From: Fibrobacter sp.
GTDB lineage: Bacteria; Fibrobacterota; Fibrobacteria; Fibrobacterales; Fibrobacteraceae
DNA length: 35,032 nt
Direction: 5' to 3'
Assembly: GCA_024689485.1 (NCBI GenBank)
Contig: JAILDK010000099.1
Span: 1 to 35,032 of the forward strand
Part shown: piece by piece, positions 1-35,032 of the stretch
Layout: every line of letters starts with the position of its first letter
Numbering within the stretch: the stretch's first letter is position 1
Notes under the pieces: generated by a model
Told to the model about the DNA's origin: nothing
Databases searched by the model: none
The model's input: only the letters and a program-made list of their open reading frames with translations
Position numbers and translations under genes: made by a program

Positions 1-21
1 GTTTCAAAATCCGAAAAAGGA

Positions 22-243
22 TTAGAGACCGAGTTCTTTCACGACGGCATAAATGCCGCGCTTTTCGATCGTACGAAGGCCAGCGGCACTCACGCGAAGA
101 GAAACCCAGCGATCTTCTTCCGGAACGTAGAAACGCTTCGTCTGAAGGTTCGGAAGCTGACGAATCAACTTCTTACGGTTCGAGTGAGAAACCATGTTGC
201 CAACGAGGGCGCCTTTTCCAGAAACTTCGCAAATACGGCTCAT
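22..243 (-). CDS. rpmB: 50S ribosomal protein L28
   Basis: The 73-residue product begins [11 protein letters not shown] and contains the VSHSNRKK and [15 protein letters not shown] stretches typical of bacterial L28, a structural protein of the large ribosomal subunit. A longer reading frame runs 19 codons further upstream, but the start at 243 is chosen because it gives the usual L28 N-terminus and has a GGAG ribosome binding site 8 nt upstream. The frame extension also overlaps the gene's own promoter (272-300). Only one cysteine (C5) is present, so this is the form without the four-cysteine zinc site. The gene stands alone next to ispH; a partner rpmG, if present, lies outside the window. 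Identification is secure. Confidence 0.96.
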
Positions 244-271
244 TGTATAACTCCGTGTTTTAGTGGGCACA

Positions 272-300
272 ACATTAGTTAATTTAACGGATTTCGTCAA
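272..300 (-). promoter_or_regulatory. Promoter of rpmB
   Basis: On the minus strand a -35 TTGACG (295-300) is separated by 17 nt from a -10 TAATGT (272-277), about 28 nt before the rpmB start codon. This is close to the sigma-70 consensus. The -35 box overlaps the ispH stop codon (297-299), so rpmB is transcribed on its own as well as possibly by read-through from ispH. Function is inferred from sequence only. Confidence 0.65.
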
Positions 301-1229
301 GATGCTAATTCTGCAGGTAAAGGGAACTTTAACTTTTCCTGCATTGTGACCCAGTTTTCGACTTCAATTCCGGGATATTTTTCACGCATCCAGGCCACGA
401 CGTCCTGAACGAGGTCCTCCGGAGCACTTGCGCCACTCGAAAGGCCCACCGTATCGATTCCGTCGAACCAGGATGGATCCACATCCTCCACACTGTCGAT
501 TAAATGCGAAGGAATCCCATGTTCTTTGCCCAATTCCGCCAGACGGCTTGAATTGGACGAATTTTTTGACCCGACCACCAGCAAGGACTGAACCTGATCG
601 CACAGGGAAGCGACCGCCCCCTGACGATTGCCCGTCGCATAGCAAAGGTCGCCACGGACAGGGCCCTGGATATTCGGGAAATGCTCCCGAAGGGTATCAA
701 TGATGTCCTTGGATTCAGAAACGGAAAGCGTCGTCTGCGTAATGTAGGCGAGTTCCGTCCCTTCGGGAAAGGACAATTTCTTAATGTCGTCCGCCTTGCG
801 GACCAAAGTCATGCAGCCTTCGGGAACCTGGCCCAAATGGCCTTCCACTTCCGCGTGGCCCGCATGGCCAATCAAAATCACGTGACGTCCAGCCGCATGG
901 TGCCGTTTAGCGCTCATGTGAACGCGCTGCACCAGAGGGCACGTCGCATCCAGCACATGCAGATGGCGAGCCTTTGCTTCTTCGTAAACGGAGTCCGGCA
1001 CACCGTGCGCCGAGAACACGACCGTCGCCCCTTCCGGGACTTCCTGCAGATCTTCGACAAAGATCGCGCCCTGAGACTTAAAACGGCTCACGACAAAGGC
1101 GTTGTGCACAATTTCATGGCGCACATAGATCGGGGCACCGAATTTTTCAAGCGCCTTTGCAACAATGTGCAGAGCGCGGTCGACTCCCGCGCAAAATCCA
1201 CGAGGGCTGGCTAGAACAAGTTTTTTCAT
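297..1229 (-). CDS. ispH: 4-hydroxy-3-methylbut-2-enyl diphosphate reductase
   Basis: This 310-residue protein is IspH (LytB), the last enzyme of the MEP isoprenoid pathway, which reduces HMBPP to IPP and DMAPP with a 4Fe-4S cluster. The three cluster cysteines are visible as C13 in [10 protein letters not shown]97 in DATCPLV and C196 in [10 protein letters not shown]. The substrate-site histidine in HEIVHNAF (H42), the HAEVEG segment around residues 125-130 and TQTTLS near 165 are also present, so the enzyme looks intact. The start codon overlaps the waaA stop by 4 nt (ATGA), so the gene is probably translationally coupled as the last member of the operon. Length is normal for the family. 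Confidence 0.97.
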
Positions 1230-2449
1230 ACAGAGGCATCCGTATTGTTCTTGGGTTCCGAGTCATCCGTTTCAAGCGTCGCCTGAATGAAATGGACGAA
1301 CGCGTTATAAGAAGAAACCACCTTTTCCCGTTCATGGGCAAGGAAGCTGTAAACCAATTTCACATCGGGAACCGGGCGGGAAGAATAATCCGCCGCCGTC
1401 TTGATCTGCGCAATCGCGCCTTCTCGGAGAAGCGCTTCTACCGAGGCCTGCTGTCCGCGGGAATACGGACCGATGCACGTGGCGACGCCGAGCTTTAAGG
1501 ATTCCCAAAAATCATGCACGCCGAGGGAACGCGAAAAAGATCCGCCGATGACCGACGACTTCGAAACCTGCAGAACCTCTGTCAGTTTACCGTACACCGT
1601 CACAAGCGAGACGGCACCCGGTTTGACTTCTGGCCATTCCACAGTCGGGATGTTCGCCTGTTCCAAACCTTCGCGGAACTTCGGCAGTTCTTCTTCAAAG
1701 CGCGGAGCAAGCACCACGGATTCGTTCGCCTTCACCGCCAAATCGAGCATTTCCAACAAAGGCTTCCATTCTTCCTTGTGAAAAGAAAGGAACGCCGTGT
1801 CGACGCGAAAATCTTTGGGAGGTTCCACTTCGGAGCCGGACTTTGCCCACGAGAGAAGCTTCCAGTCGCCACCGATAATCGTCTTTGCCGCAACCGAGTA
1901 ATCCCCCGCCGCCACAAAACGCGTCAGGTCCGCCCCCGTCTGCATGCTCACAAATCCGATCGAACGGAATTCATTCGTATCGATGCAACGGTAAAAACGT
2001 CCCGAAACCAGAGCGACCGATGGACGGATCGAACGTTCCCGCATCGCCGCAAGATATCCCGGCCAAAGTTCATTTTCGGCAAGGACGAGCATCACCGGCT
2101 TTACCGTATCCATAAAGTTCCGAATCGCGCTCTGCGTATCGAGCGGTGCAATCGAGACCAAAATGTTTTCTTGGGAAGCGAGAGGTTCCAAATAATCGCG
2201 GACTTCTGCCTTTTGCGTTGTAATCAAAATCGGCGGAAGATCCGAAAGTTCCGACTTCAAAATTTTGGCAAGCGAAAGGAGCATTTTGCATTCGCCAAGA
2301 CTTGCCCCGTGCATCCAAAAGCAAGGACCTTCCGGAAACGGACCGCGAATGCGATCTTGGATTTTGAATTTTTCATTGAACGACGGAACCTTGCCCGCAG
2401 CAAGAGCCACAATACCCAAAGTTCTACGAATCGCATTCAACCCGAACAT
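1226..2449 (-). CDS. waaA: 3-deoxy-D-manno-octulosonic acid (Kdo) transferase
   Basis: This GT-B glycosyltransferase transfers Kdo from CMP-Kdo onto lipid IVA at the inner membrane, a step of lipopolysaccharide core assembly. The diagnostic WMHGASLGECK motif lies at residues 45-55, with E53 matching the catalytic base of the GASxGE motif. LAENELWPGYL near 120-130 is also typical. The C-terminal donor-site motif usually written GGHNxxEP reads GVHDFWE here: it is altered but keeps the His and Glu. At 407 residues it is slightly shorter than many WaaA proteins and its N-terminal membrane anchor is weak. An AAGGA ribosome binding site precedes the ATG. It lies 12 nt after the methyltransferase gene and overlaps ispH. 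Confidence 0.9.
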   Translation of the reverse strand: MFGLNAIRRTLGIVALAAGKVPSFNEKFKIQDRIRGPFPEGPCFWMHGASLGECKMLLSLAKILKSELSDLPPILITTQKAEVRDYLEPLASQENILVSIAPLDTQSAIRNFMDTVKPVMLVLAENELWPGYLAAMRERSIRPSVALVSGRFYRCIDTNEFRSIGFVSMQTGADLTRFVAAGDYSVAAKTIIGGDWKLLSWAKSGSEVEPPKDFRVDTAFLSFHKEEWKPLLEMLDLAVKANESVVLAPRFEEELPKFREGLEQANIPTVEWPEVKPGAVSLVTVYGKLTEVLQVSKSSVIGGSFSRSLGVHDFWESLKLGVATCIGPYSRGQQASVEALLREGAIAQIKTAADYSSRPVPDVKLVYSFLAHEREKVVSSYNAFVHFIQATLETDDSEPKNNTDASV

Positions 2450-2461
2450 TTCAAATCCTTC

Positions 2462-3046
2462 TTACAACAACACCGGCAATTCTACAAATCGCCGTACAAA
2501 CAGCAACAATGTATAAAAGATGAGCCACACCCACGTCCAACGATCCGCCAAAACCGCTGCTAAAACGGAACGTTTAACGCCAGACCGTGTACATTCGCCT
2601 TGCGCAGCCGAAAAAGACGTCGGAAAGAACATCGGCGTGCGACTTGCCCAATTCAAAAACAGCTCCCCGAACTTTTTTTCGAGAAACACATCTTCCGCCT
2701 TCGCAAGCGAAAATACAAACAAAGTAACGCCCATCGCAAAAGCAAAACTCGCTGTTTGCCAGCCCAAATGGAACAGCACTAACGCATAGCAAATGCACAA
2801 ATTGGAAAGGTACAGCGGATGGCGCAGCTTTGCGTAAATTCCCCACATCACAAGTTCCGGCGCCGCCTTTTCGTTTCCACGCGTATGTTCGCCAATCACC
2901 CGGCGCGCCTCCACACGGAGCACAATGCCGAGCAAGGCAAGAATCCCCGCCGAAGCCGGAATCCATTCCGAAGAATGCGGAAAAATCCAAAGGGCGACGG
3001 CAAAGATTCCAAGGATCACGCCGCGGAAGCGGTACAGAAAATTCAT
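2462..3046 (-). CDS. Isoprenylcysteine carboxyl methyltransferase-like membrane protein
   Basis: The 194-residue protein has about four to five hydrophobic segments (roughly residues 8-25, 30-45, 75-115 and 165-185). It carries the RHPLYLSN stretch (about residues 75-82) that marks the SAM-binding region of the ICMT/phospholipid methyltransferase superfamily, followed by the acidic FLEKKFGE segment. Bacterial members methylate small lipids or isoprenoid-like molecules, and the actual substrate here cannot be read from the sequence. The start overlaps the upstream ABC transporter gene by 4 nt (ATGA), and waaA follows after 12 nt. An envelope-lipid role is therefore plausible, but it is inference. 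The C-terminal 35 residues, after FPTSFSAAQ, resemble an extra membrane helix. Confidence 0.75.
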   Translation of the reverse strand: MNFLYRFRGVILGIFAVALWIFPHSSEWIPASAGILALLGIVLRVEARRVIGEHTRGNEKAAPELVMWGIYAKLRHPLYLSNLCICYALVLFHLGWQTASFAFAMGVTLFVFSLAKAEDVFLEKKFGELFLNWASRTPMFFPTSFSAAQGECTRSGVKRSVLAAVLADRWTWVWLIFYTLLLFVRRFVELPVLL

Positions 3047-4611
3047 GCGCAGCCTTCCCGTTTTAAAAAATCCAAAATTTCAAAGCGTTCCGTCAATTCG
3101 TTTGACATCGGTTCGTGCGTCGCTAGCAGCACCCATTTTCCGCGGGCCTTTGCCGCGGCAAGAAGCGCCACCAAAATCGGAGCGCGTTCTTCTTGTGCGA
3201 TAAAAGCGAACGGTTCGTCGAGCAGTAAAATTTTTGCAGGCGAAGCGATGGCCCACAAAAGCGCGACCTTCGCACGTTCACCGCCCGAAAGTCCCTTCTT
3301 CTGCAAGAGCTTTTCTCCGCGAACGAGCTTCCAAAGTTCCGCAAAGGCGGCGTTCTCTTGTAAAGCTTGGATTTTTTGCAAAACAAATTCCCGCGGCGGT
3401 AAAACCAGATCCTGGGAAACAGAAAAGACGCCGTTTTCGGCAAAACTTTGGGGCAGTAAAACACTTCCCTTCTGCGGTTCTTCAAGGCCTGCGACAAGCT
3501 TAAAGAACGTTGATTTTCCACAGCCATTCGGCCCTTGTAAAAGCACGGGCTTTCCTGTTTGTAGTAAAAAGTCCATGCCGCAAAATACAGGCGCCTTTTC
3601 CATGTCATCGGTATAAGAGAATTCGATCTGCGAAAGTTCAAGCGTGTTCTTCGCATGCGATTGCAAACGTTTTTTGCGCGGAGCGTTTTCCAGGGCGACG
3701 AGAACGTTTTCGGCGCTTTTCGCGAGGCGCATCTGCGGTAAAAGGCGTGAACATTCCTTCACCGGTTTGTAGCAAAGGAAAAGCGCGGAGCAGTAAAGAA
3801 TCAATCCTTCCGCATCGAGTTTTCCGTTCAAAATCATCCAACCGCAAAATCCAAGAATCAGCACCACCGAAAACACGGAAAGCGTTTCCATCCCCTGCGC
3901 CAGTGCCACTTTGCGACGCCCCACCGACACGCCGGACGCCAGCACGGAACGCACTCTCGAAAAAAGCCCCTGCACAATCCGCGAAAGATCTTCCGCCGAA
4001 CTCCACAGCCGAAAGAATCGCTTTGCCGCTTCCATTTCGGAACGGAGCTCTCCGCGCTTCGTCATTTCTTCTTCCACCGAAGGCTTCATCGCGTGCAGCT
4101 TCTTTTGAATCAAAGAAATCACCGGCAGCACCACGAGCAACACAACCAAGGTGAGCCACGGAGATATCACAAACAGCACCGGCAAAAAAATCACCAACTG
4201 CAAAATCGCTTGCAGGGTCTGCATCAAAGCTTCTGCGCTCGCGCTAACCGTGTGAATGGAATCATACGCCACCATCAAGCGTTCTTCACTTTCTTCCGCA
4301 TGGTAGAACTGGGGCGAAAGGGTTCGCAGGCGCCGCGCAAACCACAGCAAAAGTCCCGCTTCCACATGACGGCTCGTCTTTTCAACCGAAATCCCGCGCA
4401 AGTAAGAAAATCCCCAACGAAGCACCACAAGCACAAGCGTCACACATAGCCACTCCGCAATCGACACCGAAATCGTCTTTTCGAGAATCTGGATAAAGTT
4501 ACGAATTGCGTACAGAAGTGCCGCATCGGCGAGGCTTGCGAGCAATACAAGCGGAAATAACCGCAAAAGAGCGGTCATCGCACTGCTTTTTAGCCATTTC
4601 GAAAGGTTCAT
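3043..4611 (-). CDS. ABC transporter, fused permease and ATPase
   Basis: This 522-residue half-transporter combines an N-terminal membrane domain (about residues 1-300, with helices near 12-35, 55-75, 135-170 and 245-285) with a C-terminal ATPase. The Walker A motif GPNGCGKST is at 360-368, the signature LSGGE at 441-445, Walker B ILLLDE at 461-466 and the switch histidine at 499 (ATHEP). The D-loop after Walker B, normally SALD, is degenerate (FAFIAQEE). The fold is that of type IV exporters such as CydC or MsbA, but the sequence is divergent and the substrate is unknown. It is first in the operon with waaA and ispH, which hints at an envelope or lipid substrate. No clear Shine-Dalgarno precedes the ATG; a TATTTT hexamer lies 8 nt upstream. 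Confidence 0.82.
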   Translation of the reverse strand: MNLSKWLKSSAMTALLRLFPLVLLASLADAALLYAIRNFIQILEKTISVSIAEWLCVTLVLVVLRWGFSYLRGISVEKTSRHVEAGLLLWFARRLRTLSPQFYHAEESEERLMVAYDSIHTVSASAEALMQTLQAILQLVIFLPVLFVISPWLTLVVLLVVLPVISLIQKKLHAMKPSVEEEMTKRGELRSEMEAAKRFFRLWSSAEDLSRIVQGLFSRVRSVLASGVSVGRRKVALAQGMETLSVFSVVLILGFCGWMILNGKLDAEGLILYCSALFLCYKPVKECSRLLPQMRLAKSAENVLVALENAPRKKRLQSHAKNTLELSQIEFSYTDDMEKAPVFCGMDFLLQTGKPVLLQGPNGCGKSTFFKLVAGLEEPQKGSVLLPQSFAENGVFSVSQDLVLPPREFVLQKIQALQENAAFAELWKLVRGEKLLQKKGLSGGERAKVALLWAIASPAKILLLDEPFAFIAQEERAPILVALLAAAKARGKWVLLATHEPMSNELTERFEILDFLKREGCA

Positions 4612-4644
4612 ACAAATAAAAAATAGAATTTTTACAAAACACCC

Positions 4645-4672
4645 TTGACAGACGTGGAGGAATATCTATATT
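4645..4672 (+). promoter_or_regulatory. Promoter of tRNA-Glu
   Basis: A perfect -35 TTGACA (4645-4650) is followed after 16 nt by TATATT (4667-4672), 17 nt before the tRNA. Extended by two bases the -10 reads TATATTTG, which also fits the TAnnTTTG -7 element described for Bacteroidota sigma factors. This is the strongest promoter in the window by sequence, as expected for a stable RNA gene. Confidence 0.8.
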
Positions 4673-4689
4673 TGGCACATCTAAACGAT

Positions 4690-4762
4690 GCCCCTATCGT
4701 CTAGTGGCCTAGGACTCGGGATTTTCATTCCCGCAACAGCGGTTCAAACCCGCTTGGGGGTA
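4690..4762 (+). tRNA. tRNA-Glu (anticodon UUC)
   Basis: The 73-nt cloverleaf folds fully. The acceptor stem pairs GCCCCTA with TGGGGGT, with G-T pairs at the first and sixth positions. The D arm is GTCT/GGAC, the anticodon stem CGGGA/TCCCG holds a 7-nt loop with TTC at positions 34-36, and the T arm AGCGG/CCGCT holds the loop TTCAAAC. The CCA end is not encoded: ACGA follows, so it must be added by the nucleotidyltransferase. The D-arm and loop closely match known bacterial tRNA-Glu. Confidence 0.96.
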
Positions 4763-4766
4763 CGAA

Positions 4767-4799
4767 AAAGAACTCGTCAAATTGACGAGTTCTTTTTTT
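4767..4799 (+). terminator. Rho-independent terminator after tRNA-Glu
   Basis: The 11-bp stem AAGAACTCGTC / GACGAGTTCTT has a short AAATT loop and is followed by an uninterrupted T run (about 4792-4799). It ends the tRNA transcript 5 nt after the mature 3' end. Confidence 0.88.
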
Positions 4800-4846
4800 A
4801 TGCTCTGAAATCGTTAAAGCTTAGAGCCCTGCTAGCCAATCCCTTT

Positions 4847-4852
4847 TATAAT
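4847..4852 (+). promoter_or_regulatory. Possible -10 box for the BASS-family transporter gene
   Basis: A perfect TATAAT lies 37 nt upstream of the transporter ATG at 4889. No good -35 box stands 16-18 nt upstream of it. The gene has a normal ribosome binding site (AAAAGG at 4875-4880, 8 nt from the ATG). Confidence 0.4.
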
Positions 4853-4888
4853 GTTTAGCTTTTCGGCGCATTCTAAAAGGATGGCATT

Positions 4889-5881
4889 ATGTTGTTAACA
4901 AAATTCTCTCAATTTCTTTCCAAATATACCACGCCAGTTGTTTTGCTTTTTGCGGTCGTGGCTTTCATTTACGCTCCTTCCTTCGCCTGGGTCAAAGGCG
5001 AAACCCAGACCATCATTTTAGGCATTATTATGTTCGCCATGGGGCTTACCCTTTCCCCGCAGGACTTCGCCATTTTGGCCAAGCGTCCGGGCGATATTCT
5101 CCTCGGCACTTTGGCACAGTTTACGATTATGCCGCTCATCGCTTTTACGCTTGTGCATTTAGGACTTCCCAAAGGCATTGCGATTGGCCTTTTGCTCGTC
5201 GGCACATGCCCGGGCGGTGTTTCTTCGAACATCATGTCGTTCCTCTGCAAGGGCGACGTCGCCTTTTCCGTGGGCATGACGGCGGTAAACACGCTCCTCG
5301 CTCCGGTTCTGACGCCTATCCTTATGAAGGTTCTCGCCGGTGAAATTGTGGAAGTGAACGCGTGGGGACTTTTCAAGACGATTCTCTGCGTCACGATTTT
5401 CCCGGTCGTCGGCGGCTTTGTTCTGAATTACCTGTTGAATAAAAAGCAGTCCTTTCAGACGGTACGTTCCTGGATGCCGGGCATTGCGGTACTCGGCCTT
5501 GGCGCAATTGTCGGCGGCGTGATTTCGCTGCTCGGCAGTAAGTTCTTCAGCTCGGGCGTGATGATCTTCCTTTGCGTCTTCCTGCACAATTCCTTAGGCT
5601 ATGTCGCCGGATATGCAATCGGTAAAATCGCCCGCATGAGCAAGGCAAAGAACCGCACGATTTCGATCGAAGTCGGTATGCAAAATGCAGGTCTTGCAAC
5701 AGGCCTTGCGACGCAACACTTCCCCGCTTACCCGGAAGCCGCTGTTGCCGCCGCGATTTCCTGCGTGTGGCATTCGATTTCGGGAACGATCCTCGCCGGC
5801 ATCTTCATTTTGATGGATCAGCACGCCGAAAGGAAAATGCAAAAAGACAAAGACCGCATTTTGAATGCGGCCCAGTCGTAA
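4889..5881 (+). CDS. Bile acid:sodium symporter (BASS/SBF) family transporter
   Basis: The 330-residue, mostly hydrophobic protein (nine to ten predicted membrane helices) carries two hallmark segments of the SBF family. These are FAMGLTLSPQDF near residue 50 followed by GTCPGGVSSNIMSFLCKGD near 110-128, and IEVGMQNAGLATGLA near 260-275; they form the crossed helices around the sodium and substrate sites. Bacterial members move organic anions, including bile acids, pantoate and 2-keto acids, with sodium. The exact substrate is not readable here. The gene is monocistronic, downstream of the tRNA terminator, and converges on the thioesterase gene with a 24-nt gap. Length is normal for the family. 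Confidence 0.88.
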   Translation: MLLTKFSQFLSKYTTPVVLLFAVVAFIYAPSFAWVKGETQTIILGIIMFAMGLTLSPQDFAILAKRPGDILLGTLAQFTIMPLIAFTLVHLGLPKGIAIGLLLVGTCPGGVSSNIMSFLCKGDVAFSVGMTAVNTLLAPVLTPILMKVLAGEIVEVNAWGLFKTILCVTIFPVVGGFVLNYLLNKKQSFQTVRSWMPGIAVLGLGAIVGGVISLLGSKFFSSGVMIFLCVFLHNSLGYVAGYAIGKIARMSKAKNRTISIEVGMQNAGLATGLATQHFPAYPEAAVAAAISCVWHSISGTILAGIFILMDQHAERKMQKDKDRILNAAQS

Positions 5882-5905
5882 GTCTTCCCAAATTTTGAAT
5901 TGAAT

Positions 5906-6613
5906 TTAGCCCTGTTCGAATTCCAAAATCGCGCAGGGCAATTCTTTTTTCAAAAGCTTCACGTAAATAAAGTTTCCGACCGTCGAAACCTGCGGCACGA
6001 TTTCTTCGCCGAGCTTCACCGGAACCTTGTATTCCACGCGAACGCCTTTCACGTTAAAATCTTCCGGCAAATATTCCGAAGCGATTCGAATGTAATGCGC
6101 ATTGTTCAAATGCTGATTGTAGTCGATGTCGTTACGGGTGACGGCGACCGGGGCAAAAGTTTTTACTTCTGCATCCGGAACGACAATGCGGCGGTCCTTG
6201 TAATTCATTTCGAGCTTCGGCTCGTAAATGCAGGCGTCGATCACTTCTTGCGGGAGCTTCTTCATGTGACCGGTCTTCAAATCGCAAAAGACGCCAAGGC
6301 TCCACGTTTTGTAGCAGGGATTTCCCGCTTCATCGTAGATGAACGTGTTGCGAAATCCGAAGAGCGGTTCGCAGCCAAAAACTCCCGTTTGAATCGTGAG
6401 CTTTTCCTTGTAATTCGGCACACGGACGACTTCCACCTGGCGCGAAGCGATCAGTTGCGCAAGTCCATGCGCACGCAAAAAGTCCCTGTATTCCGTCGCG
6501 GTATCGAGCCAAAGTTCGGAACAGTCCTGCATCATCTGGAAAGCGGAAAAAAGCTTCAGTTTTCCATTGTGGTCCGTGCAACTGGTTGTCACCTGATCTT
6601 GAATCTTAAGCAC
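5906..6613 (-). CDS. Acyl-ACP thioesterase
   Basis: The 235-residue protein is a double hot-dog acyl-ACP thioesterase (FatA/FatB-like family), which releases free fatty acids from acyl carrier protein in the cytoplasm. The catalytic segment DIDYNQHLNNAHY (residues 162-174) has the conserved Asn and His. The first hot-dog domain spans about residues 5-125 and the second 145-232. The start is a GTG at 6613: a perfect AGGAGG lies 5 nt upstream, which settles it. The gene overlaps the upstream CHR gene by 8 nt, so it is the last gene of the sprA-CHR-CHR-thioesterase string. Chain-length preference cannot be judged. Confidence 0.88.
   Translation of the reverse strand: MLKIQDQVTTSCTDHNGKLKLFSAFQMMQDCSELWLDTATEYRDFLRAHGLAQLIASRQVEVVRVPNYKEKLTIQTGVFGCEPLFGFRNTFIYDEAGNPCYKTWSLGVFCDLKTGHMKKLPQEVIDACIYEPKLEMNYKDRRIVVPDAEVKTFAPVAVTRNDIDYNQHLNNAHYIRIASEYLPEDFNVKGVRVEYKVPVKLGEEIVPQVSTVGNFIYVKLLKKELPCAILEFEQG
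5909..5950 (+). terminator. Possible terminator of the BASS transporter gene
   Basis: The inverted repeat GCCCTG (5909-5914) / CAGGGC (5934-5939) has a 19-nt loop and is followed after a few bases by six T residues (5945-5950). It lies inside the 3' end of the convergent thioesterase gene. The long loop and short stem make this tentative. Confidence 0.35.
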
Positions 6614-7202
6614 AAAAGCCTCCTGTCAGCCATGTAAAACCTAGACCCAGTAAAGCGCACACCCCAATCATCTTAATCGGCCCCACCTTGAAAAATTTTG
6701 TACAGACAAAAGTCAGCACAAAGAGGCCCACCGAAAAGATAAATCCGACCGCATCATCCGAATAAGAGCCAAAGTTTTCTTTGGTCATCAAAAGGAGCGT
6801 CGCCGCCGCCAAAAGCCCCACCACCGCAGGCCGCAAGCTGTCGAGCACCAACCGCACCGAGGCATTGTCCTTGTACTTCATAAAGTAGCGACTAATCAAG
6901 AGCATCAAAATCGTCGTCGGGAACACGAGCGCAAAAGTCGCCGTCACACTGCCGAGAATGCAAAGGAGCTCGCTTGCACCTTCATTCTGCAAAGCCGTGT
7001 AACCCGCATAAGTCGCCGTGTTGATTCCCACAGGGCCGGGCGTCATCTGGCTAATCGCCACAATATCCGTAAAGTCGCCCGCCGTCATCCAATGATGATT
7101 GATCACCACCTCGTGCTGGATCAGCGAAAGCATGCCGTAGCCACCGCCAAAGCCAAAAAGTCCAATCTGGAAGAACGTTATGAAGAGCGAAAGGAAAATC
7201 AT
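6606..7202 (-). CDS. Chromate transporter (CHR) family half-protein, second of pair
   Basis: This 198-residue membrane protein matches one half of ChrA. It has an N-terminal FGFGGGYGMLSLIQHEVV segment, the ISQMTPGPVGINTATYAGY motif near residues 50-68, and four to five further hydrophobic stretches. Short CHR proteins of about 190-200 residues normally come as adjacent pairs whose products act together as an anion exporter. The partner gene overlaps it by 4 nt (ATGA). This copy keeps the canonical TPGP motif. Chromate is only the family's best-known substrate; no chromate-responsive regulator (ChrB) is visible here. Confidence 0.87.
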   Translation of the reverse strand: MIFLSLFITFFQIGLFGFGGGYGMLSLIQHEVVINHHWMTAGDFTDIVAISQMTPGPVGINTATYAGYTALQNEGASELLCILGSVTATFALVFPTTILMLLISRYFMKYKDNASVRLVLDSLRPAVVGLLAAATLLLMTKENFGSYSDDAVGFIFSVGLFVLTFVCTKFFKVGPIKMIGVCALLGLGFTWLTGGFCA

Positions 7203-7771
7203 ACTTCACCCTCCTTTTCTTCACGGTCCGCTTTTCTGCGCTTCGCCTTCCCCACAAAGAATCCGGCAAAGCCTGCCGCCAAAATAATGAGAATCGGCGA
7301 AACTCCGCAAAGCCAAATCAAAAGGGCGCTCACCACCGGAATCCAAATGGAAAACTTATTCAGTTTCGCCTTCTTCGCCATGTTGAACGTCGGCACCGCA
7401 ATTAACGCCACGACCGCCGGGCGAATCCCGCGGAAGAGCGCCGCCACATAAGGATTTTCCTTGAACTGGTGAAAGAATAGTGCAATCAAAAGAATGATCA
7501 AGAACGAAGGCAAAGCCGTCCCGACCGCGCACGAAATACCGCCCTTCACCCCGCGTAAGCGGTAACCGATAAAGATGCTGATGTTGATTGCGAAAACGCC
7601 CGGACAGCTCTGCGCAATCGCGAGCAAGTCCATAAATTCTTCTTTTGAAATCCAGTGCTTTTTGTCGACGATTTCCGCTTCAATCAGCGGGATCATCGCA
7701 TAGCCGCCACCGAAGGTGAACAGGCCTATCTTAAAAAATGTCCTAAAACTTTCCCAGTAAAGATTCGTCAT
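7199..7771 (-). CDS. Chromate transporter (CHR) family half-protein, first of pair
   Basis: The roughly 190-residue membrane protein is the other half of the ChrA-like pair, with FTFGGGYAMIPLIEAEIV near the start and AIAQSCPGVFAINISIFIGY as the second family motif. Compared with the partner, the canonical TPGP is replaced by SCPGV, so the two halves are not equivalent. A GTG at 7777 could also open the frame. The ATG at 7771 is preferred because AAAGGTGGAG stands directly upstream and the product then starts like its paralogue. The gene begins 17 nt after the sprA stop and overlaps the second CHR gene. The C-terminal tail is charged (KAKRRKADREEKEGEV). Confidence 0.87.
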   Translation of the reverse strand: MTNLYWESFRTFFKIGLFTFGGGYAMIPLIEAEIVDKKHWISKEEFMDLLAIAQSCPGVFAINISIFIGYRLRGVKGGISCAVGTALPSFLIILLIALFFHQFKENPYVAALFRGIRPAVVALIAVPTFNMAKKAKLNKFSIWIPVVSALLIWLCGVSPILIILAAGFAGFFVGKAKRRKADREEKEGEV

Positions 7772-7788
7772 CTCCACCTTTCTTTTGA

Positions 7789-10700
7789 CTAGTTGAACCT
7801 CAACATCAAAGCGATTTCAAACGAAAGAATCTGTTCCGTGTGAGCCGTTTCATCATCGAGCTTTTCATGGATCTGGCGGTATTCGATGTAAGCGCTCATG
7901 CTCGCCATTTTGTTGAACTGGTAGCCGGCGCTCGGGCGAATATACCATTCATGAACACGCGACGGCACCGTGCGATCGGTCTTTTCGAGTTTCGGGAAGT
8001 ACACGGTGTAATCTTTGCCGTCAATCGTCCACTTCTTGTAAACGCCATCCGTTCCGCTTTCCTTATCCTTCGGGTCGTAACCGCTTTCCGGTTCATAGGT
8101 ATCACGGATCGTCTTCGTGTATTCGTAGCCAGCGGTAAAGCGCAGGTCAATATCGTTCTTGAGCTTAAAGTACCACTTCCAGAACTGGAATCCGCGCTTC
8201 GTCTTGAGCGGGTAAGAAATCGTCAGGTCGTTACCCACGTTGTAGCCGTAATCCTTGTACAGCGCCGTGTGAATCCAAGGCGTGTAGAAGTATTCCGTCG
8301 TATCCGTCTCATCGACAACCGCATTCGGCCAGTTCGTCTGCGAAATCACTTCCATTTTCGGACGGCGGTCCGTGAATTCAAGCTTTAAGAAGGTGTTGTC
8401 TTCAATGCGAATGTTCTGCTGCGTGAGGAAGCTAATGCGGATAAGCGGATTAAAGTTCCATACCGTTGTCCAGGAATCTTCGGCGCTCTGGAAAGGCTTT
8501 ACAGAACGCGTGTAGGTGTAATCCACACGGTGCGTCGTACTCACGCTGCGGAAGCCGTTCAAGAAGCCGATGCGCTGCGAGAAGTTCGGAACCGTCACGC
8601 CCACGCCCCACTTCGGCCAGACAATCACCGAGTCCGTGTACAGCGGATATTCGCGGGACTGGCTAAAGCTCTGCTTCCACTGCATATCCGCGACAATGCC
8701 AATGCTCCAGATCGGAAGCGTAAGGCCCGTCGAAAGGTTCAAGGTTCGATCGACGCTGTGCGTAAAGTTACCCTGGTAAACGAGAGTATCCACATGCGAA
8801 TTGCGGTATTCCGCAAAGCCCGTATAGTCGTCGCGGTGATCAAGGCCCATGTCGCCCGAAACAATGTTCCAAAGTCCACGATTGCGGTAACCGTTACCGA
8901 TGCCCAAGCCGTACAAGTAATACTGCAGCGGCGTCACACCCTGTTCTTCGTACAACTGCGAAAGGGTAAAGTTTTCACCCACCGTCGAAAGGTCCACCGT
9001 CCAAGTCGCCTTCACATCGCGCCAGCGGAGTTTTTCAAAGAAGCTCTGCGCCGCATTCTTGTCGCCAAAGAGCTTCAAGAATTCCACCAGGCGGAACGCC
9101 GGGGCAAATTCAAAACGGTTCGTCTGGGAAATCGTCCAGTAATTCTTATCGACCGTCGTCGCATCGTAAAGATCGTATTCATCCGGGATCGTCTTCTGCT
9201 GCTTAAACGAAGACGTAAACGAGAACGTCATCGGAAGGAACGGAATGATCGCCGGGGAGAACGTCGTCTTGAACTGCTGCGTACGGGAACGTTCATTCTT
9301 CAAGATACCGTAAGAACGTCCGTATTCCCTGCGGCCCACGCTATCGACCTTGTAATAGACCGTGCTGTCGTACAAAATCTTGTACGTGCTCGGATCGTCC
9401 ATGTCGATGAGGGATGTATCGCCTTCGGCGCTCACGACCGCCACCGTATCGTACGGAATCACGACGACGCTATCCGGGGAAACGTAAATCTTGCGGTCGG
9501 TATGGTCAAAGTCAAAGATGTCATCCGAAGCGAACATGCCACCGTTTTGCGTCGTCCAGAAATTTTCCTTCGCAAAGTCTTCCTGGTCGCCACCGCCGAA
9601 CATGTCACGGGTAATGTTCAAGCTGTAGCTCGTCGTGAGGAACGGGAAAATATTCCAGCGGATATTCGCCTTGTGCGTCAAATCGATCGTATAAGTCGTC
9701 GTTTTGTCAACCTGCGGTTCCGTAAAGTCCGGATCGCGTTCCTGGTTCACGTAGCGGATATAGCTCAAATCAAAGAGGGTCAGGTCCACCGTCTGCGGCC
9801 ACGGTTCAAACGAAGCGTCGGCAAAGCTCTTTGCCCAGGCGGAATTTTTCAAGAAGTCGAACGGTTTATAATTGAAACGGTTGAACGTACCGAGGCTATA
9901 CTCGATGATCGTGTGGTAAGAATAGGTCGAGTCCGCGGCAGTCGTCGAACGGGATTCCGTTTCCGTGTAGCTGTAACTCCAAGCCGGACGTTCGAGGAAG
10001 ACCTGGGAAAGCACTTCCTTGATCGGGGTCGACTGCATCTTGTAATCTTTGCTGTAGCTAAAGCTGAAGCGTCTTGTGCGGCTAAAGGACTGGTAGCCCT
10101 GAGATTCCGCATCCGCGCGGAGCTCTTCTTCGTCGTCCGCATTTTCAACGACAAGCTTTCCATCCCAAACGTCCTTGGCAAAGTCGCCGAGGTTGTCGTG
10201 CGTCAGTTCAAGGTCATCGGTCGGCTTCAAGTACGGGCGTTCCGTGGTGCTGCTGTAGCCCACGCTCATCGGCATGTGGAAGCCTTCATCATCCGGCAAG
10301 AACTTGTTCCAGTTCACGCTTGCATCGGCCGCAAGGTCGAGCTGCGAAGCCGCATCCGAAAGCGCGGGCTTCGGAGAATTTCCCGTCGTCGAAAGCGTCG
10401 CAAAGTTTCCATCCTGGTAACGCGCCGAAGCCGACACAGAAAGGAAGTCCGCAAAGTTCGCCTGGCCCGCCGTTCTAAAGGCGTAGCCCCAATCGGTATC
10501 CATATCCGAAAGACGCAAGTCATCAATCCAGAATTCACCTTCCAAATCCGCAGGCGAAGCGTCATCGTCCGCAATAATCACAAAGCGGATCCAGTCCACG
10601 GAAGTCGTCGAAGGATTACCGACAAGCTTCAAGACTTCTTCACGGTCACCGCCGATCGAATCCACCACCGCTTCCAAATACGGCGGGCGACGTCCCTTCT

Positions 10701-13700
10701 TCAAATCCGAGAACGCAGAAAGCTTTTCTGCAAAGGCGTTCGCAAGCCAGTTTCTTTCGTGGCAGTCCGCTTCACGTTCCGCCGCCGTACAGTTGATCTT
10801 GACCGGTCTAAAGCTCCATTCGTAATAGTCCGTCGAACCGTCCAAAGAACCTTCACCGAACTGCAACGCAAATCGCACCGGCGTCTTCGAAGCTTCCGTC
10901 TCGTAATGGATTTCCATCTTCAACGTCTTGTACTTCGTCAGGTCCTTTTCGTCGGAATCGAAGACGCGCGTCGCTCCCACGGACTGTCCCGGAGAAAGGT
11001 TCTGGTACTTGAGCACAAGAGCCGTTTCCTTCAAAGCCGCATTCGTTTCCGCATCGCGTTCCGTCGCCGTGTTCGGGCTCTTGTAATAGGTTCCCGAATT
11101 TTCACGGTTGTTGAGCGTCGAAACGCTCAAGTAAGTCGTATCGGAACTCGACGTTTCCGCCGAGATTTCCACTTCGCTACCGTCCACGACTGCGGTCTGG
11201 GAATTGCCCGAAGACGTCGTCTTGAACTTGCTCGAAACATCGGAAGCTTCCCAAGAGTTGCCCATTACGCCGAGGTTCGCAATTTGCACCTTGGCTTCTG
11301 CGACACCGTTGTTGATCTTGCCCATCCAAAGTCTCGAGAACTGAGCCTGGGCGAGAATCGTCGCGTAGCTTTCACCGGTTGCCGAAACAATCGTATCGAA
11401 CTGATCGAGAGGAATCTTCCACTTGCGCCAGCCATTCTTGAGAGTTTCAAAATTCGCATCGTCTTCATCTGTCAAATCGATGCGGTAACGCACAAAGCTG
11501 ATGTCCGTGTCGAGAGATCCGTTCTTGTTGATGTCTTCCGTATCGTAAGCGCGTTCGCCCGAGTTGCCTTCCGTGCCGTTGATCGAAACCGGCGGATCGC
11601 TTTCGTCGTCGAGATCGTCGTCAAAATTATCACGGGCAATATCCGTATTCGTCGCATCGGAATTTGCACTGGTCTTGGTCGTGCTCACGCAGCCGTTCAT
11701 GCGGCAGTCCCAAATGGTGAGCGTTTCTTCCGAACCGGAAACACCGTCCAAGCCTTTATCGTGCAAGGCGGTCGTCGTGCCCAAATCGTTTTCACCGTCA
11801 TATTCTCCGTTCGGAGCTTCGCCGTTAATCGAAAGGTCTTCGCTCACAAGGCCCAAATCCAAATAGAGGCTTCCGACGTTACCACGGGCAACGACTTCCA
11901 CATACTTCATGTCGCTCAAGTCTTGGTAGTAGCTCGAGTTCGGGCGCATAATGCCGCCCCAGCTGTTGCCCGCCAAATTGTCGTTCGGACGAAGCGTCAT
12001 CTTGAGCACGGTCAAGCGCTGATTGTCCACATCGCTGTTGCCGACAGTCGGGTAAATGTTCTTGTACAGCACCGAGTTGTTGCTGTGCCAAATAAATTCA
12101 CCCTTGTGCTTGTAATCCTGATTTTCGATATACGTGCTCGGAACCGTATCCACACCGCCCGGAGGAGAAGCCGGATACCAGGAGAGGCGCGTCAGCGGAT
12201 ACACCAGTCCCGATTCGCTGGATTCAAAGTCTTCGAGGAGAGCCGTCTGATCGCTGCTCGTGTTCGCATTGTGATAGCTGCTTGCGAATTCCGTTTCAAA
12301 GCGCCAGTTCGAAGTCGCCTTCGTATCGATGCCCGGAATCATGTTCACAAGATCCGTCATCCACTGCGTCGTATCCTGCAAGCGCAGGTTCATGCCCCAG
12401 AGGAAGCTCGAATACGGTTCGCTGCCGAGCGTCGGCGTGCTCGCCGTGGTACTCTGGCTCTTGTAAAGCGCCGTGATACCGAAGAGAGAACCTTCGCCGA
12501 ATCCGTAGCGGGTCAGCGGAAGTTCCGCACGGGCGCCGAGCAAAACCTTGTTGTCGATTTCGAACAAAGGTTCGCATTCGAATTCGACCGTGATTTCCTT
12601 GTTCGGGTCAAGAGCCGTTTCGCTCAAAAGTTCAATTTGGCCAAGCTCGTAGTTCACATCGTAGTCCACGCCCCGCGTCAAGACTGTCGAGCCCGCCTTC
12701 AATTTTTCAGAACCTTCCGAAATATCCATACAGCTTCCGGAGTTCACCGAGTAACTCGAACTCGGATCGCGGACGCTGATCACCGAATTTCTTCTCTTAC
12801 CGACGCTTTCAAAGTAGAAGCGGTTCGTGAACTTCGTGCCCAGGTTCGAAACCGGAAGCGTATAAAGCTTTGCCATCGCTGCAGAAGAGTCCACGTTGCG
12901 GAAAGGTTCCAAGCAGTTTTCACGTGCACGTGCCGAAGAGTTCGCCCCCGAATACCACGACAGCGGACGGCAAGGCAGCCACATTTCACCCGTGTAAGAA
13001 CCGGAAGCGTCCTTCTTAAAGATCGTCGCATCGCCCGTGAGGATCGTATTCGTCGTCGTATCGACAAGACCGAGTGTCTTCAAATACGTTCCCGAAATCC
13101 CCGACTTGTTCTTGGCACGCAAGACAAAGCTCGAAGCGCTTTCGTCGGAAATGCCAATCGAATAAACGTTACGGAGCATCAACTTGTCAATATCCGTCAG
13201 TTCCGAAAGGGTCGCGTCCCATTGAATCAAAACCACTCGGGAACCATGCGTCACCGTCGAGCCAACGCGACCCGTTCCGTCATCGGACCAACTCGCCGCG
13301 ATGAGCGTATTCTTGGAAGCTCCGAGGACTTTCACAATACCCGTTTTCTTATCATACGAATAATCGCTCGAATCCATCGGCACCAACCGGTCCACCACCT
13401 TTTCGATAGGCGCACCGCTTGGAGGCGTATAGACAGCAGTCACCTTTTCCACCACGTTCGTCGTCGTATTGGTCGGAGCGCGTTTGTAAAGCTTTAAGCT
13501 CGTCGCCGTATAGCTCGAAGTGCTGCGACCCGCAAGTCCATTGCTGATGTAGTTGTCACGGGATTCATGGTTCAGGAAGTAGTAACGGTAAGCGATGAAT
13601 TGCTTATCCTGAATCTGGAATTCCGTCGTACTCGAACTTGCATTGATCGTGTACTTTTCCTGACTTCCACCGTCCTGCGAAGCGATTGTCGTAAGCCACC

Positions 13701-14568
13701 AGTCGCCGAGCTTCCATTCCGCCTTGATACCGAAAAGGCCCTTGTGGTTTTCCGAATAACCGGTGAGTTCCGTACCCGGCAAAGCGAGGGATGTCGTACC
13801 CGCTTCAATGCGCTGCAGAATGTAATCTTCGAATTCGCCCTTGTAAGATTCTTCGTAAACGACGCGGATCTGGTTCTTTGCCCCGAGACCGCTTTCCACG
13901 TTGTTCACTTCCACCGTAATGTACGGCCCAATCTTACCCTTCACCATAAAGCTCGGGTCATAGGAAAGCGTCGGGCTCGGGAACAGATTGTCCTTGGTGC
14001 TGCCCGGAGCGTCATCCTTTTCGCCGCGGCCCGAAAGACGAATATCCATCGTACCCTGCAGCATGAGCTTCGGCTTGTCAAAACCAAAATCCTTCATCCA
14101 GGAAGGCATGTTGATCGGAATATCGATATCGTAAAGCGTGCCGGATTCCGGTTCGGAGTATCCACCGCTGCTCTGGCCCGCAAACGAGTTGGTCCACAGG
14201 CGGTTAAAGCCCGCCGCATACATATCCGTCACATAGGTTGCGATTTCCGGATAGTTCGAAGACCAGAGTTCCATTGTGTCACGGCTCAGCGGATTCACGT
14301 AACTCTTCTTCACTTCCATTTCACGATTTTCAAAATCGATGTTGTGCTCGTACTTTTCGTTCCGAGGCGGCTTCATCAGCGAAGAGTTCTGGCCGACACC
14401 GTTTTTCGGCGCAATATCCGAAAGAGGCGTCACATTGGGAGGAAGCGGAATATATTGGACCGCGCTATTTGCGGAACTCGAAGAATTTTCGGATACAGAG
14501 GAATCCGCCGTCTCCTGTGCAGAAGACAGTGCTGCTAAAAGCGTAAAGACGGCTAAAAGCCTTTTCAT
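7789..14568 (-). CDS. sprA: SprA/Sov-type outer-membrane translocon of type IX secretion
   Basis: This 2259-residue protein begins with a signal peptide (MKRLLAVFTLLAALSSA, probable cleavage before QETAD). It has the features of SprA, the giant single-chain beta-barrel through which type IX secretion substrates cross the outer membrane. LFGIKAEWKLGDWWLTTIAS lies near residue 277, LTRGVDYDVNYELGQIELLS with EITVEFECEPLF near 630-665, FGEGSLFGITALYKS near 690, and the ALLEDFESSESG segment near 776. The second half is made of alternating aromatic/polar strands and the chain ends in EIALMLRFN, a barrel-type C-terminus. Length is close to the roughly 2400 residues of Flavobacterium SprA. Other type IX components (PorV, GldKLMN) are not in this window. 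Downstream, the CHR and thioesterase genes follow in the same direction. No strong Shine-Dalgarno is seen. Confidence 0.85.
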   Translation of the reverse strand: MKRLLAVFTLLAALSSAQETADSSVSENSSSSANSAVQYIPLPPNVTPLSDIAPKNGVGQNSSLMKPPRNEKYEHNIDFENREMEVKKSYVNPLSRDTMELWSSNYPEIATYVTDMYAAGFNRLWTNSFAGQSSGGYSEPESGTLYDIDIPINMPSWMKDFGFDKPKLMLQGTMDIRLSGRGEKDDAPGSTKDNLFPSPTLSYDPSFMVKGKIGPYITVEVNNVESGLGAKNQIRVVYEESYKGEFEDYILQRIEAGTTSLALPGTELTGYSENHKGLFGIKAEWKLGDWWLTTIASQDGGSQEKYTINASSSTTEFQIQDKQFIAYRYYFLNHESRDNYISNGLAGRSTSSYTATSLKLYKRAPTNTTTNVVEKVTAVYTPPSGAPIEKVVDRLVPMDSSDYSYDKKTGIVKVLGASKNTLIAASWSDDGTGRVGSTVTHGSRVVLIQWDATLSELTDIDKLMLRNVYSIGISDESASSFVLRAKNKSGISGTYLKTLGLVDTTTNTILTGDATIFKKDASGSYTGEMWLPCRPLSWYSGANSSARARENCLEPFRNVDSSAAMAKLYTLPVSNLGTKFTNRFYFESVGKRRNSVISVRDPSSSYSVNSGSCMDISEGSEKLKAGSTVLTRGVDYDVNYELGQIELLSETALDPNKEITVEFECEPLFEIDNKVLLGARAELPLTRYGFGEGSLFGITALYKSQSTTASTPTLGSEPYSSFLWGMNLRLQDTTQWMTDLVNMIPGIDTKATSNWRFETEFASSYHNANTSSDQTALLEDFESSESGLVYPLTRLSWYPASPPGGVDTVPSTYIENQDYKHKGEFIWHSNNSVLYKNIYPTVGNSDVDNQRLTVLKMTLRPNDNLAGNSWGGIMRPNSSYYQDLSDMKYVEVVARGNVGSLYLDLGLVSEDLSINGEAPNGEYDGENDLGTTTALHDKGLDGVSGSEETLTIWDCRMNGCVSTTKTSANSDATNTDIARDNFDDDLDDESDPPVSINGTEGNSGERAYDTEDINKNGSLDTDISFVRYRIDLTDEDDANFETLKNGWRKWKIPLDQFDTIVSATGESYATILAQAQFSRLWMGKINNGVAEAKVQIANLGVMGNSWEASDVSSKFKTTSSGNSQTAVVDGSEVEISAETSSSDTTYLSVSTLNNRENSGTYYKSPNTATERDAETNAALKETALVLKYQNLSPGQSVGATRVFDSDEKDLTKYKTLKMEIHYETEASKTPVRFALQFGEGSLDGSTDYYEWSFRPVKINCTAAEREADCHERNWLANAFAEKLSAFSDLKKGRRPPYLEAVVDSIGGDREEVLKLVGNPSTTSVDWIRFVIIADDDASPADLEGEFWIDDLRLSDMDTDWGYAFRTAGQANFADFLSVSASARYQDGNFATLSTTGNSPKPALSDAASQLDLAADASVNWNKFLPDDEGFHMPMSVGYSSTTERPYLKPTDDLELTHDNLGDFAKDVWDGKLVVENADDEEELRADAESQGYQSFSRTRRFSFSYSKDYKMQSTPIKEVLSQVFLERPAWSYSYTETESRSTTAADSTYSYHTIIEYSLGTFNRFNYKPFDFLKNSAWAKSFADASFEPWPQTVDLTLFDLSYIRYVNQERDPDFTEPQVDKTTTYTIDLTHKANIRWNIFPFLTTSYSLNITRDMFGGGDQEDFAKENFWTTQNGGMFASDDIFDFDHTDRKIYVSPDSVVVIPYDTVAVVSAEGDTSLIDMDDPSTYKILYDSTVYYKVDSVGRREYGRSYGILKNERSRTQQFKTTFSPAIIPFLPMTFSFTSSFKQQKTIPDEYDLYDATTVDKNYWTISQTNRFEFAPAFRLVEFLKLFGDKNAAQSFFEKLRWRDVKATWTVDLSTVGENFTLSQLYEEQGVTPLQYYLYGLGIGNGYRNRGLWNIVSGDMGLDHRDDYTGFAEYRNSHVDTLVYQGNFTHSVDRTLNLSTGLTLPIWSIGIVADMQWKQSFSQSREYPLYTDSVIVWPKWGVGVTVPNFSQRIGFLNGFRSVSTTHRVDYTYTRSVKPFQSAEDSWTTVWNFNPLIRISFLTQQNIRIEDNTFLKLEFTDRRPKMEVISQTNWPNAVVDETDTTEYFYTPWIHTALYKDYGYNVGNDLTISYPLKTKRGFQFWKWYFKLKNDIDLRFTAGYEYTKTIRDTYEPESGYDPKDKESGTDGVYKKWTIDGKDYTVYFPKLEKTDRTVPSRVHEWYIRPSAGYQFNKMASMSAYIEYRQIHEKLDDETAHTEQILSFEIALMLRFN

Positions 14569-14710
14569 CCTAAACCATATCCGACATCGTTTTCACACTG
14601 GTGGCAAAGTGCATTTAAAATACAGAAACACCCTTTTACAGCCCACACAATGTCGGTAGAAAGTAATAAAATTTCAACATCAAAATGGACGCCATGCCTC
14701 AGAATGCGAC
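14569..14710 (-). promoter_or_regulatory. Leader and presumed promoter region of sprA
   Basis: This AT-rich spacer should contain the sprA promoter, but I see no convincing -35/-10 pair. CCGACAT (14581-14587) and ATGTCGG (14650-14656) form an inverted repeat 62 nt apart, which could close a large loop in the sprA leader or be a chance match. The -10-like TATGGT lies 5 nt before the ATG. Confidence 0.3.
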
Positions 14711-14716
14711 AAAAAG

Positions 14717-14742
14717 AAAGGCCCGAATCGCTTCGGGCCTTT
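14717..14742 (-). terminator. Rho-independent terminator of the AIPR-family gene
   Basis: The 11-bp stem AAAGGCCCGAA / TTCGGGCCTTT has a 4-nt loop. On the minus strand it is followed by CTTTTT. It starts about 20 nt after the stop codon of the AIPR gene and insulates sprA from that transcript. Confidence 0.88.
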
Positions 14743-14763
14743 TCTTGAATCTTTGAATTCGGA

Positions 14764-16641
14764 TTACTTGAGGAACATATCGATGTCGCCCAAGCACTTT
14801 TCCCAAGACTTATCCTTCGCAACCAGCATCTGCATGATCTTGTCGTAAGTCGCGGTAGTGCCGAATCCCTTCCAAAGACGGCGTTCGACATTTTCACCCG
14901 AATCCTTGTCGATCGTGGTGATGGTATCGTAGTAGTCCTTGTTATCCTTGAATTCGCCGACGAGAATCGACTTGAGATAATCGCTGTAGATGCGGGAAGC
15001 ATACTTGAGGAGCGAATCGTTGAAGTCGAGTTCGTTTGCCACGAGATATTCAAAGTCCTGGATCGGATTGCCGTAAACGAGCCAGTGGCGAAGAGCAATG
15101 GCCACGACCACGTCGCGCACGGCACTGCGGAACAGGAACTTGTCTTCCAAGCGGCCGTTCCACGTAATCTTCGTGAGCGGGTTACCGTCATTCGCTTCAA
15201 TCGACACGCCCTTACCCGGAACCACATTGCGGATCTTGATCGGGAGACGGGTCAAAAGCTGCCAAGCCTTCGTAAAGGCGATCGTCTTGCGGACGAAATC
15301 ACGTTCCTTGTCCGGTGCCACGCGGAGGAAGGCGCCGAAGCAGTGCTGATAAAGGCTTTCCTTATCGAAAATGCAGTCGCTCGAACGGCTTTCCGAAATT
15401 CGGCCATCCATCATAAAGAGCGTCTTTGCAAGTTCCGGGCGCATACGCACTTCAAGCTTACGGGTACGGGCTTTGAGGCGCACACCGTCCTTGTAAACGT
15501 AGGTGAAGCCTTCTTCCTGGTAACGCTGCCAAATGAAGAACTGCAAATCGTCTGCAGCACGGAGATGGTAGCTGAACACCGGGTTCTGACGGTTGTTCGC
15601 CATCGTCACCTGACGGAGGAAGGAGTCGGCTTCCGGATACGGAACCACGACCTTCACGAGCACGAACGGGTTCACCGGATTCTTGCTCTTCTTGAAGTAC
15701 TGTTCGTAAGTAAAGAGGGACTGGGCGCCGTTGATGATCTTCGGGCGTTCAATCTGCAAAACCTTCTTGCCATCGCGATCCTTCAAGCGCAGGTCATCGC
15801 CCGTGAGGGTCATACCGTTGTGGAGGAACGGAAAGTCGCTTGCGTCGTTTGCCTTTTCCATTTCCTGGAAGGCGTCGATCAAAGCGGCGTTCGTATGGGT
15901 CAAGTTACCGAGGTAAGTACGGATGTTGCTCGAAACGATCGCCATGTTGTGTTTCGTCTTGAGGCGCTTACCGAGGGTCTGGTGATAATCGAAAATCGTA
16001 CGGATCGGGCAGAAGCCGACAAAGAGTTCGCCGCTCTGGCTTGTCATGTGAAGCGGTTCGTCCTGCATCACGATGTCGAGCTTGTCGTCGTTATTGCGGA
16101 AATCCTTGGCGAGGTCATCGTGTTCGGCGCGGATTTCGAGCTTCGCGCGGATATCGGACTTCCAGATGTTGAGCTTGCGACGCATATCCTTCAAGGTGCG
16201 TTCCATTTCAGCATCGGTCACATAGCGACTGGAAAGCGTGCGGAGAACGGTAATTTCGAGGGTTTCCATGTACGGACGGCTAGCCGGCTGGTCTTCGTCC
16301 TCTTCCGGGGCGTCCATCTTGATGACATCCCACGGGTCCGCTTCTTCGCGGAGGGACATGAAGAACGGATTATCCGGATCGCTCGTGCGGAAGACAGCAA
16401 TCTGGAGCTGCTTCAGATCGTGGGTCAGGTTGTGCATGACCTTTTCGAGCGGGGTCGTTTCGTCGATGAAAATGAAAATTTCAAGGAAGCCCTGGGAATA
16501 CTGGAAGCCGTGGAAACAGCCTTCTTCATCTAAATTGAGGTGTCTCAACGCCTTAATGCGATCGGTCGGATCGTTCGGGTTCAAGCTGAGCAAACTGGCT
16601 ACGAATGAAAGTCTACGTTCTTGCGCTTTCGTTAATTCCAT
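14764..16641 (-). CDS. AIPR-family (abortive infection type) protein
   Basis: The 625-residue cytoplasmic protein matches the AIPR family (named for abortive-infection phage resistance). The core motifs appear in order: SSNIRTYLG (237-245), NAALIDAF (251-258), FPFLHNGMTLTGDDL (270-284), KIINGAQSLF (301-310) and VTMANNRQNPV (345-355). The N-terminal 200 residues, including an acidic stretch APEEDEDQ near 111-118, are less recognisable. The biochemical activity of AIPR proteins is not settled; in other genomes they occur beside Z1-type helicases, MORC/GHKL ATPases and DNA methylases in restriction-like clusters. None of those partners is present here. Base composition and codon use look like the neighbours, so recent transfer is not apparent. 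A GAGGA site precedes the ATG and a clean terminator follows. Family assignment is firm, the role open. Confidence 0.8.
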   Translation of the reverse strand: MELTKAQERRLSFVASLLSLNPNDPTDRIKALRHLNLDEEGCFHGFQYSQGFLEIFIFIDETTPLEKVMHNLTHDLKQLQIAVFRTSDPDNPFFMSLREEADPWDVIKMDAPEEDEDQPASRPYMETLEITVLRTLSSRYVTDAEMERTLKDMRRKLNIWKSDIRAKLEIRAEHDDLAKDFRNNDDKLDIVMQDEPLHMTSQSGELFVGFCPIRTIFDYHQTLGKRLKTKHNMAIVSSNIRTYLGNLTHTNAALIDAFQEMEKANDASDFPFLHNGMTLTGDDLRLKDRDGKKVLQIERPKIINGAQSLFTYEQYFKKSKNPVNPFVLVKVVVPYPEADSFLRQVTMANNRQNPVFSYHLRAADDLQFFIWQRYQEEGFTYVYKDGVRLKARTRKLEVRMRPELAKTLFMMDGRISESRSSDCIFDKESLYQHCFGAFLRVAPDKERDFVRKTIAFTKAWQLLTRLPIKIRNVVPGKGVSIEANDGNPLTKITWNGRLEDKFLFRSAVRDVVVAIALRHWLVYGNPIQDFEYLVANELDFNDSLLKYASRIYSDYLKSILVGEFKDNKDYYDTITTIDKDSGENVERRLWKGFGTTATYDKIMQMLVAKDKSWEKCLGDIDMFLK

Positions 16642-17044
16642 TTTATTCCTCTAATTAGCTCCTGATATGGAGTTTCTGATATCCATATACATAGATAATT
16701 AAAATATTACTTCTTTTCGAGCTTTTACACCAAAAAATCTTGTTTCAAAATTTTTACATCTATTTTTAGGGCCATTCCTATAAGCGCCCTCTCTTGTTTC
16801 TGAAACAAATGAAGCAGGTGCAAATCCCTCCGAAAATTCACTTTAGTCTAGAGCGGGCTCTAAACATTTTGACTAAAAGATAGAAAATTTGGCCCTCTAA
16901 AAAAAGACAAATTTCGTCAAAAATTTTCGACATTTTTTGGCGGATTTGACAAATCAGGCTTTTTTGCGACTGAAAGGGCCTTTTGGACGGCTGAACGGGG
17001 CCGATTTTTTTGGAATTCGCCGGGATTCTTTATAGTTTAAGAAT
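16642..17044. other. AT-rich intergenic region with several dyad symmetries
   Basis: No gene is seen in these 403 nt between the divergent AIPR and metallo-beta-lactamase-fold genes. The stretch is much richer in A and T than its flanks. It holds an odd-centred 15-nt palindrome TTGTTTCTGAAACAA (16794-16808) with a second TTGTTTC about 55 nt to its left. A nested inverted repeat has outer arms TTTAGTC (16842-16848) / GACTAAA (16871-16877) and inner arms TAGAGC/GCTCTA (16849-16862). A 13-nt palindrome GATTTGACAAATC lies at 16943-16955. These could be operators or RNA hairpins; nothing shows which. Confidence 0.6.
17033..17038 (+). promoter_or_regulatory. -10-like element placed for leaderless start of the MBL-fold gene
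   Basis: TAGTTT (overlapping TATAGT at 17031-17036) ends exactly 6 nt before the ATG at 17045, and there is no Shine-Dalgarno between. If used, transcription would start at or next to the A of the start codon. No clear -35 box is seen. Confidence 0.4.
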
Positions 17045-18136
17045 ATGAGATCTTTGCGATTGATTCCTGAACTCCTGACGGCACTCTGCATCCTCGCGAG
17101 TGCCGTTTCTTGTACTGGGAATTCCGCAAGCGCGGCCCTCCGGGAGCCACTCCCCCCGCACCACCTCCCCGACGGCCATTTTCGAAACATCGACACCTCC
17201 GTCGCCCCGATCCGCGACACCATGGAAGTGGATTCCCTTGTTCCCACCCACCGCACCGAGGTTTACCGCCTCCCGATCGTGCGCGGAAACGAAGAACTTT
17301 GGGCGGATTCCACCGCAAGCAGCGCCACTTGGATCGGACACGCCACCTACTACATCAAACTTCAGAACTTTGGAATCCTCGCAGACCCGATTTTTAGCGA
17401 CCGGGCTTCCCCCGTCCAGTTCCTTTTTGGCCCCAAGCGCGGAACGCCCCCGGGCCGCGACCTCGATTCCCTGCCCCAAGTGGACCTCGTCCTGATTTCG
17501 CACGACCATTACGACCATTTAGACCGCGGAAGCATCAAGGATATCCACAAAAAATGGCCCAAATGCGTCTTTGCGGTACCGCTCAAGGTCGGCGAAATTC
17601 TCGAAGACTGGGGAGTTCCCCGGTCGCAAATCATCGAACTTGACTGGTGGGAAGAGGCGACCGTCCAGAAGGTGCACCTGACCTTTGTCCCGGCTCACCA
17701 TACAAGCCGCCGGGGAGCCTTCTCTTCGAGCCGAAATTCCACGCTTTGGGGCGGCTGGATGATCGAATTTGGCGAAAAAAAGCTCTGGTTTGCAGGGGAT
17801 ATCGCCATGGGAGACGGTTCCTACTACAAGGCGATCGCCGAAAAGTTTGCCCCGGTTGACGTCGCCTTTTTGCCGATCGGCAGTTACAAGCCTTCGCGCT
17901 ATACCCGTGTGCACGTAAGTCCGCGGCAGGCCGCCCAGCTGCACCTGCTCGTCGGCTCCAAGCTGAGCCTTGCCATGCACTGGGGAACCTTCAGTATGGT
18001 GTATGAACGTTTAGAAGACCCACCCAAGGACCTCGCCCGGGCCAGAAAAGAGCTGGGCATTCCGGATTCGAGCTTCCAAGTGCCTCAATTTGGGGAGATC
18101 GTGCCTTTATTCATTCCAAATTGGACTAAATATTGA
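17045..18136 (+). CDS. Metallo-beta-lactamase-fold lipoprotein (NAPE-PLD/UlaG-like)
   Basis: The 363-residue protein starts with a hydrophobic signal ending in LASAVSC (C23), a plausible lipobox, so it is probably membrane-anchored in the periplasm. The metal-site motif SHDHYDHLD (near residues 157-165) is the HxHxDH signature. VPAHHTSRRG, WFAGDIAMGD and AMHWGTF supply the later histidines and the bridging aspartate. The arrangement, with DPIFSDRASPVQFLFGPKR before the HxHxDH motif, resembles NAPE-type phospholipase D and UlaG-like hydrolases. Phospholipid or another phosphodiester substrate is therefore possible but unproven. The gene has no Shine-Dalgarno and a -10-like hexamer 6 nt upstream. 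The leucine-rich-repeat gene follows after 82 nt. Confidence 0.85.
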   Translation: MRSLRLIPELLTALCILASAVSCTGNSASAALREPLPPHHLPDGHFRNIDTSVAPIRDTMEVDSLVPTHRTEVYRLPIVRGNEELWADSTASSATWIGHATYYIKLQNFGILADPIFSDRASPVQFLFGPKRGTPPGRDLDSLPQVDLVLISHDHYDHLDRGSIKDIHKKWPKCVFAVPLKVGEILEDWGVPRSQIIELDWWEEATVQKVHLTFVPAHHTSRRGAFSSSRNSTLWGGWMIEFGEKKLWFAGDIAMGDGSYYKAIAEKFAPVDVAFLPIGSYKPSRYTRVHVSPRQAAQLHLLVGSKLSLAMHWGTFSMVYERLEDPPKDLARARKELGIPDSSFQVPQFGEIVPLFIPNWTKY

Positions 18137-18218
18137 AACCTCTTTTCGCACTTTTGAGCAAATTGACCTTTGAAATTTTGCAAAAATGCTATCATTCTAA
18201 AAAAATGGAGTTGGATTT

Positions 18219-18971
18219 ATGAACATTCTCGAAGTAATTGCAAAAGCGAAAGCTGAAAAGGCGAAGAAGTTGGATTTGTCAGACATGCACCTGCGTCTGC
18301 TCCCGCAGCAATTGTTCGAGCTCGAAGACTTGGAAGAACTCGTCCTCGACCAGAACTTGCTCGTAGAACTTCCCGATGAAATCGGACGTCTCCAGAACTT
18401 GAAGAGCCTCTCGGTCAGCGAAAACGACCTGATGGAACTTCCGGAAACCGTCGCCGAGCTTTCGAAGCTCGAAAACCTCTACCTCGGCTACAACAGCCTT
18501 TCCGAAATTCCGAAGGCGCTCGGCAAGCTCACCCACCTGAAGAAGGTGAACATCGCCCGTAACCAGCTCCTCGACATTCCGGAATCCATCGGCAACTGGA
18601 CCGAAGTCGAAAAGCTTTCCCTGCATGACAACATGCTCGCGAAAATACCGGAATCGATCGGCAACATGAAGGGCCTTGAAAAGCTCTACCTCGACAACAA
18701 CGAACTTTCGACTCTTCCGGCAAGCCTCGGCAACCTCGAAAACCTCGAAGTGCTGATGGTCTCCGGAAACAGCCTCGTTTCCATTCCGACAGCCCTCGGC
18801 AACTTGAAGAAGCTGCACGAACTCGTGCTCGATGAAAACGAACTGGATTCCATTCCGGAAGAACTCGCCGAATGTGATTCCCTGAAGTCGCTTTCCCTCG
18901 TCAACAACCCGCTTTCCGGCTCCCTGCCGAAAGCACTCGTTACAAAACAAGGTCTTCAAATCGATTCGTAA
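18219..18971 (+). CDS. Leucine-rich repeat protein
   Basis: The 250-residue protein is almost entirely built of about nine or ten 23-residue leucine-rich repeats, with units such as LENLYLGYNSLSEIPKALGK and LEKLYLDNNELSTLPASLGN. These follow the LxxLxLxxNxLxxLPxxlgx consensus. A short helical cap (ILEVIAKAKAEKAKK) precedes them. There is no signal peptide, so it is probably cytoplasmic. LRR arcs bind protein partners, and no enzymatic domain is attached. GGAG lies 8 nt upstream of the ATG, and a loose TTGACC...TATCAT pair (18163-18195, 21-nt spacing) may be its promoter. The S41 protease gene starts 1 nt after its stop codon, so the two are co-expressed. Confidence 0.9.
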   Translation: MNILEVIAKAKAEKAKKLDLSDMHLRLLPQQLFELEDLEELVLDQNLLVELPDEIGRLQNLKSLSVSENDLMELPETVAELSKLENLYLGYNSLSEIPKALGKLTHLKKVNIARNQLLDIPESIGNWTEVEKLSLHDNMLAKIPESIGNMKGLEKLYLDNNELSTLPASLGNLENLEVLMVSGNSLVSIPTALGNLKKLHELVLDENELDSIPEELAECDSLKSLSLVNNPLSGSLPKALVTKQGLQIDS

Positions 18972-18972
18972 T

Positions 18973-20328
18973 ATGCACATTTCTCAAAAACTTCTCCCCG
19001 TTGTTTTTAGCGCCGCGCTTGCGGCGTCTTTTTTAGGATGTTCTTCCGACACCGTTTCCCATGTGGAAGACACATCCGGAGCAAGCGATGAGCTCAAAGA
19101 AACTTACAGCATGCTCTATTACTACTACTATCTCGCCGACACGGAACTCGGCGAACTGAGCACTTACGTAGACAATCCGTTGAACGTTTACATCAACGAC
19201 ACCTACGCCGATGTCGCGGACGTCATCACCATGTTCTACGCGATGAGCGATAAGCTGACCCGCTACTTCCCGAGCGCTTTTTACGAAAGCCTTGTGAAAC
19301 AGCTGACCGGGTCCGATGTCGAAAACAAATCCTTCGGTATGGAAGTGGATTCGAGCCTTGTCGTGAAATACGTTTACCGGGAAGGTCCGGCGGTTTCTGC
19401 AGGCATCGAAAAGCGCGACCAGATTCTTGCCGTGGACGGAAACGCGCTTGAAACTTTGAGCGAACTCGACAGCTATCTGGAATCGGTTGAAAATCGAGAT
19501 TCCTTCCTGTTCGCCCTGGAACGGGACGGTCTCACCTATGAAGTTTCCATGACGCGTGCCGAGCTGAACGTGCCGACCGTTTACGTCGATACCCTCAGCG
19601 ACATTCCCATTATCCGTGTGACGGAATTTACGAACACCACCAACGGCTATGAAGACGAAGGGACGCTTCAAGAATTCAAGGACGCCTTGGAAGCGACAGA
19701 CGGAGCGAGCTCCACGATTCTCGACTTGCGCGGAAACGGTGGCGGTTACGTTTCGCTCTGCACCCAGATGGCTGGGGAACTTTTAAGCGACAACGACACC
19801 ATCATCTACGAAAGATCCTGGGAACCGGAACACAATCGCCGCAGCTATAGCTCGACGGGCTACCTGGCAAGCGGTGACGGCATCGGTAAAGGACGTTACT
19901 ATGTTTTGATGCTCGACTCGAACAGTGCAAGCTGTACCGAAATTTTTGCGGCCGCATTGACCGCGAACCTCAAGACGCCAATCGTGGGAACGAACAGTTT
20001 CGGCAAGGGCATTGGACAGCTTTACCTGACCACCGAAACAAAGGGCATTTGCGGCATTACCTCGGTCCTTTTCTACGACAAGGACGGTTACGCCTACCAC
20101 ACCTACGGTTTTGTTCCGGACTTCTACGAACCCGATAGCCTTGAAGCGCTGAACAAAGCGGTGGAACTTGCAAAGGCAGGTTCTTACCAAAGAACGGAAG
20201 GTTACAGTTCCGAAGTGCAACCGTACTGGGCTTCGCCAAAGACTCTCGGCAAAAAGTCCATTTCGATTGATCCGGAAGAATATCTGCAAGACGCTTTGCG
20301 CGGCCTTGCGATTGTGGACTTCAAATAA
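18973..20328 (+). CDS. S41-family PDZ serine protease lipoprotein (CtpA/Tsp-like)
   Basis: The 451-residue lipoprotein (signal ending AASFLGC, acylated C23) has a PDZ domain at about 118-195. An S41 protease domain follows at about 205-390. The Ser-Lys dyad is intact: S320 in DSNSASCTEIFAAAL and K345 in NSFGKGIGQ, 25 residues apart as in E. coli Tsp. DLRGNGGGYV (251-260) is the conserved substrate-binding strand. Such proteases trim or degrade envelope proteins from their C-termini. The ATG is 1 nt after the LRR stop codon and has no Shine-Dalgarno of its own, so it depends on translational coupling. Its stop codon directly abuts that of the convergent M23 gene. Confidence 0.92.
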   Translation: MHISQKLLPVVFSAALAASFLGCSSDTVSHVEDTSGASDELKETYSMLYYYYYLADTELGELSTYVDNPLNVYINDTYADVADVITMFYAMSDKLTRYFPSAFYESLVKQLTGSDVENKSFGMEVDSSLVVKYVYREGPAVSAGIEKRDQILAVDGNALETLSELDSYLESVENRDSFLFALERDGLTYEVSMTRAELNVPTVYVDTLSDIPIIRVTEFTNTTNGYEDEGTLQEFKDALEATDGASSTILDLRGNGGGYVSLCTQMAGELLSDNDTIIYERSWEPEHNRRSYSSTGYLASGDGIGKGRYYVLMLDSNSASCTEIFAAALTANLKTPIVGTNSFGKGIGQLYLTTETKGICGITSVLFYDKDGYAYHTYGFVPDFYEPDSLEALNKAVELAKAGSYQRTEGYSSEVQPYWASPKTLGKKSISIDPEEYLQDALRGLAIVDFK

Positions 20329-21651
20329 TTATTTCGAAACGATCTGCTGTTTCACTTTGACGGTCGAGCCTTCGATTTCCTGAGGCTCGGTCGCTTCGAG
20401 CTTTTCCAAATTCTGTCGGATGCCTACGATTTGCTTGGTGAGGCGAGCCATTCGTTCGCCTTGGAGCTTTGGCGTTGCAATCATCGTTTTGGACTTCGGA
20501 TTGATCCACTGTCCTTGAGCATTCTTAAAGCCTAAGTGCAAATGCGGACCCGTGCTGCGGCCTGTGCTGCCCACGCGCCCGATCACCTGACCGCCCGTCA
20601 CCTGGGCGCCGACGCCCACTCCGCGGGAACTCAAGTGCATATAGTAACTTGTGGAATTGTCCGCATGGCGAATCGCGATTTTATTTCCGCTGTACTGATC
20701 GTAACCGGAGACGACAACCTTACCCTTTGCCACGGCATAAACAGGCGAACCTGTCGGGCTTCCGTAGTCGATACCGTAATGCATTTTACGGGCGCCTGTA
20801 ACCGGGTGAATGCGCACGCCGAACGGGCTTGTGATGTGCAAGCGGTCGAGCGGATAACGGAGGCCGTCAAAGATCAGAGCTTCACCCTTTTCGGTATAGT
20901 GGGCGTTGTAAGTGCTCTTGGGATCCGGATCGTTGTAAAGGAACGCTTCGTGATGACCGACGACGCGGCCGTCGAATTCCGCGTAAAGAACCTTTCCCGA
21001 AATCCAGATGCTGTCCTTGTAAAAAGATTCTTCGAGCATAATGCGGAAACGGTCACCCGGCTGCACGCTGGAGAATGGAATTTTGCACTGGAGAACGCCT
21101 GCGACAACGCCCGACATGCGAGCGGGAATGCCGACGGAAATAAGCGTCCCATGCAAGGTTCCCCCTTGAACGATGTGGCCCGAAAAGATGGACTGCTTGA
21201 CCGTCAAAGGTTTTTCGACAAGCTTGTATTCAAACTGCTTCGTGGCAGGATTTTTGAAAAGCAAATGGACGACCGAAGGATTCGGCGCAAAGCGGAAGAC
21301 CTGGGTCGCGCCATTTGCATCTTTAGCGACATGAAATTTTTGCCCCACGCGTAAGTTGGAAAGTTCCACACTGTCCTGAAGGGCGAGCACGATCGCGCCG
21401 CGGTCATTGCGTTCGACGCCCAAACGTTCGAGTACCTGGTAATAGCCTTCGTTTTTGCGAACGGTATCCATCAAAACGGTCAGCGGCTGCGGACGGTTCT
21501 TTTCGTATTCCGCAACGGCTTCGTTCACCTTCGAAAGTTCTTGATTCAGCGAAACGATCTTTTCATCGAGATCTTCAATTTTTCCAGACTCAAAACAGGC
21601 CGTGCAAAAAAACGGCACGACTCCCAACAGTAGCAAGCAAATTTTATTCAT
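20329..21651 (-). CDS. M23-family murein endopeptidase (MepM-like)
   Basis: About 440 residues: an N-terminal hydrophobic export signal, a coiled-coil stretch (roughly 25-55), a middle SH3-like/OapA-like region, and a C-terminal M23 metallopeptidase (LytM) domain. Numbering from the ATG, the zinc and catalytic residues are H291 and D295 in HYGIDYG and H370/H372 in GPHLHLGF, so it should cleave peptidoglycan cross-bridges. The frame also opens with a TTG at 21660, but the ATG at 21651 is preferred as the usual start codon ahead of a normal signal peptide. FFCTAC could be a degenerate lipobox. The spacer upstream is filled by the terminator of the FKBP gene. Confidence 0.9.
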   Translation of the reverse strand: MNKICLLLLGVVPFFCTACFESGKIEDLDEKIVSLNQELSKVNEAVAEYEKNRPQPLTVLMDTVRKNEGYYQVLERLGVERNDRGAIVLALQDSVELSNLRVGQKFHVAKDANGATQVFRFAPNPSVVHLLFKNPATKQFEYKLVEKPLTVKQSIFSGHIVQGGTLHGTLISVGIPARMSGVVAGVLQCKIPFSSVQPGDRFRIMLEESFYKDSIWISGKVLYAEFDGRVVGHHEAFLYNDPDPKSTYNAHYTEKGEALIFDGLRYPLDRLHITSPFGVRIHPVTGARKMHYGIDYGSPTGSPVYAVAKGKVVVSGYDQYSGNKIAIRHADNSTSYYMHLSSRGVGVGAQVTGGQVIGRVGSTGRSTGPHLHLGFKNAQGQWINPKSKTMIATPKLQGERMARLTKQIVGIRQNLEKLEATEPQEIEGSTVKVKQQIVSK

Positions 21652-21665
21652 GATGTTCAAATAAT

Positions 21666-21694
21666 AAAAAAGCCCGCCGTAAAGCGGGACTTTT
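21666..21694 (-). terminator. Terminator of the FKBP-type isomerase gene
   Basis: On the minus strand AAAAGTCCCGC pairs with GCGGGCTTTT (one bulged T) around a short loop, followed by further T residues. It lies about 15 nt downstream of the FKBP stop and its T run is within 20 nt of the M23 start codon. The M23 gene must therefore rely on read-through or on a promoter within or beyond the hairpin. Confidence 0.8.
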
Positions 21695-21708
21695 GAAATG
21701 CGGGAGAA

Positions 21709-22449
21709 TTACTTCGCCGGAGCTGCCGGAGCCTTCACACCGAGCAATTCCACTTCGAAAACGAGGAGGCTGTTGCCCGGAATCACCGGCTGACGACCGT
21801 TCGGACCGTAACCGAGATTGCTCGGAATCCAAGCTTCGACCTTGGAGCCGACCTTCATCGTCTTGAGAAGTTCGGTCCAGCCCGGGATCACAGCCTTCAC
21901 CGGGAATTCAGCCGGCTGGCCGCGCTTGATGGAGCTGTCGAATTCGTTGCCGTTCAAAAGCTTGCCTGCATAATGGACGGTCACAATGGAAGAATCCGTC
22001 GGGGTTTCACCCTTGCCTTCGGTGATCACCTTGTACTGGAGACCGCTTTCGGTGGTGATGACGCCTTCAACCGTCTTGTTCTTGGCGAGGAAAGCTTCCT
22101 GGTCTGCCAAGTTCTGAGCGGCGATAGCGCTGTCCTTCGCAATCTTCTTCTGCTGGAGCTTCTGGGAGAATTCGTTCAAAACGGCGATCACGGCGGAATC
22201 GTTCAAAAGGTACTTGGAGCTATCCTGGTAGTAACGATCCTTGAAACCCTGGAAGAACGCGTTGAGATCGAGTTCGATCGAGTCACGTGCCACGAGCTGG
22301 CCATGAGCCTGCATGCCGAAGTTGGCACCGAGAGCATAGCTGTAGTTATCCTTTTCCGTCACCAAAGCGGACTTGCCGGACTGGCCACCGATTTCATTGC
22401 AACCGGCGAGGAAAGCGGCGCAGAGGCCGAGAGCGATCAATTTTTTCAT
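21709..22449 (-). CDS. FKBP-type peptidyl-prolyl isomerase lipoprotein (FkpA/Mip-like)
   Basis: The 246-residue protein has a lipoprotein signal (LCAAFLAGC, C17) and an N-terminal helical dimerisation region (about 30-120). The FKBP domain spans about 130-240, with VTVHYAGKLLNGNEFDSS, VIPGWTELLKTMKVGSK and IPSNLGYGPNG as the family's active-site segments. It should catalyse proline isomerisation and assist folding of envelope proteins in the periplasm. A QQKKIAKDSAIAAQNLADQE stretch forms the long linking helix typical of FkpA and Mip. AGGA precedes the ATG. It is divergent from the XRE-type regulator gene, with a 163-nt spacer between them. Confidence 0.94.
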   Translation of the reverse strand: MKKLIALGLCAAFLAGCNEIGGQSGKSALVTEKDNYSYALGANFGMQAHGQLVARDSIELDLNAFFQGFKDRYYQDSSKYLLNDSAVIAVLNEFSQKLQQKKIAKDSAIAAQNLADQEAFLAKNKTVEGVITTESGLQYKVITEGKGETPTDSSIVTVHYAGKLLNGNEFDSSIKRGQPAEFPVKAVIPGWTELLKTMKVGSKVEAWIPSNLGYGPNGRQPVIPGNSLLVFEVELLGVKAPAAPAK

Positions 22450-22559
22450 TTTTTTATCCTTTTGCGAATCTTTTTCGTGTGCCTATAAGATAAAATTTTC
22501 CCCCAAGAGAAACCTCAGGGAAATGTCTCAATTCTGTCAAAAATCAGCCTTCAAAAATC

Positions 22560-22575
22560 GCAACTTATCGGTTGC
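22560..22575. promoter_or_regulatory. Dyad upstream of the XRE-type regulator gene
   Basis: GCAAC-ttatcg-GTTGC is a perfect 5-bp dyad extended by AATC/GATT with a two-base offset. It lies 38 nt before the regulator's start codon and between two divergent genes, a natural place for an autoregulatory operator. No direct evidence of binding is available. Confidence 0.35.
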
Positions 22576-22612
22576 AGGATTTCTTCAAGCATTTTGATAC
22601 CATTAAGTGGCA

Positions 22613-22918
22613 ATGAAAGAACGCCCGCTCGCCAGTCGTATCTTACGAGACGTCCTAATTCAGATTCGCAATGAACTGGACATTAGCCAAGAAACCTTGG
22701 CCAAGTTGAGCGACGTATCCAGAACCCATATTTCCCGTTTAGAGACCTGTGCGGAATCCGCGACTCTCGAAACCCTTTCCAAAATTCTCCAGGGAACAGG
22801 CACGTCGTGGGAAACTTTTGGCGCTCTGATGGAGCAAATGCAGCAAAAACAGCTCGGAAATAAGCCTTTATCCATGGTTGCGGAGCCCAAGGGGCCTCAC
22901 TGGAGCGAAAAATTGTAA
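22613..22918 (+). CDS. Small XRE-family helix-turn-helix regulator
   Basis: The 101-residue protein consists mainly of one HTH_3 domain (about residues 8-70). ISQETLAKLSDVSRTHISRLE holds the recognition helix, and AESATLETLSKILQGTGTSW forms the following helices. A short tail, KPLSMVAEPKGPHWSEKL, follows. The frame could also open at a GTG at 22607; the ATG at 22613 is preferred, with a weak AAGTGG ribosome binding site. The zinc-peptidase gene starts 31 nt downstream on the same strand. Target genes are unknown; a dyad just upstream (22560-22575) is the most obvious candidate site. Confidence 0.85.
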   Translation: MKERPLASRILRDVLIQIRNELDISQETLAKLSDVSRTHISRLETCAESATLETLSKILQGTGTSWETFGALMEQMQQKQLGNKPLSMVAEPKGPHWSEKL

Positions 22919-22921
22919 TTT

Positions 22922-22964
22922 GAGGGGGTCAAAAAGGAGATTTGACCTATGATGTTTGACCCTC
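22922..22964 (+). promoter_or_regulatory. Hairpin with the ribosome binding site in its loop, plus a competing arm
   Basis: GGTCAAA (22927-22933) and TTTGACC (22941-22947) form a perfect 7-bp stem whose 7-nt loop AAGGAGA contains the Shine-Dalgarno of the zinc-peptidase gene (ATG at 22949). A second TTTGACC, continued as TTTGACCCTC (22955-22964), can pair with the same left arm extended to GAGGGGGTCAAA (22922-22933), with slight mismatch. In that fold the start codon lies inside the enclosed loop. The pairing is seen in the sequence; a regulatory role is inferred. Confidence 0.5.
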
Positions 22965-23668
22965 TTTATATGGGCATTTTGCTCTTCACCCTCGCGGTTT
23001 CCGGAATTGTTTCGGCGATGGTGAAATCCCGATTCAATGCGGGCCAAAAAGTACGCATTCAAAGTGGACTGACCGGAGCCGAAGTCGCTTCGGCGATTCT
23101 TGCGGACGCAGGCATCTTTGACGTGCGCATTCAGGAAACCCGCGGTTTCCTTTCGGACTTTTACAATCCGATGGACAAGACGTTAAACCTTTCGAGCGAA
23201 GTTTTCCACGGTCGCAGTGCAAGTTCTGCGGGCGTCGCCGCGCATGAAGTCGGCCACGCGATTCAGCACGCCCAGAATTATTTTCCGATGTGGCTCCGTT
23301 CCGCGATTGTGCCGGCGGCAAATATCGGTTCGAATTTTGGACCTTGGCTTGTGATTCTCGGCATCATTTTGATGTCGGCGGGTAAGCTTGGCATTGGACA
23401 GAACGTGGCGATCATCGGCGTTTTGCTGTTCGGCATTGCGACGCTCTTTACGCTTGTGACCGTGCCTGTGGAATTTGACGCGTCTTCCCGTGCAAAGAAG
23501 TGCCTTGCCCGTTTGAACATTCTCGCTCCGGGTCGTGAACGCGAAGTCGTTTCGGGCGTTTTGTTTGCGGCAGGGCTCACCTATGTGGCGGCTGCGGTCT
23601 CTTCCATTTTGCAGCTCCTTTACTGGGCGCTCCGCGCAGGACTTTTAGGCGGAAGGAACGACGACTAA
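22949..23668 (+). CDS. YugP-like membrane zinc metallopeptidase
   Basis: The 239-residue protein belongs to the neutral zinc metallopeptidase 2 family (YugP). A membrane helix lies near residues 8-25. LTGAEVASAILADAGI and the NPMDKTLNLSSEVF segment precede the zinc motif AAHEVGHAIQHAQN (HExxH, near residues 98-103). Further helices lie at about 125-145, 150-175 and 205-230, and VEFDASSRAKKCL carries the third zinc ligand (E or D). Function in the cell is poorly known. AAGGAG is the ribosome binding site, held in a hairpin loop. The stop codon overlaps the next ATG by one base. Confidence 0.9.
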   Translation: MMFDPLYMGILLFTLAVSGIVSAMVKSRFNAGQKVRIQSGLTGAEVASAILADAGIFDVRIQETRGFLSDFYNPMDKTLNLSSEVFHGRSASSAGVAAHEVGHAIQHAQNYFPMWLRSAIVPAANIGSNFGPWLVILGIILMSAGKLGIGQNVAIIGVLLFGIATLFTLVTVPVEFDASSRAKKCLARLNILAPGREREVVSGVLFAAGLTYVAAAVSSILQLLYWALRAGLLGGRNDD

Positions 23669-23952
23669 TGGCAAGCTCTAGACTGGAAATTGAATGCCCG
23701 ATGTGCCACGGCACGATTGTAATCGACCGTGATACGGGAAAGATTCTTGAACATCAGGAAGTCAAAAAGGAAAAGCAGTCCTTGGAAGACTTCCTTGCCA
23801 AGGAAAAGACGCGCACGGAAGATTTGGATAAAAAATTTGCCGAAGCTCGCGAACGCGAAAAGAACCGTCTTTCGGAAATCGAAAAGAAGTTCCAGGCTGC
23901 GAAAAACAATCCGAATCTGAAAGATCCGCCGCCCAGCATCCAGTGGGACTGA
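23668..23952 (+). CDS. Small CxxC-containing coiled-coil protein
   Basis: I do not recognise a named family for this 94-residue protein. It begins with a half zinc-ribbon-like segment, LEIECPMCHGTIVIDRDTG (one CxxC pair). It continues as a highly charged helix (about 30-80, rich in K, E and R) that should form a coiled coil, and ends in NPNLKDPPPSIQWD. A single CxxC could bind metal on dimerisation. Its ATG overlaps the stop codon of the YugP-like gene by one base (TAATG), so the two are translationally coupled and may act together at the membrane. It converges on scpA with 7 nt between stops. Confidence 0.75.
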   Translation: MASSRLEIECPMCHGTIVIDRDTGKILEHQEVKKEKQSLEDFLAKEKTRTEDLDKKFAEAREREKNRLSEIEKKFQAAKNNPNLKDPPPSIQWD

Positions 23953-23959
23953 TTTGTCG

Positions 23960-25495
23960 TTAAAGATTTTCTTCCGCGGAATCGGCGTCGTCCGGTTCCG
24001 TTTCTTGTAGGAGCTCTTCCGGAATCGGAGGCTCTACGTTTTCGGCGAGGCTGGCCGCGATTTCTGCTTCTTCAACTTGCGCGGCGGCTTCGTCCAAGGC
24101 TTCATCTTCTGCGCGGATTTCGACGTCTTCTTCTGCGGCAGGGACGGTCGATTCCTCGGAAGGGGCTGCTACTTCTTCGGACGAATCCGTTACATCAGAC
24201 GGGGCTGTTACTTCTTCGGACGAGACTGCTACTTCTTCGGTTGGAACCGTTACTTCGGACGAGACTGCTACTTCTTCAGTTGGGACCGCTACTTCGGACG
24301 AGACTGCTACTTCGGACGGAACCGTTACATCAGACGGGGCTGCTACTTCTTCAGTTGGAACCGCTACTTCGGACGGGGCTGCTTCCTCGGAAGGAGCTGC
24401 GACATCTGCAGGAACTGTTACATCGGAAGCGGGCTGCTCAGCGACTTCGGAAGTAGAGGCTTCGCCGGATTCCGACGGAGACTGTTCGCCGCCTTCAGCC
24501 TTCGACTGTTCCGCATTCAGTTCCGCTTCGACGGCAGCCACATCCAGTTCACCGTTCAGCATCGCCATGATGTCGTCATCCTTGATCGCCTTGCCGTGAG
24601 AAGCGAGGAGCGATGCGGTACGCATCACCTGATCGAGAGTCGCCTGCTGATTATCGTTGCGGACCAGTTCCCGTTCGCGAAGCTTTTCCAGAATGCCCGG
24701 TTTGTATTCGTGTTCCGGTTCGTAGATGCGCGTTTCGTTCGCCATTTCTTCGGCGAATTCCGCGTTGTCCTTTTTGCGGTAAAGCCAGATTGCGCCAAAG
24801 AGTTCGCTCTGACGGAACACGACTTCATCGGTTTTGATCATTTCCATCAAAGCCATGAACGTCACCACCGTCACGATCGGCAGCGGATCACGTCCCAAGA
24901 GATCTTCAAAGAGGACGCGGCCTTCGCGGTGCAGCGTATTCGAAATGAACTGTTGGCGGTCTTCAATCGTCACGTCGTCGAGTTCAATGTGATGCACGCT
25001 TTCGCTGTTGCGCGTCTTGAGCATTTTCTGGTAAGCGCGGAAGAGCTGCCAAATGTTCGCATCGGCGAGCGTGTCTTCTTCGCTTTCCGTCTTTTCCATG
25101 CGGCCGCGGTAACAAGATCCGAAGTTGTCATTCTCCATGCCCTGCAATTCCTTCGCCACCTGTTTGTAGCGTTGGTATTCGAGCATCTGCTGAATGAGTT
25201 CATCACGGGAAAGATCGATTTCCGCTTCATCCTGTTCGGTGCGCTGATCCTTGGGCAAAAGTTCGCGCACCTTCATCGCCATCAGGCGACTCGCCATGAG
25301 CAAGAAGTCCCCAGCCTGCGATAGATCCGCCTGGGAAATATCCTTCATCCATTCGAGATACTGGTCGGTGATTTCCGCAATCGAAATATCGGCGGGCTTC
25401 ACTTCACTCTGCTGCACCAGATACAGCAAAAGGTCCATCGGGCCTTCAAAAGCGCCGATGTGTACCTCGTAAGATTCTGGGACTTCGTGATTCAA
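23960..25495 (-). CDS. scpA: Segregation and condensation protein A with long acidic repeat tail
   Basis: Residues 1-245 are a normal ScpA, the kleisin of the bacterial SMC condensin. The N-terminal SMC-binding segment is YEVHIGAFEGPMDLLLYLV, followed by DISIAEITDQYLEWM and DFLLMASRLMAMKVRELLP, and the C-terminal winged helix ends near IWLYRKKD. The protein then runs on to 511 residues, about twice the usual length. Residues 245-330 are a charged helical linker, about 346-450 are Ala/Val/Pro/Ser/Glu repeats and 450-511 are strongly acidic. The only possible start is a TTG at 25495: an in-frame TAG lies three codons upstream and no ATG or GTG stands before the conserved core. The TTG is 1 nt after the glmS stop. 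Confidence 0.92.
   Translation of the reverse strand: MNHEVPESYEVHIGAFEGPMDLLLYLVQQSEVKPADISIAEITDQYLEWMKDISQADLSQAGDFLLMASRLMAMKVRELLPKDQRTEQDEAEIDLSRDELIQQMLEYQRYKQVAKELQGMENDNFGSCYRGRMEKTESEEDTLADANIWQLFRAYQKMLKTRNSESVHHIELDDVTIEDRQQFISNTLHREGRVLFEDLLGRDPLPIVTVVTFMALMEMIKTDEVVFRQSELFGAIWLYRKKDNAEFAEEMANETRIYEPEHEYKPGILEKLRERELVRNDNQQATLDQVMRTASLLASHGKAIKDDDIMAMLNGELDVAAVEAELNAEQSKAEGGEQSPSESGEASTSEVAEQPASDVTVPADVAAPSEEAAPSEVAVPTEEVAAPSDVTVPSEVAVSSEVAVPTEEVAVSSEVTVPTEEVAVSSEEVTAPSDVTDSSEEVAAPSEESTVPAAEEDVEIRAEDEALDEAAAQVEEAEIAASLAENVEPPIPEELLQETEPDDADSAEENL
24146..24460 (-). repeat. Tandem repeat region within scpA
   Basis: This stretch encodes repeated units of the type SEVAVPTEEVAV. At the DNA level a 39-nt unit is repeated almost exactly at 24219-24257 and 24258-24296, with a third partial copy from 24297, and shorter degenerate units flank it. 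Reading frame is kept because unit lengths are multiples of three. Such arrays expand and contract by slippage, so the length probably differs between strains. Confidence 0.85.
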
Positions 25496-25496
25496 A

Positions 25497-27329
25497 TTAT
25501 TCTACCGTCACACTCTTTGCCAAGTTACGCGGCTGATCGACATCATTTCCGCGGAGCACAGCAATGTGGTAAGCCAAAAGTTGAAGCGGGACGCAAGTGA
25601 TGAGCGGCATGAGCATCGGATTTACCTTCGGCACATAAATGACGTCATCTGCGTATTCCGAAAGTTCCGTGCAATCTTCTGTCGTCACCGCAATGATGCG
25701 GCCACCACGAGCCTTGATTTCGCGCACGTTCGAAAGCACCTTGTCAAAGAGGCTGTCCTTCGGAGCGATCACGACAACCGGCATGTTTTCATCGATCAAA
25801 GCGATCGGGCCGTGCTTCATTTCGGCAGCCGGGTAACCTTCCGCATGGATGTAGCTGATTTCCTTGAGCTTCAAGGCGCCTTCCATCGCGACCGGGTAGT
25901 TGTAATGGCGGCCGAGGTAAAGGAAGTTGTGCGCGTCCACATACTTCTTCGCAATTTCACGGATCTTGTCCGAAAGTTTGAGCGTTTCTTCGACCAGTTC
26001 CGGAATCTTCGCAATCGCATGGGCGAATTCAATTCCCTGTTCCGCCGACACGCGACGTTCGCGTCCGAGCAAAAGAGCGATCATCGCAAGGACAGTCACC
26101 TGCGAAGAGAAAGCCTTGGTACTCGCCACACCGATTTCCGGACCCGCGTGCAGGTAAACGCCACCGTTGCTTTCACGCGCGATCGTCGAACCGACCGCAT
26201 TGCAAATGCCGAGCACCGTTGCGCCCTTCGTCTGCGCTTCGCGAAGTGCGGCAAGCGTATCCGCCGTTTCGCCAGACTGGGAAATCACAAAGACCAAAGT
26301 TCCCGGCTTGATGATCGGATTGCGGTAGCGGAATTCCGAAGCATATTCCACTTCAACAGGAACGCCGGCGAGATCTTCGATCAAATATTCGCCGACCATG
26401 CCCGCGTAATAACTGGTACCGCAAGCGGTGATGATGATACGGTTCAGGCTGCGCAATTCAAGACGGTTCGCGTCGAGACCGGCAAGCTTTGCAGAGCCAT
26501 CGGCAAAGAGCAGGCGCCCGCGCATCGTGTTGCGCAGAGCTTCCGGCTGTTCAAAGATTTCCTTGAGCATGTAGTGATCGAAGCCGCCCTTGCTCGCCGC
26601 GTCCGCGTCGAATTCGACTTCTTCCACATTGCGGTTCACCGTGTGACTCGAAACCGTCATGATTTCATAGCCGGTGCGTTTTGCAACGACCACATCGTCA
26701 TCGTTCAAATAGACGACCTTCTGCGTGTAATCGACAATCGCCGTCACATCGCTCGCGAGGAAGTATTCCCCTTCGCTACCGAGGCCCAAAACAAGCGGAC
26801 TTCCGCGACGTGCGCCAATCATCGTATCCGGTTCATCGGCACAGAGAACAGCCAGGCCGAACGTGCCTTCGAGCTTGTTCAATGCAGCCAAGACAGCCGA
26901 CTTGAAATCGCCCTTGTAAAGCTTGGCGATCAAATGAGCGACGACTTCCGTATCCGTTTCGGACTTGAATTCGACGCCTTCGGATTCGAGCTTGTTCTTG
27001 ATCTGGACGTAGTTTTCGATGATGCCGTTGTGCACCACCATGAACTTGCCGTCAAAGCTGACCTGCGGGTGAGCGTTCGCTTCGGAAGGCACACCGTGCG
27101 TTGCCCAACGGGTATGCGCAATGCCGATGTTTGCAAAAAGAGGATGTTCCTTCAGCTTCTTTTCGAGTTCGACGATTTTACCCGTCGCCTTTTCGAGTTC
27201 AAGCGTTTTGTTCGGATGCGCGACGGCGACTCCCGAGGAGTCGTATCCACGATATTCCAAACGTTTCAGTCCGCTGACGAGAACGCTGACCGCGTCCCGG
27301 CTTCCGATGTAGCCAACGATTCCGCACAT
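25497..27329 (-). CDS. glmS: Glutamine--fructose-6-phosphate aminotransferase (isomerizing)
   Basis: The 610-residue enzyme makes glucosamine-6-phosphate from fructose-6-phosphate and glutamine, the entry step to UDP-GlcNAc for peptidoglycan and lipopolysaccharide. MCGIVGYIGSRDAV provides the N-terminal nucleophile C2. The glutaminase domain covers about 1-240. Two SIS sugar-isomerase domains follow (about 290-430 and 460-600), with TACGTSYYAG and SQSGETADTLAAL as phosphate-binding segments and DQPRNLAKSVTVE as the conserved C-terminus. It lies 12 nt after glmM and 1 nt before scpA. No glmS ribozyme-like leader is possible in such a short spacer. Confidence 0.97.
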   Translation of the reverse strand: MCGIVGYIGSRDAVSVLVSGLKRLEYRGYDSSGVAVAHPNKTLELEKATGKIVELEKKLKEHPLFANIGIAHTRWATHGVPSEANAHPQVSFDGKFMVVHNGIIENYVQIKNKLESEGVEFKSETDTEVVAHLIAKLYKGDFKSAVLAALNKLEGTFGLAVLCADEPDTMIGARRGSPLVLGLGSEGEYFLASDVTAIVDYTQKVVYLNDDDVVVAKRTGYEIMTVSSHTVNRNVEEVEFDADAASKGGFDHYMLKEIFEQPEALRNTMRGRLLFADGSAKLAGLDANRLELRSLNRIIITACGTSYYAGMVGEYLIEDLAGVPVEVEYASEFRYRNPIIKPGTLVFVISQSGETADTLAALREAQTKGATVLGICNAVGSTIARESNGGVYLHAGPEIGVASTKAFSSQVTVLAMIALLLGRERRVSAEQGIEFAHAIAKIPELVEETLKLSDKIREIAKKYVDAHNFLYLGRHYNYPVAMEGALKLKEISYIHAEGYPAAEMKHGPIALIDENMPVVVIAPKDSLFDKVLSNVREIKARGGRIIAVTTEDCTELSEYADDVIYVPKVNPMLMPLITCVPLQLLAYHIAVLRGNDVDQPRNLAKSVTVE

Positions 27330-27341
27330 ACTTCCAAACCT

Positions 27342-28685
27342 TTATTTGATCTTCGCTTCAACTCGTGCACAAAGTTCTTCGGCTTCCGCTTCCGTCGGAG
27401 CTTCCGAAATCACGCGGATTACCGGTTCCGTATTCGAAGCGCGGACATGGACAAAGCTCTTGTCCTTTCCAAGCCAAAGACCGTCGCGCGTATCCGCAGT
27501 CCAGTCCGAGAAATCCTTCGCCACAGCGTCGAAGATTTCCTTCACCGGCTTGTCGCCGAGCGGGAACTTCTTCTTCGGCATCGCATAGCTCGGATGTTCC
27601 GCCTTAAACTTTTCCGGGCCGCCGTTGTTTTCGGCCATCCAGGCGAGGACGAGCGCTGCAGAAACGAGAGAGTCGCGACCATAGTGGAGCGCCGGCAAAA
27701 TCACGCCGCCGTTCCCTTCGCCGCCAACGACACAGCCTTCCTTCATCATCTGGAGGCTCACATTCACTTCACCGACTTTGGCACGGGAGAATCCGACGCC
27801 GAACTTTTCTGCGACGTCCGCCGTCATGCGGGACGTGGAAAGGTTCACGCAGACCGGGCCTTTCTTCTTCGAAAGGACACCTTCCGTCGCAATGGCAAGC
27901 GTATATTCTTCGCCGATCGCAACACCGTTACCGTCGACGAGAGCGCAACGGTCCGCATCCGGGTCCACAGCAAAACCGACCGCGCAATGATTGTCGCGCA
28001 CAGCCTTGCCCAAATCCACCAGGTTCGACGGAATCGGTTCCGGTCCACGCGGGAACGTACCGTCCGGAGTGCAGTTCACGCGCACGACTTCGCAGCCGAG
28101 CTTTTCGAGCAAACGCGGAACAATGTAAGAGCCTGCACCGTTCACAGCATCGACTGCCACCTTGAAATGCTTGGCACGGATCGCTTCGACATCGATAAAC
28201 GGAATGGCGAGCGTATCGTCAATGTGGAAGGCATCCGCATCCTTCAAAATTTCGGCGGAGCCCATCTGACGGTAATCCGGGTAAATGAACTTTCCCGAGT
28301 CCGCGATTGCAAAGAGTTCCTTGACTTCATCCGGTCCAAGGAAAATGCCCTTCTGGTCGAGGAACTTGAGAGCGTTCCATTCGAGCGGATTGTGGCTTGC
28401 TGTAATGATGATGCCCGCGTCTGCATGGAGACGGGTGACGTAGAGTTCCACGCTCGGAGTGGTCGCGAGGCCGACGTCAATCACGTCGGCACCGGCGAGG
28501 CGGCAAAGGCCCGAAACGTACGAGACGATCGCATCGCCGGTCGGGCGGCTATCGCGGCCGATCACGACTTTACGCGCACCGGTCACTTCCAAAAACGCCT
28601 TCACATGATTGGTCAAAACAGTCGGAGTCAGGGTATCGCCAACGATACCACGGATCCCTGAAACAGAACGCATTAAAACGGACAT
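27342..28685 (-). CDS. glmM: Phosphoglucosamine mutase (phosphohexomutase family)
   Basis: The 447-residue protein is an alpha-D-phosphohexomutase. The phosphoserine loop TASHNP has S97, the magnesium loop DPDADR covers 241-246, the sugar-binding loop reads GGEGNGGVI and the phosphate-binding loop RASNTEPVIR. The last two loops resemble the ManB/archaeal-type GlmM rather than classical E. coli GlmM (GGEQSGH). The position directly upstream of glmS makes conversion of glucosamine-6-phosphate to glucosamine-1-phosphate the most likely role; phosphomannomutase or phosphoglucomutase activity is the alternative. GGAAGGA precedes the ATG. It is the first gene of glmM-glmS-scpA. Confidence 0.87.
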   Translation of the reverse strand: MSVLMRSVSGIRGIVGDTLTPTVLTNHVKAFLEVTGARKVVIGRDSRPTGDAIVSYVSGLCRLAGADVIDVGLATTPSVELYVTRLHADAGIIITASHNPLEWNALKFLDQKGIFLGPDEVKELFAIADSGKFIYPDYRQMGSAEILKDADAFHIDDTLAIPFIDVEAIRAKHFKVAVDAVNGAGSYIVPRLLEKLGCEVVRVNCTPDGTFPRGPEPIPSNLVDLGKAVRDNHCAVGFAVDPDADRCALVDGNGVAIGEEYTLAIATEGVLSKKKGPVCVNLSTSRMTADVAEKFGVGFSRAKVGEVNVSLQMMKEGCVVGGEGNGGVILPALHYGRDSLVSAALVLAWMAENNGGPEKFKAEHPSYAMPKKKFPLGDKPVKEIFDAVAKDFSDWTADTRDGLWLGKDKSFVHVRASNTEPVIRVISEAPTEAEAEELCARVEAKIK

Positions 28686-28745
28686 AGTATTCCTTCCAAA
28701 TAACTTCCCTGTAAAGTTACAAAATTCCTACCAGAAGTAAGTTTC

Positions 28746-28753
28746 TATTTTTG
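28746..28753 (+). promoter_or_regulatory. TAnnTTTG element placed for leaderless start of uup
   Basis: TATTTTTG matches the Bacteroidota-type -7 consensus TAnnTTTG. The hexamer TATTTT ends exactly 6 nt before the uup ATG at 28758, leaving no room for a Shine-Dalgarno. Transcription would begin at the start codon. A matching -33/-35 box is not obvious. Confidence 0.45.
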
Positions 28754-28757
28754 GCGC

Positions 28758-30521
28758 ATGGCTTTACTTTCCGTCAAAAATCTGACTCTCCGTTTTAGCG
28801 ACCCGGCTCTTCTCGATTCCGTGTCGTTCGACATCAACGAAGGCGAACGCGTTTGCCTCATGGGCCGTAACGGAGAAGGAAAAAGTACCCTTCTCAAAAT
28901 CATCTCGGGCGAAATGGAAGCGAATTCGGGTGAAATCATCCGCAAGAACGGTTTGCGCGTCGCCCGATTGATTCAAGAAATCCCCGCCCACATCGACGGC
29001 ACGGTCCGCGACATTGTGATCGGGAACACTGCGGAAAGGCACACCACCGGCGAAGACATTCTCGGCAAAACGGGCATTGACCCGGAAGCCCCTTACGATT
29101 CCCTTTCGGGCGGTCAAAAGCGCCGCGTCCTTTTTGCCAAGGCAATCGCCCAGGAACCGGACTTGCTTTTGCTCGACGAACCGACAAACCACTTGGACAT
29201 TCCGAGCATCCAATGGCTCGAAGGCGTGCTTGCACGCACCCAGTGCACCGTCCTTTTCATTAGCCATGACCGTGCATTCGTTCGCAGGCTCGCCACGCGC
29301 ATTCTGGAACTCGACAGAGGCCGTGTCCGCTCCTGGGATTTTCCCTACGATGAATTTGTACGTCACCGCGATGCCGCCCTCGAAGAAGAAGAAAAGGCGA
29401 ACAAATTATTCGACAAGCGCTTAGCCGAAGAAGAAGTCTGGATTCGCAAAGGCATTCAGGCCCGCAGAACGCGCAACGAAGGCCGCGTCCGCGCCCTTAT
29501 CCGCATGCGCAAGGAACGCGCCGACCGCAGAAATCGCACGGGCAACGTAAAGATGCAGATCACCGAAGCCGAACGTTCCGGAAGGCTCGTCGTGCGTGCC
29601 GAAAACATTTCGTACTCCTACGAAGGCAAGCCTTTGATCCAAAACTTCTCCACCGAAATTTCCCGTGGAGACCGCGTCGGCATCGTCGGTTCAAACGGCT
29701 GCGGCAAAACGACCCTGCTCAAGATTCTCCTCGGAGAACTCGCACCTGCCACCGGTTCCGTTCGCCTCGGCACGAATCTGCAGATCGCTTACTTTGACCA
29801 AATGCGCACCCGACTTCGCGAAGACAAATCCCTGATCGAAAACATCGGCGACGGCCAGGAATACGTCGTTTTAAACGGTCAAAAGCGCCACGTCTTGAGC
29901 TACTTGCAAGACTTCCTCTTTACCGCCCAACGCGCCCGCGGCCCGATCAGCGCCCTCTCCGGCGGAGAACGCAACCGCTTGCTCCTCGCGTGCCTCTTTT
30001 CGCATCCGTCGAACGTGCTCGTTCTCGACGAACCGACGAATGATCTCGACATGGAAACGCTTGACCTCTTAGCGGACCTTCTCGCCGAATACAACGGCAC
30101 GGTCATCACCGTCAGCCACGACCGAGATTTTCTCGATAACGTCGCCACGGAAATCATCGGCTTTGAAGGCGTCGGCAACATCCACGAAAACGTCGGCGGC
30201 TACTCCGATTACGCCGACGCCAAAAAGCTCCGCGAAAAGGAAGCGGAAGCGATCGTCACCGCCGCCAAACAGGAAACCGCCGCAGCCCGCGTCAAGGAAA
30301 AGAAAAAGCGCAGCTACAAGGAAGAACGCGAATACCAGGCGCTTCCCGAAACCATCGAAAAGCTCGAAACGGAAATCACGGAACTGCAAACGCTCCTCGG
30401 CACTGAAGAGGTTTACACAAACGCGACAAAGCTCATCGAAGTGCAGGGAAAGCTCGCCGAAAAAGAAAAGCTCCTAGAAAACGCATACGAACGCTTTGAA
30501 ATTCTCGATAACATCGGCTAA
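28758..30521 (+). CDS. uup: ABC-F family ATPase (Uup-like)
   Basis: The 587-residue soluble protein contains two ABC ATPase domains and no membrane segment. Domain 1 has GRNGEGKST (36-44), LSGGQKRRV and LLLLDEPTNHLD; domain 2 has GSNGCGKTT, LSGGERNRL and LVLDEPTNDLD. Between them, EEEVWIRKGIQARRTRNEGR is the linker typical of Uup, and the last 65 residues form a charged coiled coil like the Uup C-terminal DNA-binding domain. ABC-F proteins act on the ribosome or, for Uup, influence transposon excision and ribosome function. The gene lacks a Shine-Dalgarno and is divergent from glmM; galE follows after 39 nt. Confidence 0.92.
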   Translation: MALLSVKNLTLRFSDPALLDSVSFDINEGERVCLMGRNGEGKSTLLKIISGEMEANSGEIIRKNGLRVARLIQEIPAHIDGTVRDIVIGNTAERHTTGEDILGKTGIDPEAPYDSLSGGQKRRVLFAKAIAQEPDLLLLDEPTNHLDIPSIQWLEGVLARTQCTVLFISHDRAFVRRLATRILELDRGRVRSWDFPYDEFVRHRDAALEEEEKANKLFDKRLAEEEVWIRKGIQARRTRNEGRVRALIRMRKERADRRNRTGNVKMQITEAERSGRLVVRAENISYSYEGKPLIQNFSTEISRGDRVGIVGSNGCGKTTLLKILLGELAPATGSVRLGTNLQIAYFDQMRTRLREDKSLIENIGDGQEYVVLNGQKRHVLSYLQDFLFTAQRARGPISALSGGERNRLLLACLFSHPSNVLVLDEPTNDLDMETLDLLADLLAEYNGTVITVSHDRDFLDNVATEIIGFEGVGNIHENVGGYSDYADAKKLREKEAEAIVTAAKQETAAARVKEKKKRSYKEEREYQALPETIEKLETEITELQTLLGTEEVYTNATKLIEVQGKLAEKEKLLENAYERFEILDNIG

Positions 30522-30560
30522 AAGAAAAGTTTTATCTATTTTAAGCCCAGAGGTAGAATC

Positions 30561-31544
30561 ATGAAAATTGCAGTCATCGGCGGTGCCGGCTATATTGGAT
30601 CCCATACGGTGCGTGAACTTTTGGACGCGGGTCATGAAGTCCATGTTTTTGACAATCTTTCTTCTGGGCTCGAACAGAACCTTTTCCCGGAAGCGGGATT
30701 TACCAAGGGTGATATTTTGAACCCGGCTGAACTCGATGCCTTCTTTGAAAGCTTTAAGCCGGAAGGCCTTGTGCACCTCGCCGCCTTCAAGGCAGCAGGC
30801 GAATCGATGACGAATCCGGAAAAGTACAGCGTGAACAATATCACCGGTTCCGTGAACATTCTGAATGCCGCTTCCGCGCATCATGTGAAGTACATCGTCT
30901 TTTCGAGCTCCGCCGCCACCTACGGCTCCCCGAAATACATGCCGGTCGACGAAAAGCACCCGACCGATCCGGAAAACTATTACGGCTTTACGAAGCTCGC
31001 CATTGAAAAGTTCCTCAAGTGGTACGACGATCTGCGCGGCATCAAGTTCGCCGCCCTCCGCTACTTTAACGCCGCAGGCTATGACGTTCAGGGCCGCATC
31101 ACCGGTCTCGAAAAGAATCCAGCAAACCTGATCCCGGTCGTCATGGAAGCTTTGACCGGCAAGCGCAAGGAAGTGCTCGTTTTCGGTAACGACTACGACA
31201 CCGCCGACGGAACGGGCGTCCGTGACTACATCCACGTGAACGACCTCGCCCGCGGTCACAAGATGGCATTCGACTACTTGCAAAAGAACAACCAGAGCCT
31301 CGTCGTGAATCTCGGCACGCAGAGCGGCGCAAGCGTTCTCGACATCATCCACGGCGCCGAAAAGGCATCTGGCAAAAAGGTTCCTTACCGCATCGTGGAA
31401 CGTCGCCCGGGCGACCCGGCAAGCCTCATCGCAAACCCGGCAAAGGCAAAGGAAATTCTCGGTTGGGAAGCCAAGTACTCCGACCTCGACACGATCCTTT
31501 CCACAACCTGGAAGGCTTACCTCGCCAACGGACTCGGCAAGTAA
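30561..31544 (+). CDS. galE: UDP-glucose 4-epimerase
   Basis: The 327-residue extended short-chain dehydrogenase has the NAD-binding motif GGAGYIGS (7-14), the catalytic Ser in FSSSAATYG and the YxxxK pair Y141/K145 in YYGFTKLAIEK. RYFNAAG and DYIHVNDLARGH are the standard GalE C-terminal motifs. It interconverts UDP-glucose and UDP-galactose, and possibly their N-acetyl forms, for polysaccharide synthesis. AGAGGT provides a ribosome binding site, and TATTTT at about 30537 may be a -10 box, giving a leader of about 12 nt. It is closed by a strong terminator. Confidence 0.95.
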   Translation: MKIAVIGGAGYIGSHTVRELLDAGHEVHVFDNLSSGLEQNLFPEAGFTKGDILNPAELDAFFESFKPEGLVHLAAFKAAGESMTNPEKYSVNNITGSVNILNAASAHHVKYIVFSSSAATYGSPKYMPVDEKHPTDPENYYGFTKLAIEKFLKWYDDLRGIKFAALRYFNAAGYDVQGRITGLEKNPANLIPVVMEALTGKRKEVLVFGNDYDTADGTGVRDYIHVNDLARGHKMAFDYLQKNNQSLVVNLGTQSGASVLDIIHGAEKASGKKVPYRIVERRPGDPASLIANPAKAKEILGWEAKYSDLDTILSTTWKAYLANGLGK

Positions 31545-31578
31545 AGTTCGCCATTTTTCATTTTGGATTTCCAACAGA

Positions 31579-31603
31579 AAAGGCTCCCGAAACGGGAGCC
31601 TTT
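31579..31603. terminator. Bidirectional terminator between galE and purM
   Basis: AAAGGCTCCCG / CGGGAGCCTTT is a perfect 11-bp stem with a 3-nt AAA loop. T-rich tails on both strands serve convergent galE and purM. The nearby palindrome TTTCGAAATTTCGAAA (31613-31628) is a separate element at the end of purM. Confidence 0.9.
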
Positions 31604-31628
31604 CTTGTAAGCTTTCGAAATTTCGAAA

Positions 31629-32654
31629 TTAGTCGCGGAAGAGAACCTTCTTGGAACCTTCGACAACTTCACCCACGTGATAGAACGGTTCGTTCTTCGC
31701 CTTGAGGTGAGCTTCGACATCAGCCATGTTGGCGTCGTCCACGAAGAGGAGCATGCCGATGCCCATGTTGAACGTGCTGTACATTTCGTCCTTTTCGACA
31801 GAGCCAGCTTCCTGGATGAGCTGGAAAATCTTCGGAACCTTCCAAGAGGTACGATCGATCACGACGTCCACGTTGTCCGGGAGGATACGCGGAATGTTGC
31901 CCTGGAAGCCCGAACCCGTCACGTGTACGAGGCCGTCGAGCTTCTTCGCGTTCGTGAGGTCGATGAGGCTCTTGTAGTAGCTGCGGTGCGGAACCGTGAG
32001 AGCTTCACCGATCGTCTTGTCGAGACCTTCCACGCGGGAATCCACCTTGTAGCCGGCGACGTCGAAGAGAGCCTTACGGGCGAGGGAATAACCGTTCGTG
32101 TGAAGACCGGTAGACGGGAGACCGAGAATCTTGGTACCCGGATGAATGCGGGAACCATCGATGATGTTTTCGCGTTCGACAACACCGACGATCGTGCCGG
32201 AAATATCGTAATCGCCAACCGTGTACATGCCCGGCATTTCAGCGGTTTCGCCGCCGATCAAGACCATGTCATTTTCGCGGCAAGCCTTGGACATGCCTTC
32301 GACGATGCCGGTCATCACCTGCGGGTCAAGAGCGCCCATGGCGACGTAGTCGAGGAAGAAGAGCGGACGTGCACCCTGAACGAGAATATCGTTGCAGCAG
32401 TGGTTCACAATGTCCTGGCCCGGGAGCGTCGGGGTGTTCATTTCGATATCGACCTTCAGCTTGGTACCGACACCGTCCACAGAGCTCACAAGGACCGGAT
32501 CCTTGAGACCAAGATGCTTCAGAGTGAAGAGACCACCGAAGTTTCCGACGTCGCCAAGGACACCCTGGTTGAACGTGGAGCGGACGGACTTCTTCACGCC
32601 GACCATTGCCTCGTCTGCACGAGAAAGGGAAACACCTGCGTCTGCATAATTCAT
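31629..32654 (-). CDS. purM: Phosphoribosylformylglycinamidine cyclo-ligase (AIR synthetase)
   Basis: The 341-residue enzyme closes the imidazole ring in purine synthesis using ATP. NYADAGVSLSRADE at the N-terminus, SSVDGVGTKLK (57-67), the glycine-rich GGETAEMPGMY and GLPSTGLHTNGYSLAR, and VTGSGFQGNIPR are all PurM signatures. Length and motifs are normal. AAGGA precedes the ATG. It follows the cyclic-nucleotide-binding gene by 22 nt on the same strand and may be co-transcribed, but the functional link between them is unclear. Confidence 0.96.
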   Translation of the reverse strand: MNYADAGVSLSRADEAMVGVKKSVRSTFNQGVLGDVGNFGGLFTLKHLGLKDPVLVSSVDGVGTKLKVDIEMNTPTLPGQDIVNHCCNDILVQGARPLFFLDYVAMGALDPQVMTGIVEGMSKACRENDMVLIGGETAEMPGMYTVGDYDISGTIVGVVERENIIDGSRIHPGTKILGLPSTGLHTNGYSLARKALFDVAGYKVDSRVEGLDKTIGEALTVPHRSYYKSLIDLTNAKKLDGLVHVTGSGFQGNIPRILPDNVDVVIDRTSWKVPKIFQLIQEAGSVEKDEMYSTFNMGIGMLLFVDDANMADVEAHLKAKNEPFYHVGEVVEGSKKVLFRD

Positions 32655-32676
32655 ACGATTTTTTCCTTTGGTTGAA

Positions 32677-33480
32677 TTAATTCTTTTGCTGGGACTGCTT
32701 TTCGTCGATATTTCTCAAAGCGTCCAAAATTAAACTGGTCGTGTCGGACTGCTGACTGATGTTGATTGTATCCGGCATCAGGTGCGTGTCCAACTTAAAG
32801 AGGGTATCATCGCTCCAAGAGAGCATCAGTTCCAATGCGTCCGGACCGGTAAGGCGTCCGCTCTTGGCACAGCAGATACGGCCTTCCTTGAACGCGATAA
32901 AGCCCGTTGCGCCGTTGCATTCAAACAAAACGGTACCTGTCACGCGGCTCTTTTCGAGAGTCTGCGCAAAGTCGATAAACGGGAGAACCTTTGCACTTGC
33001 GAGAAGGGAAAGGCTTTCGAATTCGTCGAGAGCCTGATTCTTGGCGCGAAGACGGTCCGCCGCAATCTTGTACAGACCGACCATGATGCTCGGATTCTTT
33101 TCGAGGAACTTGATGAACGAATCGCGGGAAAGATGCAACACGGTGCAATCTTCCAAAGCGATAACGGTATTGCTCGTCTTTTCGTTGCAAAGGATCGACA
33201 TTTCGCCAAAGCATGCGCCCGTTTCGAGCCAGCCGAGGGAATTGTAATGTCCATCCGCCTGCATTTTGCCACAAATCTGGGCACGGCCGCTCTGCAACAC
33301 ACAGAACGATTCGCCTTCACGATCGCCAGTGATAATCACATCACCCGCTTCATATTCGCGAATCTGGGAATTCAGCAAAAAGAAGTCAGCGGATTCACGC
33401 GGAATCTGCTGCAGAAAGGGAACTTCCCTTTCGTAAGATGCTGAAATCCAATCACCGATGCTAGAATGAGCTGCTGTCAT
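32677..33480 (-). CDS. Cyclic nucleotide-binding domain protein with DUF4388-like C-terminus
   Basis: The 267-residue cytoplasmic protein has an N-terminal Crp-type beta-roll (about 20-150). It includes EYEAGDVIITGDREGESFCVLQSG and the cassette GACFGEMSILCNEKTSNTV. In that cassette the arginine that normally contacts the cyclic nucleotide phosphate is replaced (KTSNTV rather than R-A/T-x-V), so cAMP or cGMP binding is doubtful. After a helical linker, residues 165-240 (SRVTGTVLFECNGATGFIAF, EGRICCAKSGRLTGPDALELML) resemble DUF4388, a domain common in signalling proteins. There is no DNA-binding helix-turn-helix, so it is not a Crp-type regulator. AGGTGAT precedes the ATG; the binding-protein gene ends 5 nt upstream. 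Confidence 0.78.
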   Translation of the reverse strand: MTAAHSSIGDWISASYEREVPFLQQIPRESADFFLLNSQIREYEAGDVIITGDREGESFCVLQSGRAQICGKMQADGHYNSLGWLETGACFGEMSILCNEKTSNTVIALEDCTVLHLSRDSFIKFLEKNPSIMVGLYKIAADRLRAKNQALDEFESLSLLASAKVLPFIDFAQTLEKSRVTGTVLFECNGATGFIAFKEGRICCAKSGRLTGPDALELMLSWSDDTLFKLDTHLMPDTINISQQSDTTSLILDALRNIDEKQSQQKN

Positions 33481-33485
33481 ATCAC

Positions 33486-34673
33486 CTAAATATTAGAAAG
33501 TTTACGATACCATTTGGACGGGATACTTTTAAAATAAGCCGGATGAAGCATTTTCGCCACGTCTAACAATAGAGAATCCGGTTTTACGACGGCACTTTCG
33601 TAAAAATCGATCCCGCCTTCCGGGCCTTGTCGCAAATCGTACTCGTAAATTTCCCCCGTTTTCCACACCGGCAAACGTTCCACGCGAGAATCCCGCGCAT
33701 AGATTTCCTGCATATTCTTCGCCGCTCCCGGATTGAACCACATCTCCGCCTTTTGCGCATCAGCAAAAGCCTTTTCAAACGGCAACGAGAAAGACGCAAC
33801 CGAAGAATCCTCGCGCCACAGATATTCGCCACCCGCATCGTGGATCAAATTCGCCATAAAGCTCTTGCCCGGAGAAGCGTACCACGTTCCCGAAGAAGGC
33901 GTTCCCGTCATCACCACAGGACGTTTTTCATTTTGCAAAAGCGAATCGAGCTTTGCCTGCAAGTCTTCGTACCGTTTTACTTTATCTGTAAAGAGGGATT
34001 CCGCAAGCGCTTCCTTCCCCACGATCAGGCCAAAGAACTTGAGCCATTCCGCCTTGGAAAGCGGACTGTTTTCCGTCCATTCCGAAGTCAGCACCACGGG
34101 CATCTTCAGTCGCGCGAGCTTCGGGAACGCATCGTGAATCGACTCGCCCATCGAAAAGGCAAAGATCACATCGGAACGGGATTCGTAAATCGCTTCCGCC
34201 GAAGTCGCCATGCCTTCGCCGACTTCAATGATTTTCAAAGAATCCACGCGGGCATAGAATTCCGGATTCGCAATGTACTTCTTCACATCGATCACGCCCA
34301 CGCGATCTTCTACGCCCAGCGCCGTCAAAAATCCGAGGTACGTCGAAGAGAGAATCGCAATGCGCTTCGCCGGAATTTTTACCGCCGGAAGCTCTGCCAA
34401 ATTCTGCGGCACGCTCTCCGGAGAAAGGGAATCCTTGAGCAGCCAGCGGAGCGGTTCCGCGGTCCCGTTCTTGACCCACAAAACGCGGAATTCACCGCAG
34501 CGGTTCACGCCAAAATTTTCGGCATGGGAAAGCGTCATATCCGGAACTTCGGTACAGTCCTCCGCATGTGCAGGAACGACCGCTTCGGGAAGCTTCAACT
34601 GGACAAAGAACAAATAGAGGATTCCCGCAACGAGCAGGACAAGAAACAGACGGAGCAGATTTTTCTTTTTCAC
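33486..34673 (-). CDS. Periplasmic binding protein of the siderophore/cobalamin ABC family
   Basis: The 395-residue protein has an N-terminal membrane anchor (about residues 6-25) without a clear lipobox. A two-lobed TroA/BtuF-type binding fold follows: AKRIAILSSTYLGFLTALGVEDRVGVID, SRSDVIFAF and WYASPGKSFMANLIHDAGGEYLW are typical of FepB/BtuF-like proteins that deliver iron chelates or corrinoids. No permease or ATPase partner is adjacent in this window, so the substrate is unknown. The start is a GTG at 34673 with no Shine-Dalgarno; TATGTTTG lies 4 nt (hexamer 6 nt) upstream. The next gene in the same direction encodes the cyclic-nucleotide-binding protein. Confidence 0.83.
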   Translation of the reverse strand: MKKKNLLRLFLVLLVAGILYLFFVQLKLPEAVVPAHAEDCTEVPDMTLSHAENFGVNRCGEFRVLWVKNGTAEPLRWLLKDSLSPESVPQNLAELPAVKIPAKRIAILSSTYLGFLTALGVEDRVGVIDVKKYIANPEFYARVDSLKIIEVGEGMATSAEAIYESRSDVIFAFSMGESIHDAFPKLARLKMPVVLTSEWTENSPLSKAEWLKFFGLIVGKEALAESLFTDKVKRYEDLQAKLDSLLQNEKRPVVMTGTPSSGTWYASPGKSFMANLIHDAGGEYLWREDSSVASFSLPFEKAFADAQKAEMWFNPGAAKNMQEIYARDSRVERLPVWKTGEIYEYDLRQGPEGGIDFYESAVVKPDSLLLDVAKMLHPAYFKSIPSKWYRKLSNI

Positions 34674-34677
34674 AGCC

Positions 34678-34685
34678 CAAACATA
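34678..34685 (-). promoter_or_regulatory. TAnnTTTG element placed for leaderless start of the binding-protein gene
   Basis: On the minus strand TATGTTTG fits TAnnTTTG exactly, and its hexamer TATGTT ends 6 nt before the GTG start. A TTG 22 nt further upstream could be the -33 element. No Shine-Dalgarno is present. Confidence 0.45.
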
Positions 34686-34800
34686 AAAAATTGGCGAGAA
34701 AAAGCATCAAAAGTCGGAATCCGCTATCTAAATGACCCTCTTTCTTGGACTTTTCCCGCGGAATTTTATAGAGCATTCGTTCGTAAAAGGATTTTTAAGC

Positions 34801-34806
34801 TATTTT
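34801..34806 (+). promoter_or_regulatory. -10-like element placed for leaderless start of the edge gene
   Basis: TATTTT ends exactly 6 nt before the ATG at 34813, and the intervening bases hold no Shine-Dalgarno. An AAAGGA further upstream (34786-34791) is more than 20 nt from the ATG, too far to act as ribosome binding site. Confidence 0.4.
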
Positions 34807-34812
34807 AATGTT

Positions 34813-35032
34813 ATGAAAAACAGAACACTTTCCATTCTTCTTTTCGTCGCAAGTCTTTGCGCAATAACGACTTCCGCATTCGCAGAACCTGAAGAAGGTT
34901 TCTATGAAAAGCATGATATCCGCGGATTCATTTCCTTTGGTGCAGACTACCGCGGCATGCGTAGCGCTTACGCAGACTACCTGAACAAGGTGCTCTTCAA
35001 CAAGAACCAGGGCTACATGGTTCAAGAAGTCA
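34813..35032 (+). CDS. Exported protein, N-terminal fragment (cut by window edge)
   Basis: The open frame of 73 codons runs off the right edge. It begins with a clear signal peptide (MKNRTLSILLFVASLCAITTSAFA, probable cleavage before EPEEG). The mature part so far, with HDIRGFISFGADYRGMRSAY, looks like the first strand of an outer-membrane or periplasmic protein. Too little is visible to name a family. It is divergent from the binding-protein gene with a 139-nt spacer, and its start lies 6 nt after a TATTTT hexamer. Reading frame, signal peptide and codon use all support a real gene. Confidence 0.75.
   Translation, partial: MKNRTLSILLFVASLCAITTSAFAEPEEGFYEKHDIRGFISFGADYRGMRSAYADYLNKVLFNKNQGYMVQEV

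Follow-up and report, generated by a model that had tools for sequence, protein, structure and literature searches.

A nearly fixed, vertically inherited AIPR-family gene of Fibrobacteraceae, possibly domesticated from a defence protein

What does an AIPR-family gene do when it stands by itself among the housekeeping genes of a bacterial chromosome? Such a gene lies near the middle of the stretch of Fibrobacter sp. DNA analysed here (35,032 nucleotides, hereafter the window). The preliminary description of the locus had offered two possibilities, an undescribed single-gene defence system and a domesticated host factor; our results fit the second better than the first. We tentatively suggest that a defence-derived AIPR/ParB-like nucleotide switch was domesticated and may now serve Fibrobacteraceae as a core factor of nucleic-acid maintenance or expression control.

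The gene, as read from the window, is a minus-strand open reading frame with an ATG start coding for 625 amino acids (Table 1). It is more than a chance reading frame, since it is kept in 107 of the 111 Fibrobacteraceae genomes. Its assignment to the AIPR family stands: residues 238-385 match PF10592 (E 6.2e-19, 69.2 bits against a curated cut-off of 25), and the protein also matches PADLOC AbiU (E 3.1e-20) and the PHROG_1841 family 'Abi alpha-like' (E 2e-19). PF10592 was matched in all 59 orthologues, and the window's own genome (98% complete) has a single match to this profile, the gene described here, which we call the core AIPR. The match covers positions 3-150 of the 308 in the profile, against positions 1-307 in a canonical AIPR of the same phylum (locus L134), and the second half of the domain may have diverged. 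The Pfam scan found no AIPR_N domain (PF22879) in the core protein, and a PDB search with its single sequence matched no solved structure. The N-terminal region had been called unusually long, which comparison does not bear out: the PF10592 match starts at residue 238 here and at residues 234, 240, 240 and 274 in four canonical AIPRs of the family.

Table 1. Positions in the window of the core AIPR gene, its protein segments and its main neighbours.
Feature	Positions	Strand	Basis
Core AIPR-family gene (625 aa), outside any operon, with a terminator of its own	14764..16641	-	ORF and profile searches
Residues 1-125: alpha/beta part at the N-terminus, then a variable acidic linker (105-125)	16267..16641	-	Predicted fold, conservation
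Residues 126-194: another alpha/beta stretch of lower conservation, 16% invariant	16060..16266	-	Model, 59 orthologues
Residues 195-360: AIPR core domain, predicted ParB/Srx-like, 50-56% invariant	15562..16059	-	Profiles, models, 59 orthologues
Residues 304-307: NGAQ, AIPR signature, predicted nucleotide-binding turn	15721..15732	-	DndB/GmrSD_N alignments
Residues 349-352: NNRQ, second AIPR signature	15586..15597	-	No variation at N350 or Q352 among core and viral AIPRs
Residues 361-440: most invariant stretch, 59%	15322..15561	-	59 orthologues
Residues 441-625: helical C-terminal domain, model mostly high-confidence	14767..15321	-	Some resemblance to SspE C-terminal domain
Terminator-like hairpin, 11 pairs, then CTTTTTG	14717..14742	-	Hairpin scan
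sprA-like gene, downstream neighbour kept in many genomes	7789..14568	-	
Leucine-rich-repeat (LRR) gene, most constant divergent neighbour, 16/20 loci	18219..18971	+	

The composition of the gene is like that of its surroundings, as first described, with a GC content of 0.47-0.54 over the gene and its flanks. A terminator-like hairpin does lie downstream, where a terminator had been reported, yet the region holds four such hairpin matches against a mean of 3.7 in shuffled sequences, a number at the level of chance. On the other side lies the spacer first described as dyad-rich (16642-17044); aligned upstream regions from 16 genomes share no conserved block except a GAGGA-like ribosome-binding site in most of them. 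The rest of the window is housekeeping in character: LytB, a Kdo-transferase, ABC, SBF and chromate transporters, SprA, a metallo-beta-lactamase-fold protein, the LRR protein, S41, M23 and FKBP proteins, a zinc peptidase, ScpA, a phosphoglucomutase-family protein, an ABC-F-like protein and an AIRS protein. It also encodes, at 25497-27329, a protein that we take from its sequence to be GlmS and that has no match in PADLOC. The gene is solitary, as had been claimed, in that Pfam and PADLOC scans of the other window genes revealed no restriction, methylase or helicase partner; the PADLOC matches of the ABC and cNMP-binding proteins concern generic ATPase or cyclic-nucleotide domains. None of the neighbours in the window points to a pathway. 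The metallo-beta-lactamase-fold gene between the AIPR and LRR genes (17045-18136, plus strand) occurs in only two of 20 loci, both of the same genus (L032 and L033), and looks like a genus-specific insertion into a conserved block.

These 20 core AIPR loci were each read over up to 20 kb. The neighbourhood with the divergent LRR gene is conserved in 16 of them, and sprA lies within the stretch read in 12, some stretches ending early. The four Fibrimonas-type loci (L042-L045) have neighbours that differ from those of the other 16. In two of them these are again housekeeping genes: SecA and SurE in L042, while L043 has genes for a polyprenyl synthetase and for an HD phosphohydrolase. A second AIPR with a fuller PF10592 match is present in 14 of the 111 Fibrobacteraceae genomes, and we read 16 canonical loci of this kind, 14 from Fibrobacteraceae and two from elsewhere in the phylum, with a Pfam check of L134 and L140. 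Homologues of MORC/GHKL, Z1 and DUF4420 flank the AIPR gene in six of the 16 (L132-L135, L144 and L145), five of these six with a C5 methylase match, and the AIPR gene of L140 adjoins HsdM and HsdS; over the sequence read, the remaining loci have no gene of these kinds. MORC, Z1, DUF4420, methylase and HsdM/HsdS genes were found near none of the 20 core AIPRs. The solitary state of the gene is by itself unremarkable, because several accessory AIPRs of Fibrobacteraceae also lack a MORC, Z1, Dcm, HsdM or HsdS partner in the stretch read.

Some of the canonical loci deserve mention in their own right. The accessory AIPRs of L136-L139, L141, L143 and L147, around which the sequence read contains no match to MORC, Z1, a methylase or HsdM/S, are possible candidates for single-gene defence. 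Two more genes follow the MORC-Z1-DUF4420-AIPR-methylase cluster in three loci (L134:10134-13356, L135:10364-13741 and L145:10571-14070); judged by eye, one resembles a further GHKL ATPase and the other a response regulator. Proteins with a GmrSD_N (DUF262) domain are common in Fibrobacteraceae, with several in each of 44 of 61 genomes (loci L249-L278) and none in the window's own genome.

The distribution of the core AIPR is close to universal within the family. It was matched in 53 of the 56 Fibrobacteraceae genomes that are at least 90% complete and at most 5% contaminated, and its identity to the query is 79-99% over seven genera and 51-58% in the Fibrimonas-type genera. Six of the 107 matches are partial or in two pieces (G007, G034, G078, G080, G081 and G086). 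In G081, the gene lies in two frames of one contig (C8:92203-94078) that meet near residue 325, which may reflect a sequencing error or a broken gene. The core AIPR was missed in four genomes, two of which, G071 (80% complete) and G077 (99% complete), are also without the LRR gene that is constant elsewhere. True loss in G077 was considered but seems less likely: the contig with the FKBP, M23 and S41 genes stops about 580 bp beyond S41, just short of the place where LRR and AIPR are expected, so that an assembly gap is the likely cause. The absences in G002 and G104, which belong to separate genera, look real. Both genomes have retained the LRR gene, surrounded by other genes and with no AIPR, and the core AIPR thus appears dispensable in the wider family.

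Beyond the family, the gene is hard to find. In 56 other Fibrobacterota genomes we detected no orthologue and only four weak matches of 28-32% identity. Two core peptide patterns, run against the genomes of 84,980 named species, retrieved 86 relatives; all 80 of those listed bear the name of Fibrobacter, of Fibrobacteres, Fibrobacteria or Fibrobacterales, or of Fibrimonas, and they include F. intestinalis ATCC 43854 with 96% identity to the core AIPR. A tblastn search of phages and plasmids with the core AIPR gave no match. The core alignment produced 42 pattern matches in viral contigs, none of them a relative, and one accessory AIPR used in the same way found none, whereas the alignment of accessory AIPRs retrieved 138 relatives, 80 of which were kept and served only as distant AIPRs.

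The core AIPR also changes slowly. It is less diverged than sprA, GlmS, LRR, FKBP and M23 in 329 of 337 pairwise genome comparisons, being the more diverged gene in 7 of 66 pairs against sprA, 1 of 45 against GlmS and none of 105, 66 and 55 against LRR, FKBP and M23, respectively. Its distances correlate with those of the neighbouring genes (r 0.85-0.93), as expected under vertical descent. Compared with the F. intestinalis-type locus L033, it has a dN/dS of 0.018, the lowest among the seven of ten genes for which the ratio was computable, at a dS near saturation (2.1). Against L032 its dN/dS is 0.034, and that of GlmS is lower (0.023, over 103 codons). The core AIPR is therefore a near-fixed, vertically inherited gene under strong purifying selection. 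Within the same block, the slowest gene adjoins the fastest, that of the S41 peptidase (18973-20328, plus strand), whose product is 50% identical to that of L033 and 27-48% identical to those of other genera.

In Fibrobacteraceae, gut bacteria that digest fibre, this pattern suggests recruitment either for a routine cell function or for permanent defence. The preliminary description held that universal syntenic conservation with no association to defence loci would favour a housekeeping role. Synteny is near-universal, not universal, and with its lack of defence neighbours and a conservation above that of GlmS it makes the evidence lean towards housekeeping.

What kind of function this might be depends on the architecture of the protein. 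The share of residues invariant in 59 orthologues is 31% in residues 1-104, 0% in the linker (0 of 21 residues at 105-125), 16% in 126-194, 50-59% in 195-440 and 30% in 441-625. The N-terminal part has a weak DUF695-like match at residues 32-94 (E 0.0047, below the cut-off), which recurs at E <= 0.01 in 40 of the 59 orthologues, at best with 2.2e-4. Structure comparison of this part gave matches that are mutually unrelated (Zip2:Spo16, a SpoIIAB complex, MinC and Mglu, at Z 5-6), and no fold was adopted from them. A profile and structure check of the N-terminus, as first proposed, yielded the faint DUF695-like signal and a predicted alpha/beta make-up. About residues 392-407, inside the most invariant stretch, runs a basic segment, RTRKLExRMRPELxKT, that is specific to the core AIPR lineage.

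The likeness of the protein to AIPR/AbiU consists of significant profile matches and a common length class, and hhalign aligns core with accessory AIPRs over 170 columns (E 6e-16). The likeness extends to invariant R, F, NG, NGxQ and NxQ residues, which across 23 core and 42 viral AIPRs are R241, F270, N275, G276, N304, G305, Q307, N350 and Q352. With every signature residue of AIPR retained, the site is probably active. The core protein differs from AIPR/AbiU in matching only the first half of PF10592 and in having no AIPR_N, a tree of 63 AIPRs sets its lineage apart on a separate, long stem, and its gene is fixed and vertical, not patchy, without RM, Z1 or MORC neighbours. Two kinds of catalytic domain were sought and rejected. 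An HNH nuclease has no place in an alignment of 59 orthologues without an invariant His beyond residue 359. The HEPN motif is RX4-6H, and a HEPN toxin is likewise discounted, as the orthologues share no such invariant pair, the N-terminus is predicted to be alpha/beta and a HEPN match in Pfam is absent. AIPR proteins are described in PMC3506569 as carrying an N-terminal HEPN domain.

Two AlphaFold models, one built from 59 orthologues (pLDDT 66) and one from 65 rows including viral AIPRs (pLDDT 72), were compared with known folds. Foldseek returned nothing from the PDB at E <= 0.001 for either model; among BFVD viral models it matched an AIPR protein (E 8e-11) and a protein with a GmrSD N-terminal domain (E 8e-4). 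VIA-align placed residues 196-355, approximately, of the second model on ParB-N and Noc chains (Z 4.6-5.8 over 95-101 residues, rmsd 3.5-3.9), among them ParB-N 5k5d at Z 5.8, and at Z 5.0 with the first model, all of these and the following Z values being below 8, the range that the tool calls common and below the level it regards as safe. Residues 354-625 fell on the C-terminal domain of SspE (Z 5.5; again with the first model, Z 4.2, 124 residues, rmsd 4.0), and residues 208-611 on a DndBCDE-DndI entry (Z 4.7, rmsd 7.9). Z alone is weak evidence, because the unrelated chains found for the N-terminal part score alike.

Sequence profiles were compared as well. The DndB profile scored 22.4, higher than all 200 column-permuted controls, among which the top score was 18.0, with NGAQ aligned on DGQH, and its hhalign E-value was 0.056. 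An alignment of accessory AIPRs alone reached E 0.31 against DndB with no motif match, a caution against over-reading the link. GmrSD_N scored 14.5, which 12 of 200 permuted controls attained, and aligned IINGAQSLFT on IIDGQQRLTT; ParB, at 14.3, was equalled by 59 of 200 controls and is not significant. On these profiles and models, residues 195-360 are predicted, with modest significance, to have a ParB/DndB/GmrSD-like fold, and NGAQ is likely to be a nucleotide-binding turn.

None of these systems is simply reproduced in the core AIPR. In the alignment with DndB (PF14072), the regulator of phosphorothioation, NNRQNPV falls on an INTNQKGV stretch in addition to the NGAQ correspondence, but the letters of DGQHR are missing, with N304 in place of D and S308 in place of R. 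The core AIPR is not a dnd component, since its own genome has no PF14072 match; its neighbours are housekeeping genes. Against DUF262-type proteins (GmrSD_N, SspE and DndI), model residues 200-611 and 354-625 align with chains of SspE and DndI at Z 4.4-5.5, whereas the C-terminal domain has no conserved HNH. The CTPase domain of ParB-N/Noc is aligned structurally in both models (5k5d), although its sequence profile is not significant and the letters of the GERR motif are absent. In the published work, a DndB-like protein binds ATP and GTP (PMC12704722), the N-terminal domain of DndB is placed in AbiU1/AIPR (PMC3506569), and the GmrS and DGQHR domains are related to ParB/Srx (PMC4619093).

The explanation that we prefer, with a probability of about one half, is that an AIPR gene, acquired once and passed on vertically, came to serve the host as a nucleotide-gated factor that binds nucleic acid. 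The acquisition would have taken place in the ancestor of most Fibrobacteraceae, with vertical inheritance thereafter and recruitment to a constitutive cytosolic role. Single acquisition, vertical descent, constraint and retained signatures fit such a recruitment for a constitutive function. The functional part of this proposal (nucleotide binding, nucleic-acid binding and a housekeeping role) is what we infer, and a nucleotide-gated nucleic-acid binder seems the most likely mechanism in view of the predicted fold and the invariant basic segment. The intact core at 195-360 would act as a ParB/DndB/GmrSD-like nucleotide-binding domain, in which an NTP at the NGAQ/NNRQ site would set the conformation of the basic 361-440 stretch and of the helical C-terminal domain. 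These in turn would hold host nucleic acid or nucleoprotein, and the N-terminal alpha/beta part might bind a partner. The core AIPR would then behave like DndB or ParB, not like a suicide toxin.

The main competitor, which we consider unlikely but worth serious attention, is a fixed single-gene innate defence: a silent AIPR enzyme that, upon a conserved phage trigger, would act on nucleotides or nucleic acid and stop the infection, with unremitting exposure to phages in the rumen and gut maintaining the gene. Its AIPR/AbiU relatives act in defence and occur in defence clusters of Fibrobacteraceae too, the core protein itself matches PADLOC AbiU and the PHROG family, its signature residues are complete, and purifying selection is expected of a fixed defence gene as well. 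A report on F. succinogenes UWB7 co-cultured with an anaerobic fungus (PMC8406330) may also be counted on this side if the gene concerned is the core AIPR, for which Ga0136279_0760 is the candidate. Near-fixation, vertical inheritance and a conservation above that of GlmS are nevertheless unusual for defence genes, which are patchy in this family too, as the accessory AIPR illustrates, and the core form did not turn up in the phages, plasmids and viral contigs searched.

Less probable still is a housekeeping nuclease of RNA or DNA processing, whose AIPR domain would cut or trim host nucleic acid while the DUF695-like N-terminus binds a partner. Nucleases are reported among the relatives of ParB/Srx (PMC10853773), and the invariance of the basic stretch and the recurrence of the DUF695-like match would suit this role, but the protein lacks the HNH and HEPN signatures discussed above and no solved structure matched its sequence. 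That the gene is a mere passenger, a defence gene acquired long ago and retained by chance without any special function, agrees with its absence from two genera but is scarcely credible given strong purifying selection over nine genera and in more than one chromosomal context.

In the literature on AIPR, AbiU, PF10592 and the core genome and defence of Fibrobacter, as far as the texts covered extend, we found neither a description of the core AIPR in Fibrobacter nor an established biochemical activity for AIPR proteins. Being fixed, single-copy and slow to evolve, the core AIPR makes that activity accessible to study, in a domain without a toxic cluster around it. A rumen survey based on PADLOC (PMC11834463) reports Fibrobacterota as one of the phyla in which genomes with a defence system are most frequent. 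The match of the core AIPR to PADLOC AbiU may bear on surveys that count PADLOC matches as defence, and this survey is a candidate case. If our preferred reading of recruitment as a host factor is true, a defence gene would have turned into a core cellular gene, and an 'abortive infection' family would provide a whole bacterial family with a constitutive function.
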